Source: Lachnospiraceae bacterium (GTDB lineage: Bacteria; Bacillota; Clostridia; Lachnospirales; Lachnospiraceae). Taken from it: a DNA stretch of 64,000 nt. The DNA lies in NCBI GenBank assembly GCA_024403455.1, contig JAKSRR010000008.1:1-64000 (forward strand), read 5' to 3'. The translations under genes were made by a program, and so were the position numbers. The stretch's first letter is position 1; every line of letters begins with the position of its first letter. Positions 1 through 64,000 of this stretch are shown here, piece after piece. The notes below the pieces were generated by a model that saw nothing but the letters and a program-made list of their open reading frames with translations, was not told the origin of the DNA and did not search any database.

Positions 1-75
1 GAAATCTTCTTAGAATCTTTCAGGGTTGCATTACTGTTTATTTGTCAAGGTACTGTGTGAGTTTTCACTCACTCG

Positions 76-165
76 CGGAGAAGGAGGGATTTGAACCCTC
101 GCGCCGCTGTTAACGACCTGCACCCTTTCCAGGGGTGTCCCTTCGGCCAGCTTGGGTACTTCTCC
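76..165 (-). tRNA. tRNA-Ser (anticodon GGA)
   Basis: The minus strand folds as a class II tRNA of about 90 nt. The acceptor arm GGAGAAG pairs with CTTCTCC, the T loop reads GGTTCAAATCC, and there is a long variable arm. The anticodon GGA (plus-strand 128-130) sits in loop CTGGAAA. The discriminator is G and no CCA is encoded. It lies 58 nt downstream of a second tRNA-Ser and probably shares its transcript. Confidence 0.95.
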
Positions 166-223
166 ATAATGGTTTCACTTAAATCTCTTTATAAAGTTTT
201 AAGTCTCTCTGGAGAGGCACCAG

Positions 224-309
224 CGGAGAGGGTGGGATTCGAACCCACGCGCCCGTGAAGGCAAACGGTTTTCAAGACCGCCTCGTTATGACCGCTTCGA
301 TACCTCTCC
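224..309 (-). tRNA. tRNA-Ser (anticodon UGA)
   Basis: The minus strand gives a second class II tRNA. The acceptor GGAGAGG pairs with CCTCTCC, the T loop is GGTTCGAATCC, and a long variable arm is present. The anticodon UGA is at plus-strand 272-274. No CCA is encoded. It is the first gene after a strong promoter at 343-371, and the GGA isoacceptor follows it. Confidence 0.95.
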
Positions 310-342
310 ACGCCGCTGTGCTTTTCGCTCAGCGCAAGAGAT

Positions 343-371
343 ATGATACCAAAACCATTTTTTAGTGTCAA
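343..371 (-). promoter_or_regulatory. sigma-A type promoter of the tRNA-Ser pair
   Basis: On the minus strand a perfect -35 TTGACA (366-371) is followed after 17 nt by -10 TATCAT (343-348). This is about 34 nt upstream of the first tRNA-Ser, as expected for a strong stable-RNA promoter. The remaining DNA up to 525 is AT-rich and shows no gene. Confidence 0.75.
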
Positions 372-525
372 CAAAAATTTTTATTTTTTTTATTTTCGTT
401 AAAATACCGATGTTTTCGTTGTTATGTAACCTTGTTTTTAGTGAAAATCATATATATTTTATAGTTTTTTTGTAATTTCACGTATATAACAACGCAAACA
501 TTTACACATTATCCTAAAATACTTT

Positions 526-2409
526 TTAGTAGATGAGAGAACGATCACTTATCGGTATGTCACTAAAACTACCGTCGGAACGATATGGATTATTTCCTTT
601 TCCTTCCCACACCTTTTCATATTCCCCATAACCACTAGGTGTTACCGCCCGCAGCGCAACAGAAACAGTGCCATCTAAATTAGAAACAGAAACCCACAGT
701 AATTTTCCCTGATATACTTGGGTGTAATATAATCCATTATTTGCACTCAAATAGCAAACAGGAATTCCTAATACTTCATCATAACCAACAACAAAGAATA
801 ATAGTCTGTCTCCACCCCATTTACCATAATTCTCAGAACTATCCTTTAATTCAATTCCCATCTCCATGCTTCCATCCAGATTAAAGTCATAGAGTGCATA
901 GGTAACCTCTTTCACCGAATCTTCTGCAAGCGTGTATTCCGTATTCTCATTTAACCATGGAATACAGCGATCCAAAACAGCATTATAAGCTTCCACGTAA
1001 GAAGCATACTCTTTTTCTAATTCCACTACGAGCGGACCATTGCTTCCATCGCCTTCCACTTTCACGCGGATAGCAGGTCTTACTCCCCCATTGGGATAAC
1101 TCACATCGCAGCTTACGGCACCAGCACTATAATAAAAAGGGGCTCCATCCTCTAATACCTGCGCTGCGCCAGTACTCATCGAGCCCGGTGTACGAAGCCA
1201 CCAGCCATGCGCATTCCCATTTAAATCAGTTGCCTTCAGTATTCCTGCAGACATTCTGTTACACCGCTCTGCATATTCTTCCCAAGGGATACCACCGCTT
1301 AGGCCGTAATCTGCACCATTGAAATCTGCAGGGGTGATATGGAAGAAATGCTCCACATCTTCTGCTGACAGTAAATACACACAGTCTTCCGTAGGATTAC
1401 CACCTGCAGGGTACATTGGTGAATCCGCCGGAACTGTCCAGTCGCCAATTCCATTTGCCCCATAGATAGGACTGTCTAAATTAACCAACTGACTAGGAAC
1501 TATAATTTTCTGTTCACTTTTGATAAAAGCTTCTTCATAAAAATCCTGATTCAAATAACTTCTAAGGGAGCTTTCTTCCCAAGTAGTTCCCCCTTCTTCT
1601 GCATTATATGATTGTTCAAAAAGTACATCCTTACTAAGAAGTACTGCTTCTTCTCCGTCACGTTCCACCACAATCCATTCGATAGGCTGTCCTTGGTATT
1701 CGCCAAAGGAAACCACGTCTCCCGGATAGACATCTGGTAGTGTCGCAGGAACCACACTCGCTTCATCCAGAAGCACTTCATCAAAATCCTTCTGAATATC
1801 TCTATCCGTCAAAGTACTTACTGCTGTAGTTGTATCTGTGATGATTGCACTTTCTCCATCATGAAGAAGCAGTGTGTCACCATTCTTTGCACTCACCTCC
1901 ACAGTTCCCTCTTTGACTTCAACTCTGGTAGTAAACGTGGCGGGATTATAATCCACCAGGAAAGTTGTACCTCGAACACTAATGGAAGCATTGGGACTTT
2001 GTACTTCAAAAGCATCCTGCTCTGCCAGTTTGTTTTCTATCTCAATAAGAGTCTGTCCTGACACCAAATGAATGGCAATTCTTCCTTTCTTAGGATTACC
2101 TTTGGTTTCCATTTTAAAAACTGTATTTTCGCGGGCATAAATATGCTTGTCCTCATCCGCTAACATTGTGAGTGCAGAAGCCCCTTCTACAGTTACCTGA
2201 TCCTCTGTTAGGAATCGCATATCCTTTTCAACGGAAATAGTTTCCGCTTCCCCTCGCTGCAGCGTTACGCCGCCTTCGGAACTTTCTGCAATCACATTAC
2301 GGTATGACTTTTTATTCAGCGTTAATAACAGAATCACACCGACAACTATCAAAATCAGAAATACAATCATTCCTATTAAGATTTTTTTATTGGCTAATAT
2401 CTTCTTCAT
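526..2409 (-). CDS. membrane-anchored FecR / DUF6273 domain protein
   Basis: About 627 residues. I chose the ATG at 2409 because AGGAG lies 8 nt before it; the longer reading frame to 2439 lacks such a site. One transmembrane segment spans residues 9-31, so the rest is probably outside the cell. A FecR-type beta domain follows at about 45-200 (VRGTTFLVD, then VKEGTVEV). A DUF6273 domain at about 230-455 opens with SFGEYQGQPIEWIV and closes with RPAIRVK. The C-terminal part has a calcium-loop-like DFNLDGSMEM near residue 510. FecR domains in Gram-negative bacteria serve iron signalling, but here there is no sigma factor or TonB receptor nearby, so the role is unknown. It lies downstream of groEL behind a terminator. 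Confidence 0.8.
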   Translation of the reverse strand: MKKILANKKILIGMIVFLILIVVGVILLLTLNKKSYRNVIAESSEGGVTLQRGEAETISVEKDMRFLTEDQVTVEGASALTMLADEDKHIYARENTVFKMETKGNPKKGRIAIHLVSGQTLIEIENKLAEQDAFEVQSPNASISVRGTTFLVDYNPATFTTRVEVKEGTVEVSAKNGDTLLLHDGESAIITDTTTAVSTLTDRDIQKDFDEVLLDEASVVPATLPDVYPGDVVSFGEYQGQPIEWIVVERDGEEAVLLSKDVLFEQSYNAEEGGTTWEESSLRSYLNQDFYEEAFIKSEQKIIVPSQLVNLDSPIYGANGIGDWTVPADSPMYPAGGNPTEDCVYLLSAEDVEHFFHITPADFNGADYGLSGGIPWEEYAERCNRMSAGILKATDLNGNAHGWWLRTPGSMSTGAAQVLEDGAPFYYSAGAVSCDVSYPNGGVRPAIRVKVEGDGSNGPLVVELEKEYASYVEAYNAVLDRCIPWLNENTEYTLAEDSVKEVTYALYDFNLDGSMEMGIELKDSSENYGKWGGDRLLFFVVGYDEVLGIPVCYLSANNGLYYTQVYQGKLLWVSVSNLDGTVSVALRAVTPSGYGEYEKVWEGKGNNPYRSDGSFSDIPISDRSLIY

Positions 2410-2511
2410 TTTTCTCACTCCTACACATCCCGCTGTCATATACTATACGTACTGCTTTTTATCCTAAACCGCCCTATAGATATCTGTCAAACCATGCATC
2501 CTCTGCGAACT

Positions 2512-2537
2512 AAAAAAGGGGACAGTTTCCTGTCCCC
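2512..2537 (-). terminator. rho-independent terminator after groEL
   Basis: On the minus strand GGGGACAG-GAAA-CTGTCCCC is followed by six T. The 8-bp stem lies between groEL and the FecR gene, so groES-groEL probably ends here. Two weaker hairpins lie closer to groEL (CAACAT/ATGTTG at about 2544-2558 and GGGC..GCCC at about 2560-2584). Confidence 0.85.
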
Positions 2538-2592
2538 TATAAGCAACATATGATGTTGAGGGCGAGCCTTCAAGGCTTTTGCCCCTAGTATC

Positions 2593-4233
<1,641 letters not shown>

Positions 4234-4249
4234 CTATTTCTATATATAA

Positions 4250-4525
4250 TTATTTAGAAACTACAGCATGAATATCGTTCATCTTTACGATGATGTACTC
4301 TTCCTTATCAAGTTTCACTTCTGTACCAGCATACTTGGAGTAAATAACAAGGTCACCCTTCTTCACTTCCATCTTTACTTCTTCGGTACCAGGTCCAACA
4401 GCAACAACTTCTGCCTGCTGGGGCTTCTCCTGGCTCTGTCCCGGAAGAACGATACCACTCTTGGTCTTTTCTTCTGCAACAAGCTGCTTTAATACAACTC
4501 TGTCTGCTAAAGGTACTAACTTCAT
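4250..4525 (-). CDS. groES: 10 kDa co-chaperonin GroES
   Basis: 91 residues starting at MKLVPLADRVV. The frame stays open upstream to 4603, but that part overlaps the CIRCE operator and lacks a ribosome site. The ATG at 4525 follows AAAGGAGGC after a short spacer. The mobile-loop region (EEKTKSGIVLPG) that binds GroEL is intact. It forms the lid of the GroEL chamber. It is the first gene of the operon and is followed by groEL after 31 nt. Confidence 0.97.
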   Translation of the reverse strand: MKLVPLADRVVLKQLVAEEKTKSGIVLPGQSQEKPQQAEVVAVGPGTEEVKMEVKKGDLVIYSKYAGTEVKLDKEEYIIVKMNDIHAVVSK

Positions 4526-4572
4526 AATAATTGCCTCCTTTATTATAAGAATAAATAATATATCTCGTTCTG

Positions 4573-4599
4573 TTAGCACTCTTCTCTTACGAGTGCTAA
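4573..4599. promoter_or_regulatory. CIRCE operator (HrcA binding site)
   Basis: Perfect inverted repeat TTAGCACTC - 9 nt - GAGTGCTAA, identical to the CIRCE consensus. It lies between the -10 box and the groES start, where bound HrcA blocks transcription. HrcA repression relieved by heat or misfolded protein is established for this element. hrcA itself is not in the window. Confidence 0.97.
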
Positions 4600-4608
4600 C
4601 CAAGGAGT

Positions 4609-4637
4609 ATCATAGCACAATGCATAGCATTTGGCTA
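4609..4637 (-). promoter_or_regulatory. groES-groEL promoter
   Basis: Minus-strand -35 TAGCCA (4632-4637), 17 nt spacer, -10 TATGAT (4609-4614). CIRCE begins 10 nt after the -10 box, so it covers the expected start of transcription. This is the usual arrangement for HrcA-repressed groE operons. Confidence 0.7.
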
Positions 4638-4811
4638 CATATTTTTTAATTATTTATGTAAAGATTTTGTGACGGGTATATCTGTATTTCTATTCTATTT
4701 TTCTGATTTATGTTATGATATCAAAGGTAATATGAAAATGTGATTTCTTTCTTGTAGGAATGTATATTCATGTTTTCACTACTCTATCATTAAACATTTT
4801 GGGGAGGAACC

Positions 4812-5525
4812 ATGAGCGAAGAAGCAAAGAAGAAGCCGGAATTAACAGAGGCTGAAAAAGCAAAATACAATACTATTTCTAAAGTACTGATCATTATTGG
4901 TGCTATCTTTACCGCTATTGCACCATTCCTTACTTTATTCAAACCGACTCTAAATGGGGAGTCAATGTATGAAACCGAGACAAAAATGATTACCTACACA
5001 TTAAAGAAAGGTTTCGCTCTTTCCATCGGTGAGAATATTGTTACTTGGCTTTACATTATTCCGCTTGTTTTAGCCGCAGTTTTGATCATCCTTGCTCTAT
5101 TGAAGAAGGACACCTTCCGTTACATTGCCGGGGTTTTAGGTCTTGCCGGTGGTGCTACCATGGTGATTATCACCATGACTGCAATGAAGGTTGCTCTTTC
5201 TGCATGGACTGCTTATGCTGCACTCTCTGGAATTCTTGCAACCGCTGACTGTTCTTTCGGCATTGGCTACTATCTGCTCGTTGTTGGTTATCTTCTCGTC
5301 ATCGGTGGCGCCGTTGCAACCAAGGGACTCGATAGTATTTCCAGTCCTGACGAAGAGGAGGAAGCTGAGGAAGCTAAGGAAGAAGCTTCTGACGATAAGG
5401 AAGAGAAAGCTACTAGCGATGAAGCTGAAGAAGCAACATCCGACGCAGAAGAGAATAAGGATTCTGACGATTCCGAAAAGAAGGATGACTCTGACGGTAC
5501 CGATGCCAAGGAAGATAAGGAATAA
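4812..5525 (+). CDS. four-helix membrane protein with a highly acidic C-terminal tail
   Basis: 237 residues, not assigned to a known family. GGGGAGG precedes the ATG. After a charged N-terminus there are four likely membrane segments at about 24-45, 78-100, 104-125 and 152-172. The last 60 residues are almost only Glu, Asp, Lys, Ser and Ala, with low-complexity runs such as DEEEEAEEAKEEA. The tail is probably disordered and cytoplasmic. The gene stands alone between groES and a diguanylate cyclase and ends at its own terminator. The tail DNA is purine-rich, so open frames on its other strand are shadows. Confidence 0.75.
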   Translation: MSEEAKKKPELTEAEKAKYNTISKVLIIIGAIFTAIAPFLTLFKPTLNGESMYETETKMITYTLKKGFALSIGENIVTWLYIIPLVLAAVLIILALLKKDTFRYIAGVLGLAGGATMVIITMTAMKVALSAWTAYAALSGILATADCSFGIGYYLLVVGYLLVIGGAVATKGLDSISSPDEEEEAEEAKEEASDDKEEKATSDEAEEATSDAEENKDSDDSEKKDDSDGTDAKEDKE

Positions 5526-5564
5526 AACCTTCTTAGTGAATTGGTATACATAATATGCACCATA

Positions 5565-5595
5565 GGCCACACCTTGCTTGGGGTGTGGCCTTTTT
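5565..5595 (+). terminator. rho-independent terminator
   Basis: GGCCACACC (5565-5573) pairs with GGTGTGGCC (5582-5590), followed by TTTTT. It is 40 nt after the acidic-tail membrane protein gene. Confidence 0.9.
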
Positions 5596-5764
5596 CATAC
5601 GCATCGCACCATGTCCTAACGTGCTTCATAATGGACGCTGTATTTTCACATTCTTCATTTCATAATATTGTTTATCTTTCCGGAGGAATATGTTAAAATA
5701 CAACATATAACATTTATATTTTGACTTTCTATTTATTAGTATTATACAAACCGAGGGTTACATA

Positions 5765-6865
5765 ATGAGTAATATAAAGCATTATATCGATGGTATTCGA
5801 AATGGTGGTGCCTATTTCACAATTGATAAAAAGATGCTTGTTGAAAGCATTGCATTCGCAGTCATCAACGCAGTATATACCATTCTTTTCTATTTGGTAT
5901 CCAACTGGCTCATGATGATTTATAGTGCAGTCAGTGTTGGTATCTTTGCTGGATTTACTACCGCATTAATCAAAAAGAAGAAGTATTCTGCCACAGCTTA
6001 TGTCACTGCCATCGTAGTTACTATCGAAACCATCTTGGCAACCATTACCTCTGGATTCTCCACTGGATTTGCATTTTATAGTTTTGTCCTGATTACCAGT
6101 AGTTTTTACTTTACCTACGTACTAAAGAAGGATAAAAGAAATGACTTTGTTCCTCTATTTCTTTCTCTCCTTTTCATTCTGATATTCTTTGCAAATTATA
6201 TTATTGATAAGGTGATGACTGCTCCTATCTATGCTATCGAGAACAAAGGCTTTTCCATCACTTTCTTTGCACTGAACCTTGTGATTTGCTTCGGTGCAAC
6301 GATCGTGTTTAACTTCCTCTTCCTTTGGGAGATTAGTTTGAAGGAAACCACCTTGGAAAGTCAGAACGAAACCCTGACAGATATGGCGCACAAGGATCCT
6401 CTTACTAAGTTATTGAATCGTCGTAACATGAACGACTTCTTAGACAAGAGCGCGGAGGACATGAAGCTTACTGGCAAGCGTTTCAGTTTAATCCTTGGCG
6501 ATATCGATGACTTCAAGCACGTTAATGATACCTATGGACATGACGCGGGTGATGCAGTCCTTGTGAATATCGCAGAAATCATTCGTTCCTCTGTTCGTGC
6601 CAATGACGCGGTATGCCGCTGGGGTGGCGAGGAGTTCCTCATTCTCATTAATGCTTCTGGCGAGACTGCATCCAATACAGCAGAGCGTATCCGAAAGAGT
6701 ATTGAAAACACTACTATTGCCTATAAAGATCAGGAAATTAAGGTAACCATGACCTTCGGTCTTGCGGAAGCAATCCCTGGTTATAAGGTTGATGCGCTGA
6801 TTCACCAGGCTGACGACAAGCTGTACATTGGTAAGAATAGTGGTAAGAACACCGTTATCATCTAA
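5765..6865 (+). CDS. membrane-bound diguanylate cyclase (GGDEF)
   Basis: 366 residues. The first ~190 residues hold about six hydrophobic membrane segments of unassigned sensory type. The GGDEF domain covers about 200-366. The active-site loop is GGEEF at 287-291, a catalytically competent variant. An inhibitory I-site RAND lies nine residues before it, so product feedback is likely. The substrate-binding residues of DIDDFKHVNDTYGHD are intact. It should make cyclic-di-GMP from two GTP at the inner face of the membrane. A TTGACT/TATACA pair at 5721-5748 could be the promoter, but it leaves a leader of only about ten nt. It is monocistronic, with a terminator 13 nt after the stop. Confidence 0.93.
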   Translation: MSNIKHYIDGIRNGGAYFTIDKKMLVESIAFAVINAVYTILFYLVSNWLMMIYSAVSVGIFAGFTTALIKKKKYSATAYVTAIVVTIETILATITSGFSTGFAFYSFVLITSSFYFTYVLKKDKRNDFVPLFLSLLFILIFFANYIIDKVMTAPIYAIENKGFSITFFALNLVICFGATIVFNFLFLWEISLKETTLESQNETLTDMAHKDPLTKLLNRRNMNDFLDKSAEDMKLTGKRFSLILGDIDDFKHVNDTYGHDAGDAVLVNIAEIIRSSVRANDAVCRWGGEEFLILINASGETASNTAERIRKSIENTTIAYKDQEIKVTMTFGLAEAIPGYKVDALIHQADDKLYIGKNSGKNTVII

Positions 6866-6877
6866 CAGGCGCCATGA

Positions 6878-6904
6878 AAGGCTACCATCAAGGTAGCCTT
6901 TTTT
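6878..6904 (+). terminator. rho-independent terminator after the diguanylate cyclase
   Basis: AAGGCTACC - ATCAA - GGTAGCCTT followed by TTTT. A perfect 9-bp stem just after the GGDEF gene. Confidence 0.9.
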
Positions 6905-6987
6905 ATTTGCAAGTTGGAATTCTTTGCTATAAAAATACCTTTTTGGTAAAATAAAACGGAAACTATCTAGGAGGAATATAGAAGTAT

Positions 6988-8628
6988 ATGATTAGCGCAA
7001 ATAATGTAACTTATCGTGTAGGAAAAAAGGCTCTTTTCGAAGAAGTAAATATTAAATTCACAGAAGGAAACTGCTATGGTCTGATTGGTGCCAATGGTGC
7101 AGGAAAATCTACCTTCTTAAAAATACTATCTGGTGCATTAGAAACTACCAATGGCGATATCGCTATCACCCCTGGTCAGCGTCTTTCCGTATTAGAGCAG
7201 GATCACTTCAAATATGATGAGTTTCCTGTTATGGACACCGTTATTATGGGTAACCAGCGTCTCTATGATGTTATGAAGGAAAAGGAAGCCATTTACGCCA
7301 AAGAAGATTTCACAGATGAAGATGGTATCCGTGCTTCCGAACTAGAAGGTGAGTTTGCTGAGATGGACGGTTGGGACGCAGAAACCAATGCTGCCATGCT
7401 GTTAAATGGTCTTGGTATCCCCACAGAACTCCATTATTCTACTATGGCTGATTTAAATGGTAACGAAAAAGTGAAAGTACTCCTTGCAAAAGCACTTTTC
7501 GGTAACCCTGACATCTTACTGTTAGACGAGCCTACCAACCACCTTGATTTAGATGCTATCGAGTGGCTGGAGGAATTCTTAATCAACTTTGAAAATACTG
7601 TCATCGTTGTTTCCCATGACCGTTATTTCTTAAACAAGGTATGCACCCATACTGCAGATATCGACTACGGAAAGATTCAGCTCTATGCTGGTAACTATGA
7701 TTTCTGGTATGAGTCCTCTCAGCTTCTTATTAAGCAGATGAAGGAAGCCAATAAGAAGAAAGAAGAAAAAATCAAGGAATTACAGGAATTCATTTCCCGT
7801 TTCTCCGCAAATGCTTCCAAGAGTAAGCAGGCTACCTCCAGAAAGAAAGCTCTGGAGAAAATCGAGCTTGACGAAATCAAGCCCTCTTCCAGAAAGTATC
7901 CTTACATTGATTTCCGTCCTGAACGCGAAATCGGTAACGAGGTCCTAATGGTGGAAGGTCTTTCCAAGACGATCAACGGCGAGAAAGTCATTGATAACAT
8001 TTCCTTCATGTTAAATCGCGACGATAAGGTTGCCTTCGTTGGTGGTAATGAACTTGCAAAAACCACTTTATTTAAAATCCTTGCTGGAGAAATGGAACCC
8101 GATGAAGGTACCTTCAAATGGGGTGTTACCACTTCCCAGGCTTACTTCCCCAAGGACAATACTGCAGAGTTTGATAATGACTACACCATCACAGATTGGC
8201 TCATGGGGTACTCTCCTGTGAAAGATGTAACTTATGTTCGTGGTTTCCTTGGAAGAATGCTCTTCCCTGGCGAAGATGGCGTAAAGAAAGTCAAGGTATT
8301 ATCTGGTGGTGAGAAAGTTCGCTGCCTTCTTTCCAAAATGATGATTAGTGGTGCAAACTGCTTAATCTTTGACGAGCCTACCAACCATTTGGATATGGAA
8401 TCCATCACTGCACTGAACAACGGTGTTATCAAGTTCAATGGTGTTGTACTCTTCTCCTGCCACGATCATCAGTTTGTACAGACCTCTGCAAACCGTATCA
8501 TCGAGTTTATGCCCGATGGTACCATTGCTGATAAGATGACCACCTATGACGAGTACCTTGCTGCTGATGAAGCTGCAAGAAAGCGTGCCGTTGTTGCTGA
8601 TGTTCCTTCCGATGATGAGGAAGCATAA
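6988..8628 (+). CDS. ABC-F family ATPase (YkpA/YbiT-like)
   Basis: 546 residues, two ABC domains in tandem without membrane segments, joined by a charged linker at about 245-300 (KKKEEKIKELQEF). This is the ABC-F layout of ribosome-acting ATPases. Domain 1 has a good Walker A (GANGAGKST, residues 34-42) and LLLDEPTNHLD, but its signature reads LNGNEK instead of LSGGE. Domain 2 has a normal LSGGEK and DEPTNHLD, but its Walker A reads GGNELAKTT with Ala for the last Gly. As I recall, both deviations occur in the YkpA branch, so they need not mean loss of function. Its stop overlaps the next start by one base (TAATG), indicating translational coupling with the PHP gene. Confidence 0.93.
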   Translation: MISANNVTYRVGKKALFEEVNIKFTEGNCYGLIGANGAGKSTFLKILSGALETTNGDIAITPGQRLSVLEQDHFKYDEFPVMDTVIMGNQRLYDVMKEKEAIYAKEDFTDEDGIRASELEGEFAEMDGWDAETNAAMLLNGLGIPTELHYSTMADLNGNEKVKVLLAKALFGNPDILLLDEPTNHLDLDAIEWLEEFLINFENTVIVVSHDRYFLNKVCTHTADIDYGKIQLYAGNYDFWYESSQLLIKQMKEANKKKEEKIKELQEFISRFSANASKSKQATSRKKALEKIELDEIKPSSRKYPYIDFRPEREIGNEVLMVEGLSKTINGEKVIDNISFMLNRDDKVAFVGGNELAKTTLFKILAGEMEPDEGTFKWGVTTSQAYFPKDNTAEFDNDYTITDWLMGYSPVKDVTYVRGFLGRMLFPGEDGVKKVKVLSGGEKVRCLLSKMMISGANCLIFDEPTNHLDMESITALNNGVIKFNGVVLFSCHDHQFVQTSANRIIEFMPDGTIADKMTTYDEYLAADEAARKRAVVADVPSDDEEA

Positions 8629-9473
8629 TGCGTCCCATTGATTTACATGCCCACACAATATGTTCCGATGGTTCGCTGACGCCTACAGAGCTTGTCAATC
8701 TTGGCATTCAGAAGGGCCTTGCTGCACTAGCCATTACTGATCATGACTCCGTGGCCGGCATTGAAGAAGCTATGCAGGCGGCTAATGGGAAAGATATCGA
8801 AATTATCCCTGGCGTTGAGCTTTCCACGGAATATGAAGGACAGGATATTCATATCGTTGGACTGTATATCAATTATCGGGAAGCCTCCTTCGTAAATCAT
8901 TTACAGAAATTTATTGAAAGCCGCGACTTACGCAATGAGAAAATGTGTAAGCGTTTGCAAGAGGAAGGCATCGATATTACTTACGACGCCCTGCTTTCCA
9001 TGTATCCTGGCTGTGTCATTACCAGAAGCCATTATGCTGGCTATTTATATGAAAAAGGCTATATAAAGAGCAGAGTGGAAGCCTTTGAGCGCTATATTGG
9101 CGATCACGCAAAGTGCTACGTTCCCAGAGAAAAAATAACACCGGCGGAGGGTGTCTCCCTGATTCTAAATGCAGGCGGAATTCCAGTGCTGGCACATCCC
9201 ATCCTCTATCATATGTCTGATAATCGCCTGGATACTTTGGTGAAGACCCTTAAAGAATCCGGCCTAGTCGGCATTGAAGCGGTCTATAGCACTTATAAAC
9301 CTGCCGATGAACGCGATATTAAACGTCTGGCAATAAAGTACGACCTAGCATTAAGTGGCGGAAGTGATTTCCATGGAGATGCAAAACCTGGTCTCGAACT
9401 CGGTACCGGCTATGGTCACCTCTTTGTCCCCGAGGATTTTCTACCTGTTCTAAAGGAAAAACGTAATGCGTAA
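8628..9473 (+). CDS. PHP-domain phosphoesterase (YciV / RNase AM-like)
   Basis: 281 residues. The PHP metal motifs appear in order: DLHAHTICSDG near the N-terminus, ITDHDS, GVELS, the middle histidines of HSHYAGYL-like and LAHP segments, and SGGSDFHG near the end. The closest family I recall is the trinuclear-metal 3',5'-nucleotide phosphatase / 5'-exonuclease group, so the likely job is removing 5' nucleotides from RNA fragments or hydrolysing nucleoside bisphosphates. Its start overlaps the ABC-F stop and its end overlaps the HAD gene by 8 nt, so the three genes are one translationally coupled operon. Confidence 0.88.
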   Translation: MRPIDLHAHTICSDGSLTPTELVNLGIQKGLAALAITDHDSVAGIEEAMQAANGKDIEIIPGVELSTEYEGQDIHIVGLYINYREASFVNHLQKFIESRDLRNEKMCKRLQEEGIDITYDALLSMYPGCVITRSHYAGYLYEKGYIKSRVEAFERYIGDHAKCYVPREKITPAEGVSLILNAGGIPVLAHPILYHMSDNRLDTLVKTLKESGLVGIEAVYSTYKPADERDIKRLAIKYDLALSGGSDFHGDAKPGLELGTGYGHLFVPEDFLPVLKEKRNA

Positions 9474-10266
9474 AATATTCTTTTCAGATTTAGACGGAAC
9501 TCTATTAAATGACGAAAAACAGATTACTCCTGCAACCAGAAAGGCATTAGATGCCTGGATGGATGCAGGAAATATTTTTGTATTCTCTTCTGGCAGACCT
9601 ACTGGCAGCGTGAAACAGGTTGCTACCGCAGAGAAAATGAATCACGAAAACTTTTATATTGTCGGATTTAATGGTTCTGAAATTTTTCATCCTGCCAGCG
9701 GAAAAACACTTCTGCATAAGGCACTTTCTATAGAGGACGCTACTCGTGTATTCGAAATCGCAACTAAGCTTGGTGTCTATGTACATGCTTATAATCAAAA
9801 CGATCAGATTTTGATTCCCAGAGAAGGGGAAGAAATTGACTTCTATCACCGTTCCATTCATTTAGAGTCCGTTGTGCTTCCTGATTATCCACTGGGACTT
9901 ACAGAAGGGCCTACAAAGTGTCTGGGCATTAACCTTGAAAATCAAGGAAAACTGGAATCTTTGGCAGAAGCAATCCAGGCAGAAATGGGTGACCGTATCT
10001 GCTGTTTAAAAAGCAATCCCTTTCTCCTTGAGATTTTCAATAAATCTGCCGGCAAGGGACAGGCCGTAAAAGATATGGCCGAAATGTTTCATGTAAGTTT
10101 ACATAACACTCTGGCTGCTGGGGATGAACAAAATGATATTTCCATGTTAGAAGCCGCTGGTACTGGTATCGCCATGTGCAATGGAAACCCTATCGTAAAA
10201 GCATCTGCCGACGTAGTGACCACACTAGACAACAACCACGACGGTCTTCTTCCATGGGTTACATAA
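9466..10266 (+). CDS. HAD-superfamily (Cof-type) phosphatase
   Basis: 266 residues. Motif I is SDLDGTLLNDE at the N-terminus with the nucleophile Asp. Motif II is SSGRP, the conserved Lys lies in SAGKGQAVK, and motif IV is AAGDEQNDISML. The insertion between motifs II and III is of the C2 (Cof) type. Such enzymes dephosphorylate sugar phosphates, flavin nucleotides or similar small molecules; the substrate cannot be read from the sequence. It is the last gene of the ABC-F/PHP/HAD unit. Confidence 0.9.
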   Translation: MRKIFFSDLDGTLLNDEKQITPATRKALDAWMDAGNIFVFSSGRPTGSVKQVATAEKMNHENFYIVGFNGSEIFHPASGKTLLHKALSIEDATRVFEIATKLGVYVHAYNQNDQILIPREGEEIDFYHRSIHLESVVLPDYPLGLTEGPTKCLGINLENQGKLESLAEAIQAEMGDRICCLKSNPFLLEIFNKSAGKGQAVKDMAEMFHVSLHNTLAAGDEQNDISMLEAAGTGIAMCNGNPIVKASADVVTTLDNNHDGLLPWVT

Positions 10267-10286
10267 CATAAAAACTGTGCTATAAT
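10258..10286 (+). promoter_or_regulatory. promoter of the zinc-ribbon protein gene
   Basis: -35 GTTACA (10258-10263, overlapping the stop of the HAD gene), 17 nt, -10 TATAAT (10281-10286) preceded by TGC, an extended -10. It lies 45 nt upstream of the next start, so that gene is probably transcribed apart from the operon before it. Confidence 0.6.
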
Positions 10287-10330
10287 GAAGTTATCCTATT
10301 GGCTTTCTTTTTTATATTGAGGGTGATTTC

Positions 10331-11521
10331 ATGAAGATTTGTCCCAAGTGCAAATGTGAATTAGAAGATATTGCAAAATTTTGCCTACAGTGCGGCGAGA
10401 AATTTCAAGAAGAGTCTACAGACACTGCAACCAGTATCGTAGAGACTTCTGCAACTGCAGAGGATTCCACTGCTATTTCTACAGAAATTTCCACCGATGC
10501 ATCTGCAGAAAATACCAAAAACACACCTAAAAAAATGCCTGCATGGCTTTCCAAGTTTCTTGCATTCTTCCCTGCCACAGGTCGATTCCTTAAAAAACAT
10601 TTCTTAAGATTACCGGTAAAGGCACGAATTATTCTTATCGTTGCTGTCTTCCTACTTATTTTCATTCCTTGCATTGCTTGCTGTGGTTCTGATTATCGCA
10701 AGGTTGTAAGACAGTATGAAAAGCTTTTGAATCAGGAATGTGATGACTACAACGAATATCTGCCCATCTTCTTCCCTTCTGATCTCTGCGATATTATCGA
10801 CGATACCTACAACTGCATCGATGATATTAATGGTGACTACGCAGATGCCGTTGATGAATTATTCGAAAACACTTTTGATGAATATTTCGAAGAAGTCTAC
10901 GACGACTATGGGGAATACAAAATTCGCATTTTCGTAAAGAAGGCTTCCCGCATCAGCAATCGTGATTTAAAGAAAGCTCAGAATAATATCGATGACTTAT
11001 ATGACGATTTGAATGCAATGGCCCTAAACGAAGCTACCTTCGAAAGCTACCTAGCTTCCATCGGCGCTGATGAAAAATATGCAAAAGATTTAGAAAAGCT
11101 CTATAAGCGCTATATTAAAGCATTAAAGCGCATGCATATCGATAAAGGTTATACCCTTCGCCTAATTGTATATATCAAGGGTGAAGACGATTCAGAACAG
11201 GAGTTAATCAAGAAAGTACATGTTCTGAAAATTGGCGGAGAATGGGTTCTTTCCACAGACTCCCTTATGGATGAGTTCCCAGAATATGCAAATCCTTTCT
11301 CTAACCTGTCGGACGATGCTTATGAGATGATTAAATCCCTAAAAGAACATACCAGAAGACCTCGCGCCATGTGGTTTGAGGCCTGCCGCGATTGGCTTCT
11401 TCCTGGCAAACAGGAGGTTCCTGACTTCGCTCCCTTAGCTGACGACGACGCAGATGCTGCTGATATTGTAATGAGTCGTATGCAGCAGAGAAGCCGTATG
11501 CCCAAAATGTTTTCCAGATAA
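10331..11521 (+). CDS. zinc-ribbon membrane protein of unknown function
   Basis: 396 residues, family not recognised. The N-terminus is a zinc ribbon, CPKCKCEL then CLQCGEKF. A Ser/Thr/Glu-rich linker follows, then one strong membrane segment at about 98-117 (IILIVAVFLLIFIPCIACC). The remaining ~270 residues are acidic and helical, rich in Asp, Glu and Tyr, with no obvious catalytic motif, and end in a basic tail. A ribbon inside and a helical domain outside suggests a sensor or scaffold, but this is inference. It has its own promoter and a shared terminator downstream. Confidence 0.75.
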   Translation: MKICPKCKCELEDIAKFCLQCGEKFQEESTDTATSIVETSATAEDSTAISTEISTDASAENTKNTPKKMPAWLSKFLAFFPATGRFLKKHFLRLPVKARIILIVAVFLLIFIPCIACCGSDYRKVVRQYEKLLNQECDDYNEYLPIFFPSDLCDIIDDTYNCIDDINGDYADAVDELFENTFDEYFEEVYDDYGEYKIRIFVKKASRISNRDLKKAQNNIDDLYDDLNAMALNEATFESYLASIGADEKYAKDLEKLYKRYIKALKRMHIDKGYTLRLIVYIKGEDDSEQELIKKVHVLKIGGEWVLSTDSLMDEFPEYANPFSNLSDDAYEMIKSLKEHTRRPRAMWFEACRDWLLPGKQEVPDFAPLADDDADAADIVMSRMQQRSRMPKMFSR

Positions 11522-11551
11522 AACAACCACGGATATAATGCATTAAAAAAT

Positions 11552-11587
11552 GTCTCAGCATCCTGTACGGGATACTGAGACTTTTTT
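11552..11587. terminator. bidirectional terminator between convergent genes
   Basis: GTCTCAG-C-ATCC and GGGAT-A-CTGAGAC form a long hairpin with TTTTTT after it on the plus strand and a T run after it on the minus strand. It separates the zinc-ribbon gene from the minus-strand cluster. Confidence 0.88.
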
Positions 11588-11629
11588 AATTAGAATCTAT
11601 TCTTTCGATAAATCTCATAAAAATATAAA

Positions 11630-11890
11630 CTAGCATTCAACAATGAGATATCTTCCATCGCCTACAGAAAATACTTCATCTGCGTTTAAAATATTCTCCT
11701 GATTAAACTCTGAAATATCTGCACCGGCATCATCAAAATAATCCCACACTGCCTTCTTGCTGTCTACCACAACCGCCAGACATTCACTCAAAAAATCATC
11801 AGCCTCTTCCATCGTATCAGCCACAGGTTTCGGAAATAATTTCGTCTGTTCCTTTAAAAATGCCTTTAGTACTTTTTCATCATACTGCAT
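11630..11890 (-). CDS. small conserved-looking protein of unknown function
   Basis: 86 residues, acidic (MQYDEKVLKAFLKEQ to YLIVEC), with no signal peptide or membrane segment. I do not recognise the family. Its start overlaps the end of maf by 11 nt on the same strand, so it is translated as the last gene of the ppk-maf run. The composition is even and looks like a real gene. Confidence 0.7.
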   Translation of the reverse strand: MQYDEKVLKAFLKEQTKLFPKPVADTMEEADDFLSECLAVVVDSKKAVWDYFDDAGADISEFNQENILNADEVFSVGDGRYLIVEC

Positions 11891-12512
11891 TGCTATCCTC
11901 TCCTTCCAGTTCTTCCATGTGCTCTGTAAATGCCTCGATTGGAAAACCTACTACATTATTATAAGATCCTTCAAACCGCTCAATATATGGCTTAAAAGCC
12001 CCCTGAATAGCATAGGCTCCTGCCTTATCCATGGACTCACCCTGTGCCACATAATTTACAATTTCTTCCTCTGTCATAGGCTTCACATAAACTTTCGTTT
12101 CTTCTGAAAATGTTTCAGAAACCTCCAGCACGTACTTGCTTCCATTCTTAATTAATTTCAAAATAGAAACGCCGGTAAATACACTATGACTCTTTCCCGC
12201 AAGACTGCGAATCATCGCCTGGGCCTCCTCTATGGACGCAGGCTTTCCAAGGATTGCATCCTCCTGCGCCACCACTGTATCTGCCCCCACAACAATAACT
12301 TCCTCATCGTCTTCAGGAACCAAGTAGCATCCTGTCATAATTTCTCTGGCAACCGCTTCTGCTTTACGATAAGACAGTTCCTCCACATAGTAGTCCGGCA
12401 TCGTTTCTTCCGTATCCTCCGAACAATCTGTGGTATGCACCACAAAATCATAACCAGCTTCTGTTAATATTTCTTTTCGCCTAGGTGATCCAGACGCAAG
12501 TACAATTTTCAC
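11880..12512 (-). CDS. maf: Maf-like nucleotide pyrophosphatase
   Basis: About 210 residues. The family signature KIVLASGSPRRKEIL is at the N-terminus, and GADTVV, GKP and the AGAYAIQG block follow. Maf proteins hydrolyse non-canonical or pyrimidine nucleoside triphosphates to monophosphates and are linked to septum control. Three starts are possible: GTG 12533, ATG 12524 and GTG 12512. I prefer 12512 because it puts the signature at residue 2, as in homologues, and AAAGGA precedes it, though 12 nt away. It is 50 nt after ppk, and a small gene overlaps its end. Confidence 0.9.
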   Translation of the reverse strand: MKIVLASGSPRRKEILTEAGYDFVVHTTDCSEDTEETMPDYYVEELSYRKAEAVAREIMTGCYLVPEDDEEVIVVGADTVVAQEDAILGKPASIEEAQAMIRSLAGKSHSVFTGVSILKLIKNGSKYVLEVSETFSEETKVYVKPMTEEEIVNYVAQGESMDKAGAYAIQGAFKPYIERFEGSYNNVVGFPIEAFTEHMEELEGEDSNAV

Positions 12513-12562
12513 TGAAACAACCATTCCTTTCACGGTTTATATTTTATCGTTTTCTAATGATG

Positions 12563-14680
12563 CTATTCTTCCTGACCAATATGGGTCTTAGGTATGAAGA
12601 CTCTACTCTTACCTTTTTTCTGTGACTTTACCTGAGCTCTTGCTTCTTCACAGAAAATCTCCTGACAGCAGATGCGCTCTCCCGTCACTTCTTCTTTCTT
12701 ATAGCTGCCATCTGGCTGCAATATGTGAGACTTCACATTATCTTTAAACTGCACATCCAGAATGTGAATAATTTCCTCTCGCAGCGCTGGATCTTCAATA
12801 GGGAACATTAACTCCACACGTCGCTCCAGATTTCTTGGCATCCAGTCTGCCGACGCCAAAAAGATTTCTGGTTGCATGTCATTTTCAAAATAGAAAATAC
12901 GACTGTGTTCCAAATAATCACCTACGATGGAGCGCACATGAATATTTTCACTCACACCCGGCAGTCCCGCTTTCAGACAACATATTCCTCGAACCAACAG
13001 TTTTATAACAACACCAGCTTCCGATGCCGCATAGAGAGCTGCAATCACATCGGGATCACACAGGGAGTTCATCTTCGCAATAATCTTTGCGCTACGTCCT
13101 CCCCTAGCATGTTCCTCTTCTCTTCGAATCAGTCTGAGCAACTTCTTTTTTAGCCATAAGGGTGCTACAGATAGTTTATTCCAGCCTGCAGGCTCCGAAT
13201 ATCCAGATAACATATTAAATACCGCAGTCGCATCCTGTCCGATGGACTCATTACAGGTAAGCAATCCCAGGTCGGTATATAACTTGGCTGTCGCATCATT
13301 ATAATTACCAGTACCAAGATGTACATAACGTTTGATACCATCCTCCTCTGCTCGCACCACCAAAGTAATCTTGGAATGCGTCTTGAGTCCTACCAAACCA
13401 TAAATAACATGGCAACCTGCCTGCTCTAACATTCTTGCCCAAACGATATTATGTTCCTCATCAAATCTTGCCTTCAACTCTACCAGAACGGAAACCTGTT
13501 TTCCATTTTCTGCGGCCTTCGTTAGCGCCTTAATAATGGGGGAGTTACCACTGACACGATACAATGTCTGTTTAATAGCAAGTACTTTCGGATCCGTAGC
13601 GGCCTGCTCAATGAACTGCACAACAGGATCAAAAGTTTCATAGGGATGGGACAAAAGAACATCTCCCTTTGCCACTTCTTCAAAAATATTGCAACCAGCT
13701 GGAAGTCTAGGTACCTGACAGGGAATATACGGCTTCTTCTTTAGATCATCGTGACCTGGAAGACCATACATCTTCATCATAATGGATAAATCAAGCGGTC
13801 CCGGCACTTCATAAATATCTTCACCGGATACTCCAAGATTCTTTTTCAGAATTTTAAGAAGCTGTCTATCCGCCGCCTCTTCAATTTCCAGACGAATCGC
13901 CTCTCCCCACTGTCTTTTTCGAATCTGTTTCTCAATTTCTTTTAATAAATCTTCTGCTTCTTCTTCCTCAATGGATAGGTCAGCATTACGCATCACACGA
14001 TAGGGCGCAGAGCAAAGCACATCATAATTCAAAAACAATTTTGCTATATTACGTTCAATAACTTCTTCTAACCCTATATAGAGCTGCAGGCCATTTTCTT
14101 CGCCCAAGGAAACAAGACGCGGAAGCACTCCCGGTACCTGCACCGTCGCAAAATCAGTATCTTTTTCCTGTCCCTTTTTGGAAAGAATAGCGCCTATATT
14201 TAAGGTCTTATTTTGAATTAATGGAAATGGTCTGGAGGAATCAACCGCCATCGGTGTCAGAACCGGATACACTTTTTCCTCGAAAAACTTATCCACATAT
14301 TCCGCCTGCTCAAAAGACAAATCTTCATGATGACGAATCAGGCGAATACCATTCTCATATAGTCCCTGCTCTAAATCCTTGCAGATTCTATATTGTTCCT
14401 TAACAAAATCATGGAGTGCATCCGCTAATGCTGCAAGCTGCTGTTTGGGCGTCATACCAGCAATATCTTTCTTTTCATAGCCAGCATGCACCATATCCTT
14501 TAGCGACGCTACACGCACCATAAAAAATTCATCTAAATTCGAGGACGTAATGGCAAGGAACTTCAGTCGCTCCATAAAGGGAAGACTGGCATCCTTCGCT
14601 TCTGAAAGAACCCGCTCATTAAATCGAAGCCAGGATAATTCACGATTCGTATAATATTTTGGATTGGTAAAATCAGCCAT
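12563..14680 (-). CDS. ppk: polyphosphate kinase
   Basis: 705 residues, the normal PPK1 length. The four-part layout is visible: N-terminal helical domain (YTNRELSWLRFNERVL), head domain, and two phospholipase-D-like C-terminal domains. The phosphorylated histidine is expected in GLKTHSKITLVVR, with SRIFYF in the last domain. The enzyme reversibly transfers the gamma phosphate of ATP to a growing polyphosphate chain at the membrane face. The ppx-type gene lies 22 nt upstream on the same strand, so synthesis and turnover of the polymer are encoded together. Confidence 0.96.
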   Translation of the reverse strand: MADFTNPKYYTNRELSWLRFNERVLSEAKDASLPFMERLKFLAITSSNLDEFFMVRVASLKDMVHAGYEKKDIAGMTPKQQLAALADALHDFVKEQYRICKDLEQGLYENGIRLIRHHEDLSFEQAEYVDKFFEEKVYPVLTPMAVDSSRPFPLIQNKTLNIGAILSKKGQEKDTDFATVQVPGVLPRLVSLGEENGLQLYIGLEEVIERNIAKLFLNYDVLCSAPYRVMRNADLSIEEEEAEDLLKEIEKQIRKRQWGEAIRLEIEEAADRQLLKILKKNLGVSGEDIYEVPGPLDLSIMMKMYGLPGHDDLKKKPYIPCQVPRLPAGCNIFEEVAKGDVLLSHPYETFDPVVQFIEQAATDPKVLAIKQTLYRVSGNSPIIKALTKAAENGKQVSVLVELKARFDEEHNIVWARMLEQAGCHVIYGLVGLKTHSKITLVVRAEEDGIKRYVHLGTGNYNDATAKLYTDLGLLTCNESIGQDATAVFNMLSGYSEPAGWNKLSVAPLWLKKKLLRLIRREEEHARGGRSAKIIAKMNSLCDPDVIAALYAASEAGVVIKLLVRGICCLKAGLPGVSENIHVRSIVGDYLEHSRIFYFENDMQPEIFLASADWMPRNLERRVELMFPIEDPALREEIIHILDVQFKDNVKSHILQPDGSYKKEEVTGERICCQEIFCEEARAQVKSQKKGKSRVFIPKTHIGQEE

Positions 14681-14702
14681 ATCCTTTTCCTTCTTTCCTC
14701 AA

Positions 14703-16232
14703 CTATTTCTGCACAATCTGTGGACGAATATTAAACACTTCTTCAAAAAATCCTGCACGTTCTTTAAATGTTTCCATCTCGTAGAGAATATCCTGATCCG
14801 CATCCGCAGACAGATATAATACATCATCTTTCAGAGAGGTATGCAGTTTCTTAAACTTATCTTTATGTGACTTATCTAACCCGTTGGCAACTCTTAATAT
14901 GGCGGTGCATTTTGCAACCACTCTATAAGTTTCACGATCAACCAATGAGTTCTTTGCCAATTCTTCATAGTAAACAAAGGGATCGTGGTTAAAACGAACC
15001 ATAAGAGCTACTGCCTCTCTCTCGGCATGCGATAGTCCAATAATTTCTGTATTCATAATAATGCCATAGGAGCATTCCCCTACATTGGTTAAGTTAATAA
15101 ACTTACCACAATCATGTAAAATGGCTGCTAGCTGCAGAAGAAATCTCTGGCGTTTTCCCATGCCATGCACCTTCTTCATCGTATCAAAGATAGAAAGGCA
15201 AATCTCTTCCAGCGTTTCTCCTCGCTTCTTACTTCCCATATATCGTTTGGAAATATTACGAGCGCAAGCCAAAATATCCTTTTCGAAATCATGGGATATC
15301 ATCTTAATATGCTTCTTCTCCGCATACTCGTAAGCAATACCATCCGTTAAGGATACACCGGGGGCCCAGATCGAAGATGCCCCTGTAGCTAATAGTAATC
15401 GTTCAATTAATTTGGCGGAAATATAGATTAGTGGAACATTTTCTTCTGGTACAGAAAGCACATCTGCCATTTCCTCTGCACCGCTGCTTCCCAGTCTGTC
15501 TGTAAAGGCATGGAATACATTACCATCCATAACACCATCCTTTACTTCTCCTGCCGCACCATTCTTCACTACAGAAGAAACATAATCATCCATGATGATT
15601 AAATTCTGTACCGCTCTGTCTTTCATAAAGAGTTTCTTGAACACACTGATCTGACCATCCGCAATTTCTTCGATCAGAAGACCCACCTTGGAAGGGCTGG
15701 GCTGCATTTTAAGTAACTGTTCATGAATACGAAGAACCCCTAGTTTGAGACTTTGAGTCGTTACTAAGGTGTCATTTTCAAAGAGGGAAATCTGAATATT
15801 ACCACCACCAATATCCACGATGGCCGTTCCCTTATCTAATATTCTGTGGAATTTCTCACCTTCAAATGCAACAGATTTATAATCCAAAAACCGCTGCTCG
15901 GAATTGGATAATACCTCTACCGTAAGCCCCGTGCGGTTTTTAATCTGATCCAGAAGAATCATGGTATTCGCGGTTTCTCTGATGGCACTGGTACCGTAGC
16001 ATTTATATTCAGAGACCTGATACCCATCCATAATCTTTCGGAACTCTTTTAACACACGACAAAGCTCATCGATTTTTGAAAGACCTATTTTCCCTGTGTT
16101 ATAAGAATCACTTCCCAGGGCCAAATGATGTCTGACACAGTCAATTTCCTTTAATGTATCCCTGTTTGTAATCTCATAGATTTTCATTGCAAGTTCAAAG
16201 GAACCCACATCTAATGCTGCAAACGTTTTCAT
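14703..16232 (-). CDS. ppx: Ppx/GppA-type exopolyphosphatase with HD domain
   Basis: 509 residues. The N-terminal two-thirds is an ASKHA phosphatase: ALDVGSFELAMKI (phosphate loop 1), YGTSAIRE and VDIGGGNIQISLF. The C-terminal third is an HD-type helical domain with ILHDCGKF. The family removes terminal phosphate from polyphosphate or from pppGpp. It lies between ppk and a DUF815 ATPase in an apparent operon. Which substrate dominates cannot be told from sequence, but linkage to ppk favours polyphosphate. Confidence 0.9.
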   Translation of the reverse strand: MKTFAALDVGSFELAMKIYEITNRDTLKEIDCVRHHLALGSDSYNTGKIGLSKIDELCRVLKEFRKIMDGYQVSEYKCYGTSAIRETANTMILLDQIKNRTGLTVEVLSNSEQRFLDYKSVAFEGEKFHRILDKGTAIVDIGGGNIQISLFENDTLVTTQSLKLGVLRIHEQLLKMQPSPSKVGLLIEEIADGQISVFKKLFMKDRAVQNLIIMDDYVSSVVKNGAAGEVKDGVMDGNVFHAFTDRLGSSGAEEMADVLSVPEENVPLIYISAKLIERLLLATGASSIWAPGVSLTDGIAYEYAEKKHIKMISHDFEKDILACARNISKRYMGSKKRGETLEEICLSIFDTMKKVHGMGKRQRFLLQLAAILHDCGKFINLTNVGECSYGIIMNTEIIGLSHAEREAVALMVRFNHDPFVYYEELAKNSLVDRETYRVVAKCTAILRVANGLDKSHKDKFKKLHTSLKDDVLYLSADADQDILYEMETFKERAGFFEEVFNIRPQIVQK

Positions 16233-16255
16233 ATACCTATTGGCCCTCTACCGAC

Positions 16256-17602
16256 TTATAATTCTCCTGACTTTTCTTCCATTTCCTTCTTCTGCTCTGC
16301 CGCTTTATCTATCACTTCCGACGTTTCTTTTTCCTCTTTCGCCACGCAATATTTTGCACGCATAGCATCAATAAAGTGTCTTGCCGTTCTTCCAGAAACA
16401 CCACCATGCTGGATTTCCCACTTATTGGCTTCCGCTAAAAGTTCTTTTTCTGTAAGAGGAATCTCATAACGTCTTGCTAATTCCTTTACAATTTCCTCAT
16501 ATTCCTGATGGGTCGGTGCGCCAAAATAAATCGTCTCACCAAATCTTGAATAAAGAGAAAGTTTCTCCTGCATGGTTTCGGTGGAATGCTTATCATTCGC
16601 TCCTTCCTCACGGTCGGTATAATTTTCACGCACCAAATGTCTTCGGTTACTGGTAGCATATATGAGTACATTATCTGGACGACTTTCCAAGCCTCCTTCA
16701 ATAACAGCCTTTAAATATTTGTAGTCTGTCTCAAACTCTTCAAAAGAAAGATCATCCATATAAATTACGAAGCGATAATTTCTTCTCTTTAGGCTGTCAA
16801 TCAGATCATTCAGTTCTTTATACTGATGCTTATAGACTTCAATCATTCGAAGTCCCTTATCATAATACGTATTTAATAATGCCCTGATGCTGGAGGATTT
16901 ACCCGTACCAGCCTCACCAAAAATTAGGCAGTTATTTGCTTCTCTCCCTGCTAGAAAGGCTTCTGTATTTGCCACCAATTTCGCCTTGGGAATTTCATAT
17001 CCTACAAGGTCATCCAAACTGGTAACCGCAATGTGGAATATAGGATTAATTTTTAATTTACTCTCTTCACGATCCACGCGAAATGCCTTATGGAGTCCCA
17101 TCATACCGACACCATATTTTGCATAGAAGTCATCCAGCTTACGCTTAAAATCAATGATTTCAAAACTTTTGGACAAATCATCTGCTAAATGACAGATCGC
17201 ATCAGCCACCTTGTTGCTATAGCGAAGGCCTTCTGAACCGTCGGAAATAAAGGCTTTAAAATGTTTTGCGATAGGAACCTTAATCCCTAATGCCTCTTCT
17301 TTTTCATCAAATGGATAATAAAATAAGTCACGCATCACCTTTAAGTCACGCATCACTGCTTCCGATAAAGTTCCTTCAACCGCTCCCCTTCTCTCTGCTG
17401 CAATGCTGTAAGGATTCTCTGAGAGCAAAAGGATATTCGTTAAATAACAATGCCAAAGATTTCCCCTATAGCCTCGCTCTGCTGCCATAGAAAAAAGGTC
17501 CCCGGCTGCCTTTCGATATGCCCCGGGGGTGGTTGCGCCTGTTAACGCATCTAATAACTCTACATCTTTTCCCTGTCCGTAAAACAAAAGTTCTTCTGTC
17601 AT
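16256..17602 (-). CDS. DUF815 family AAA-type ATPase
   Basis: About 448 residues. The start is the ATG at 17602 (MTEELLFYG), with GGGGA just upstream; six residues of open frame before it have no such site. The Walker A GEAGTGKSS is near residue 240, Walker B is YMDDLSFEEF, and a sensor-like YATSNRRHLVREN follows, a pattern I recall from DUF815 proteins. The N-terminal ~200 residues have no recognisable motif. The C-terminal tail is rich in Lys and Glu. The function of DUF815 is unknown. It lies 23 nt before ppx and 52 nt after pheA. Confidence 0.85.
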   Translation of the reverse strand: MTEELLFYGQGKDVELLDALTGATTPGAYRKAAGDLFSMAAERGYRGNLWHCYLTNILLLSENPYSIAAERRGAVEGTLSEAVMRDLKVMRDLFYYPFDEKEEALGIKVPIAKHFKAFISDGSEGLRYSNKVADAICHLADDLSKSFEIIDFKRKLDDFYAKYGVGMMGLHKAFRVDREESKLKINPIFHIAVTSLDDLVGYEIPKAKLVANTEAFLAGREANNCLIFGEAGTGKSSSIRALLNTYYDKGLRMIEVYKHQYKELNDLIDSLKRRNYRFVIYMDDLSFEEFETDYKYLKAVIEGGLESRPDNVLIYATSNRRHLVRENYTDREEGANDKHSTETMQEKLSLYSRFGETIYFGAPTHQEYEEIVKELARRYEIPLTEKELLAEANKWEIQHGGVSGRTARHFIDAMRAKYCVAKEEKETSEVIDKAAEQKKEMEEKSGEL

Positions 17603-17654
17603 AATTTTCCCCTTCACCATAGGGACACTCCTCTGCCCAAAAGGACCGTCCCTA

Positions 17655-18779
17655 CTAATAGTTTCCTAAAATACGAAGTCTTACCGCTTCCTCGCGAAGG
17701 CCACAAAGCGCATTACGCACTCCAGGATCTGCCATATTGCCTTCAACATCAATAAAGAATCTGTACTCCCAATTCTTTCCTACCATAGGACGGCTTTCAA
17801 TCTTTGTAAGATTCAAATCATTATATATAAAGTGGCTCATGATGCGATACAAGGAACCGCACTCATGCGGAATTTCAAAACAGAGACTAATTTTCTTTGC
17901 ATCCTTCAAATAAATCTTGCGGTTAGATACAATGATGAATCTGGTGGAATTACAGTCTGAGTGATTTACACCTTTTTTCAGAATTTCTAACCCATACACA
18001 TTTGCAGCATGTTCTCCTGCAATAGCAGCCTGGGTAATATCTTTTTCCTCCGCTACCTTCTTTGCAGCAAAAGCATTGTTCTTCATGGAAACCTGGCTCC
18101 AAGAACTATGCTCTCTAAGGAAAACTTCTGACTGCATTAATGACTGGGGATGGGAATATACCGTCTGGATAGAATCCATGGTCGTACCCGGACATGCCAC
18201 TAGACAATGCTCGATGGGAATCACCTGTTCTGCAACAATGAAATTTTCAAATTCGCTAAGCAAATCATAAATCTCACTAACAACGCCTGCTGTGGAATTC
18301 TCAATAGGAAGCACCGCATATTCTGCAGAACCTTCATCTAATGCCAGCATCGCTGCTCGGAATGTATCGACATGAAAAGCCTTCACATCTTTTCCAAAAA
18401 ACTGATAGGTAGCAGCTTCCGAATAGGAACCCTCTGCTCCCTGGAATACCACTTTCGCATCTGCATTTAACGCATCAACGCCAATAAAAGATGGAACTTT
18501 TCCTCCATTTTCTTCTGCAATCATCTTATACTGCAATTTTCTGGAGATGGCCATAATCTGTTCAAAAAGTTCTGTAACGCCACGTTCATTAAAATCGGAA
18601 GATGCCAGGGCCCTCACTGCTGCCAGCTTCGCATGCTCCCTTTCTTTATCATAAACATTCTTACCAGTCTCCATCTTGGACTTGGCAACTTCACCGGCTA
18701 ATGTCATTCTCTTCTCAAAGAGTCCAACAATCTCCTTGTCAATGACATCTAACTGCTCTCTAATTTCACTTAATTCCAT
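17655..18779 (-). CDS. pheA: bifunctional chorismate mutase / prephenate dehydratase
   Basis: 374 residues in three domains. Residues 1-88 form an AroQ chorismate mutase (RMTLAGEVAKSK, then DKERE). The prephenate dehydratase domain, about 108-285, begins FQGAEGSYSEAA and holds the catalytic STRF motif (CNSTRFIIVSNRK). The ACT domain closes the protein, with CGSLYRIM and the phenylalanine-binding ESRP block. It converts chorismate to phenylpyruvate, and the ACT domain should give feedback inhibition by phenylalanine. It leads the run pheA-DUF815-ppx-ppk-maf. No T-box was seen upstream. Confidence 0.96.
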   Translation of the reverse strand: MELSEIREQLDVIDKEIVGLFEKRMTLAGEVAKSKMETGKNVYDKEREHAKLAAVRALASSDFNERGVTELFEQIMAISRKLQYKMIAEENGGKVPSFIGVDALNADAKVVFQGAEGSYSEAATYQFFGKDVKAFHVDTFRAAMLALDEGSAEYAVLPIENSTAGVVSEIYDLLSEFENFIVAEQVIPIEHCLVACPGTTMDSIQTVYSHPQSLMQSEVFLREHSSWSQVSMKNNAFAAKKVAEEKDITQAAIAGEHAANVYGLEILKKGVNHSDCNSTRFIIVSNRKIYLKDAKKISLCFEIPHECGSLYRIMSHFIYNDLNLTKIESRPMVGKNWEYRFFIDVEGNMADPGVRNALCGLREEAVRLRILGNY

Positions 18780-18804
18780 AAAAGATATGCCTCACACAAC
18801 AAAT

Positions 18805-21492
18805 TTATCGTAATGCTCTCGCTTCGGAAAAATCCTTTCGAAGCGCCTGCGATAGAACATCCAAAGGTTCAAACTCAGGTCTTGCAGTATAGTATCCCTG
18901 AATTAAATCTACCCCTAGCTTAATAACCATGAAAAGTTCTTCTCTGGTTTCAACGCCTTCTGCCAGCACCATAATATTGTTTAATTTTGCAAACTCTACC
19001 GTGGACTTTAAGAACATCTGCTTATTGCGGTCCTGGTCAATATTCGTAATCAAAAATCTGTCAACCTTTACGACATGGGGCTCATATCGCATAAGATTCA
19101 CAATATTGGAATGTCCCGTACCATAATCATCAATTGCAATCTGGTTATGGGACTCTTCCGCACCCAAATTCTTCAGGCGAGAGAGTTCATCCTCTGACAA
19201 TGTGTTTTGTTCTGTAATCTCAACAACAAAACGATGAAAATGTTTCTTGTACTGTTTCGCTAATTTCTTTTCATCCTTTTCATTTAGGAAAAATCCAGGA
19301 ATTGAATTAATAAAAACTTTTCTTCCATAGAACCGTTCATTTTCCTTATCAACCTGTCCCATGACATTAAATAAGGTCGCCTTCTCTACGTCATACAGCC
19401 TATTGCTATCTTTTGCGGCATCTAAAACCTGCAGCGGGTTCATTCCAATGACGGGGTCGGTACGCATTAACGCCTCATAGGCATATATCTCGCCAGTTTC
19501 CACATAAATAATAGGCTGATATGCATAGCTAAACATATTTTTTTCCAGCAGCATATTAAATAAGTCAAGATTCATGCGCTGCTCTTCCGCGCGACCAATT
19601 TCTCTTTTGACACCATCTGCGCCATAAATCAGACGATTCTTATACATTTCTGCTGTCGCCGACTGTACATAGGCGGAAAGCATGGGGGTCCATCCAGGTT
19701 CCAGCTCGGTACAGCCACAGTTAACTTCTACATATAGTCCAAACTTTTGGTTCACATTGTACTCTTTTAACAGCGGATAAAAGGTCGCATTACAACGATT
19801 AATCATCTTTCCGATATCATATCCATCATCGGCACGATAAATTAATAAAAATTCCGATTCAGAAATCTGTCCAATGAAACATCGATTGCCTTCATTGGCC
19901 ATCTGCAGTGCCTCTGCTACAAAACTAACAACATCTTCTGATGCCGCCATCCCGTGTTTTTCGTAAATGTCACGCTGCTGTGGTATAACGTAAATCGCAA
20001 CTGCTAGGTGCTCCCTGCGATGTTCTTCATCTCTAGAAAACTCAGCAAACCACTGCGAAGTTCCTCGCAGATTCGGGAGTCCAGTTAATACATTGGTATA
20101 AGCAGCCTTGATAACATTATTCTTCATGACCTGCTGTTCATGATTCGAAATCGATTCATGCACAGCGATATTCAGCATCTCACAAATCCGCTTAATAAAT
20201 ACTGCCGATGCCATGATATTTTCATTGTAGGAAATAAATACACCACATACTTTATCCCCAACATAAATCGGATTAAAGAGTTTCATACTCTTGTGGTCAT
20301 CCATAAGTTCTTCTATTTTGAAGCGCTTATACGTAAACTCATCAGTTACATCATTGGCCACGTATCCGATGCTTAGCAGTTCCAATGAATCAGCATCCAT
20401 ATCTTCCGGCAATTCACCAATCTCTGCTAAAAACTGACTGCTGAAACATACCATAGAGTCTTCGATGATGGCTTTTCCAAACCTATCTCCCACTTCCAAA
20501 CGCGTAGGTTTCTTAATCACCCGCTTGAGTAAATTGAATATATTCTCCTCGTGGCTTGCGGCAGATGCATAATGCATCATACTTTTAGATAGTTCTTTAC
20601 GATAATCTAGTTCTTCCTCTGACTTACAGCCGCAAGACTCTCCTCTAACAAAGATATGGTCATTATAGAAAATTCGCTGTCTTGTGTCCTTCAAAATCTC
20701 GTTTTCAACAATGGCAACCGTCTGCGTTGCAAATTTTTTCTCATCTTCTCTACAGGTTGTAATAGACGGCGAGAAGCACGCAGCCTCCCAAATACCATCA
20801 AAGCCCGTGACAAGCACATCTTCCGGCACGCGAACGCCATTCTCTTTCAGGGTTCGGCACACTGCAATCGCCATGATATCATTAGCACAAAAAATGGCTT
20901 CTGGCATCTTTTCTCGTTTTAACAGGTCTTTTGTAATCTCTACTGCCGGTCTTTCCCAAAAATAGCCATGAGCGAGATTCTTCTCTGCATCAAATGGCAA
21001 TCCCTGCTCTTCTAAAACCGCTTTATAACAGTTCACTCTCTCGTCACTATAAACATTATCTGGGAATCCAGCGATATAAAAAGTATCCCTAACACCATGC
21101 TCCACAAAGGCGTGACGAATCAGTTCTTTATATGCATCTTCATAGCGGTCTAAAACAGAGTAACAACCTTCCTCTTCGCCACCAAGTAATAGCACCGGAA
21201 CACCATGATTCTTACAATTCTGAATCACATGAAGAGGAATCTCCATGGTTGCAAAATGCTTACAGCAAATCACCATGCAGTCCAATCTTGTCACATCCAA
21301 ATCATTCGTAAACACGGATTTAGCACCCGAATGGGCATTTGTTTCATAAAAGAAATCATCAAACGCATGAAAGATAACGGTGCGATCACCGTTTTTCTTC
21401 ACTTCTCGCACAAAAGTTTCCAAAAACTCGGCACGAGTAAAATTATTCAATCTAGTGGCACAAAGACCAATAACCCTCGTTCTATTAGACAT
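18805..21492 (-). CDS. cytoplasmic LacI-type sensor / degenerate GGDEF / EAL phosphodiesterase
   Basis: 895 residues. Residues 1-270 look like the sugar-binding half of a LacI-family regulator (RVIGLCATRLNN; AIFCANDIMAIAVCRTLKENG; VLVTGFDGI), but there is no helix-turn-helix, signal peptide or membrane segment. A middle region is GAF-like. A GGDEF domain at about 465-620 has SESEF at the active loop and should not make cyclic-di-GMP. The EAL domain at about 650-885 is intact: E673 of EAL, N729, E758 region, D788-D789, K809, E845 and Q865 are all present. The likely role is ligand-controlled breakdown of cyclic-di-GMP in the cytosol. An extended -10 box at 21526-21531 is probably its promoter. 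Confidence 0.9.
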   Translation of the reverse strand: MSNRTRVIGLCATRLNNFTRAEFLETFVREVKKNGDRTVIFHAFDDFFYETNAHSGAKSVFTNDLDVTRLDCMVICCKHFATMEIPLHVIQNCKNHGVPVLLLGGEEEGCYSVLDRYEDAYKELIRHAFVEHGVRDTFYIAGFPDNVYSDERVNCYKAVLEEQGLPFDAEKNLAHGYFWERPAVEITKDLLKREKMPEAIFCANDIMAIAVCRTLKENGVRVPEDVLVTGFDGIWEAACFSPSITTCREDEKKFATQTVAIVENEILKDTRQRIFYNDHIFVRGESCGCKSEEELDYRKELSKSMMHYASAASHEENIFNLLKRVIKKPTRLEVGDRFGKAIIEDSMVCFSSQFLAEIGELPEDMDADSLELLSIGYVANDVTDEFTYKRFKIEELMDDHKSMKLFNPIYVGDKVCGVFISYNENIMASAVFIKRICEMLNIAVHESISNHEQQVMKNNVIKAAYTNVLTGLPNLRGTSQWFAEFSRDEEHRREHLAVAIYVIPQQRDIYEKHGMAASEDVVSFVAEALQMANEGNRCFIGQISESEFLLIYRADDGYDIGKMINRCNATFYPLLKEYNVNQKFGLYVEVNCGCTELEPGWTPMLSAYVQSATAEMYKNRLIYGADGVKREIGRAEEQRMNLDLFNMLLEKNMFSYAYQPIIYVETGEIYAYEALMRTDPVIGMNPLQVLDAAKDSNRLYDVEKATLFNVMGQVDKENERFYGRKVFINSIPGFFLNEKDEKKLAKQYKKHFHRFVVEITEQNTLSEDELSRLKNLGAEESHNQIAIDDYGTGHSNIVNLMRYEPHVVKVDRFLITNIDQDRNKQMFLKSTVEFAKLNNIMVLAEGVETREELFMVIKLGVDLIQGYYTARPEFEPLDVLSQALRKDFSEARALR

Positions 21493-21525
21493 ACAATCTC
21501 CATAAGTACAAAAATACGCCTATAT

Positions 21526-21531
21526 ATTATA
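21526..21531 (-). promoter_or_regulatory. extended -10 box for the LacI-GGDEF-EAL gene
   Basis: Minus-strand TGGTATAAT, 34 nt upstream of the start codon. No good -35 hexamer is seen, which is usual for extended -10 promoters. Confidence 0.5.
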
Positions 21532-21559
21532 CCATAAAGCCCTTTATCATAGAGATTTT

Positions 21560-22168
21560 TTATAATTTCTCTTCTGCTTCCGGAACGTCTTTGTAACCAT
21601 ACAAGTGAGCAGTATTTTCCATTGTTTCATAAGCCAGATTTTTGCCTTCCTGTGCCAGGGTAACAATGAATCTTCCGTAAGCCTCCATTAATTCATCACT
21701 GTAGGTTCCCAATTCACCACGCAGATACGTTTCGTAGGAAGTGTTATACTCTGTATCTTCCGCTGTGTGAATACTTCTGGCATTTCCAGCCATCTTGGGA
21801 TACTTCGCTGCGAATGCTTCCATCCAGCCAACCTGAATCCCAACAATAGCCTCCTGAATCTGAACACGTTCTGGAGACAACACTGGAAATGCAGCTTTAA
21901 TTTTGTCATAGGCTTCTGGCGCTGTGCTCTCCATCATACGTCCATACTTCTCTGTAATCAGATTTCTTCCTTGGGACTTACATACCCTGAGATGTTCTAA
22001 ATAAATCTGTAGCATTTCGTCTGGCCAAGTCATGTACTGGCTCTTTCGCATCACACTAAACACTGGAAAATTATTCTGACAGGAGGCTCTGCCGCCTTCA
22101 TTCTTTGTCTTGTCGAAAAAATCCCATTCTGCTAATACGATTTCCTTAATTATCTCTTCTCTCTTCAT
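21560..22168 (-). CDS. DUF4125 family protein
   Basis: About 202 residues. I chose ATG 22168 because AAAGGTGG precedes it; the frame also allows GTG 22177, which overlaps that ribosome site. The sequence EIVLAEWDFFDKTKNEGGRA, with QYMTWPDEML and GRNLITEKYGRMMEST, is what I recall for DUF4125, a family of soluble proteins common in gut Clostridia with no known function. It has no membrane segment. It lies alone between the EAL gene and the vWA gene, with its own extended -10 box. Confidence 0.8.
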   Translation of the reverse strand: MKREEIIKEIVLAEWDFFDKTKNEGGRASCQNNFPVFSVMRKSQYMTWPDEMLQIYLEHLRVCKSQGRNLITEKYGRMMESTAPEAYDKIKAAFPVLSPERVQIQEAIVGIQVGWMEAFAAKYPKMAGNARSIHTAEDTEYNTSYETYLRGELGTYSDELMEAYGRFIVTLAQEGKNLAYETMENTAHLYGYKDVPEAEEKL

Positions 22169-22550
22169 AGTCCCCACCTTTATGGCGTTATGGTAATGCT
22201 CCTGTTTGCTGCATATTATAGCAAAAACAGAATCGCCACAGTTTTTTGACTACAAAAGTCAATAATTTGCAATATTTACATAATCCTATGTCACTATGTA
22301 AACCTTCGTTACCTTAGTATTATTTTCCACCCATTGCAATTTGTGAATGGGATTCAATTTAAGAATTCGTCAATCCTACATTAAACAATTTACTTTGTTG
22401 ACATAATCTTCTTCCCACACTGTTTTCCCGCTAAAAAACTCCAGCCAGAGGTGTCTGGCCGGAGTCAAAATATACATGTAATTGTTGTAATACAGACTGA
22501 ATATCCATATATTCATTATAGTCCTTTTTGCAACAAATAAACCATAGGCT
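22169..22550. other. 382-nt intergenic region
   Basis: No gene is seen. It holds an extended -10 box TGCTATAAT on the minus strand (22215-22220) for the DUF4125 gene, the inverted repeats TTTACAT/ATGTAAA (22275-22281 and 22296-22302) and CCCATT/AATGGG (22330-22335 and 22346-22351), the terminator of the vWA gene at 22433-22465, and a minus-strand TATAAT at 22515-22520 between the vWA stop and that terminator. Confidence 0.55.
22433..22465 (-). terminator. rho-independent terminator of the vWA lipoprotein gene
   Basis: On the minus strand ACTCCGGCCAGA pairs with TCTGGCTGGAGT (one C/A mismatch) around a CACC-type loop, followed by a run of T (22433-22438). It is about 85 nt beyond the stop codon. 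Confidence 0.85.
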
Positions 22551-24260
22551 TTATTCCCAGATTAGAAGTTTGTCAACTAAAGTTACAAGCTCCAAACGAT
22601 AGGCATCCATCTGGTTGTAATCCATTGTTTCCAGTCTTGCTTTTACATCACTAAGGGTGGTTGGTACATAGTTACTTTCATGAAGGATACCCGATAACTC
22701 GCATACAGCAGCCACAAATTTGAAATCATCCGAAGGAGCATCTGTGTAGGATTCCTGACCAATGGGGTAAGAAAGTTCTTTACTGGTATCTCCATCAGGT
22801 GCCTTATAACGAACTTTTAATGTGAGCCATTCACCACTCTCTAGTGCTGCATCAGTAAGTCCTGCCGTCTGGTACTTTAAGTCTGCGCCAGAATAGTTTC
22901 CATCATTTAACACAATTTCATAAACCATGGTTACATCGTGGCCTGCACCAATTTCACCAGCATCCTTGGTATCATCCACAAAGTCTTCTGCTGCCAGTTC
23001 TCTGTTTTCAAAACCAATTAATCTATAGGAATCAACAATAGCGGGATTAAATTCTGCTTGGAACTTCACATCCTTTGCAACCGTATACAAAGTACCGCCC
23101 AGTTCTTCACAAAGCACCTTCTTTGCTTCCGCAAGAGTGTCAATGTAAGCGTAGTTACCATTGCCGTGATCAGCCAATGCTTCCATATTTGTATCATTAT
23201 AATTACCTGTTCCGAAACCAAGAACTGTCAGAAAAATACCGCTTTCTCTTTCTTCCTCAACTAGGTCAACCAATGCACTTTCACTGGTAAGACCAACATT
23301 TAAATCTCCATCGGTAGCTAAAATGATGCGGTTATTGCCACCTTTAATGAAATTCTGCTCGCCTAAAAGATACGCAGATATAATTCCTTCCCCTCCGTTG
23401 GTGCTTCCACCAGCCTCTAAATTATCAAGTGCTGCACAAATGGTATCTTTTTCACTGGCAGGAACACCTTCTAATACAATTTCATCATCCCCCGCATAAG
23501 TTACGATGGAAACCTTATCATTCTCATCCAGCTCATCTAAAAGGAGTTTGAAAGAATCAATCAGAAGTGGAAGTTTATCTTCTGAATACATAGACCCTGA
23601 GGTATCAATCAAAAATACAATATTAGAATTCGGAGCATCCTGTAAATCAATGTCCGCCGTCTTTAAGCCTAATACTAAAAGCGCATGATCAGGATTCCAA
23701 GGGCATGCAGAAATGGTTGTAGTTAATCCAAAAGGCTCATCCTTCTGCGGAAGATTGTAATCATAGTTAAAATAATTTACCATCTCCTCCGTGCGAATTG
23801 CTCCCGTAGGAATGTCTTTCAGGCTATAGCCGCTGTTTACAAATCTGCGGAAGTTGGAATAGGATGCCGTATCCACATCGGCCGCAAACGTAGATAATGG
23901 ATTTAAGGAGGCAGATAAAAATCCACTTTCTTCCAGTGCGCTATACTTCTCTGTGTTATATTCCACATAAGGAAGAGACGACAGATCATTGGTTACATAT
24001 CCACCATCATCGCATTCTGCTGCTTCCACACAGGCAGATTCCATAACCATATCATCATACGGATTTCCAAGAAATTCCCTATACTTCTCTGCAATACTTT
24101 CTGCCACACCGGGAGTCTTCTCATCAGGATCCACCTGTCCTGGATCATTGATAGTGATATCAATTTTTTGATCAGGTTGCTCCTCTGTCTTTCCACAAGC
24201 CACCATACTTGCCATAGCCATCATGGCTGCCAATAATGCTGCAACAACTCTCTTTTTCAT
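22551..24260 (-). CDS. von Willebrand factor A domain lipoprotein (YfbK-like)
   Basis: 569 residues. A lipoprotein signal ends in MVACGK with the lipid-bearing Cys at about 22. A stretch at about 115-170 (STFAADVDTASYSNFRRF then EEMVNYFNYDY) matches the N-terminal block of YfbK-type proteins. The vWA domain at about 205-385 has an intact metal site: DTSGSM, then a Thr in TNGGEG and ATDGDLNVG. A C-terminal block of the same family follows (LKVRYKAPDGDTSKELSYP). It should sit on the outer face of the membrane and bind a protein ligand through a divalent metal. The partner is unknown, and no MoxR ATPase is adjacent. Confidence 0.9.
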   Translation of the reverse strand: MKKRVVAALLAAMMAMASMVACGKTEEQPDQKIDITINDPGQVDPDEKTPGVAESIAEKYREFLGNPYDDMVMESACVEAAECDDGGYVTNDLSSLPYVEYNTEKYSALEESGFLSASLNPLSTFAADVDTASYSNFRRFVNSGYSLKDIPTGAIRTEEMVNYFNYDYNLPQKDEPFGLTTTISACPWNPDHALLVLGLKTADIDLQDAPNSNIVFLIDTSGSMYSEDKLPLLIDSFKLLLDELDENDKVSIVTYAGDDEIVLEGVPASEKDTICAALDNLEAGGSTNGGEGIISAYLLGEQNFIKGGNNRIILATDGDLNVGLTSESALVDLVEEERESGIFLTVLGFGTGNYNDTNMEALADHGNGNYAYIDTLAEAKKVLCEELGGTLYTVAKDVKFQAEFNPAIVDSYRLIGFENRELAAEDFVDDTKDAGEIGAGHDVTMVYEIVLNDGNYSGADLKYQTAGLTDAALESGEWLTLKVRYKAPDGDTSKELSYPIGQESYTDAPSDDFKFVAAVCELSGILHESNYVPTTLSDVKARLETMDYNQMDAYRLELVTLVDKLLIWE

Positions 24261-24386
24261 AATCCTCTCCTATTCCGCCTTACTAGGCTCTGTTTTATCA
24301 TTTTTCTTCGGCCATCTCGGCCCCTCTGTATTAGTTACGGAATAGTATGGAGGATTTATGGAAAAATTTTATACAACTTTTTTCAT

Positions 24387-24416
24387 AAAAAAAGAGGATG
24401 AATTTTTCATTCATCC
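24387..24416 (-). terminator. rho-independent terminator after reverse rubrerythrin
   Basis: Minus strand GGATGAAT-GAAAA-ATTCATCC then a T run. It is about 20 nt beyond the stop codon. Confidence 0.87.
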
Positions 24417-24435
24417 CCCAAAAAAGTGAAAAAAG

Positions 24436-25023
24436 TTAGTTAAAATATCTCTTAAGCATTCCCTCTAATGCCTTGCCATGTCTAGCTTCATCACGTGCCA
24501 TCTCATGAACGGTGTCATGAATTGCATCAAGTCCGTTCTTCTTTGCACACATTGCAAGATCTGTCTTGCCCTGTGTTGCACCAAACTCACAATCAACTCT
24601 CCATGCAAGATTCTTCTTCGTGGAATCAGTCATGTTCTGCTCTAACTCAGAACCAAGAAGTTCTGCAAACTTTGCTGCATGCTCCGCTTCCTCAAAAGCT
24701 GCTTTCTCCCAATAAAGTGCAACTTCCGGATAACCCTCTCTAGCAGCTACTCTGGCCATGCAAAGGTACATGCCCACTTCCGAACACTCTCCATTAAAGT
24801 TTGCCTTTAACTGTTCTAAGATATACTTCTTATCTTCTTCAGACACCTGATCATTATTTTTAACAGTGGATGCATATACACCAAATTCATGTTCGGAGGC
24901 TAACTTCATCTCTCCCTCCATCTTATTGAACTTGTCACCACTTACCTTACAAACAGGGCACTGCTCTGGTGCTTCATCACCCTCGTGAACATAACCACAA
25001 ACACTACATACATACTTTGCCAT
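24436..25023 (-). CDS. reverse rubrerythrin (peroxide-reducing)
   Basis: 195 residues. The rubredoxin-like Fe(Cys)4 domain is at the N-terminus (CSVCGYVHEG, then CPVCKVSGDKF) and the ferritin-like diiron domain follows. The Glu/His ligands lie in NGECSEVGMYL, EEAEHAAKF and ARDEARHGKALEGML. This order is the reverse of classical rubrerythrin. Reverse rubrerythrins of Clostridia reduce hydrogen peroxide with electrons from NADH via rubredoxin-type carriers and protect anaerobes from air. It has a strong ribosome site (AAAGGAG) and its own terminator. Confidence 0.95.
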   Translation of the reverse strand: MAKYVCSVCGYVHEGDEAPEQCPVCKVSGDKFNKMEGEMKLASEHEFGVYASTVKNNDQVSEEDKKYILEQLKANFNGECSEVGMYLCMARVAAREGYPEVALYWEKAAFEEAEHAAKFAELLGSELEQNMTDSTKKNLAWRVDCEFGATQGKTDLAMCAKKNGLDAIHDTVHEMARDEARHGKALEGMLKRYFN

Positions 25024-25107
25024 AATTTTTTCTCCTTTATTTTTATTTTTCTTAATGCAGACGGTGTTCCCTATTCCGCTATTAATTCAACATACCCATC
25101 TAATATT

Positions 25108-26334
25108 CTACAGTTCTTTTCCCTGCGCATTCAAGCGACTACGAATATAGGCACCATAGTACTTAATCCAATAATCTCCCGCTTCCTCTTCCAGCACAAA
25201 ATGCGCTTCACGAAATGCTACAGGATCAAAATCTTCGCATCCCTGCTGCCCTTCCCAGAGGCCATATACACAAAAGTTCCAAAACAGGTCCTCCTCTGTA
25301 TAAGCATCCCCTTTCTTCGCCTTTAGTTCTTCCACGATTTCAGGATGCTTCTTTCCATAAAAATCTGCATCAAATACAAAATCTCGATATTCCGAAAGCA
25401 GATAGCCATCATTTTCTGTGACTGCCGTTGCAAACTCTCCCTCTACGGTATTGTGGAACATCATATTACGAAGATCCTTAAAGCGCTGATGCGTTCGCCA
25501 TCCACTACTCTTACTATCCTCGCTGGTCCAGTCCATGAGTGCATTGGGGTATCTTTCCTGTAATCGAATGCGATCTGCTTCAGAAACACCAGAATGTGTG
25601 AACCAGAGTCGTTCTAATTTAGGAAAATGCATCAAAGGATCAATACTATTTAGCTTACTGAAGACAAAGCTAACATTTAGGTCCACCAGATTCTGACAGG
25701 CTACTAACGGTGATACATCACTGATACGACTGCACCAGCATTCAAAATACATTAACTCTGGAAGATGCGATACAGGTTCGATATTCATGAGCCAGTTATT
25801 ACTGGACATAATTAGTACTCGAAGTTTCTTGCAATTTTTCAAAACAGAAATATCCGTAATATGATGATGTCCCAAATCCAACGTCACCAAATCTGTACAG
25901 TACTTTAAAACTTCGATATCCTCATTATTCAGCATGACATCTGTATCCGACTGCATAGTGGAAAAGGCTAATGCATTCGTGCGAAGATGCCATTTCTTCA
26001 TATGGACAACCCATACAAACTTTGTAAAAGGAAAAGCCTGCTGCAGCTCTTCCATCTGCTCATTGGTAAGATTGCTGTTAGATAAATCCACCTGTCTGAG
26101 ATCTGTAAAAGCTGACAGTTCCAGCTTAAAAAGTTCCAAATCTTCAATATAAGCACCGGATAAATCAAGTTCCTGGCTGCTCACTTCTGCTTCTACACCA
26201 GCAATCGTAGCAATACTTCTCACCCTGCGATTTCTGGCAGCCTCCGATGTTATCGGAAACAGAAATGTGAGCAAAAGCACAAGTGCTACGCCCATTATTA
26301 TAGAATTCTTTTTTATACCACATCTATTCTTCAT
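25108..26334 (-). CDS. secreted leucine-rich-repeat protein
   Basis: 408 residues. A cleavable-looking signal peptide at 1-33 has the core IIMGVALVLLLTFLFPI and ends at SEAA. About seven leucine-rich repeats at roughly 50-265 share the pattern LxxLxLxxNxI (LRQVDLSNSNLT, LVTLDLGHHHIT). The C-terminus (about 305-400) resembles a motif often seen in gut Clostridia surface proteins: FDADFYGKKHPEI, then NFCVYGLWEGQQG and a second FDPVAFREAH. No sortase motif is seen. It is probably exported and binds a protein or surface. It lies 9 nt after the phosphoesterase gene. Confidence 0.83.
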   Translation of the reverse strand: MKNRCGIKKNSIIMGVALVLLLTFLFPITSEAARNRRVRSIATIAGVEAEVSSQELDLSGAYIEDLELFKLELSAFTDLRQVDLSNSNLTNEQMEELQQAFPFTKFVWVVHMKKWHLRTNALAFSTMQSDTDVMLNNEDIEVLKYCTDLVTLDLGHHHITDISVLKNCKKLRVLIMSSNNWLMNIEPVSHLPELMYFECWCSRISDVSPLVACQNLVDLNVSFVFSKLNSIDPLMHFPKLERLWFTHSGVSEADRIRLQERYPNALMDWTSEDSKSSGWRTHQRFKDLRNMMFHNTVEGEFATAVTENDGYLLSEYRDFVFDADFYGKKHPEIVEELKAKKGDAYTEEDLFWNFCVYGLWEGQQGCEDFDPVAFREAHFVLEEEAGDYWIKYYGAYIRSRLNAQGKEL

Positions 26335-26343
26335 TAAGTTATC

Positions 26344-26988
26344 CTATGCCTCATCCTGCTGGTAAGGAAATTTTTCTTTTCTGGTTTTCTCCAGTTCTAT
26401 CCACTCATCAAGGGAGAGGGGTTCGTAGTCCGAAAACATACAAAAGCAATTGATGGCCTGGGTAGGAACTGTGACTGGCGCTTCATATCCAAATGCCTTT
26501 CTTGTTTGCCCTTTTAAATATTTCTGGATATCATCATTATACTTTAAATCCATAGTATTATGCACGTGTCCATAGAGCATATAGGTCGTTGGATTCCCAT
26601 TTCGATCTCTGCGATACTGTGCATTATAATTGGGAATATAGTAATGGCTGAGTATCACACGTCGATTATTATCACTGACTTCGTGATAATGTTTAATCCA
26701 CTGGAAGCGTTCTCTATTGAATGTAGTTTTCGCCGCATACTTGTCATGATTACCTAAAATCAACATAAGATTCTTACAATGAATCTGTGCCAGAATATCG
26801 TTGGTCTGATTTGCATTTCCCACAGAAAAATCTCCTAGGAATACCAACTCATCATTTTTTCTAACCTTCCCATTAATCTTATCAATCATATAGGCATTCA
26901 TTTCTTCCACCGAGGAAAACCCTCGCCGATCCATGCGGTTTAACAAACTGTCATGGAAGAAATGATTATCACTAATATAGTATCTCAT
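26344..26988 (-). CDS. calcineurin-type metallophosphoesterase
   Basis: 214 residues. All five metal-binding blocks are present: SDNHFFH (N-terminus), GDFSVG, GNHDK, LSHYYIP and GHVHN. It is soluble, with no signal peptide. Small stand-alone members of this family hydrolyse nucleotides or phosphodiesters; the substrate cannot be named. It lies between azlD (6 nt) and the leucine-rich-repeat gene (9 nt). Confidence 0.9.
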   Translation of the reverse strand: MRYYISDNHFFHDSLLNRMDRRGFSSVEEMNAYMIDKINGKVRKNDELVFLGDFSVGNANQTNDILAQIHCKNLMLILGNHDKYAAKTTFNRERFQWIKHYHEVSDNNRRVILSHYYIPNYNAQYRRDRNGNPTTYMLYGHVHNTMDLKYNDDIQKYLKGQTRKAFGYEAPVTVPTQAINCFCMFSDYEPLSLDEWIELEKTRKEKFPYQQDEA

Positions 26989-26994
26989 AAATTC

Positions 26995-27318
26995 TCACTT
27001 ACCCATTACGCCGGGAATGAGTCCCGTTACATACACCACAGCACAGGCAACTACAGCCACCAGTAGCAAATTATCTTTTTTGAATGAAATAATAATGGCA
27101 ATCAAAACACCAGCGAGTGCTGTAATCCAGGAACCCGTTGCAAACATTACTCCAGGTAATGTCATCGCCGCTAATACAGCATATGGAATGTAATATAGAA
27201 AAGACTTCCAAAACCTGCTTTTAATTTTCCCCTTTACGAGCAGGAATGGAATCGTTCGTATCAAATAGGTTGTTCCAGCCATCACCAGCAAATACAGAAA
27301 GAAGGTGCTATTATTCAT
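26995..27318 (-). CDS. azlD: AzlD-type branched-chain amino acid exporter subunit
   Basis: 107 residues with three to four membrane segments. LVMAGTTYLIRTIPFLL near the N-terminus is typical of AzlD. It overlaps the end of azlC by 8 nt and is translationally coupled to it. In Bacillus and Corynebacterium the AzlC/AzlD (BrnFE) pair exports branched-chain amino acids; here that is inferred from family and pairing. Confidence 0.93.
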   Translation of the reverse strand: MNNSTFFLYLLVMAGTTYLIRTIPFLLVKGKIKSRFWKSFLYYIPYAVLAAMTLPGVMFATGSWITALAGVLIAIIISFKKDNLLLVAVVACAVVYVTGLIPGVMGK

Positions 27319-28027
27319 TTTCCGCCTCCTCTACCGGCTTACAAATGGCCATTACTAGAGACGCTACAATCGCTGATACGCTGATAGCTATACCTGCCGG
27401 AACCTCTTTAAATCCCGGCACAAATTTAAATATGCAGCTGATGGCAACGGCAATCCCTACTACCATAACCACCGCCTTCGATTTCTTCATTTCCGGAACC
27501 ACAATCGCAATAAACATGGCATATAATCCCATATTTAATGCAAGCATAATTTGTTCCGGAAGGACCTGCCCTAATAGGGCACCACCTAGGGTTCCCAGAG
27601 CCCATCCAAAATACGGTAGCGCGGAAAGACCTTCAAAGAATGCAAAGTTCAATTTTTCTTCTCTACTGGCCACACCAAATATTTCATCGGTAACGGTAAA
27701 ACCAGCTATTGCTCGCTTCGCTCCATGAAAGGATGGATCCACTTTCTGGGTAAGCGAAATAGACATAAAAGAATAACGAACATTGATGGTACACTGGGAA
27801 ATCAGCATCGGAATATACTGCCCCGGCAACATCATTACCTGCACGCCGGCTAGCTGCCCTGCACTGGTGACATTGGTCATAGATACCACTAATGCCTGCC
27901 ACCAGGAAAGTCCACAGCTCACCGCCATGATACCAAAAGTAAAGGATACCGAAAGGTATCCCAAAGCGATTGGTATGCCAGCTAGTAAGCCTCTTTTGAA
28001 CTCTTTTACAGATAACTTTCTTTGCAA
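27311..28027 (-). CDS. azlC: AzlC-type branched-chain amino acid permease
   Basis: 238 residues with about seven membrane segments. The N-terminal GIPIALGYLSVSFTFGIMA and the INVRYSFMSISL block are characteristic of AzlC. It forms the large subunit with AzlD, encoded next with an 8-nt overlap. It starts 23 nt after the rdgB stop and probably shares its transcript. No Lrp-type regulator is nearby. Confidence 0.95.
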   Translation of the reverse strand: MQRKLSVKEFKRGLLAGIPIALGYLSVSFTFGIMAVSCGLSWWQALVVSMTNVTSAGQLAGVQVMMLPGQYIPMLISQCTINVRYSFMSISLTQKVDPSFHGAKRAIAGFTVTDEIFGVASREEKLNFAFFEGLSALPYFGWALGTLGGALLGQVLPEQIMLALNMGLYAMFIAIVVPEMKKSKAVVMVVGIAVAISCIFKFVPGFKEVPAGIAISVSAIVASLVMAICKPVEEAENE

Positions 28028-28050
28028 GATTACAATCCTTCACTCTTTAC

Positions 28051-28659
28051 TTACAGTTGCTTAACTTTCTCCACCATAGCACGCAGCGCTTTTCCACGAT
28101 GACTAATCTTGTGCTTATCCATGGATGATAACTGTGCAGTGGTACATCCCAGTTCCGGCACATAGAAGAATGGATCATATCCAAATCCATTCTCGCCCAC
28201 AATCTCGTGTCCCACAATACCTTCTACGGTTTCACGCACAGTCTGGTCTGCAAAACTTCCACTAGGCGAAACCACTGCCATTGCGCAGACAAATCTGGCT
28301 CCTCTTTTCTCATCAGGCACATCCTGCATATCAGCAAGGACATCACTCATTGCCTGATAATATGTACGATCCCCTAACCAACGATGAGAGTATATTCCTG
28401 GCTCACCATTGTAATAGTCAATTTCTAATCCTGAATCATCAGCAAGCACTGCTGCCTCTGCATATTCCGGACAGTTCTTTGCAATATAGATTGCAACTGC
28501 TTTGGCCTTGATGAGTGCGTTATCGACAAAAGTAGTTCCGGTCTCTTCAACATCCTCTGCAAATCCAATAGCAGACATTGGAAGTACCTTGCCCCCTAAT
28601 ATCTCCTCGAATTCTTTTACCTTATCTTTATTGGTTGTGGCTGCAATTATTAATCTCAT
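28051..28659 (-). CDS. rdgB: XTP/dITP diphosphatase (RdgB/HAM1 family)
   Basis: 202 residues. The family signature TNKDKVKEFEEIL is at the N-terminus, and LADDSGLEID and GENGFGYDPFFYVP are both intact. It hydrolyses deaminated purine triphosphates (XTP, ITP, dITP) to monophosphates and keeps them out of nucleic acids. It lies 12 nt after a THUMP methyltransferase gene. Together with maf it is the second nucleotide-cleaning enzyme of the window. Confidence 0.97.
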   Translation of the reverse strand: MRLIIAATTNKDKVKEFEEILGGKVLPMSAIGFAEDVEETGTTFVDNALIKAKAVAIYIAKNCPEYAEAAVLADDSGLEIDYYNGEPGIYSHRWLGDRTYYQAMSDVLADMQDVPDEKRGARFVCAMAVVSPSGSFADQTVRETVEGIVGHEIVGENGFGYDPFFYVPELGCTTAQLSSMDKHKISHRGKALRAMVEKVKQL

Positions 28660-28671
28660 AGCGACTCTCTC

Positions 28672-29820
28672 TTACGTTCTTTTCGGTGGCTTCGGTCCCA
28701 TAAACTGGTAGAAATATGTCTTTAACATTCCATTGTAAATCTTGCGGTTTTTGTCTGCCTTCTTTCCAATCATCTCCTCCGCTTTTTCATAAGAGGTGAT
28801 CATGTATAAGGACCAGCTATCTAAATGTCTATATCGTTCCCCAAGGGTCTTATAAATCTTTGCAACATCCTCCTGCCCCATCAGTCTTTCTCCATAGGGA
28901 GGGTTCGTCATAATAAATCCGTATTTTTTCGGATGGGATAAGTCCTTTACATCCCTTTGCTGAAAATGAATCATGGGAAGTACACCCGCCATCTTCGCAT
29001 TGGCTTTGGCTACCTGAATCATGTCGGGATCCAAATCATATCCCTGAATATCTGGACGGATACTTCTGTCTTCCTCTTCCCTAGCCTCTTTAAAATCATC
29101 ATCCCATACTTTTTTCGGAATGACATGCCTCCAGGTCTCCGCCGTAAAATGCCTATAGGCACCTGGCATAATATTGGCTGCCATCAGTGCTGCTTCTATC
29201 GGAAATGTTCCACTACCACAGAAGGGGTCCACCAGAATCCTGTCTTTGTGCCAAGGGCTGAGCATCAAAAGCGCTGCTGCCAGATTTTCCGCAATCGGTG
29301 CCTTGGCTGTCAACTTACGATAGCCTCTCTTATGAAGGCTGTCACCGGTTGTATCAAGTCCCACCGTCACCTCGTCTTTCAGTAAGAATACACGGAAAGG
29401 AAAGGAGGCACCCGTTTCGGGGAATGTCTTAATATGATAAATTCCAGAAAGTCGATCTACCATCGCCTTCTTCATAATAGACTGAATATCCGAAGGCGAA
29501 AATAATTTACTCTTTACGCTGGCTGCCTTAGCCACCCAAAACTTACCATCCTCCGGAATAAAGTCTTCTAACGGAAGGGCCTTGGTTCCCTGAAATAATT
29601 CTTCAAAGGTCTCTGCATGAAATCTGCCAATCTCTATCAGAATTCTTTCTGCCGTGCGCAGACAGATATTGGTTCTTGCCACAGTCTCAGGATCGCCCCA
29701 GAAGATTACTCTGCCATCTTCCACCTGGGCTACTTCATATCCTAAATCAATTATTTCTTTTTTTAGTACTGCCTCCAAGCCAAAGTGGCAGGGGGCAATC
29801 AGTCTCCATTTAATTGCCAT
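28672..29820 (-). CDS. THUMP-domain class I rRNA methyltransferase (RlmL/YpsC-like)
   Basis: 382 residues. The N-terminus (CHFGLEAVLKKEI) and a THUMP region at about 45-155 are RNA-binding. The Rossmann methyltransferase domain has the SAM site DPFCGSGTFPIEA and the catalytic NPPYGERL, which fits N2-guanine methylation as in RlmL. It is the single-domain form found in Firmicutes, shorter than E. coli RlmKL. It lies between rdgB and the radical SAM gene in one minus-strand run. Confidence 0.93.
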   Translation of the reverse strand: MAIKWRLIAPCHFGLEAVLKKEIIDLGYEVAQVEDGRVIFWGDPETVARTNICLRTAERILIEIGRFHAETFEELFQGTKALPLEDFIPEDGKFWVAKAASVKSKLFSPSDIQSIMKKAMVDRLSGIYHIKTFPETGASFPFRVFLLKDEVTVGLDTTGDSLHKRGYRKLTAKAPIAENLAAALLMLSPWHKDRILVDPFCGSGTFPIEAALMAANIMPGAYRHFTAETWRHVIPKKVWDDDFKEAREEEDRSIRPDIQGYDLDPDMIQVAKANAKMAGVLPMIHFQQRDVKDLSHPKKYGFIMTNPPYGERLMGQEDVAKIYKTLGERYRHLDSWSLYMITSYEKAEEMIGKKADKNRKIYNGMLKTYFYQFMGPKPPKRT

Positions 29821-29828
29821 AACGATAC

Positions 29829-30707
29829 CTATTCTATCATAAATTCTGGGATAAAACTCTCCTTTGCTACCTCACCCTCTTGAATAAAAGCATTCGTAAT
29901 TCCTAGTTCCAGTGCATAATCTACAACCTTCGCATATTCCCGCTTGGTAAGTCGTCTGTTTAGCTCCGCAAAAGGTGTTTCCACAACAGGTGTATACTGG
30001 CTCATAATACTGATATGAATACGGTCACCATACGTTTCATGCAGATACGACAGCACCTGTTTGCTTTCACTTGTGTGTCCAGGCAGCACCAAATGTCTTA
30101 CAATCACCTTAGGCGTATCCTCCGTCAGTCCATGCCGGTCCGTGGTTCGTTCCATCTGGCTGACCATGGCTTCCAACGCTTTCCTAGCCACCTCCGGATA
30201 ATCCTTCGCATGGGAAAACTGTAATGCCAAATCCTCTGATACATATTTAAAATCTGGCAGATAAACATCCACATATCCCTGCAGACGCTGTATGTTTTCT
30301 TCTGTCTCATACCCAGATGTATTATATACCACCGGTAGCCATAGTCCCTGCCGTCTTGCGCTGTCCAATGCTTCTATAATCTGCGGAACATAATGGGTTC
30401 CTGTCACCAGATTAATATTTCTTGCCTTCTTCTCCTGTAGCCTGAGAAATGTTTCTGCCAGCGCTTCTACAGAAACACATTTCCCGACACTGCCACCGCT
30501 AATGGCATGATTCTGACAATATACACAGTGTAAATTACACCCCGCAAAAAAAACCGCACCGGAGCCTTCCGTTCCAGAAATACAAGGTTCCTCCCAAAAG
30601 TGTAAATCTGCTCTGGCAATCCGAATCTCTGCACCAGCCCCACAGACTCCTGTGCTGACACTTCTATCGACTCTGCAGTTTCTTGGACATAACTGACAAA
30701 CACTCAT
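29829..30707 (-). CDS. radical SAM protein, PflX-like
   Basis: 292 residues. The radical SAM cluster motif is CNLHCVYCQNH near residue 56. An extra N-terminal Cys set (CQLCPRNCRVD, GVCGAG) precedes it, as in the PflX / COG1313 group related to pyruvate formate-lyase activases. The target is unknown. Its ATG overlaps the ybaK stop by 4 nt, so the two are coupled. No glycyl radical enzyme is adjacent. Confidence 0.9.
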   Translation of the reverse strand: MSVCQLCPRNCRVDRSVSTGVCGAGAEIRIARADLHFWEEPCISGTEGSGAVFFAGCNLHCVYCQNHAISGGSVGKCVSVEALAETFLRLQEKKARNINLVTGTHYVPQIIEALDSARRQGLWLPVVYNTSGYETEENIQRLQGYVDVYLPDFKYVSEDLALQFSHAKDYPEVARKALEAMVSQMERTTDRHGLTEDTPKVIVRHLVLPGHTSESKQVLSYLHETYGDRIHISIMSQYTPVVETPFAELNRRLTKREYAKVVDYALELGITNAFIQEGEVAKESFIPEFMIE

Positions 30708-31177
30708 ACTAGTACATCCACAAACGTATGCCGGAACATCTTCGGAAGATCTTCTAGGGCGACTAATACCTGATGTCCAATCTTACCGGCACTGAAATAA
30801 ATTTTATCAAAGTTCTGTGCGCTGGCATCAATGACCGTTACAAACTGCTTCTTCATACCTATGGGACTGCATCCACCATGCACATAACCCGTTAATGGAA
30901 GAAGGTCTTTCTGTTTTAACATATCAATCGACTTTTCTCCCACAGCCTTTGCTGCTTTCTTTAAATCCAGATTCGCAGCAACAGGAATAACAAAGACATA
31001 ATGATTCTTTGTTTTTCCTTCTGTCACCAAAGTTTTAAAAGCTTGGGCCGGATTTTCACCCAGCTTTTCTGCTATCTCCTCTCCGGTCAGAACTTCAGCA
31101 CCCTCTAGATATACCTCTTCGTATTTCACTTTTTTCTGCTCTAACAATCGGCAGACATTGGTTTTTTCCATTGCCAT
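30704..31177 (-). CDS. ybaK: Cys-tRNA(Pro) deacylase, YbaK/EbsC type
   Basis: 157 residues. The trans-editing domain is recognisable from the conserved Lys region AFKTLVTEGK, the AVGEKSIDML segment and GCSPIGMKK. The family hydrolyses Cys mischarged onto tRNA-Pro. It lies 3 nt after the aminopeptidase gene and its end overlaps the radical SAM gene by 4 nt. Confidence 0.93.
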   Translation of the reverse strand: MAMEKTNVCRLLEQKKVKYEEVYLEGAEVLTGEEIAEKLGENPAQAFKTLVTEGKTKNHYVFVIPVAANLDLKKAAKAVGEKSIDMLKQKDLLPLTGYVHGGCSPIGMKKQFVTVIDASAQNFDKIYFSAGKIGHQVLVALEDLPKMFRHTFVDVLV

Positions 31178-31180
31178 TTT

Positions 31181-32494
31181 TTATCCTATCCTGTACGTAG
31201 TATCCTCTGTTTTTAGCACATTGCATTCATAAAATTTGGTTAATGCCAGCACCATATATTCTGTATCTTTCGCACCAGCAGTCTCATACGCAGAGTGCAT
31301 AGCAAGCTGCGGGCAGCCCACATCCACGCAATTCATGGATACCTGGCTCATAGCAATATTCCCCAGCGTACTACCTCCCAGTTCATCAGAACGATTAGCA
31401 AAATACTGCACAGGCACTCCCGCCTTTTTACAGATTTCTCCAAATACAGCCATACTGACTGCATCGGAAGTATATTTCTGTCCAGCATGAGACTTAATTA
31501 CCACACCCTCATTTAAGTATACGCAGTTGGTGGCGTCTGTCTTTTCCGGATGATTTGGATGGACTGCATGCGCATTATCGCAGCTTACCATGAAACTGCC
31601 AGCAATCGCCCGATAATACTCTTCCTTGCCATATCCCAACCCTTGGTTAATTCTTCGAAGAACATCTCTCAAAAAAGTGGAAGCAGCTCCCTGCTTGGTG
31701 CCGGATCCTACCTCTTCATTGTCAAAGCAGGCATATACATTAATATGAGATTCCGCTTTTGCTGCCAGCATCGCTTTCATACCAGCAAAGGCGCACTGCA
31801 AATCATCTAACCTGGGGGCTCCGATAAACTCGTTATTTCTTCCAAAGACAGCAGGCTTCGAGCGATTATACAGATATACATCCATGCCAACAATATCTTC
31901 CACCGCAACTGCGCCGCTTAACTCCTCTGCCACAAACTTTCGGTATGCATTTTCTTCCTGACCATCCATCGCAAATAAAGGAAGCAAGTCAACCTGCTTA
32001 TTGTATTTCATTTCCTCATTGGCCTTGCGATTCATATGAATGGCCACACTTGGAATCATGAGTACATCTCGATCCGCATGAAATAGTTTGGTGGATAGTC
32101 CATCCTTTTCTTTGATTAACAACCTGCCTGCTAAAGACAGTGGTCTATCAAACCAAGTGCTGCAAAGCATTCCTCCGTATCCTTCTGTGTTTAGCTGCAG
32201 GTATTTCCCCTTCACAGAAATTTCTGCATTTTCCTTCACTTTAAATGCAGGAGAGTCACTATGCGCAGCCGTTACCTGAAAATGATAGTGTTCTAACTTC
32301 TCCGGCACTGCAAAAGCAATACAGGAAGAACCATTACGACTTACATAGTACTTTCCGCCTTTTTCAAGTTTCCATGCATCCATTTCCTGCAGTTTCTGAT
32401 ATCCATTTTCCGCAAAGTTTTTTTCCAGCACATCCACCGTATGGAAAGCCGTGGGCGCCTTCTTTATGAAATCAAATAGTTCCTTATTATTCAT
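31181..32494 (-). CDS. M18 family aminopeptidase
   Basis: About 437 residues. I chose the third ATG (MNNKELFDF at 32494): AGGAAGGA sits 9 nt before it, whereas the first ATG at 32503 abuts that site. The zinc ligands and catalytic residues are in AHSDSPAFKVK, RLDDLQCAF, DNEEVGSGTKQGA and the His near the C-terminus (LAMHSAYE). It removes N-terminal residues, usually acidic or neutral, from peptides in the cytoplasm. It overlaps the end of the upstream gene by 8 nt. Confidence 0.94.
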   Translation of the reverse strand: MNNKELFDFIKKAPTAFHTVDVLEKNFAENGYQKLQEMDAWKLEKGGKYYVSRNGSSCIAFAVPEKLEHYHFQVTAAHSDSPAFKVKENAEISVKGKYLQLNTEGYGGMLCSTWFDRPLSLAGRLLIKEKDGLSTKLFHADRDVLMIPSVAIHMNRKANEEMKYNKQVDLLPLFAMDGQEENAYRKFVAEELSGAVAVEDIVGMDVYLYNRSKPAVFGRNNEFIGAPRLDDLQCAFAGMKAMLAAKAESHINVYACFDNEEVGSGTKQGAASTFLRDVLRRINQGLGYGKEEYYRAIAGSFMVSCDNAHAVHPNHPEKTDATNCVYLNEGVVIKSHAGQKYTSDAVSMAVFGEICKKAGVPVQYFANRSDELGGSTLGNIAMSQVSMNCVDVGCPQLAMHSAYETAGAKDTEYMVLALTKFYECNVLKTEDTTYRIG

Positions 32495-32783
32495 CCTCAT
32501 CATTCCTTCCTGGCAGTCCTTCCCGAATCACCTGGTTCATGGCAGCCTGCGCTTCCTCTAATCTGTGCTTCTGCACAATACGATCCCGATCCGATAAAAT
32601 AGCAATCATTTCATCCACTACTTCCTCTTCCGTTGGATCACTTCTTCTATACAAATACCCCAGCATTCTGGTGGCTGTATAATCCGTATTCACATATTTA
32701 TAAGCAATCTCCCGACAGAGACTTTCCTGAAAGCCTTTGGCAAGTAATTCCTTATATACCTCTGCACATTTTTCAGAAATCAT
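32487..32783 (-). CDS. small helical protein of unknown function
   Basis: About 98 residues from MISEKCAEVY. The frame is open to 32891, but a TATAAT-like box on the minus strand at about 32856-32861 lies inside that extension. The shorter start also removes a stretch with no homologue-like features. It is helical and charged, with no membrane segment. I do not recognise the family. Its stop overlaps the aminopeptidase start by 8 nt, suggesting coupling. Confidence 0.6.
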   Translation of the reverse strand: MISEKCAEVYKELLAKGFQESLCREIAYKYVNTDYTATRMLGYLYRRSDPTEEEVVDEMIAILSDRDRIVQKHRLEEAQAAMNQVIREGLPGRNDEDE

Positions 32784-32912
32784 TTTACTTCTCTTCGTAT
32801 ATCTTCCATAGAACCCATGCACCGGCACCACGAAAAAAGGGGTACCTCTACACATTATAGTATAATGCGAAGGAAGTTTCCCCTTTTTCAAAAATGTTTT
32901 CTAAACTTCTAT

Positions 32913-33788
32913 TTAGTATCCCATAAAGATTCTTGCTAAAGGAGAATCCTCATCAAGAATTAAGGTGTTGTTCTTTCCAGACATAGATGCCTTAGCTGCA
33001 TCCAATGCTCGAATGAATGCATAGAAGTCCTGCTTCTCTTCCGTGTTATAAGCTTCTGCGAGAATCTGCATGTACTGTGCTTCACCATCTGCTATGATTC
33101 CAGCAGCTTCTGCTTCTGCATTGGAAAGCGTGATAGACACGGATTTATCAGTATCATTGATAATGAGCTGTGCCTTCGCCTCACCCTGTGCCTCATACTC
33201 TGCAGCAATGGTCTGACGTTCTGAAATCATACGTTCATAAACCGCTTCCTTGTTATCATCGGGAAGATCTAAACGCTTGGTCTGAATGCTGATAATGTGC
33301 ATACCGTACTGCTCTGCATTGGTGCCAACTGCATCCATAATGGACTGTGCAAGTCTTCCATCACGACCACTAATCACATCTTCCTGGGACGTAGAAGAAA
33401 TAACATTCTTGGTTGCATTATATACCATAGTATCAATACGGTACTCCGCATTGGAGATAGAGTAGTTTAAGGTCTGGGCAAACTTCATAGCATCCGTAAT
33501 CTCCCAAAGAACAAACTCATCTACAATCATTGTTTTCTTATCAGAGGTAATAACATCAGACTCTGGAATATCGTAAAGCATTACTTCGTTCGGCAAAATG
33601 GTAACACTGTCAAAGAATGGATTGATAAAGTATAAACCAGGTTCTTCAATGACACGATCAATCTTTCCAAAACGAAGAATCAAATGATATTCATCCTCCA
33701 TTGCATAATGGAAACTCTTTAATCCAATAGCTACAGCAATAATCACAAGGATGGATACAACAACACTAATAACTGTTTTCTTTTTCAT
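32913..33788 (-). CDS. hflC: HflC-type SPFH/band 7 membrane protein
   Basis: 291 residues. A membrane anchor at about 5-24 is followed by a band 7 domain (RFGKIDRVIEEPGLYF; LYDIPESDVITSDKK; SAYRIDTMVYNATKNV-like region) and an Ala/Glu-rich coiled segment (AEYEAQGEAKAQ). HflC pairs with HflK to form a cage that in E. coli encloses the FtsH protease. The TAATG junction with hflK shows coupled translation. ftsH is not in the window. Confidence 0.93.
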   Translation of the reverse strand: MKKKTVISVVVSILVIIAVAIGLKSFHYAMEDEYHLILRFGKIDRVIEEPGLYFINPFFDSVTILPNEVMLYDIPESDVITSDKKTMIVDEFVLWEITDAMKFAQTLNYSISNAEYRIDTMVYNATKNVISSTSQEDVISGRDGRLAQSIMDAVGTNAEQYGMHIISIQTKRLDLPDDNKEAVYERMISERQTIAAEYEAQGEAKAQLIINDTDKSVSITLSNAEAEAAGIIADGEAQYMQILAEAYNTEEKQDFYAFIRALDAAKASMSGKNNTLILDEDSPLARIFMGY

Positions 33789-34831
33789 TATTCGTTACCT
33801 CCTTCTACAGTGACACTGCTAAAGGTGTCTAAAGGATAGATGGTATCAACCTTTCCATCAGAGTTGTTAATCACAATCTTCATAGCAGGAAGAATCTTCT
33901 CCATTGCTTCATAGAACATACGCATACGAGTAATGGCAGGATCCTTACTGTATTCCGCAAACATTGCAGAGAACATGGCTACTTCTTCCAAACCTTCATT
34001 GACACGCTTGGTCTTTGTAGCTTCTGCTTCCTGCAGAATTCTATCTGCTTCTGCCTCTGCCTTGGGAAGTTCCTCATTCTGATATTTATATGCATTATTG
34101 ATGGAAGTTTCCATACCCTGCTTTGCTGTTTCAACTGCCTTGAAAGCAACCATAACCGCATCTGTGGGAGGTTCCGCATCCTGAATCGTAATATTGACTA
34201 ACTGAATACCAATATCCATCGCCTCTAACTCTTCTGCAATATGTTCCTTAATGGAAGCCTGGATCTCACCCTTGCCGGTTGTCAGAACAGCGTCAACATC
34301 ATAAGAACCAATGGTGTCACGAATCCAGCTCTGGCTGATATTCTTCAGAATATCCACAGGGTCCGTAGAAGAGTATAAATACTTCGCAGGATCTACCGCC
34401 TTGTATTCAATGTAAAAGTCTACATTAACAAAGTTATAATCGCTGGTAATCATCAGGGATTCCTTTTCATAGGAAACCGCAGAACCACCCTCTAAACGAT
34501 AGCCCATAGTAATACCATTGATGACTGTACTTACCTTTTCTACCTGCTGCACGAAGGGAATCTTTAAATGAAGACCTGTCTCCGTTACTGCCTGAGGCAC
34601 ACCGAAGGTAGTAACTACAGCCGCCTCCTGCTCTGAAATGGTATAGAAGCTGCTGGTTCCAAGCATCACAAGAAGGATAAAGCATCCTATTCCCGTGACA
34701 GCTCTAGAAGCAACCTTTCTAACATCTTTTTTCTTCTCATCAACTTCACGCCACTCTTTTTCAGGCATCTTCTTGATCAGAACCTGGGCAATAATCATAA
34801 TGACTATTACCATAATAAATCCTTTTAACAT
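33788..34831 (-). CDS. hflK: HflK-type SPFH/band 7 membrane protein
   Basis: About 347 residues. I start it at ATG 34831 (MLKGFIMV), which has AGAAAGGA a few nt upstream. There are two N-terminal hydrophobic stretches at about 5-18 and 48-68, then the band 7 domain (TISEQEAAVVTTFGVP; ETGLHLKIPFVQQVEKV; VNVDFYIEYKAVDPAKYLY). A Lys/Glu/Ala helix (EELPKAEAEADRIL) ends the domain. It is the larger partner of HflC, whose start overlaps its stop by one base. Confidence 0.93.
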   Translation of the reverse strand: MLKGFIMVIVIMIIAQVLIKKMPEKEWREVDEKKKDVRKVASRAVTGIGCFILLVMLGTSSFYTISEQEAAVVTTFGVPQAVTETGLHLKIPFVQQVEKVSTVINGITMGYRLEGGSAVSYEKESLMITSDYNFVNVDFYIEYKAVDPAKYLYSSTDPVDILKNISQSWIRDTIGSYDVDAVLTTGKGEIQASIKEHIAEELEAMDIGIQLVNITIQDAEPPTDAVMVAFKAVETAKQGMETSINNAYKYQNEELPKAEAEADRILQEAEATKTKRVNEGLEEVAMFSAMFAEYSKDPAITRMRMFYEAMEKILPAMKIVINNSDGKVDTIYPLDTFSSVTVEGGNE

Positions 34832-34862
34832 AATCATCCTTTCTGGCTAGACTCCTAACCGG

Positions 34863-35858
34863 TTACTTAATTTCGCTTTTTGTATCATGAATACGGATGG
34901 TTACCGTACCAAGCTCGGTTTCTTCATAACTGAAGACTTCTTTATTTTCCAAAAGTGCTACTGGAACACTGATTTCTATACCATTTTCCGTAACAATCTT
35001 CTGTTTTTTCTTAAGCGCTGTCTTGGTTTTCTTCGAAACCTCCACTGGCCTATCAAGGGGCACCTGCATATCTTCCAATTTCGCTTTATATACTTCCACT
35101 GCTTCCGGCTTATCCTGGAATACGCGGTTCATAGTATTTTGCGGTGTCAGTACATCAAAGTCCTTAGCCTCTGCCATCGCCTCCTGGCGATACTTGAAGA
35201 TTTTTTGCGGAGCCTCCTGTTCATAGCACTCCTTGATGGTATCAAGGGCAGCCTGCTCCAGAATCTTCACGGATTCTTTCTCTGACTTACGAAGTGATAA
35301 CTCTAGAATCACATCGGCCATGAAATTCACGTACTCCCCATTCACATGGCACTTTGCATCACTCATCCAAGCCTGACGCTCAAACAAATTGATATAAAAG
35401 AAATCATACTCCTTCTGGGTGTGCGCCGGAAGAAGTCTTGCTGACTTCTCCAGTTTTACAGAGCCATCTTTCACGGAGCAGGTAAATCTCGTCTGGAAAT
35501 TCAATTTAAAGAAGGCAATGATGGGTTGCTCTTCTACCGTAGCCCAAATAAAAAGCCCGGTACCTGAAAGCATTTCCACAGACTGCTCTAGCATCGTGTG
35601 CATCTTATCAGAAATCACGTCAACAAAAGCATCAAATCCTTCTGGATTCTGCGGCAAAATAGCTGCCACAAATGAGTCATCATCAAAGGTTGCTTTTTTA
35701 GCACTGGTATTATCATAGTTAAAGGCAAAGAGCTGGAGCATATAGCGATCCAGTTCTCCCTCCGGATCCAGAATGTATTCGTTATAATCCACAAACGCCT
35801 TTTTGCTATCGATGGAGGCAATAAATACACGATCCAATGTAATCTGCGATTTATTCAT
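34863..35858 (-). CDS. NdpA-like nucleoid-associated protein (tentative)
   Basis: 331 residues, soluble. The layout resembles the NdpA/YejK 37-kDa nucleoid-associated family as found in Clostridia. ITLDRVFIASIDSKKAF opens the protein, and a central block PIIAFFKLNFQTRFT fits the family. A segment VFQDKPEAVEVYKAKLEDM and a C-terminal GIEISVPVAL follow. I recognise this from memory only and it is diverged. Nucleoid-associated proteins of this family bind or organise DNA, and some act in phage defence; no such link is shown here. It lies 31 nt before hflK on the same strand. Confidence 0.6.
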   Translation of the reverse strand: MNKSQITLDRVFIASIDSKKAFVDYNEYILDPEGELDRYMLQLFAFNYDNTSAKKATFDDDSFVAAILPQNPEGFDAFVDVISDKMHTMLEQSVEMLSGTGLFIWATVEEQPIIAFFKLNFQTRFTCSVKDGSVKLEKSARLLPAHTQKEYDFFYINLFERQAWMSDAKCHVNGEYVNFMADVILELSLRKSEKESVKILEQAALDTIKECYEQEAPQKIFKYRQEAMAEAKDFDVLTPQNTMNRVFQDKPEAVEVYKAKLEDMQVPLDRPVEVSKKTKTALKKKQKIVTENGIEISVPVALLENKEVFSYEETELGTVTIRIHDTKSEIK

Positions 35859-36040
35859 AAAAATCCTACTCCCCTTTCCAAATCGCGTGCACCTAATATA
35901 AGCGTTTCTAAATACACTGCCATCCTATTATAGCAAATTCGTTTTCCTTAATAAAATCTTGCTCCTCATGGATAGGAAAGGTATGATTATAGAAAGATGC
36001 AATTCAAATATAACAATAAGATTAGGAGTTTTTAAGGAAA

Positions 36041-36904
36041 ATGAGTGAAATTTTGTTGAAAGATGGTATCTACCAGGCTGTGATTAACGATCATGGCGCA
36101 GAACTTCGTTCCTTTAAAAAAGGTGATAAAGAATACATGTGGCAGGCAGATCCCGCCTTCTGGGCTAGAACTTCCCCCGTACTCTTTCCTTTTGTAGGCG
36201 CTGTTAACGAAGGAAAATTTACCTACAAGGGAACCGACTATCCCATGGGACAGCATGGCTTTGCCAGAGACATGGATTTTACCTTGGTAGACCAAACAGA
36301 CAATAGCTGTACTTACGTACTGGAATCTGGTGATGAGACATTAGCAAAATATCCCCTTCCTTTTAAACTCACCATCGGCTACCAATTAAAGGAAGATACC
36401 CTAACCATTCTCTGGAAGGTTGAAAATCCTGGAAAAGAGCCTTTGGAATTCTCCATTGGGGCACATCCTGCTTTCAACTGCAATCTAAATACTTCGGTCA
36501 TCCGTATTATGAAGAATGGCTTAGGCCGTCCTGCTTTTAATAATTCTGTTTTTGGAAAGGGGCTCCTTACTGCAGAAAAGAAAGATGTTCCACTAGATGA
36601 TGGTTATATGACTTTAGATGAGCATTCCTTCGATGGCGATGCATTTGTCATTGAGGATGGACAAACGGATTGCGTTGAACTTCTGGATGCAGACAGAAAT
36701 AAGGTGCTTGCCGTGTCCTATACCTCCCCCCTAGTAGGTATCTGGTCTCCTCCGGGAAAGAATGCTCCCTTCCTTTGCATTGAGCCTTGGTATGGCCGCG
36801 CAGATATGGAAGGCTTCCATGGTGAACTTTCTGACCGTGCATGGAATAATACCCTTCCGGCCGGTAGCATATTTGAAGAAACCTACACCATCCGTGTTTT
36901 TTAA
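36041..36904 (+). CDS. aldose 1-epimerase family protein (LacX-like)
   Basis: 287 residues. The galactose-mutarotase fold is indicated by NDHGAELRSFKKG, FPFVGAV, the HGFARDMDF block and IGAHPAFNC, where the catalytic His lies. A later WSPPGKNAPFLCIEPWYG is also typical. It interconverts anomers of hexoses or hexose phosphates. It is monocistronic in appearance, with the tRNA-Arg promoter starting just after it. Confidence 0.9.
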   Translation: MSEILLKDGIYQAVINDHGAELRSFKKGDKEYMWQADPAFWARTSPVLFPFVGAVNEGKFTYKGTDYPMGQHGFARDMDFTLVDQTDNSCTYVLESGDETLAKYPLPFKLTIGYQLKEDTLTILWKVENPGKEPLEFSIGAHPAFNCNLNTSVIRIMKNGLGRPAFNNSVFGKGLLTAEKKDVPLDDGYMTLDEHSFDGDAFVIEDGQTDCVELLDADRNKVLAVSYTSPLVGIWSPPGKNAPFLCIEPWYGRADMEGFHGELSDRAWNNTLPAGSIFEETYTIRVF

Positions 36905-36932
36905 ATTACAAGCAAGGTTTATATTTTTTCTC

Positions 36933-36961
36933 TTGACTTTCACATAGGGCTATGCTATTCT
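36933..36961 (+). promoter_or_regulatory. promoter of tRNA-Arg
   Basis: -35 TTGACT (36933-36938), 17 nt, -10 TATTCT (36956-36961). The tRNA begins 30 nt later. Confidence 0.7.
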
Positions 36962-36991
36962 ATTTAGCGGACCAAAACAGTCCACAAGGAT

Positions 36992-37065
36992 GTGCGCATA
37001 GCTCAGCTGGATAGAGCGTCTGGCTACGGACCAGAAGGTCGAGGGTTCGAATCCTTTTGCGCACG
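36992..37065 (+). tRNA. tRNA-Arg (anticodon ACG)
   Basis: Acceptor GTGCGCA pairs with TGCGCAC, D arm GCTC..GAGC, T loop GGTTCGAATCC. The anticodon ACG at 37026-37028 lies in the loop CTACGGA; A34 is expected to be modified to inosine. No CCA is encoded. A strong terminator follows directly. Confidence 0.96.
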
Positions 37066-37066
37066 T

Positions 37067-37097
37067 AACCCCGGAGTACATCCGGGGTTTTCTTTTT
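37067..37097 (+). terminator. terminator of tRNA-Arg
   Basis: AACCCCGGA - GTACA - TCCGGGGTT followed by TTCTTTTTT, two nt after the tRNA. Confidence 0.9.
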
Positions 37098-37150
37098 TAT
37101 TCGTTTCTTCTGCTGGGAAATGCAGAAGTTAAGTGTTTTGCGGAGAGATT

Positions 37151-37906
37151 ATGAACCATAGTTCCTTTCGAAAATTACAACTCTTATTGCTTATAGGTAG
37201 TCTTCTTTGTCTGTCTGCTTGCGGCAAAAAGGAAACCTGTGCTTACTGCGGTGAAGCCAAGTACTGCACAGAATACGATCTTGTTGGTGTCACTAGACTG
37301 ATTTGTGATGATTGTCTGAATCAGGGCGTAAACGCAGTTACTTCCCCTGGCATTATGGAAGAATACGGCGTCATTATCCTAGAAACACCTGTTTCAGAGG
37401 ATACAGATACGGAAAATCCAGAAGTCTCCGCTTCTGATACCCCCTCCACCAGTTTGACACCTGCTGTCTCCGATAATACAGCTCCCCAGTTTACTACCAC
37501 CCTTTCGAAGGACGATATTGTAAAGGCATTAAGCGCTTACTATTCTGAGTCCGGCATGGAGCTTAAACTTTCCGAAAACAATAGACACGTATATGAACTC
37601 TATGCTGGAGAGGAATACCAGGGAATTAATTTCCTATTTACCCCCGTGGCCGAGGGACAAGAGCCTCCCCTCTCCGTGTTGTGTTATGATGGCGCATCTT
37701 CTACTGGCTATACTGCTGCCTGCATTCGTTCTGCCATCACCTATCTAGGAAGCAATGACTATTCCGGTCTTGGTTATGAAATCTACAATACTGCTACAGC
37801 TTATGGCAGCCACCAGGTCGGTAATACAAAATTCTATTACAAAGCTTCCAGTGCACAGGAGATTGAGAATGGTGCTCCTGTAGCATCCTTTGATATTTTA
37901 AGATAA
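37151..37906 (+). CDS. lipoprotein with an N-terminal zinc-ribbon-like segment
   Basis: 251 residues from ATG 37151, which follows GGAGAG; the frame upstream opens with a GTG. The lipoprotein signal LLIGSLLCLSACGKK puts the lipidated Cys at about 24. Directly after it comes a four-cysteine knuckle (CAYCGEAKYC, then CDDC), an unusual place for a metal site. A Thr/Ser/Pro-rich linker (about 75-105) leads to a C-terminal domain of about 130 residues with no recognised motif. The protein should be anchored outside. Family unknown. Confidence 0.78.
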   Translation: MNHSSFRKLQLLLLIGSLLCLSACGKKETCAYCGEAKYCTEYDLVGVTRLICDDCLNQGVNAVTSPGIMEEYGVIILETPVSEDTDTENPEVSASDTPSTSLTPAVSDNTAPQFTTTLSKDDIVKALSAYYSESGMELKLSENNRHVYELYAGEEYQGINFLFTPVAEGQEPPLSVLCYDGASSTGYTAACIRSAITYLGSNDYSGLGYEIYNTATAYGSHQVGNTKFYYKASSAQEIENGAPVASFDILR

Positions 37907-37923
37907 CAGTCTAGGTATATATC

Positions 37924-38664
37924 ATGTTACAAGCTAATTATCACACCCACAGCCGCTGGTGCAATCACGCGGTTGGAGAAATTGAAGATTACCTCGAGAA
38001 AGCCATTTCTCTCGGTTTTAAAGAAATTGCATTAACCGATCACGTTCCTCACAAAGAAGGCTTTAGCTGGATTCCATTTGACCAACTCGGTCAGTATAAT
38101 ATTGCAATCGATGAGGCCATTGCCAAATACCAGGATAGAATTCGCATTTTTAAAGGCTTCGAGTGCGAACACATTCTTTCAGAAGTGGATTATTACAAAC
38201 GACTGATTGAAGAATATGGTTATACCTTTTTGATTCAGGGACAGCACCTGGCTGGAAAAAATTGTGAGGTCAATGCCTTCAACTGTCATGAAGAAGATGA
38301 GATTCTGATTTATGCAGATTCCGTGTGCGAAGGAATTGCCAGCGGTTTCTATAAACTTTTGGCGCATCCCGATGTTGTCTACAGCTCCTATAAGGGGCCT
38401 TGGTCCCCCAAGCAGGAAAGGGCTTTTCATCAGATTTTCGCCTGCTGTGAAGAATACCACCAACCGGTAGAAATCAATGCCAGTGGCCTAAGAGGCGATC
38501 GCGGCTATCCACGCCGGGAAGTCTTCTCTATCGCCAAACAGTACGACCTTCGATTCCTTATCAATTCAGACGCCCATGACCCTGCATGGCTCTATGATGA
38601 CATCACCATGAAGGCGGAACAGTTTGCTCAGGATTTAGACCTTCCTATCTCACCACTTCTCTAG
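37924..38664 (+). CDS. hisK: histidinol-phosphatase, PHP type
   Basis: 246 residues. PHP metal motifs: NYHTHSRWCNHA at the start, LTDHVP, GFECEH, LAHPDVV, and NSDAHDPAWL near the end. This arrangement is that of the HisJ/HisK histidinol phosphatases, which do the penultimate-stage dephosphorylation in histidine synthesis. No other his gene is in the window, so related PHP activities remain possible. It lies 17 nt after the lipoprotein gene. Confidence 0.87.
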   Translation: MLQANYHTHSRWCNHAVGEIEDYLEKAISLGFKEIALTDHVPHKEGFSWIPFDQLGQYNIAIDEAIAKYQDRIRIFKGFECEHILSEVDYYKRLIEEYGYTFLIQGQHLAGKNCEVNAFNCHEEDEILIYADSVCEGIASGFYKLLAHPDVVYSSYKGPWSPKQERAFHQIFACCEEYHQPVEINASGLRGDRGYPRREVFSIAKQYDLRFLINSDAHDPAWLYDDITMKAEQFAQDLDLPISPLL

Positions 38665-38671
38665 TACCATC

Positions 38672-38713
38672 AAAAAAGGGGACAGGTGCCAATAAGGTAC
38701 CCATCCCCTTTTC
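38672..38713. terminator. bidirectional terminator between convergent genes
   Basis: AAAAGGGGACAGGTGCC and GGTACCCATCCCCTTTT pair around AATAA. T runs flank both sides. It separates hisK from the UDP-sugar pyrophosphorylase gene. Its left half shares AAAAAAGGGGACAG with the groEL terminator. Confidence 0.85.
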
Positions 38714-38731
38714 TTATGCATATTTCTGAAT

Positions 38732-39946
38732 TTACAGTACTACGCCATTCTCTTTAAGAAGCGCTCTCGCTGACTCCACGGAATCCACACCTGTCTTATT
38801 CTTAATAGGAGCAAATTCATAATTTCTGACAACCTCATAAGGAAGGCAGTCTGTCATCATACGAACCATATCTAAAATCAAATTCTCGAATTTATGTCCA
38901 TTGGGCTCCGTAGGAGAAACCAAATTACCATTTTCATCCAAATAAGGAATCTTCTTATCAACCACGTGCAATGGAAGTGCTGCGGACTTAATTCGATCCA
39001 ATTCCTTCACAGAGAATAAGTAATTAAGAATTACACCATAATAGTAAAGGTATTCCCCATCTTCTCCCTTGGCATGTGCCATCTCATCCGTAAGATCATA
39101 ATATTCCACAATGGAAGGATGTCCGTCTTCTAAACACATTGCTCCAACCTTCTCAAAAGGCTCAACCTTTTTAATTACCTTCGCTCCGGAAGAATATCCT
39201 TCCGTAAGGACTGCACCAATGAACTTGGGATCACAGATTCTCTGCAGCACATTATCTACTGCAAAGATATTTAACCATTCAATGCCACGTTCTTCTAACA
39301 CGGTACGCAGTCCAGCCTTGCAAAGGGATGCATAGAAACCGCCATTTCCGTTGGGAGACGTTGCGATATGCCCCTTTTCTTCTAGGTAAACCTTTCCTTC
39401 AAAATCGGTTGCTGCAGCCATTGCCTGCTTAAAAAAGAAAACATTTTCCGGCTTGTATCCAAAATAATTCTTTTCTTTAAAGAATGCCTGGGTCTTTGCA
39501 TCATTCTTATCAGAAGTCATAATGAACAGGGTAATATCATCAGATACGTCCTTAATGTTATTAATCAGACACTCAAAAATATAAAGTTCTCTGGTCAATC
39601 CAACATTATACATTCCCTTAGGATCATCGGATCCCAGTCTTGTTCCCATTCCGCCAGCTAATAAAAGTGCTGCCACCTTTCCAGCCTGGATGGCTTCCAT
39701 TCCTTTTGCCTTATATTCCTCTTCCTTTAATGCAATCTTTGCAGAGGTCATAACTTCAATAGGCGTAATCTCCCCGCGTACTTCCGGTTTGGGAGGCAGA
39801 GACTTTTTGATTACTTCAAAATCCGTCTCTTCAATCTGGATTAACAATTCTTCCTTCTGCGCATCAGACAGTTCCTCAAAATATTTTAAAATCTGTTCCT
39901 GCCCTGCTTCCTTTAAAATCTCTTTTGCCTTTTCTACAGTAATCAT
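38732..39946 (-). CDS. UDP-sugar pyrophosphorylase (UDPGP/UAP type)
   Basis: 404 residues. The nucleotidyltransferase signature is LLLAGGMGTRLGSDDPKGMY near residue 95, preceded by a helical N-terminus typical of the eukaryote-like UDPGP family (UAP1/UGP). Family members make UDP-GlcNAc, UDP-GalNAc or UDP-glucose from UTP and the sugar 1-phosphate. The exact sugar is not readable. It lies 24 nt after the aldo/keto reductase gene on the same strand. Confidence 0.9.
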   Translation of the reverse strand: MITVEKAKEILKEAGQEQILKYFEELSDAQKEELLIQIEETDFEVIKKSLPPKPEVRGEITPIEVMTSAKIALKEEEYKAKGMEAIQAGKVAALLLAGGMGTRLGSDDPKGMYNVGLTRELYIFECLINNIKDVSDDITLFIMTSDKNDAKTQAFFKEKNYFGYKPENVFFFKQAMAAATDFEGKVYLEEKGHIATSPNGNGGFYASLCKAGLRTVLEERGIEWLNIFAVDNVLQRICDPKFIGAVLTEGYSSGAKVIKKVEPFEKVGAMCLEDGHPSIVEYYDLTDEMAHAKGEDGEYLYYYGVILNYLFSVKELDRIKSAALPLHVVDKKIPYLDENGNLVSPTEPNGHKFENLILDMVRMMTDCLPYEVVRNYEFAPIKNKTGVDSVESARALLKENGVVL

Positions 39947-39970
39947 CTCGGTTTCCTATCCTCTATCCTT

Positions 39971-41095
39971 TTATTTTCCAAAGTATGCTGCTACATCTTC
40001 CAAATACTCTGTTATGGGAAGATGCTGTGGACAAACACCTTCACACTTCTTACACTTCACGCAGTCACTAGCTTTTCCCGTATTCATAACCAGATTATCA
40101 TAATACTCCCTCTGCGGTGTCCAGCCCTTTCCTTCCACTTCCTGCTTATCCGCATTATAGAGGGAAAAACATTTTGGAATCGGAATCTTCTTCGGACAAC
40201 CAGGAACACAGTACTCGCAGCCCGTACAAGGAATGGCAATGCTGCCATTAATGATTCTCACTGCCTTTGCTATGATAGCCTTCTCCTCTTCATTTACGGG
40301 AACCATCTCCTGCATATAGCCCGTGTTATCTAACATTTGTTCCATATTGCTCATGCCAGAGAGCACCATATATACACCGGGAAGAGATGCCACAAAACGA
40401 ATGGCCCAGCTGGGAATGGATGCCTCGGGACGATATGCTTTAAACATCTCCTCCACTTCCTGCGGAACCTTTGCCAGCGTACCACCTTTTACGGGCTCCA
40501 TGACTATCACTGGCAAATTATGTTTTACTGCAACCTCATAGCATTTTCTTGACTGAATCGCCGGGCTCTCCCAATCCAAATAGTTAATCTGAAGCTGCAC
40601 ATATTCAAACTCAGGATGCGCTGTAATCACCTTTTCCAGAAGATCTGCATTGTCATGGAAAGAAAAGCCAATGTGTTTTACTAATCCAGCCTTCTTTTTC
40701 TCCACAAGCCACTGAAAACAGTCTAATTTATCATAAACTTCAATGCTATGGCTGTTGATATCGTGAATCCAATAATAGTCAAAATAGCCAGCTCCTGTCT
40801 TTTCTAGCTGGGTATTAAAGATTTTATCTCTATCTTCTTTGGTCTGTAAAAAACCTGCATGCAGTTTTGTTGTAATCGTGTACTTATCTCTGGGATGTCT
40901 GCTGGTAAGACAAGTCTTCACTGCATCCTCACTTTTAAAGTTGCAATACATCCAAGCTGTATCAAAATAGGTAAATCCTCGTTCCAAAAAAGTATCCACC
41001 ATCTTACAGGTCTGTTCAATATCAATATTCCCCGGATCTGCATCTAACGCAGGCAGACGCATCAAGCCGAACCCCAGTTTCTTATCCATTTCCAT
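39971..41095 (-). CDS. aldo/keto reductase with C-terminal ferredoxin domain
   Basis: 374 residues. The aldo/keto reductase barrel covers about 1-275 (GFGLMRLPALD; FDTAWMYCNFKSE; HIGFSFHD). The C-terminal part carries [4Fe-4S] clusters in CTGCEYCVPGCP and CVKCKKCEGVCP. This fusion is common in anaerobic Clostridia and suggests ferredoxin-linked reduction. The substrate is unknown. Confidence 0.93.
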   Translation of the reverse strand: MEMDKKLGFGLMRLPALDADPGNIDIEQTCKMVDTFLERGFTYFDTAWMYCNFKSEDAVKTCLTSRHPRDKYTITTKLHAGFLQTKEDRDKIFNTQLEKTGAGYFDYYWIHDINSHSIEVYDKLDCFQWLVEKKKAGLVKHIGFSFHDNADLLEKVITAHPEFEYVQLQINYLDWESPAIQSRKCYEVAVKHNLPVIVMEPVKGGTLAKVPQEVEEMFKAYRPEASIPSWAIRFVASLPGVYMVLSGMSNMEQMLDNTGYMQEMVPVNEEEKAIIAKAVRIINGSIAIPCTGCEYCVPGCPKKIPIPKCFSLYNADKQEVEGKGWTPQREYYDNLVMNTGKASDCVKCKKCEGVCPQHLPITEYLEDVAAYFGK

Positions 41096-41300
41096 GTGTT
41101 ATACCATCCCTTTCTTGTACGCAAAACAGTATATCTACCCACTCCTTTCTATTATACCTAAAGGCTGGATTTTCAAAAAGAACAAATCCGGTTATTTCCC
41201 ATTATTACTTGATATTAGCCTAGTAATTTCATCCAAAATCATATAAAATAGGTAAGGTTGTGCGCAATTACACACCAATCTATTATGGAGGAAAAAAATT

Positions 41301-42278
41301 ATGAAAAAGAAGTTAGTTTCTATGGCACTTGCTACCGCTCTTTGCGCTAGTACTGTGCTCGCTGGCTGTGGCAACACCAGCACCAGTGGTGCAAAAGATT
41401 CTTACACCATCGGTATCTGCCAGATCGTTCAGCACGTAGCACTTGATGAAGCTACCAAGGGCTTTAAGGATTGCCTTACCGAGAAGCTTGGCGACAAGGT
41501 TACCTTTGATTATCAGGATGCTGCTGGTGACTCCGCTACCTGCGCTACCATCGTAAATGGTTTCGTAAGCAACAATTATGATTTAATCCTTGCAAATGCT
41601 ACTGCTCCTTTACAGGCAGCTGCAACTGCAACCACCACCATCCCTGTACTTGGTACTTCCGTAACCGATTATGCTACTGCACTTGAAATTGCAGATTGGA
41701 ACGGTTCTACTGGCTACAACGTATCCGGTACCTCTGACCTTGCTCCTCTTCCTGAGCAGGCAGCTATGATTAAGGAAATCTTCCCTGATTGCCAGATCGT
41801 TGGTATTCTTTACTGCTCTGCAGAGCCTAACTCCAAGTACCAGGCTGATGTCATCTCCAGCGAGCTCGCTTCTCTTGGTATGACTGCAGTTACTTACTCT
41901 TTCGCTGACTCAAACGATATCGCATTAGTTTGCCAGCAGGCTTGTGATGCTTCTGATGTTATCTACATCCCTACCGATAATACCGCTGCTTCCTGCACCG
42001 GTACCATCGATTCTGTAGCTTCTGCAGCTGGTGTTCCCATCGTTGCAGGTGAAGAAGGTATCTGCAAGGGTTGCGGTGTTGCAACTCTTTCCATCAGCTA
42101 CTATGACCTTGGATATGCTACCGGTGAAATGGCATATGATATCCTTGTAAATGGCGCAGATATCACCACCATGAAGGTTCAGTACGCTCCTAATGTAACC
42201 AAGGAATATGTTGCTGAAAGATGCGATGCACTTGGCATCACCATTCCTGATGGCTACACTGCAATCACTGTAGAATAA
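41301..42278 (+). CDS. trpX: ABC transporter substrate-binding lipoprotein (TrpX-like)
   Basis: 325 residues. The lipoprotein signal LCASTVLAGCGN gives a lipidated Cys near residue 22. The rest is a two-lobe binding fold of the ABC-sub-bind type (YTIGICQIVQHVALDE; LANATAPLQAAA; GIGVATLSISYYDLGY-like). In Streptococcus the TrpXYZ system is linked to tryptophan, and in Clostridioides a member binds tyrosine, so an aromatic amino acid is likely. A terminator separates it from the permease. Confidence 0.88.
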   Translation: MKKKLVSMALATALCASTVLAGCGNTSTSGAKDSYTIGICQIVQHVALDEATKGFKDCLTEKLGDKVTFDYQDAAGDSATCATIVNGFVSNNYDLILANATAPLQAAATATTTIPVLGTSVTDYATALEIADWNGSTGYNVSGTSDLAPLPEQAAMIKEIFPDCQIVGILYCSAEPNSKYQADVISSELASLGMTAVTYSFADSNDIALVCQQACDASDVIYIPTDNTAASCTGTIDSVASAAGVPIVAGEEGICKGCGVATLSISYYDLGYATGEMAYDILVNGADITTMKVQYAPNVTKEYVAERCDALGITIPDGYTAITVE

Positions 42279-42284
42279 TTTTTT

Positions 42285-42321
42285 CAGGCTTCCAGCTTTC
42301 CGGTTGGAAGCCTGCTTTTTT
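42285..42321 (+). terminator. intra-operon terminator after the binding-protein gene
   Basis: CAGGCTTCCA (42285-42294) pairs with TTGGAAGCCTG (42304-42314), then TTTTTT. It lies 7 nt after the first stop and 17 nt before the permease start, so partial termination would give more binding protein than permease. Confidence 0.85.
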
Positions 42322-42337
42322 AACAGAGGGTTTATCT

Positions 42338-43309
42338 ATGTTTACATCATTCTTAAACAGTATGCCTGGTGCTGTTGCCCAGGGTATCATTTGGGGTATT
42401 ATGGCTATCGGTGTCTATATTACCTATAAGATTTTGGACGTTGCGGATCTTTCCGTAGACGGTTCCTTCGGAACCGGCGGTGCCGTATTAGTTATCTGTA
42501 TGTCGAATGGAATTCCTGTCGCTCCTGCAATGCTAATTGCCTTTGCCGCAGGCTGTGTTGCCGGCTTTGTTACCGGTATCTTCCATGTACACTTTGGAAT
42601 CCCTGCCATCCTGTCCGGTATTCTTACCCAGCTTGGCCTATACTCCATTAACCTTAGAATATTAGGGGGAAAAGCAAATGTTGGCTTGAACCCCAGAAAT
42701 TATAATTTGCTTCTTTCCCTCGGTAATCCTGTAAATGCCATTATCGTGGGCCTTGTCATTGTTGTCATTTTGATTCTTCTGCTTTACCTGTTCTTTGGAA
42801 CCAACTTAGGAAGTGCCCTTCGCGCTACCGGTAACAACCAGAACATGGCCAGAGCCAATGGTATCAATACCAATACCGCAAAGATTCTCGGCCTCGTCAT
42901 CTCCAATGGTATTGTTGCTTTCAGTGGTGCGCTTCTCGCACAATTCCAGGGATATGCTGATATCAACATGGGACGTGGTGCCATCGTCATCGGTCTTGCA
43001 GCAGTGATCATCGGAGAAGTTCTTTTCCACAAGATTTTCAAGAACTTCGCCTTAAAACTGTTAGGCGCTATTATCGGTGGTATCATTTACTACTTAGTAA
43101 TCACCCTTGTACTTTCTATTAAGATTCCTATCAGCGATACCTTTACCATTAAGTTAGACGCAAATGATTTGAAGCTCTTCACTGCACTTGTGGTTGCTAT
43201 CTTCTTAGGCATTCCTTATTGGAAAAAGACCATCTCTGCAAAGCGCATTGGTACAGCACCCAAGTATACTGCTGTTTCCAGCACAGATTCTGAAAAGGAG
43301 GGCAACTAA
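42338..43309 (+). CDS. trpY: ABC transporter permease (TrpY-like)
   Basis: 323 residues with about nine membrane segments. The branched-chain-amino-acid-permease type fold is visible in GVYITYKILDVADLSVDGSF, typical of the TrpY group, and in the repeated ALRATGNNQNMARANGI loop that contacts the ATPase. It abuts the ATPase gene with no gap (stop 43309, next start 43310). Confidence 0.9.
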   Translation: MFTSFLNSMPGAVAQGIIWGIMAIGVYITYKILDVADLSVDGSFGTGGAVLVICMSNGIPVAPAMLIAFAAGCVAGFVTGIFHVHFGIPAILSGILTQLGLYSINLRILGGKANVGLNPRNYNLLLSLGNPVNAIIVGLVIVVILILLLYLFFGTNLGSALRATGNNQNMARANGINTNTAKILGLVISNGIVAFSGALLAQFQGYADINMGRGAIVIGLAAVIIGEVLFHKIFKNFALKLLGAIIGGIIYYLVITLVLSIKIPISDTFTIKLDANDLKLFTALVVAIFLGIPYWKKTISAKRIGTAPKYTAVSSTDSEKEGN

Positions 43310-44107
43310 ATGTTAACCATTTCGAATCTTCACAAGACATTTAATCCTGGAACCATCAATGAAAAGCGTGCCCTTTGCGGTGTAGATCTCACTTTAGAGG
43401 ATGGCGATTTTGTAACCATTATTGGTGGAAATGGTGCCGGTAAGTCAACCTTAATGAATATGATTGCTGGTGTATTTCCCCCTGACTGTGGACAAATTAT
43501 CATCGATGGGGATGAGGTAACCAGACTTCCTGAATACAAGCGTGCAAAATACCTTGGCCGCGTTTTTCAGGATCCTATGATGGGAACCTGTGGTGATATG
43601 TGGATCGAGGAGAATCTTGCTTTAGCTGCAAAACGCGGACAGTCTCGTGGCCTTGGATGGTCCATCAACAAAAAGAATCGCGCATTCTTCAAGGAACATG
43701 TAACACAGCTTGGTTTAGGTTTGGAAAATCGTCTCACCACCAATGTAGGTCTCCTTTCCGGTGGCCAGCGTCAGGCACTAACCCTACTGATGGCTACCCT
43801 ACAGAGCCCCAAGCTTTTGCTCTTAGACGAGCATACCGCCGCTCTGGATCCCAAGACCGCTGCTACGGTTTTAGAGCTTACAGACAAATTAGTTGGGGAG
43901 AACAATCTTACCACGCTTATGATTACCCACAACATGAAGGATGCTATTGCCCATGGTAATCGTCTCATCATGATGCATGAAGGCCGCATCATCTATGATG
44001 TTCGCGGTGCAGAAAAGAAGGCGCTTACCGTAGATCAGCTCTTAGCTAAATTCAGCGAGGCTTCTGGCGGACATTTCGCAAATGACCGTATGATGCTTAG
44101 CAACTAA
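43310..44107 (+). CDS. trpZ: ABC transporter ATP-binding protein (TrpZ-like)
   Basis: 265 residues. Walker A GGNGAGKST, signature LLSGGQRQAL, Walker B LLLLDEHTAALD (His where most ABC proteins have Pro, as in this subfamily), and the H-loop TLMITHN. It powers the permease encoded just before it. The operon ends at a long terminator. Confidence 0.93.
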   Translation: MLTISNLHKTFNPGTINEKRALCGVDLTLEDGDFVTIIGGNGAGKSTLMNMIAGVFPPDCGQIIIDGDEVTRLPEYKRAKYLGRVFQDPMMGTCGDMWIEENLALAAKRGQSRGLGWSINKKNRAFFKEHVTQLGLGLENRLTTNVGLLSGGQRQALTLLMATLQSPKLLLLDEHTAALDPKTAATVLELTDKLVGENNLTTLMITHNMKDAIAHGNRLIMMHEGRIIYDVRGAEKKALTVDQLLAKFSEASGGHFANDRMMLSN

Positions 44108-44122
44108 TCAGATTGGCAATTT

Positions 44123-44184
44123 AAAAGGCCCTTTCAATGAGCTATCCAATGTTCTGGACAAATATCATTGAGGGGGCCTTTTTT
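44123..44184. terminator. bidirectional terminator after the ABC operon
   Basis: AAAAGGCCC and TTCAATGA pair with TCATTGA and GGGGCCTTTT across a 25-nt loop that can itself fold. T runs flank both ends. It also serves the TVP38-like gene on the minus strand. Confidence 0.8.
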
Positions 44185-44195
44185 GTGTCTCCGTC

Positions 44196-44984
44196 TTATG
44201 ACTTTTTTCGTTTTTCTTTTCTTTTCTGTAGTTTCTCTATTACCTTATTTTGGAACACATCACCATATTTCATGGCTAGGATGAATATGGCAACAAACAG
44301 CACGCCTAATGCAATCAGGACAGGCAAAGGAAGCGACTTCCAGTTCCCCCCTAACACACAGGCCACCAAAAGTCCCCAAGGCCTAAATAACACTAGTAGC
44401 AAAAGGAAATGCTGCCACTTCACTTTCGTAATCCCCGCTAGGATACAAATCACATCATCCGGGAACAAAGGCAGCAAAAATGTTGTTGCCAGAAACACCT
44501 CTGTCTTACGGTCTAATACCGCCTCATATTTCTTAATTAGTTTGGTCTCTACCAATTTTTCAACAAAGGGTCTTCCTATAACACGCGCCACACCAAATAC
44601 AATGATAGATCCTAGTGTAATGGCACCATAGGTTAAGAAAAAGGCTGGCCATGTACCCAACACAGTAGCACCAGCAAGAGACAAAATATTATTAGGAATC
44701 GGTGCTAGTACTACAGAAAGCAGTTCTATCAAGAAAAAAATACCATAGGAGAAAGCTCCATATTGTTTAATCAGATTTTGCAAATCCTCGATGGACTTAA
44801 TCTTCTGAAAAAATCCTGATTGAAACAGCCAGAAGGTCAGGCCGCCCAAAACAAGCACTGTACAAATCATGGTAATGATACTTTTACGTATCATCTTTTT
44901 ACGTTTCTTGGCATCCTGTTCTGTAGACAGCGCTTCTTCCTGCTCCGCTCCATCCGTCAGGGAGATACTCTTCTGTTCATCCAT
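44196..44984 (-). CDS. TVP38/TMEM64 (DedA-like, VTT) membrane protein
   Basis: About 262 residues. I begin at MDEQKSIS (44984): GGTGGGAG lies 10 nt before it, and the open frame to 45017 has no such site. After a charged N-terminus there are five to six membrane segments. The SNARE-associated/VTT signature is in LAPIPNNILSLAGATVLGTWPA and GARVIGRPFVE-like segments. Family members are thought to move phospholipids across membranes. The C-terminus is very basic (KLQKRKEKRKKS). Confidence 0.87.
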   Translation of the reverse strand: MDEQKSISLTDGAEQEEALSTEQDAKKRKKMIRKSIITMICTVLVLGGLTFWLFQSGFFQKIKSIEDLQNLIKQYGAFSYGIFFLIELLSVVLAPIPNNILSLAGATVLGTWPAFFLTYGAITLGSIIVFGVARVIGRPFVEKLVETKLIKKYEAVLDRKTEVFLATTFLLPLFPDDVICILAGITKVKWQHFLLLLVLFRPWGLLVACVLGGNWKSLPLPVLIALGVLFVAIFILAMKYGDVFQNKVIEKLQKRKEKRKKS

Positions 44985-45022
44985 TCTTATGATACTCCCA
45001 CCTTTTTCTATATACACTTACG

Positions 45023-45490
45023 CTAGTATATTTCGTGATTTAATCCACTATACTCTTCAAACAAGGCAAGACAGGCATCTCTTCCCTGTTCTTCTATACA
45101 TAAACAATCCGTCTTCCCTTGAAAATAGTCATAAAAGCGATCATCTCTAAAACCAATCTGATCGGTATCTGCCACATTACAGCCGTAATATACTTTCCCA
45201 ATATTAGACCAAAGAATACCACCAAGGCACATAGGGCACGGCTCTGCTGTGGTATATAACTCGCAACCACTAAGGTCATGGGTCCCTGTGATACTACAGG
45301 CATTGCGGATGGCCTGCATTTCCCCATGACAGGTACAGTCATGATTCTTCAGTACTTCATTATGTCCCTTTGCCAGAATTTTTCCATCCTTAACTATCAC
45401 ACAGCCGAAAGGACCGCCGTGGCCTGCATGAATTCCTTCCTGCGCCTCCTTAATTGCTTCCTGCATAAAAGAGTCATTATATTCTCCCAT
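45023..45490 (-). CDS. guanine deaminase-like nucleoside deaminase
   Basis: 155 residues. The zinc-site motifs are CHGEMQAI (His and catalytic Glu) and PCPMCLGG. GGPFGCVIV near the N-terminus and IGFRDDRFYDYF near the C-terminus resemble GuaD of Bacillus more than the tRNA deaminase TadA. It probably deaminates guanine to xanthine. AAAGGGG lies 9 nt before the ATG. Upstream are a weak promoter and a tandem repeat array. Confidence 0.88.
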   Translation of the reverse strand: MGEYNDSFMQEAIKEAQEGIHAGHGGPFGCVIVKDGKILAKGHNEVLKNHDCTCHGEMQAIRNACSITGTHDLSGCELYTTAEPCPMCLGGILWSNIGKVYYGCNVADTDQIGFRDDRFYDYFQGKTDCLCIEEQGRDACLALFEEYSGLNHEIY

Positions 45491-45510
45491 CCTTGTATGC
45501 CCCTTTCTGT

Positions 45511-45538
45511 AAAATACCTTCTAACACTATTTTATCAA
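45511..45538 (-). promoter_or_regulatory. possible promoter of the guanine deaminase gene
   Basis: Minus strand TTGATA (45533-45538), 16 nt, TATTTT (45511-45516). It is 21 nt upstream of the start codon and directly downstream of the repeat array. The -10 hexamer is weak. Confidence 0.4.
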
Positions 45539-45540
45539 AT

Positions 45541-45732
45541 AATGTTGCCATATGCATTATTCTCTTCAGTAGGAAAGAATGGCGCCACATGCATTATTCT
45601 CTCTTCAGGTGGAAAGAATGGTGCCACATGCATTATTCTCTTCAGTAGGAAAGAATGACGCCCCATGCATTATCCTCTCTTCAGTCAGAAAGAATAACGC
45701 CCCATGCATTATCCTCTCTTCGGTCAGAAAAG
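45541..45732. repeat. tandem repeat array, five 37-40 bp units
   Basis: Five head-to-tail units begin at 45541, 45578, 45617, 45654 and 45693, with lengths 37, 39, 37, 39 and 40. Each has the core ATGCATTAT followed by YCTCT(CT)TTCAG and ends near GGAAAG or CAGAAAG. Most length changes come from one lost CT. Units 2-3 and 4-5 form two subtypes (CCACATGCATTATTC and CCCCATGCATTATCC). There are no spacers, so it is not a CRISPR array, and unit lengths not divisible by three argue against coding. Confidence 0.85.
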
Positions 45733-45744
45733 AATATTCCCTCA

Positions 45745-45762
45745 GAGAGGATAATGATGGGG
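45745..45762. repeat. inverted partial copy of the repeat unit
   Basis: GAGAGGATAATGATGGGG is the reverse complement of the core of unit 5 (45700-45718) except for one missing base. The two can form an 18-bp hairpin with a single bulge and a 26-nt loop. No T run follows on either strand, so it is not a classical terminator. Confidence 0.8.
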
Positions 45763-45814
45763 CTATATAAACTAGATATATATACGTTAGCCCAAACGAC
45801 CTAGGGAGATGAAT

Positions 45815-46714
45815 TTAGTCTCCCTGGGTTGCTGGATTGACGTGCACCATGATGTGTTTTACTTCTGGAAATTTGGTTTCTATTTCATCATGTACATTTT
45901 CGGCAATCTGATGTGCCTCATTCAGTGTAAGGTCGCCGCGAAGAGCGATTTCCATATCTACATAAATTTTAGGGCCAAACATTCTGGTTTTTAAGGAATC
46001 AACGCTTATAACTCCCTTAACATTTAGTGCCGTATTCTTGATGGCTTTATATTCTTCCTCATCACAGGATTTATCCACCATCTTATTGACTGCATCAGCA
46101 AAGATTTCTAGGGCGGCTTTCAAAATAAAAATGCAGATTACTACGGAGGCAAGCGGATCTAGGATTGGATAGCCGAGACGCGCTCCTAGTATACCAACAA
46201 GTGCACCAATGGACGAGAAAGCGTCGCTTCGATGATGCCATGCATCAGCCCTAAGTGCTGTGGAATTAATCTTCTTGGCTGCCCGAATGGTAATCTGATA
46301 CATACCTTCTTTTACCAGAATAGAGACGATGGCTGCTACTAGCGCAAGCACACCAGGCACTTTTAAATCCTGCGTTTCCCCCTGCAGGATGATCCGCATT
46401 CCTTTATACCCAATGCCTACGCCCACACCAGCTAACAGTACGGCCAAAAGAATGCTAGCAACACATTCCAATCTCTCGTGCCCATAAGGGTGCTCTTCAT
46501 CAGCTTCTTTTCCAGAAATGCGAAGTCCAATCATAACCACAATTGTGCTGAACACATCCGATGCAGAGTGCACTGCATCAGAAACCATAGCACCAGAATG
46601 TGCTAATAATCCTGCTAAAGTTTTGAAAATTGTAAGAACTGCATTGGATAATAAAGATAAAACAGATACTTTGTTCGCGATACGGAAATATTCTTCCTGA
46701 TTTTTACCTTGCAT
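45815..46714 (-). CDS. cation diffusion facilitator, probable Co/Ni efflux
   Basis: 299 residues with six membrane segments and a cytoplasmic C-terminal domain. The metal sites of the CDF family are present: HSGAMVSDAVHSASD (second segment pattern HxxxD..HxxxD) and DAWHHRSDAFSS (HxxxD of the fifth). The C-terminal domain ends in HIMVHVNPA. CDF proteins exchange a divalent metal for protons across the membrane. A NiCo riboswitch in the leader points to cobalt or nickel as the inducing metal. It is monocistronic. Confidence 0.93.
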   Translation of the reverse strand: MQGKNQEEYFRIANKVSVLSLLSNAVLTIFKTLAGLLAHSGAMVSDAVHSASDVFSTIVVMIGLRISGKEADEEHPYGHERLECVASILLAVLLAGVGVGIGYKGMRIILQGETQDLKVPGVLALVAAIVSILVKEGMYQITIRAAKKINSTALRADAWHHRSDAFSSIGALVGILGARLGYPILDPLASVVICIFILKAALEIFADAVNKMVDKSCDEEEYKAIKNTALNVKGVISVDSLKTRMFGPKIYVDMEIALRGDLTLNEAHQIAENVHDEIETKFPEVKHIMVHVNPATQGD

Positions 46715-46740
46715 AGTGCACCTCCTATACGGTCTGCTTT

Positions 46741-46820
46741 TCTGGGGTAGGTAGTCTTACTGTCCTGCATAATTGCTGCCCTAAGGCCCGGCTTCCCGTA
46801 GTGGTGCCTGTTCAGTTATC
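46741..46820 (-). promoter_or_regulatory. NiCo (czcD) riboswitch
   Basis: The minus-strand leader of the CDF gene contains, in order, ACTGAACAGG, AGCCGGGC, GGGCAGC and GCAGGACAGT. These are the conserved junction segments of the czcD/NiCo aptamer. They are joined by short helices: GCC/GGGC for P3 and GCA-AUUA-UGC for P4. P1 (ACUG/CAGU) and P2 look weak. An extended -10 (46824-46829) ends just before the aptamer. The known class binds Co(II) or Ni(II) and turns efflux genes on. The ribosome site AGGAGG (46721-46726) lies 15 nt past the aptamer and its GGUGC could pair with the aptamer's GCACC, suggesting control of translation. Confidence 0.8.
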
Positions 46821-46823
46821 GAT

Positions 46824-46829
46824 ATTATA
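46824..46829 (-). promoter_or_regulatory. extended -10 box of the riboswitch leader
   Basis: Minus-strand TGTTATAAT. Transcription from here would begin at about 46817, the first paired base of the aptamer. No clear -35 box is seen. Confidence 0.55.
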
Positions 46830-46852
46830 ACAAATAAAAGCGGATAATGTTT

Positions 46853-47518
46853 TTATTTTTCAAATGTCTGAAGTTCTTTTACAAATGCCTTTGTATTTGC
46901 CTTTGCATCCCCTAGGAAGATGGCGCTGCCTGCAACAATAACATTGGCTCCTGCTTTTAACGGTGTTTCCACATTATCTAATTTCACACCACCGTCCACT
47001 TCAATCAATAGTTCATCTAATTTGTGGGTCTTGGCATGCGCCGCAACCTTCTCGATTTTCTCCGTGCATTTAGAAAGATAGCTCTGTCCACCGAAGCCAG
47101 GCTGCACAGTCATGATGACTGCCATATCTATCTTGTGTAAATACGGCAATAACTCTTCTACAGGCGTTGCTGGATTAATTGCAAGACCAACCTTTGCCGT
47201 GGTGTTATGCATTCTAGCCAAAATTGCATCTGGATCCTTTAACGTCTCTAAGTGCACAGTAACCATATCTGCACCAAGTTCCGCAAATTTCTCGACATAT
47301 TTCTCTGGCTCGGTAATCATTAAATGCACGTCCAAAAATAAATCCGTGCTCTTCTTAACATTCTCAAGAACCGGCATTCCGAAGGATATGGAAGGAACAA
47401 ATACTCCATCCATCACATCAAAATGCAGATAATCCGCACCACCCTTTTTTACCTGGTCAATCTGTTTTCCCAGCTGCAGAAAATCTGCTGAAAGGATGGA
47501 AGGTGCTAAATGTATCAT
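46853..47518 (-). CDS. rpe: ribulose-phosphate 3-epimerase
   Basis: 221 residues. LAPSILSADFLQLGKQI, HFDVMDGVFVP, VHLMI, TVQPGFGGQSYL and EVDGGVKLDN are the family blocks, including the metal-binding His and Asp residues. It interconverts ribulose 5-phosphate and xylulose 5-phosphate in the pentose phosphate pathway. It is the last gene of the priA-to-rpe cluster, 3 nt after rsgA. thiN, which often follows, is absent. Confidence 0.97.
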   Translation of the reverse strand: MIHLAPSILSADFLQLGKQIDQVKKGGADYLHFDVMDGVFVPSISFGMPVLENVKKSTDLFLDVHLMITEPEKYVEKFAELGADMVTVHLETLKDPDAILARMHNTTAKVGLAINPATPVEELLPYLHKIDMAVIMTVQPGFGGQSYLSKCTEKIEKVAAHAKTHKLDELLIEVDGGVKLDNVETPLKAGANVIVAGSAIFLGDAKANTKAFVKELQTFEK

Positions 47519-47521
47519 GAC

Positions 47522-48418
47522 TTATCTCCTACTATCGCTGCACTTTTTATAAAGTGCTTCATAACTTTCATATCGCATCTGTGGAATCTCCCCAGCGCCT
47601 ACAGCTTCCTTCACAACACATTTAGGCTCATGGGTATGACTACAAGGATTAAACTTACACCGTCCCTCATAAGGGTAAAACTCCGGATAATACTCCTTTA
47701 GTTCTTCCGCAGAAAGATCTTCTGCCAAATCAAAAGCAGAAAATCCCGGCGTATCAAATAGGAATGTATCCTCTGCTATTTTAAATAGCTCACTATGTCT
47801 TGTGGTATGTTTCCCTCGCTCCGTCTTTTCACTGATAGCGCCTGTTTCCATTCCCGCATCCGGAAATAGCCTGTTCGTTAAGGTCGACTTGCCTACCCCA
47901 GAAGGACCAGCAAGCACTGTCGTCTTTCCCACCAATCTTTCCCTAAGAAACGAAAAATCTGGTTCCTCTTTGGCGGCAAAGAAAAAGACCTCCGCACCAC
48001 ACTGCTCATAGCTTTTTAAAATATCTTGCACATAGGCATCATCCACCAGATCTGTTTTATTAAAACAGAGAAGGCAAGGAATGTTTTGCCTGCGCATCAT
48101 AATTAAGAAACGATCCAACAACCCGAAATTAGGCTCCGGACTAGTTAATGCAAATAATACAAGTGCCTGATCAACCCCCGCAACCTCTGGGCGAATAAGA
48201 GCATTCTTCCTAGGAAGAATCTGATCGACGAGTGCTGTCACATCCTCTTCCTGTCCCTCCACTGGCTCAATTTTCACGTAGTCTCCCACCAGCGGTTTCT
48301 TTTTATCTTTTCGAAAGATTCCTTTTGCTTTACAAGTAACGACTTCGCCATCACCCGTATCCACATAGTAGAACCCCGAAATACCTTTAATTATTCTTCC
48401 TTCGCGAAGATTCTCCAA
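47522..48418 (-). CDS. rsgA: ribosome small subunit GTPase RsgA
   Basis: 298 residues from a TTG start. The reading frame is open to an ATG at 48445 inside prkC, but AAAGGAG lies 7 nt before the TTG at 48418, just 4 nt after the prkC stop, so TTG is the likely start. The circularly permuted GTPase order is visible: NKTDLVDD (G4), GPSGVGKSTLTN (G1), then DTPGFSAF (G3). An N-terminal OB fold and a C-terminal Cys/His zinc knuckle (CKFNPCSHTHEPKC) are present. It acts in late 30S subunit maturation. Confidence 0.95.
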   Translation of the reverse strand: MENLREGRIIKGISGFYYVDTGDGEVVTCKAKGIFRKDKKKPLVGDYVKIEPVEGQEEDVTALVDQILPRKNALIRPEVAGVDQALVLFALTSPEPNFGLLDRFLIMMRRQNIPCLLCFNKTDLVDDAYVQDILKSYEQCGAEVFFFAAKEEPDFSFLRERLVGKTTVLAGPSGVGKSTLTNRLFPDAGMETGAISEKTERGKHTTRHSELFKIAEDTFLFDTPGFSAFDLAEDLSAEELKEYYPEFYPYEGRCKFNPCSHTHEPKCVVKEAVGAGEIPQMRYESYEALYKKCSDSRR

Positions 48419-48422
48419 GGGG

Positions 48423-50531
48423 TTACTCCTTTGTAAATTCCACACGAATGGTTTCTACTTTTGTTTCAGGAACGGGCTGCATTGTAACATTGCCATTCTC
48501 ATCAGGAACTTCCTTATTCTGCGTCACTGTATAAGTAATCGCTACATTTCCAGCAGCATTTCCCTTAATACCACTAATGGATATCTTTACAGGGAAAGCA
48601 TCTGTATTCTCATTGAATAACTGGGTTCTTCCATCCTCACCAAGCAGGACTACATTGGCAACGCCGCCGGCATAATCTGCAGGTGCTGCTACATTATAGT
48701 TTACAGTATATAAAGCATCCTCTTTTCCAAGGCTAACCTTATAATGTACTTCCGTTCCTGGCTCAACCTTTGAGTATGCCTGCAGGCTCTGATAGCAGAT
48801 TTCACCTTCTACGCAGGTATCAGAATATTCTTCACCATCACATACAGCAACTAGTCCAAGCTCTGTTAAAGTAATCACAGCATCTTCTTCTGTCATTCCA
48901 CCGCTCAAAAGGTTGGGAACCGAAATACCGCTTCCCTGACCTGCACCATTACTGATGTAAAGCGTGATTTCAGAACCTCTTGGTACGGAATTTCCCCACT
49001 GAGGACTCATATCAACAACGGAGTCCTTACTCTTGTCTGCATCAATTTCCAGACATTTCACAGTAAATCCTAACCCCTCTAACTGTGCTACTGCTTCTGC
49101 CTTTGTCATACCCACATAGCTTTCCAAAATGGTACTATCTGCATCATAGGACTCATTGCTAGTCCCACTACCTGAAGGTGTGGTTGCCTGTGTATTCTCA
49201 CCAGACGTTTCCTGGGTTGTATTGTCTTTGTCTTTATTTCCAATAATACCTACTGCCTTTCCGACAATAAACAAAAATACTAAACCAATGACTATCGCTA
49301 TAACAACAATAAGTACAGTGGTAAGAATCTCCATCTTAGGATTGTACTCTTCGTCATTCTTTTTCTTCTTTCCATTCTTTCCAGTGTTTTTCTTAGCGGG
49401 TGCAGAACTTTTCTTCGTTCTCTCCTCTGCTGTTTTCTTGGAAGGAAGTGGCTTAATGTCCTCTTCCTCAAATGGCTCATAGCCATCTTCAATTTCGCCA
49501 TCATATTCTGTATATTCTTCAAAACCATCTGGCATATCATCCACCATACGAAGTGGAACTACTTTTCCAGTAGTGGTTCCAGCCGCTGCAATCACAGCAG
49601 AATTATCCAGGCCGTCTTTTCTAATACGACGAATTCGCTCAACATCCTCATCATCAATGTTTCTGGTCTTTCCAGAATTATCCATGGTGTCAATCTTAAC
49701 AAAGTCTTCATCAGGACTAATGAGAGAACGCTTTAAGTCTTCAATTAACTCCGGCACTACCTGATAACGTCTATCAGGACTCTTCTGGGTACATTTCATA
49801 ACAATCTGTTCCACAGAAATCGGAATCTCTGACACGTAATCCCTAGGTGTAGGCATAGGTTCCTGAATATGCTTAATGGCTACTGCAACAGTTGTATCGC
49901 CATTAAAAGGAACACGACCTGTTAACATCTCAAATAGCGTGATACCCAATGAATAAATATCACTCTTCTCATCAGAGAATCCACCTCTTACCTGTTCAGG
50001 AGAGGTATAGTGCACAGACCCCATAACATTGGATGTGATGGTGTTGGACGTTGCTGCCTTTGCTATACCAAAGTCGGTAACCTTTACCTTTCCATCCTTA
50101 CTGATAATAATATTCTGTGGTTTAATATCACGATGAATAATGTGATTATTATGTGCGGACTCAATACCATTGGCCACCTGAATGGCAATAGAAACTGCCT
50201 CTTTTACAGACAATCTTGCCTTTTTCTCAATGTAACGCTTTAAGGTAATACCCTCAACAAGCTCCATAATCATGTAGTGAGAACCATACTCTTCTCCTAC
50301 ATCGTATACATTCACAATATTCGGATGCATCAATCCAGCTGCTGCCTGTGCTTCCACGCGGAACTTGGATAAGAAATCAGCATTATCAGAAAACTCCTGT
50401 TTCAGCACCTTCACTGCAACGGGTCTGTTTAACTTACTGTCATAAGCACGATATACATCACTCATGCCGCCAGCGCCAATCTTATCCTGTATCTCATATC
50501 GATCTGCTATGATATCGCCAATCTTAATCAT
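48423..50531 (-). CDS. prkC: PASTA-domain Ser/Thr protein kinase PrkC
   Basis: 702 residues. The kinase domain at about 1-270 has GAGGMSDVY, VAVKVLKQE, HRDIKPQNII, DFGIAKA and the SPEQ segment. A Glu/Lys-rich linker leads to one membrane segment at about 410-435. Two PASTA repeats follow outside (about 465-530 and 535-600), then a beta-rich C-terminal region. PASTA domains sense peptidoglycan fragments; three repeats are more usual. The phosphatase gene prpC lies 52 nt upstream and rsgA follows. Confidence 0.96.
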   Translation of the reverse strand: MIKIGDIIADRYEIQDKIGAGGMSDVYRAYDSKLNRPVAVKVLKQEFSDNADFLSKFRVEAQAAAGLMHPNIVNVYDVGEEYGSHYMIMELVEGITLKRYIEKKARLSVKEAVSIAIQVANGIESAHNNHIIHRDIKPQNIIISKDGKVKVTDFGIAKAATSNTITSNVMGSVHYTSPEQVRGGFSDEKSDIYSLGITLFEMLTGRVPFNGDTTVAVAIKHIQEPMPTPRDYVSEIPISVEQIVMKCTQKSPDRRYQVVPELIEDLKRSLISPDEDFVKIDTMDNSGKTRNIDDEDVERIRRIRKDGLDNSAVIAAAGTTTGKVVPLRMVDDMPDGFEEYTEYDGEIEDGYEPFEEEDIKPLPSKKTAEERTKKSSAPAKKNTGKNGKKKKNDEEYNPKMEILTTVLIVVIAIVIGLVFLFIVGKAVGIIGNKDKDNTTQETSGENTQATTPSGSGTSNESYDADSTILESYVGMTKAEAVAQLEGLGFTVKCLEIDADKSKDSVVDMSPQWGNSVPRGSEITLYISNGAGQGSGISVPNLLSGGMTEEDAVITLTELGLVAVCDGEEYSDTCVEGEICYQSLQAYSKVEPGTEVHYKVSLGKEDALYTVNYNVAAPADYAGGVANVVLLGEDGRTQLFNENTDAFPVKISISGIKGNAAGNVAITYTVTQNKEVPDENGNVTMQPVPETKVETIRVEFTKE
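48426..48432 (-). promoter_or_regulatory. ribosome binding site that decides the rsgA start
   Basis: Minus-strand AAAGGAG overlaps the last codons of prkC and lies 7 nt before TTG 48418. It points to TTG rather than the upstream ATG as the rsgA start. Confidence 0.75.
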
Positions 50532-50583
50532 ACATACTCCCTGCTTTTCTGTCCGAAAAGCGTATTACTAAGTCAACTACCTT

Positions 50584-51318
50584 TTATCCCTCAAATCTGC
50601 CAAGTATCACGGTGATATTATCTCTGCCACCGTTCTTATTCGCAGCACTTATTAGCTTTCTTGCTGTGTCCTCTAGAGACTCTTTTTGCTTTATTATTTC
50701 AAGAATCTCATTGTCTTCTACCATATTGGTAAGTCCATCGGAACACATCAGTATCGTATCACCTGGATGAATATTATCTATGGTGAAGAAATCAGCATCC
50801 ACCAAATCCACCACACCAATCGCTCTGGTGATGATGTTCTTATCTGGATGGTTCCGTGCCTTCTCTCTTTCGAGGCCTCCCATCTTAATCATTTCTTCCA
50901 CTAAGGAATGATCTGTGGTAATCTGCTGTATTTCATCATTAATGAAATACATACGGGAATCACCAACATTTGCTACCAGAAGTGTTTGTCCATCAAAGGT
51001 CTCGGCTACAACCGTAGTTCCCATTCCTTTGAAGTTATCATCCGTGGTGGCCTTCTGTCTAACTTTCTCGTTGGCCCTTCTGATGGCTGCTGTAAGAACC
51101 TTTCTTGGTTCTTCCTCTTTGGAAAGGTTAATTGCTCCCACCATGGTTTCTACCGCACACTTGGAAGCATACTCGCCGGCCTTGTGTCCTCCCATTCCAT
51201 CAGCCACTATACAAAGATTTGGTAGTGGTCCGACCTGTACTTCTGAAGTAAACACGTAGTCCTGATTCTGTTGTCTGAGTCGGCCGATATCCGATAAACC
51301 GACAACACGCAGTTTCAT
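50584..51318 (-). CDS. prpC: PP2C-type protein phosphatase PrpC
   Basis: 244 residues. Metal-binding motifs of the PPM family are in order: RLRQQNQDYVF, VADGMGGHKAGEYAS, LVANVGDSRMYF, CSDGLTNMV and GGRDNITVIL. It dephosphorylates proteins phosphorylated by PrkC, encoded next. A 21-bp palindrome lies 45 nt upstream of its start. Confidence 0.96.
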   Translation of the reverse strand: MKLRVVGLSDIGRLRQQNQDYVFTSEVQVGPLPNLCIVADGMGGHKAGEYASKCAVETMVGAINLSKEEEPRKVLTAAIRRANEKVRQKATTDDNFKGMGTTVVAETFDGQTLLVANVGDSRMYFINDEIQQITTDHSLVEEMIKMGGLEREKARNHPDKNIITRAIGVVDLVDADFFTIDNIHPGDTILMCSDGLTNMVEDNEILEIIKQKESLEDTARKLISAANKNGGRDNITVILGRFEG

Positions 51319-51362
51319 AATTCTCTATATTCTTTCTGATTTCTTTCTGTTTTCATACAAAC

Positions 51363-51383
51363 GTATGACCAAATTGGTCATAC
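51363..51383. promoter_or_regulatory. perfect 21-bp palindrome upstream of prpC
   Basis: GTATGACCAA - A - TTGGTCATAC, ten-base arms with one centre base, in the 134-nt gap between rlmN and prpC. No T run follows. Symmetry and position suit a repressor operator, but no matching regulator is identified. Confidence 0.5.
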
Positions 51384-51452
51384 CCCCGAAAACAGCCTAT
51401 CACAACCTAAAATATTACCACATTCCCTGCAATAGGGCAAACAAGGGGCGTT

Positions 51453-52490
51453 TTATAATACTCCTTCTATGGCCTGCTTTCTTCGTAACTGACCACAAGC
51501 CCCATCGATATCTCGTCCCATTTCTCTTCGAATCGTAGCCTTAGCGCCCTTCTTTTTCAAGCGACTCTGAAATGCTAAAATTCTCTCTTTTTCCGGCTGC
51601 GTGAATCCTCGTTCTTTCACGGGATTTACAGGAATCAAATTCACATGTGCATGAAGTTTATAAGCGATGGATGCTAACTGATTCGCTTCCTCTTCTGTAT
51701 CATTTACACCGCCAATCAGCGCATACTCTAACGTAATCCGCCTGCCAGTCTGCTCAAAATAATAACCCATAGCCTCCTCTAGTTGTGCTAGAGAGTACTT
51801 AAAGGCTATGGGCATAATTTCTTTTCTTTTTTCATCTGTGGTTGCATGAAGGGATAATGCTAATGTAATTGGCAATCCCTCTGCTGCAAATCGTTTAATA
51901 TTCTCCACAATCCCACAGGTAGAAACCGTAATGCTGCGAGCACTTAAATGATATCCCCCTTCTTCTGTGAGACGTCTGATAAAACGAAGTAAATTGTCAT
52001 AATTATCAAAAGGTTCACCAATGCCCATCACCACAATATTATCGACTCTTTCACCGGTGATTCGCATAACCTCATAAATCTGTTCCAGCATTTCTCCCGC
52101 CTGCAAACTGCGAACCAGTCCGCCTAAGGTAGAGGCACAAAATTTACATCCCATACGGCAGCCCACCTGGGAAGAAATACAAACACTATTCCCATGCTTA
52201 TACTTCATCCATACAGTTTCAACGGTGTTACCATCTGGAAGTTCAAATAAAAACTTCTTCGTATCATCCTCTTTGGATACCTGCTCCAATAAAAGCTTTA
52301 GGGACACAAAGGAAAACTGCTGCTGCAGTTTCTGCTTCAGTTCTTTGGAGATGTTACTCATCTCCGTAATACTCCCCACTCTCTTGTTATGCATCCAGTC
52401 ATATAGCTGGGCTGCCCGGAAGGGTTTCTCGCCAATTTCTTTTAATGCATTTTTCAGTTCATCAACAGATAAAGATTTAATATCTAACAT
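51453..52490 (-). CDS. rlmN: dual-specificity RNA methyltransferase RlmN
   Basis: 345 residues. The radical SAM motif is CRMGCKFCAST near residue 110; the N-terminal helical domain is KPFRAAQLYDWMHNKRV. The catalytic Cys of the C-terminal region lies in GACGQLR. It methylates C2 of adenine 2503 in 23S rRNA and A37 of some tRNAs. It lies 6 nt after rsmB in the cluster. Confidence 0.97.
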   Translation of the reverse strand: MLDIKSLSVDELKNALKEIGEKPFRAAQLYDWMHNKRVGSITEMSNISKELKQKLQQQFSFVSLKLLLEQVSKEDDTKKFLFELPDGNTVETVWMKYKHGNSVCISSQVGCRMGCKFCASTLGGLVRSLQAGEMLEQIYEVMRITGERVDNIVVMGIGEPFDNYDNLLRFIRRLTEEGGYHLSARSITVSTCGIVENIKRFAAEGLPITLALSLHATTDEKRKEIMPIAFKYSLAQLEEAMGYYFEQTGRRITLEYALIGGVNDTEEEANQLASIAYKLHAHVNLIPVNPVKERGFTQPEKERILAFQSRLKKKGAKATIRREMGRDIDGACGQLRRKQAIEGVL

Positions 52491-52496
52491 TATTTT

Positions 52497-53864
52497 TTAC
52501 TTTTTCTCATACAAACTTATGAAAAAACCATCACAATCATGCATACCCGGTAGTAGCTGCAAATATCCCTCTGAAGCTGTCTCCGCCATAAGGCCACCAG
52601 GAAGTTTCTCTTTTATGGATACGGGAGTCATATGAAGTTCTTCGATAAGATATCTTCGATTGTCTTCGTTTTCTTCCTTTGATATGGTACAAGTACTGTA
52701 CAAAAGCCTTCCCCCCGGCTTAATATACGTGACCGCATTTTCCAGAATATCTCTCTGAAGCATTGCTAGAGTTCGAAGATCTTCCCTATCTAGTCGATAC
52801 CGAATATCATTCTTCCTTCCCATAACGCCAAGTCCGGAGCAAGGAAGATCAGCAATGACAGCATCAAATGCCTCCTTATCTTCTTCGCGAAGAGTGGTCG
52901 CATCCTGCACTTGAGGATAGACGTTATCAATCCCCAGTCGTTCCATATTTTCTCGAATCCGAACCATCTTCTGTTCCGTTAAGTCACGAGAGATAACCTT
53001 CCCTTTTGCAGAAACCAGTTCTGCAGCAAGCATACTCTTCCCTCCGGGAGAAGCACACAGATCAAGTACAGTATCTCCCTGCTCTAATCCTAGACATTGC
53101 ACAGAAAGCTGTGAACTAATATCCTGTACGGTAAACATTCCCTCGTTAAAGCCAGGTACCTTATCTAGGCCATTCACACCATCCAGAATATAAGCCCTGT
53201 CTGAATATGGATGTTTTCTGTAGGCAATCTCCTGTTTCTTCCACAAAGAAAGTAACTCATCAACATCCGTTTTTGCAAGAATTCTAACTACCAGCCCTGC
53301 CGGCTCGTTCATTCTTCCAAAAATCTTTTCTGCCGTTTCTAGGCCAAATCTTTTATGAAATAAACCAGCCAACCACACCGGAAAGGAATAAACAACCGAA
53401 AGATAATTCACTGGCTCCGTCTCTTTCTCCGGCCAAGAAATATTTTCTTTATTTCTGGAAACGTTTCGCAGCACACCATTGATAAAATTCTTCAATGACG
53501 ACAGACCTTTATTCTCCGCAATCAGAATGGCTTCATTAACCGCCGCTGCATCTGGCACAGCATCCATATACAAAATCTGATATATTGCCATACGAAGAAT
53601 ATCTTTTACCGCCGGCTTAATTTTTCCATTTTTTGTATTGGCATACTGACTAATGACATAATCTAATGTCAGCCTACGTTCCATACAGCCCTCAAAAAGC
53701 CGCTTCATAAACGCTTTGTCCTGTTCAGGAAGATAATCATATTTTGACAGCACATCTTTTAACAGATCCCCTGCCTTCACATTCTTTCCTTCCTGCTGCA
53801 TCTTTCGGAATTCTGTCAGCATCCCATAGACAATCATTCTATTTTCCGTTGGTTTCTTTGCCAT
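52497..53864 (-). CDS. rsmB: 16S rRNA m5C967 methyltransferase RsmB
   Basis: 455 residues. An N-terminal NusB-like domain at about 1-150 precedes the methyltransferase. The SAM site is LCASPGGKSMLAAEL; the two catalytic cysteines are in DLPCSGLGVMGRK and YSTCTISKEENE. It makes m5C967 in 16S rRNA. It lies 7 nt after fmt. Confidence 0.97.
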   Translation of the reverse strand: MAKKPTENRMIVYGMLTEFRKMQQEGKNVKAGDLLKDVLSKYDYLPEQDKAFMKRLFEGCMERRLTLDYVISQYANTKNGKIKPAVKDILRMAIYQILYMDAVPDAAAVNEAILIAENKGLSSLKNFINGVLRNVSRNKENISWPEKETEPVNYLSVVYSFPVWLAGLFHKRFGLETAEKIFGRMNEPAGLVVRILAKTDVDELLSLWKKQEIAYRKHPYSDRAYILDGVNGLDKVPGFNEGMFTVQDISSQLSVQCLGLEQGDTVLDLCASPGGKSMLAAELVSAKGKVISRDLTEQKMVRIRENMERLGIDNVYPQVQDATTLREEDKEAFDAVIADLPCSGLGVMGRKNDIRYRLDREDLRTLAMLQRDILENAVTYIKPGGRLLYSTCTISKEENEDNRRYLIEELHMTPVSIKEKLPGGLMAETASEGYLQLLPGMHDCDGFFISLYEKK

Positions 53865-53871
53865 GTGCTGC

Positions 53872-54795
53872 TTAACCTAACATATCTCCCGGCTTCACCT
53901 GATATCCCAGGAGAAAATCCTTTGTCTGCATTCTCTTCTTACCTTCTAGCTGTAATGACGTAATTGCAAGAGCACCATTTCCTGTCGCAACCTCAATGGC
54001 ATCCTTGGTAACCTGCAGTACAGAGCCTGGTCTTCCTTCCCCCTCTGTAACCTTTGCTTCCCAAATCTTTAATGTCTTTCCACCTAGCCTGGTATAGGCA
54101 CTAGGCCATGAATTCAAGCCACGAATCAGACAATCCAACTCTCTGGCCGATTTTCCAAAATCCAAATCTCCCATATCTTTAGTCAGCATCTTCGCATAAC
54201 TGCTTTGGCTGTCATCCTGCTTCTGGGCAGTCAGTTTCCCCTCAGCAATAAGCGGAAGTGCCTCCACAATCATCTCACTGCCTAATGCTGCCAATTTCTC
54301 AAACATACTCTCCCCAGTATCTGTGTCTTCAATGGGAATGGCACGTTTCATCAAAATATCTCCCGTATCAATTCCCTCATCCATCTGCATGATGGTAATT
54401 CCAGTTTCCTTCTCTCCTTCAATCACAGCTCTTTGAATTGGCGCACTGCCTCTATACTTAGGAAGAAGAGAACCATGAATGTTGATACATCCTAAGGGTG
54501 GCATTTCCAGTATCTCTTTCGACAAAATCTGTCCAAAAGCAGCCACAACAAAAGCATCCGCTTCGACTTTCCTAAGTTCTGCCACTGCCTCAGGTGCCTT
54601 AATACGAACAGGCTGAAATACTGGGAGATTATATTTTAGTGCTGTCTCTTTTACAGGAGACATTGCAACTTCTTTTCCTCTGCCCTTTTGACGATCCGGC
54701 TGTGTAACCACCAGTGTTACTTCATGGCCGGCCTGCACGATGGCATCTAAAGCGCCTACCGCAAAATCGGGCGTTCCCATAAATACGATTTTCAT
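53872..54795 (-). CDS. fmt: methionyl-tRNA formyltransferase
   Basis: 307 residues. The N-terminal domain has FMGTPDFAVGALDAI, the folate-binding and catalytic block NIHGSLLPKYRGSAPIQRA, and MDEGIDTGDIL. The C-terminal OB-like domain is intact. It formylates initiator Met-tRNA. Its start overlaps the def stop by one base. Confidence 0.98.
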   Translation of the reverse strand: MKIVFMGTPDFAVGALDAIVQAGHEVTLVVTQPDRQKGRGKEVAMSPVKETALKYNLPVFQPVRIKAPEAVAELRKVEADAFVVAAFGQILSKEILEMPPLGCINIHGSLLPKYRGSAPIQRAVIEGEKETGITIMQMDEGIDTGDILMKRAIPIEDTDTGESMFEKLAALGSEMIVEALPLIAEGKLTAQKQDDSQSSYAKMLTKDMGDLDFGKSARELDCLIRGLNSWPSAYTRLGGKTLKIWEAKVTEGEGRPGSVLQVTKDAIEVATGNGALAITSLQLEGKKRMQTKDFLLGYQVKPGDMLG

Positions 54796-55286
54796 TATTC
54801 TTCGTCCTCATCATCTTCAGAAGCAGGACGCACATTCTGCAGTTCCCCTTCTACTTTTTCCACATATAAATGACCATCCAAATGATCAATCTCATGCTGC
54901 AGTGCTCTGGCTAAAAGTTCTGTGCCTTCTACCTCAATGGTCTCTAACTTCTCGTTTTGTGCTACAACTTTCACGTAATTTGCTCTGGTCACGATTCCTG
55001 CTTTTCCTGGTACAGAAAGGCATCCCTCACTGCCCTGCTGTTCCCCACTCATTTCAACAATCTTTGGGTTAATCAGCAGAATCGGATCTTCTCCGGTCAC
55101 ATCAATGACGACAATACGCTTTAATACACCAACCTGCGGTGCGGCTAGGCCAACACCATTAGCCTCATACATTGTGTCAAACATATCATCAATTAGTTCC
55201 AAAGTGTGGTCATTCACTTTCGTTACTTCCTTACACACTTTGTTTAATACTTCGTCACCCATTACGCGAATTGTTCTGATTGCCAT
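54795..55286 (-). CDS. def: peptide deformylase
   Basis: 163 residues. All three motifs are present: GVGLAAPQVG, EGCLSVPG and QHEIDHLDG (HExxH with the metal histidines). It removes the formyl group from new proteins, the step after fmt. The extended acidic C-terminus (SEDDEDEE) is unusual but harmless. It lies 21 nt after priA. Confidence 0.97.
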   Translation of the reverse strand: MAIRTIRVMGDEVLNKVCKEVTKVNDHTLELIDDMFDTMYEANGVGLAAPQVGVLKRIVVIDVTGEDPILLINPKIVEMSGEQQGSEGCLSVPGKAGIVTRANYVKVVAQNEKLETIEVEGTELLARALQHEIDHLDGHLYVEKVEGELQNVRPASEDDEDEE

Positions 55287-55307
55287 GTTGTGTTCTCCTC
55301 TTTCGTT

Positions 55308-57560
55308 TTAAAATCCATTCATTGGATCAAAATCAAACTGTAATCTGATGCTACTAATTTCTTTCTTTTCAAAATATTGTTCTGCAAAATCCTTAACGCA
55401 TATTAGCTCATCAAGATCTGCATACTTTACATATATTCCATAACGATATACATCATTTATCTTCTTAATGTTGGCTGGCGTCGGTCCCATAAGATAAAGT
55501 CCCGGTCTTAATATCGACTTCTCCAGTTCATCTTTTAATGCCGTCGCAACAGCTACCACTTCATCCTCATTTTTCCCAAATAACTGAAGGCTCAAAAGAT
55601 GCATCACTGGCGGATAGGCACCTAAGGTTCTATACGATATTTCTTCCTCATAAAAACCTTCATAATCCTGCTTAGCCGCAAACGTTAAGGCATAGTGTTC
55701 CGGCTGATAGGTCTGAATGACAACTTCTCCTTTTTCCTCACCGCGCCCAGCTCTTCCTGCCGCTTGGGTAATCAGATTAAAGGTTCTCTCCGCAGCTCTA
55801 TAATCTGCAGAGAATAGAGATAGGTCAGCCATAACAGCTCCCGCTACAGTTACCCCGGGAAAATCGTGCCCCTTCACAATCATCTGGGTTCCCACAAGTG
55901 TATCTGCTTCGTGTGCTGCAAAGGATCCTAAGATTTCCTCATAGTCATCTTTCTTCTTTGTCGTATCTGCATCCATGCGCAGAACCCGCATGGAGGGGTA
56001 TAGTTTACACAACTGTTCTGCGATTTGTTCTGTACCGGCTCGCATTCCATACATCTTTTCAGAAGAACATTTCGGACAACGCCTGGGAAACTCTTCCTCA
56101 TATCCACAGTAATGACAAACTAGGGTTCCAGTTTGTCCGCTTCCATGTTGTGATAGTGACACTTCACAATGGGGACACTTTACTGCTTCTCCGCAATCTC
56201 TGCAACTGACAAATCCTGCGTAGCCTCTTCGGTTTATAAAAAGCATCGCCTGCTGTCTTTTCGTAAGCACACGCTCTGTAAGTAGCGCCTTTAGCTTTCT
56301 TGAAAAGACCGATTTATTTCCTTCCTTCAGTTCCTGCCGCATATCAATAATCTGCGCCGTAGGAAGGGTTGCCTCTCCGAATCTGTTATTTAACTTATGT
56401 AAGTCATAGTTTCCTTTTTGAGCCTTGTAATAACTGGTAATAGAAGGCGTCGCAGACCCTAAGAGGAGAAGAGCGCCCTCTCGTTTTGCTATATATTCTG
56501 CCATCTCCACGGCATGATATCTTGGCATACTTTCGCTCTTATAACTGCCTTCATGCTCCTCATCAATGACAATCATCCCTAGATTTGCAAAAGGGGTGAA
56601 TAATGCAGATCGAGGACCAATCATAACATCAACCTTCCCCTCTTTTGCTAAGGTATACTGATCGAAACGTTCTCCCGCAGAGAGTCTGGAATGCATAATC
56701 GCAACTCGCTTGCCAAAACGCGCATAAAACCTTTTCAGTGTTTGAAAGGTAAGCGCAATCTCTGGAATTAGAACAATCGCCTGCTTTCCGCTAGCTACGG
56801 CAGCCGCAATCACCTCCATATAGACCTCGGTCTTTCCGCTGCCCGTAATACCGTGTAAAAGAGAAGGCTTCGGCGCATCTTCTTCCAATTTTTTAATTAA
56901 TTCATCTGCCACGGCCTGTTGCTGCGGCGATAAAGGATTCTTTAACGGTGCCGTGGATGTTTTTATAGAAAATCCCCTGAATGCCCGCATACTGCGGATC
57001 TCTATCATCCCGTCCTTTTCCAGTGTCTTTAACACCCCTTTCGAGATGCCCAGTTTTTCTGTAGCAATCTCTACAGGAAGCTCATCTATTTCTAGTAGTT
57101 CTATCAGAATCTTTCTGCGGTTTGCAAAACGAGGTGCCTGGATTCTGGCAATATATTCCCTAACACGATCCTCATCCCCGATTAGACGAATTGCTTTTTT
57201 CTCTAGCTGTCGTACTTTCTGTTTAATAGGAAGAACCGTCTGCAGACTTTGAATCATCGTGCCGCCATAGCGGTGTCGCATGTATGCCGCTGTCAGCATC
57301 AGTTTTTCTTCTGCCCCAATAGCGTTTTCATCAACAGACTGAATCTCTTTCAGTTTATCAACAGCATATTCATTATCGTTTGTTAACGACACCACATAGC
57401 CAGAGCGAATCTTATTTCCTGCGCCAAAGGGAACATATACTTTCTTTCCTTCAGCAACCTTTTCTCGCAGTACTGGTGGAATCTTATATTGGAAAGGTCT
57501 GTCCACTTTTTCGTGGGCAATATCTATGATAATATTGGCATACAAAAAAGTTTCTGACAT
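55308..57560 (-). CDS. priA: primosomal helicase PriA
   Basis: 750 residues. An N-terminal DNA-binding domain is followed by a superfamily 2 helicase core: GITGSGKTEVYMEV (Walker A), IDEEHEGSYK (DEEH box), and the conserved GTQMIVKGHDFPGVT. Two pairs of CxxC zinc motifs lie at about 455-500 (CRDCGEAVKCPHC, CHYCG, CPKC). It restarts stalled replication forks. It heads the cluster priA-def-fmt-rsmB-rlmN. Confidence 0.97.
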   Translation of the reverse strand: MSETFLYANIIIDIAHEKVDRPFQYKIPPVLREKVAEGKKVYVPFGAGNKIRSGYVVSLTNDNEYAVDKLKEIQSVDENAIGAEEKLMLTAAYMRHRYGGTMIQSLQTVLPIKQKVRQLEKKAIRLIGDEDRVREYIARIQAPRFANRRKILIELLEIDELPVEIATEKLGISKGVLKTLEKDGMIEIRSMRAFRGFSIKTSTAPLKNPLSPQQQAVADELIKKLEEDAPKPSLLHGITGSGKTEVYMEVIAAAVASGKQAIVLIPEIALTFQTLKRFYARFGKRVAIMHSRLSAGERFDQYTLAKEGKVDVMIGPRSALFTPFANLGMIVIDEEHEGSYKSESMPRYHAVEMAEYIAKREGALLLLGSATPSITSYYKAQKGNYDLHKLNNRFGEATLPTAQIIDMRQELKEGNKSVFSRKLKALLTERVLTKRQQAMLFINRRGYAGFVSCRDCGEAVKCPHCEVSLSQHGSGQTGTLVCHYCGYEEEFPRRCPKCSSEKMYGMRAGTEQIAEQLCKLYPSMRVLRMDADTTKKKDDYEEILGSFAAHEADTLVGTQMIVKGHDFPGVTVAGAVMADLSLFSADYRAAERTFNLITQAAGRAGRGEEKGEVVIQTYQPEHYALTFAAKQDYEGFYEEEISYRTLGAYPPVMHLLSLQLFGKNEDEVVAVATALKDELEKSILRPGLYLMGPTPANIKKINDVYRYGIYVKYADLDELICVKDFAEQYFEKKEISSIRLQFDFDPMNGF

Positions 57561-57751
57561 ATCTGTTTCCTACTTGCATTTGCACAAAAATTGCCTAAAT
57601 AATCACCCTTTCTTTAGGTGACATAATCCGTTATATTTTACCTTATTTCCTACCAAAACTCAATTTTCCACCCACTCTGCAATGGGATATTATGTCAATA
57701 ACCAGATTCACTTGTACACAATTTGGACACACTTTTTTCACAATTTGCAGT

Positions 57752-57857
57752 TATAATATCTGTTGATTGATGGAGACATCAATTACTTGTTTGAAGTTAA
57801 AACTTCAAACCATCTCCCCCCTCATAAACGAAAAGGACCGCGTTGCGGTCCTTTTCC
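57752..57857 (+). ncRNA. possible small RNA
   Basis: A TATAAT box at 57752-57757 is followed by ATTGATG-GAGA-CATCAAT (7-bp stem), then GTTTGAAGTT-AA-AACTTCAAAC (57789-57810), a C-rich stretch (CATCTCCCCCC), and the terminator at 57831-57855. The loop GGAGA could pair with the later TCTCC. No convincing -35 box is present. It lies in the 319-nt gap between priA and the next gene. The terminator also serves the minus-strand gene, so this may be only a shared terminator with chance hairpins. Confidence 0.35.
57831..57855. terminator. bidirectional terminator
   Basis: AAAAGGACCGC - GTT - GCGGTCCTTTT, an 11-bp perfect palindrome with a 3-nt loop. It ends the minus-strand membrane protein gene, and on the plus strand the possible small RNA. 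Confidence 0.87.
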
Positions 57858-57879
57858 ATTTGTATTCCTACATCTTTCT

Positions 57880-58908
57880 CTATACTTCTTTCCAAACCTT
57901 CTTCTTTAACAGAGCGAATATAAACATCCCTGCTCCTTCTATCACCACAATCACTACTATTTCTGTTAATGCAGTAAGGAAGTTGTTATCAAAGAGGATA
58001 AAAATCTTTTGTGCTAATTTTTCAGCCAAAGTAAGCACATAAAAATTGGAAATCGTCGCGATGGGAACCACCATATTCTCCCCGATAAATTCTAATAGGG
58101 ACATCTTCCCTATCCAATCAAAGATAAAAGTCCCACCAATAATCATACAGATGCCGGCCAGCTGATAAATACCTGCAGCACCAAAAAACAGAGACTTCGT
58201 GTCAAAATAGGTTCTAAAATATGGCACACGATTCTTGAGATTCAAAGTTACTATCAGAATCGCAACGGCTGCTATCGTAAATACAAACCCTAGCAATATT
58301 TTTTTGCCGAGTTTCTTCGCAAGAGAAGCTGTTGCTTTTGCAGCCATATCGCCTATCCATAAGAACAACAGATAACTCATAGCACGCCATAATGCCACAC
58401 CAAGAAGTAGAATGTATCCGCCAAAATTAATTCCTACTGCACTGGCTTTACTGAAAAGCCCCGTCATAAGACAGGCGGCAATGTGAAAGACAATGGAAAG
58501 TACCGCTGTACAGACCGTTCCAGTGGCTCTTCGAAGCACACGATAAATACCTGCCGCTACACCAAGATCCAAAAGAATCCACAAGCATCCTTCTATGTTG
58601 CAGTTTGCAAACTGCCAAACATGAATCTGAAGATTGGTTCCGTCATATCCATTTTTTCTCGCAAAAAACAGGATTGCAATCATAACTGTGTAAAGCAGGG
58701 CGAATGCAAAATAGGGAAGAATATACTTTTTCCCAAAAGACTTTTTCTTTTTCTCTCCCATCAAATACCCTAAACCACCGCATAGAACGGGAACCACCAG
58801 TCTAGCCATGGCCTCTCCAGCCACAGTATTTTTTAACGCCAGCGAAACAATTAAAAATATTGTTCCTAACCCTAGCATCATATTCATCACTGCATTTTTT
58901 CTTTCCAT
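57880..58908 (-). CDS. polytopic membrane protein, distantly acyltransferase-3-like
   Basis: 342 residues with about ten membrane segments. The spacing of helices and the middle block CLWILLDLGVAAGIYRVLRR resemble acyltransferase family 3 proteins, which acylate cell-surface sugars. The catalytic His near the first helix that marks active members is not evident. The call rests on topology more than motif. It lies 10 nt after recJ on the same strand and ends at a strong terminator. Confidence 0.6.
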   Translation of the reverse strand: MERKNAVMNMMLGLGTIFLIVSLALKNTVAGEAMARLVVPVLCGGLGYLMGEKKKKSFGKKYILPYFAFALLYTVMIAILFFARKNGYDGTNLQIHVWQFANCNIEGCLWILLDLGVAAGIYRVLRRATGTVCTAVLSIVFHIAACLMTGLFSKASAVGINFGGYILLLGVALWRAMSYLLFLWIGDMAAKATASLAKKLGKKILLGFVFTIAAVAILIVTLNLKNRVPYFRTYFDTKSLFFGAAGIYQLAGICMIIGGTFIFDWIGKMSLLEFIGENMVVPIATISNFYVLTLAEKLAQKIFILFDNNFLTALTEIVVIVVIEGAGMFIFALLKKKVWKEV

Positions 58909-58918
58909 CTCTTATATC

Positions 58919-60703
58919 CTATCTATAGTATTCTAAAACATACTGCAGACTTCTTCTGCCCCGGAATTCATTGAGTCCTGTTGTATATACAATATCCAGC
59001 AAAATGGGATCTGTTGTATTTCCGTTTAATAACGCCTGCACAGAAGATTCTCCACACTTTTCAGAAATATAAGCAAAGAATCCTTCAATATCCCGAAACA
59101 GCTTTAATTCATGCCACGAATTAAGGCGTGTATCATATACAGAAAAGACAATAACCTTCTTACCGCTTCCCAGATACTTTGCACTTAAAAACTGCATTCC
59201 TTTTCGTACAAAAAGCGGACGTTCATTTCCTCCACCGCAAGGTTCCATAATGGCAAGATCCTCCAGAACACCGGCATTAAAATATCCTAAAGGAACTTCC
59301 GCATCTAGGTGAACCACCCCTTCTAAGTCTTCCCCAGAAAGAGTACAGTTCGCATTTAATCTCTCGCGAAGTTCTTCCAATTTCTCTGTCGGCAGTGAAA
59401 ATCCTGCTGCCATGGCATGTCCACCATACTTTGTGAATATATCACTGACTTTCGTCATTTCGTCGTATATATGGTATGCTTCAATGCTTCTGGCAGAACC
59501 CTTGAGTCCATCTTCAGCCTTTGTAATAACTAATGTTGGACGATTATACTTTTCTTTAATTCTTCCTGCCACAATTCCGGCAATACTTTCATGACAGTCT
59601 TCCAAATAAATCACCAGGACTTTTTGACCCTGATGCTGTCCGCTTTCAATCTGTTCTATCGCTTTGTTTGTAGCTTCTTCCGTTAATGATTTTCTGCTCT
59701 CATTTAATTCTTTTAATTCTGTTGCCAGATTTACCGCTTCCGTGACATTCTCCGTCAAAAGCAGCCTAAGGGCACGATCCGGGCTATCAAGTCTTCCGGT
59801 GGCATTAATACAAGGTCCTAGTACAAATCCTATATGAAACGCGGATAGTTTTTTCCCATCCACCTCTTGCACCTTCATCAGCGTTCGAAGGCCGAGATTC
59901 TGACTCCTCTGCATGCGAAGAAGTCCTTCTTTCACCAGGATTCGATTCTCATCCTGCAAATCCATAATATCCCCAATGGTTGCAAATGCCGCCAACTCCG
60001 TGAGTTCTTGACGAAGTTTTTCATAGGCTTTCTCATCACACTGTTCCATAAAATGTGTGTGCAGACTCTCAATCATCTTATAGGCTACAAAGCCACCACA
60101 AATTCCCGCAAAAGGGTAGGTTGCTTCCTGCTGTTTTGGATCCACCACTGCATCAGCTGCCGGCAGGAGAAACTCTTTTCTTCCGCCAACTTCATGAAAT
60201 GGAACTTCATGGTGATCTGTCACTACCACTGTCATTCCGTAACTCTTAGCAAGATCGATAGGAACTTTTGCAGAAATACCATTGTCGCATGTCACAATGG
60301 TATCTACGCCACTATTATGTGCTTTTGTGACTAGGGATGAATTGAGCCCATAACCATCCTTTACTCTGTGAGGAATAGAATAATCCACAACAGCGCCAAA
60401 AAAGGAAAAGCCCTTCATTAGTATGGCTGTCGCCATGATTCCATCTATATCATAGTCGCCAATGATTCTGATTTTCTTTCCTTCCCGAATTTTATTCGCA
60501 ACAATCGCTGTGGCTTTATCCATATCCTTCATAAGAGAAGGGCTATAAAAATCTGTTTCTTTTCCCAATAAATAATGGCTAATCTTCTCTGGCGTATACA
60601 CACCACGATTAAAAAGCAGCAAAATAAGAAGAGGGTTCACATGAAACTGCTGTCCTAACCCCTTATAGTCGCCACCTCTTTGTTTCAACATCCATTTAGC
60701 CAT
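58919..60703 (-). CDS. recJ: single-stranded-DNA exonuclease RecJ
   Basis: 594 residues. The DHH phosphoesterase motifs are IRIIGDYDIDGIMATAI (motif I), DNGIS, TDHHE and the ATIGDIMD block. The DHHA1 domain has GGHAMAAGFSL, and an OB domain follows. RecJ degrades 5' ends of single-stranded DNA in repair. It has an extended -10 box at 60755-60760, divergent from the chaperone gene. Its length fits a core RecJ without an extra C-terminal region. Confidence 0.95.
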   Translation of the reverse strand: MAKWMLKQRGGDYKGLGQQFHVNPLLILLLFNRGVYTPEKISHYLLGKETDFYSPSLMKDMDKATAIVANKIREGKKIRIIGDYDIDGIMATAILMKGFSFFGAVVDYSIPHRVKDGYGLNSSLVTKAHNSGVDTIVTCDNGISAKVPIDLAKSYGMTVVVTDHHEVPFHEVGGRKEFLLPAADAVVDPKQQEATYPFAGICGGFVAYKMIESLHTHFMEQCDEKAYEKLRQELTELAAFATIGDIMDLQDENRILVKEGLLRMQRSQNLGLRTLMKVQEVDGKKLSAFHIGFVLGPCINATGRLDSPDRALRLLLTENVTEAVNLATELKELNESRKSLTEEATNKAIEQIESGQHQGQKVLVIYLEDCHESIAGIVAGRIKEKYNRPTLVITKAEDGLKGSARSIEAYHIYDEMTKVSDIFTKYGGHAMAAGFSLPTEKLEELRERLNANCTLSGEDLEGVVHLDAEVPLGYFNAGVLEDLAIMEPCGGGNERPLFVRKGMQFLSAKYLGSGKKVIVFSVYDTRLNSWHELKLFRDIEGFFAYISEKCGESSVQALLNGNTTDPILLDIVYTTGLNEFRGRRSLQYVLEYYR

Positions 60704-60754
60704 AATAAATCCTTGTTGCTCGCCAAAAAATAGAACGCTACGATACTTTCTTAT

Positions 60755-60760
60755 AGTATA
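60755..60760 (-). promoter_or_regulatory. extended -10 box of recJ
   Basis: Minus-strand TGGTATACT, 52 nt before the recJ start. The divergent plus-strand gene has TGTTATAAT (TATAAT at 60831-60836). Confidence 0.45.
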
Positions 60761-60830
60761 CCATATCTAGTGGGTACATCTCACGCATAGTGACAATATG
60801 TTGTTTTATCTCTTCCTAGCGTCAGTATGT

Positions 60831-60836
60831 TATAAT
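60831..60836 (+). promoter_or_regulatory. extended -10 box of the trigger-factor-like gene
   Basis: TGTTATAAT, 45 nt upstream of the ATG at 60882. No good -35 hexamer is present. Confidence 0.5.
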
Positions 60837-60881
60837 CTTACGTATGTTTGTAATAAAAATATTCTGAAAAGGAGTTCTTTC

Positions 60882-62051
60882 ATGAGCACACAGGAAATCA
60901 GTAAATCCAAGCAAAAAAGACTGGCCATGGAGAATGCTAGACGAGACGTTAAAAAGAAAAAGAATCTTACAGTGTTCTGGGCCATCACCATACCACTATT
61001 AATTGTCGCACTCATTTTAGTCATTATCTTCTATCGTAAGAGCCAGGCTGGTGAATATGGAAAATACCTTTTAGAGGATGGTCGTATCGACATCACAACC
61101 AGCGATTATGCATTCATTGACACTACCAGCATGAATTTCGCTAAGGCTGACATTGCCCCTAGTGATGAGGAAATTGAATCTGACATCAACAGTCAGCTTG
61201 CCTCCCATCAGGTTCTTTCTGAAGATGATTCTTTGACCATCGCTACTGGCGCAAAAGTGAAAGTTGCTTACTCTGCCATTTTAAATGGTGAGCCCTATGC
61301 CTCTGTCAGCGAAGAGGAGGGGGGATTCGACATGAATCTTGGCTACGCTTCTTTGGCCAAAGAAGTAGATGACGCACTGATTGGTGCCAAAAAGGGAGAT
61401 ACCCTTACCATTCCTGTATCTTATGCAGAGGATTATGGTGTTGAATCATTAAATGGTCAAACCATCACCTACACAGTTACGGTTCTTGGCATTTATGAAG
61501 CCCCTGCATTTAATGATGCCTTTGTACAAGAATTCCTTTCCGAAGATGCTTCTACTGCTGAGGAATATAAGCAACTCCTATATGATCAGTACTATCAGAC
61601 CAACCTTGAGTCTGCCATCTACAACTTCATTGCAGATAACACCGTTGTAAAGAAGCAACCTGAAGATTTTAACAAGAACAGTTTCAAGCTTCTTCGTCGC
61701 ATGAACAACGAGCAGTTCCAGGCAACCAAAGAGCAATATGCAGCCTATGGCATCAACGTCAACCATGTTTATGAACTGCAAGGGTATGACAATCAGAAGG
61801 ACTATGAAGCACAGTTAAAGTTAGATGTTGAGAACGAAACCGCCTTTCTTCTTGGTGTTCAGCTCATTTATGAGCAGTCGGGACTTACTAATAGTCCGGA
61901 AGAAGTTAAGAGTTATTTCCTAAATGATATGGGTTATGATGAAACCACCTTTAACGAACTTGTAGAAGAATGTGGTATGAAGTACCTTGCCAATGCAGTA
62001 TTATCTCAGAAAGTAATAAACTATCTTGTAGAAACTGTTCCTGTAAAATAA
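60882..62051 (+). CDS. membrane-anchored trigger-factor-like peptidyl-prolyl isomerase/chaperone
   Basis: About 389 residues from ATG 60882, which follows AAAGGAG by 7 nt; upstream frame to 60798 contains the promoter. A basic N-terminus and one membrane segment at about 36-54 anchor it, with the bulk outside. A FKBP-type isomerase domain at about 120-200 has GAKVKVAYSAILNGE and the GAKKGDTLTIPVSYAEDYG block of trigger factor. The rest is helical and resembles the trigger-factor C-terminal arm (VKSYFLNDMGYDE). It probably folds exported proteins. No ribosome-binding N-domain of trigger factor is present. Confidence 0.72.
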   Translation: MSTQEISKSKQKRLAMENARRDVKKKKNLTVFWAITIPLLIVALILVIIFYRKSQAGEYGKYLLEDGRIDITTSDYAFIDTTSMNFAKADIAPSDEEIESDINSQLASHQVLSEDDSLTIATGAKVKVAYSAILNGEPYASVSEEEGGFDMNLGYASLAKEVDDALIGAKKGDTLTIPVSYAEDYGVESLNGQTITYTVTVLGIYEAPAFNDAFVQEFLSEDASTAEEYKQLLYDQYYQTNLESAIYNFIADNTVVKKQPEDFNKNSFKLLRRMNNEQFQATKEQYAAYGINVNHVYELQGYDNQKDYEAQLKLDVENETAFLLGVQLIYEQSGLTNSPEEVKSYFLNDMGYDETTFNELVEECGMKYLANAVLSQKVINYLVETVPVK

Positions 62052-62076
62052 TTGATAAGTCAAACGCCTTGCATAC

Positions 62077-62096
62077 TTGATGAGCTTGCTCATCAA
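62077..62096. repeat. perfect 20-bp palindrome
   Basis: TTGATGAGCT and its complement, TTGATGAG-CTTG-CTCATCAA as a hairpin with an 8-bp stem. It lies between the chaperone stop and the terminator that follows. No T run follows, so its role is unknown. Confidence 0.6.
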
Positions 62097-62101
62097 TCAA
62101 C

Positions 62102-62160
62102 AAAAAATCTCCCTAAAGGATTCTGTGTTTACACATCATCCGATTAGGGAGATTTTCTTT
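62102..62160. terminator. bidirectional terminator between convergent genes
   Basis: AAAATCTCCCTAA (62104-62116) pairs with TTAGGGAGATTTT (62144-62156), a 13-bp stem. The loop contains a small inner hairpin TGTG-TTTA-CACA. It separates the chaperone gene from the isomerase-like gene. Confidence 0.87.
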
Positions 62161-62186
62161 ATCTCATATTTACCTTATCCATCATC

Positions 62187-63662
62187 CTAGAAAGGATTCT
62201 CTGTCGCATATCTTACGCCAGCAGGCTGATTGTAATCAATCTCTGCAGGTTCTACACCAAGCAGCTTAAAGAGGTCATAAAGAAGCTTTCCATGATGGCC
62301 AAAGGTAACTGCTGCATGATGAGGATAATTCTTCTCAATGAGAACGTGGCGATAGAATCTCTTCATCTCAGGGATTGCAATAATACCGATGGATCCAAAG
62401 GATCTGGTGGCAACAGGAAGCACTTCACCATGCGCTATGTATGCACGCAGTTTCGCATCGGATGTAGACTGCAGTCTGTAAACAGTTACATCACCAGGTA
62501 CAATATCTCCTTCACAGGTTCCGTTGGTTACTTCTTCTGGAAGGGTTCTTGCCATAATTCTCTGGTTGCACATTACAGGATTTACCATCTTCTCTGCTGC
62601 TGTATTACCGCAGTGGAATCCCATGAATGTGTCGCAAATCTTATAATCAAACTTGCCCTGAATATCCTCTTCATAAATGTTAGAAGGAACCGTATTGTTA
62701 ATATCCAAAAGGGTAACCGTATCTCCACTAACAACGGTACCAATAAATTCACTTACTGCGCCATAGATATCTACTTCACAAGATACAGGAATACCCTTCT
62801 TGCATAAGCGACCATTTACATAGCAAGGAACAAATCCAAACTGGGTCTGGAATGCAGGCCAGCACTTACCAGCGATGCAGACAAAATCTCTGCTTCCCTT
62901 ATGCTCCTCAACCCAGTCTAATAAAGTGATTTCATACTGCGCAAGTTTTTCTAAAACTTCAGGCTTTTTATTTCCTGCGCCTAATTCTGCTGCCATATCA
63001 GCTGCAACATCTTTGATTCTGGAATCTCCAGCATGCTTATTGAAACTTTCAAATAAATCAAGTTCGGAGTTTTCTTCGATTTCAATACCTAAATTATAAA
63101 GCTGCTTGATAGGTGCATTGCAAGCAAGGAAATCCTGGGGACGAGGTCCAAAGGAAATAACCTTCAGGTTGTGTACACCAACATAAGCCTTTGCGATGGT
63201 TGTGAACTCAGCAATCATATCAGCACATTCATCTGCTGTGCCAACAGGATACTCCGGAATATATGCCTTTAAGTTACGAAGCTTTAAGTTGTAGCTTGCA
63301 TTTAACATACCGCAGTATGCATCGCCTCTACCATCAATTAAGTTAGAGTCGCCTTCTTCTGCAGCTGCGATTACCATGGAAGGGCCAGCGAATTCTTTGA
63401 TTAATAAGGTTTCAGAGCTTTCAGGGCCAAAGTTTCCAAGATATACGACAAGAGCATTGCATCCTGCAGCATTTACATCAGCAAGGGCTCTGCGCATATC
63501 CTTTTCGTTTTCAATGCAAACAGGGCACTCGTAGATGGCAATGTTCTTCTTTCCGCAAGCCTCTACAACTTTCTTTCTACGATTTTCAGACAGGCTCATT
63601 GGGAAGCAGTCACGGCTAACTGCTACGATACCCATTTTGATTTCTGGCATGTTGATTTTCAT
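62187..63662 (-). CDS. L-fucose/L-arabinose isomerase-like protein
   Basis: 491 residues. AAAGGAG precedes the ATG by 7 nt. The sequence follows the FucI/AraA-like fold: an N-terminal Rossmann-type part (MGIVAVSRDCFPMSL; LVVYLGNFGPE), a middle part with CEVDIYGAVSEF carrying metal-site acids, and a C-terminal HHAAVTFGHHGK with histidines of the active site. The substrate is not readable. It lies 86 nt after a DUF4867 gene, a pair I recall from gut Firmicutes. Confidence 0.85.
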   Translation of the reverse strand: MKINMPEIKMGIVAVSRDCFPMSLSENRRKKVVEACGKKNIAIYECPVCIENEKDMRRALADVNAAGCNALVVYLGNFGPESSETLLIKEFAGPSMVIAAAEEGDSNLIDGRGDAYCGMLNASYNLKLRNLKAYIPEYPVGTADECADMIAEFTTIAKAYVGVHNLKVISFGPRPQDFLACNAPIKQLYNLGIEIEENSELDLFESFNKHAGDSRIKDVAADMAAELGAGNKKPEVLEKLAQYEITLLDWVEEHKGSRDFVCIAGKCWPAFQTQFGFVPCYVNGRLCKKGIPVSCEVDIYGAVSEFIGTVVSGDTVTLLDINNTVPSNIYEEDIQGKFDYKICDTFMGFHCGNTAAEKMVNPVMCNQRIMARTLPEEVTNGTCEGDIVPGDVTVYRLQSTSDAKLRAYIAHGEVLPVATRSFGSIGIIAIPEMKRFYRHVLIEKNYPHHAAVTFGHHGKLLYDLFKLLGVEPAEIDYNQPAGVRYATENPF

Positions 63663-63748
63663 TTTGTTTCTCCTTTCAAGAGTTGTTTTTTTATTTTAAC
63701 AATATGATTATTATATTTACGCACCGGCTCGGGGATAGAGCAGGAGTC

Positions 63749-64000
63749 TTATACCGACAGGTTCTCTCCGATAAGACCGATGTGGCTGCCTTCAGCGAGG
63801 CCACCCTCAGCATGACCAATTAACCACTTATTGGTAGCTGCCAGCGTCTTATCCTCACCTTCCATGGTGTGCGCATCAGCCAAAGGATAGTTTGTTCCCT
63901 TCGGCAATACGATAATTACTTTGAATCCTGCATCAGAAGTCTGGCAGGGTGCATAATGCAATGTAGTTGCATAGATTTCTACAGCAGTCATTGCCGGCAC
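63749..64000 (-). CDS. DUF4867 family protein (partial, 5' end beyond the window)
   Basis: The C-terminal 83 residues of a longer protein whose start lies beyond position 64000. TTLHYAPC, VIIVLPKGTN, NKWLIGHAEGG and IGLIGENL match what I recall of the DUF4867 C-terminus, a cupin-like family often next to sugar isomerases. The function is unknown. It probably forms an operon with the isomerase-like gene. Confidence 0.8.
   Translation of the reverse strand: MPAMTAVEIYATTLHYAPCQTSDAGFKVIIVLPKGTNYPLADAHTMEGEDKTLAATNKWLIGHAEGGLAEGSHIGLIGENLSV

Follow-up and report, generated by a model that had tools for sequence, protein, structure and literature searches.

The leader of a CDF cation-efflux gene in the 64,000-nucleotide stretch of DNA analysed here (the window) carries a compact homologue of the NiCo (czcD) aptamer without the terminator found in nearly all detectable members of the class, and may operate as a metal-ON translational switch through pairing of its P2 arm with the Shine-Dalgarno (SD) region, a tentative reading whose probability we place just short of even. 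In the proposed mechanism, the P2 5' strand GGCACCACUACGG would leave P2 when metal is absent and pair with the SD region CCGUAUAGGAGGUGC, blocking ribosomes; the metal, be it Fe(II), Co(II) or Ni(II), would fold the four-way junction, P1 and P2 would form, and the freed SD would switch the CDF gene on. That the P2-SD complementarity is functional, and that metal binding is kept despite a G-to-A change at 46766, are both points that we infer, and the ON direction is taken by analogy from the class.

Organization of the leader and of the CDF gene

The leader elements and the CDF gene described below lie on the minus strand. The extended -10 element TGTTATAAT (46832-46824, with the -10 hexamer at 46829-46824) and the SD AGGAGG (46726-46721, 6 nt upstream of the ATG at 46714) were both read directly from the sequence. 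No -35 element is recognisable near this extended -10, and a two-hexamer scan of the minus strand lists no promoter there; transcription would be expected to start at about 46817. The aptamer homologue (68 nt, 46825-46758, delimited by covariance models) directly adjoins the extended -10, in line with the sequence-only reading that preceded this work, and is followed by a 43-nt spacer containing the SD and then by the ATG.

The downstream gene (46714-45815) encodes a protein of 299 aa matching Pfam Cation_efflux (1.3e-49) and ZT_dimer (2.6e-26) as well as TIGR01297 (5.3e-74); with these matches and the agreement of the covariance models, the earlier proposal that a NiCo leader precedes a CDF gene holds. 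Among solved chains, FieF/YiiP-type pumps are the best match, and alignment to them reveals that His replaces the first Asp of their DxxxD motif, giving HxxxD, a second HxxxD occurring later in the protein. The DxxxD motif of FieF/YiiP-type pumps lies in TM2. Because HxxxD stands where these pumps have DxxxD, the metal handled by the CDF protein is not readable from its sequence.

A divergent member of the NiCo family

The four conserved segments of the class, AACUGAACAGGC, GCCGGGCC, GGGCAGCA and GCAGGACAGUA, follow each other in the expected order within 46817-46758, as had been noticed beforehand, and the Infernal search suggested at that time did return a match to the Rfam NiCo model (RF02683, 46825-46758, 34.5 bits, E 3.4e-6, cmscan of 361 nt), at a score below the gathering score of 37 bits. 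The latter is an annotation cut-off and not a biological trait, and it is because of this shortfall that the leader is absent from a standard whole-window Rfam scan. The sub-threshold score is also what speaks for a chance resemblance, in which the leader would not be a NiCo homologue at all; against it, the leader is the top NiCo match of the whole genome by far (E 4.9e-6, the second-best reaching only 16.2 bits), on the correct strand and directly before a CDF gene, and it is recovered with 36.0 bits (E 1.4e-8 in 624,583 bases) by an independent covariance model, R1, trained on 50 other NiCos with the window leader excluded. Chance resemblance is thereby refuted for practical purposes, and we regard it as scarcely credible. 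Model R1 also finds a NiCo match (E 2.2e-5 or better) upstream of 49 of the 80 CDF relatives kept, and a terminator overlapping the aptamer passes our test (described below) in 48 of these 49 leaders, the last one (L089) having one by eye. On its matches to both models, the leader can safely be considered a real but divergent aptamer of the NiCo/czcD family placed before a CDF gene.

In covariance-model alignments, the P1 5' strand ACUG (46816-46813) pairs with CAGU (46762-46759), and the P2 5' strand with its loop occupies 46808-46796, where GGC pairs with GCC (46792-46790) in the aptamer and where the putative anti-SD of the alternative fold is found. All 14 named core pairs are standard pairs, so that the P1-P4 four-way junction can form in this one sequence. 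The aptamer is short for the class (68 nt against a median of 94 over 213 hits, a few equally short ones being present in the phylum search), with P3 and P4 of 3 bp each and P2 of about 5 bp; the low Rfam score probably comes mainly from these short stems and from a missing 5' segment. An Rfam cut-off can thus miss compact NiCo members. The leader shares with RF02683 NiCos the P1-P4 four-way junction, the ordered core segments, the site before a CDF exporter gene and 12 of 13 near-invariant bases, whereas it differs by its missing terminator, its score below the gathering cut-off and an A for the first G of GGGAC.

The core was compared over three segments in 320 distinct aptamers, including that of the window and leaving out L252, L303 and L327; in each of the 13 columns retained, conservation among the other 319 is 93% or more. 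At these positions 275 aptamers show no deviation and 45, that of the window included, show one to four, which makes a single core deviation uncommon but not disqualifying. The J2/3 segment GGG (46789-46787), a metal-ligand segment of the class corresponding by homology to G45-G47 (the numbering is our inference), is kept in the window, its three bases being present in 313, 319 and 316 of the 319 other NiCos, respectively. The deviation is found in J4/1 (46766-46764), which reads AGG where the class has GGG: at 46766, the first G of GGGAC, the window alone has A, the others having G (317/319) or T (2/319). According to the review PMC7689651, the two main Co(II) ions are coordinated by G46, G47, G87 and G88, while G45 contacts site 3. 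On the basis of symmetry between the two GGG segments, 46766 would correspond to position 86, and would be a neighbour of the ligands rather than a ligand. This natural A-for-G in a metal-binding junction lends itself to testing which bases of the junction determine affinity and selectivity for metals. The two sequences with T at this position, L298 and L301, belong to one genus and have UGGAC for GGGAC; both are below the Rfam cut-off, and both pass the terminator test.

Among 35 genomes of the window's genus, no leader related to that of the window was found besides itself, the other matches being short stretches at E 0.0077 or worse, and the nearest CDF protein of the 34 remaining genomes shares 60% identity.

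An aptamer without a terminator

No hairpin followed by a T run was found by two detectors between the aptamer and the ATG (46758-46714), so that the terminator is missing as first described, and the hidden one that could have undermined a translational switch was looked for there without being found. To what extent is this absence unusual for the class? Searches of the window's genus, family, order, class and phylum, together with the genus and family of genome G991 (see below), supplied the NiCo hits; once L002-L004 and L015, which were weak hits, and duplicate entries for the same place had been set aside, 326 remained. A first detector found no terminator in 23 of 213 hits, most of them canonical by eye, and a folding-based test was used instead, in which a T tract (5 of 7) must follow a single hairpin with 5 bp or more and an energy of -7 kcal/mol or better, within a span that starts 30 nt before the end of the aptamer and runs for about 120 nt past it.

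This test is passed by 310 of the 326 hits, in agreement with the earlier statement that the class usually acts through transcription termination, and in 304 of the 310 the hairpin begins within the last 30 nt of the aptamer, thus overlapping its 3' end. A more distant downstream hairpin accounts for the other six; one of them, L252, is no NiCo, and the other five, L177, L225, L377, L419 and L431, show an overlapping hairpin and T tract by eye. Visual inspection of the 16 failing hits indicates that L303 and L327 are not NiCos, that L399 is truncated by the end of its contig, and that ten (L239, L280, L380, L383, L387, L405, L411, L413, L423 and L447) have a terminator-like hairpin, missed by the test on account of a long or hairpin-bearing loop or of a short or broken T tract. 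The only intact NiCos without a terminator are therefore that of the window, L308 and L320, with best hairpins of -3.4, -3.3 and -5.2 kcal/mol, respectively. Absence of the terminator in the window is real, and it is rare among detectable members of the class; the rarity holds for these only, because the stricter filters used in searches of more than 40 genomes lose weak matches, and divergent NiCos, the likeliest to be terminator-less, are under-sampled.

An ordinary NiCo transcription-termination switch with an overlooked terminator would have the high pass rate of the class in its favour. It was already disfavoured by the agreement of the two detectors, and the weak hairpins near the window leader, one at 46605-46588 as well as the best one mentioned above, are both within coding sequence; we consider it very improbable.

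Predicted pairing between P2 and the SD region

The sequence-only reading had also pointed out that the SD segment GGUGC (46722-46718) can pair with GCACC of the aptamer (46807-46803). The two are indeed complementary, and the pairing extends further, CUACGG (46801-46796) facing CCGUAUAG (46732-46725). The complete SD region (46732-46718) would thus form with the P2 5' strand a helix of 11 bp, for which RNAduplex gives -15.3 kcal/mol, a stability equalled in 3 of 1000 trials in which the P2 loop was shuffled. The predicted SD-aptamer pairing probability is 0.50, a value matched by 10 of 1000 P2-loop shuffles and by 118 of 1000 spacer shuffles. When leaders are ranked by this probability (281 with a start codon recognised within 250 nt, the other 45 of the 326 being excluded), the window comes 21st. 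Since the 18 higher-ranking leaders besides L308 and L320 all pass the terminator test, pairing at the level of the window can be incidental.

Opening the SD is predicted to require 5.4-7.7 kcal/mol in the free ensemble and 3.8-4.3 kcal/mol once the aptamer is formed (the ranges reflect the length of coding sequence included), a change in the ON direction. With 18 nt of coding sequence the difference is 1.6 kcal/mol, and it is matched in 36 of 500 spacer shuffles, and in 43 of 500 when the P2 loop is also shuffled. A competing local hairpin, ACCGUAUAG...CUAUGCAAGGU (46733-46706), is predicted with part of the SD in its loop and the AUG in its stem. It appears when the aptamer is enforced (18 or 40 nt of coding sequence) and in the unconstrained minimum free energy structure with 18 nt, while the SD-P2 helix appears instead in the unconstrained optimum with 3 or 40 nt. 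Because this hairpin covers the start codon even when the aptamer is formed, the cost of opening the whole stretch from the SD to the AUG changes by only 1.1-3.4 kcal/mol. One optimum retains P3 and P4 alongside the SD-P2 helix and others do not, and the whole leader is no better folded than its shuffles (z 0.36). Compared with the free ensemble, that with the aptamer enforced loses 6.7-9.0 kcal/mol of stability, which metal binding would need to make up for.

As in translational ON riboswitches, the SD of the window leader is predicted to be sequestered without ligand and released upon aptamer folding; a difference is that such a device is not described for NiCo in the literature searched, in which, as far as the available part of PMC7689651 goes, the mechanism given for the class is intrinsic termination. 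For the window, a P2-SD switch is only modestly supported by these predictions, the direction being right, the size modest and chance a possible source of both, and the evidence is weaker than for L308 and L320. The earlier suggestion of a switch acting on ribosome access is therefore plausible in view of these two terminator-less precedents, but in the window the pairing is only modestly above chance and a local hairpin is predicted to hold the start codon, also when the aptamer is formed.

Two further candidates for translational control

The aptamers of L308 (genome G1090, 995-901, minus strand) and L320 (genome G991, 101-191) both belong to genus g524, in another family of the class, and both lie upstream of a CDF gene. 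Their predicted SD-aptamer pairing probabilities, 0.998 for L320 and 0.993 for L308, are the first and second of the 281 leaders. In both, CUUCUUU in P4, at the usual site of the 5' arm of the terminator, pairs with the SD AAGGAGG, the pair next to this helix being A-U in L308 and G-C in L320. With the aptamer formed, the SD is predicted to open at a cost of 1.2 instead of 11.9 kcal/mol in L320 and of 2.4 instead of 5.6 kcal/mol in L308, the gap between aptamer-enforced and free ensembles being 17.4 and 11.9 kcal/mol, respectively, and the distance from aptamer to start codon 42 and 46 nt. With an SD predicted to be almost fully sequestered, these two leaders are the clearest candidates for translational NiCo riboswitches.

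The fact that the only two other terminator-less intact NiCos rank top two for SD pairing provides good comparative evidence for translational NiCos, and such switches probably exist, on the basis of structure predictions for two related sequences. The window resembles L308 and L320 by the absence of a terminator, a downstream CDF gene and an SD predicted to pair with the aptamer, whereas its anti-SD is in P2, with a probability of about 0.50, instead of in P4 at 0.99, and the GGGAC core that it has altered is intact in the other two. The NiCo class may then have exchanged its terminator for control of ribosome access at least twice, in the genus of L308 and L320 through P4 and independently in the window through P2, there within a stripped-down aptamer with a unique core substitution and possibly an altered metal affinity or selectivity; we hold this broader scenario to be conceivable and on the whole doubtful. 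If true, a class described as transcription-terminating would also control translation, via two different arms of one aptamer, illustrating the ease with which expression platforms are exchanged.

Decay or another output?

Could the window leader be instead a decaying riboswitch, having lost its terminator and mutated a core base, with a CDF gene expressed constitutively from the extended -10 promoter? This is the main rival to the P2-SD switch, and one to which we give a considerable probability, if well below even. The missing terminator, the A at 46766 where nearly all others have G, and the score below the Rfam threshold are all consistent with it, as are the occurrence of degraded NiCos in the window's own genus (the remnants L062 and L059, see below) and the lack of any NiCo hit at E 0.01 or better in 26 of the 35 genomes of that genus. 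On the other hand, all but one of the near-invariant bases are kept while the variable stems are short, and a core preserved to this extent is not what random decay should leave; moreover, none of the core pairs is prevented from forming, and the stability of the isolated fold is average. Decay by loss of the fold is accordingly unsupported, as P1 and P2 of the aptamer taken alone cost 3.5 kcal/mol to form, against a median of 3.36 kcal/mol (289 scored of the 326 hits). Alternatively, the aptamer may be functional with an output other than P2-SD pairing, such as mRNA stability, Rho-dependent termination or modulation of the start-codon hairpin. The local hairpin predicted with the AUG in its stem while the aptamer is formed would suit the last of these, and an SD-P2 pairing only modestly above chance leaves room for all three; against them, no specific feature of any was noticed in the general sequence reading and fold predictions made here, and we judge an output of this kind unlikely. 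Between these alternatives, the P2-SD switch is still the reading that we tentatively prefer for the window.

The remnants themselves are found in two genomes of the window's genus, at L062:1353-1414 (plus strand) and in a matching stretch of L059, in each case before a CDF gene. Both lack P2 and GCCGGG, and both keep P4, GGGACAG and a full terminator. The L062 remnant scores 16.9 bits, and that of L059 was recognised by eye only. These leaders could be permanently OFF or otherwise altered.

Metals sensed by the class

The sequence-only reading had named Co(II) and Ni(II) as the ligands of NiCo riboswitches. Cooperative binding of Co(II)/Ni(II), or of Fe(II), counts among the traits of the class. 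A response to Co and Ni in vitro stands, within a broader set comprising Co, Ni, Fe, Zn and Mn according to the review PMC7689651. Considering how available these metals are inside cells, the same review expects Fe(II) and Mn(II) to be the only ones bound there, and describes the cognate metal as unclear. Another review, PMC11477304, lists the class as Fe(II)-sensing, and the assignment to Co(II)/Ni(II) is less certain than first stated. Intrinsic termination is the mechanism given in the corresponding parts of PMC7689651 and PMC7917058, and the review PMC9481103 counts 783 NiCo representatives, with no tandems. No report of a translational NiCo riboswitch was found in the literature searched, outside of which lie three primary NiCo papers of 2015, 2020 and 2022; absence in print is thus not established.

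Neighbouring features

Upstream of the NiCo leader and on the same strand lies rpe, with its stop at 46853, itself preceded by rsgA, prkC and a PP2C phosphatase gene (identified by reading their translations only). No terminator was seen between rpe and the NiCo promoter (46853-46829), where an AT-rich inverted repeat is visible by eye, and read-through from the rpe operon may therefore also carry the aptamer. On the other side, between the CDF gene and the next gene (deaminase), a tandem array of about five units of 39 bp, with a super-unit of 76 bp, occupies 45537-45735.
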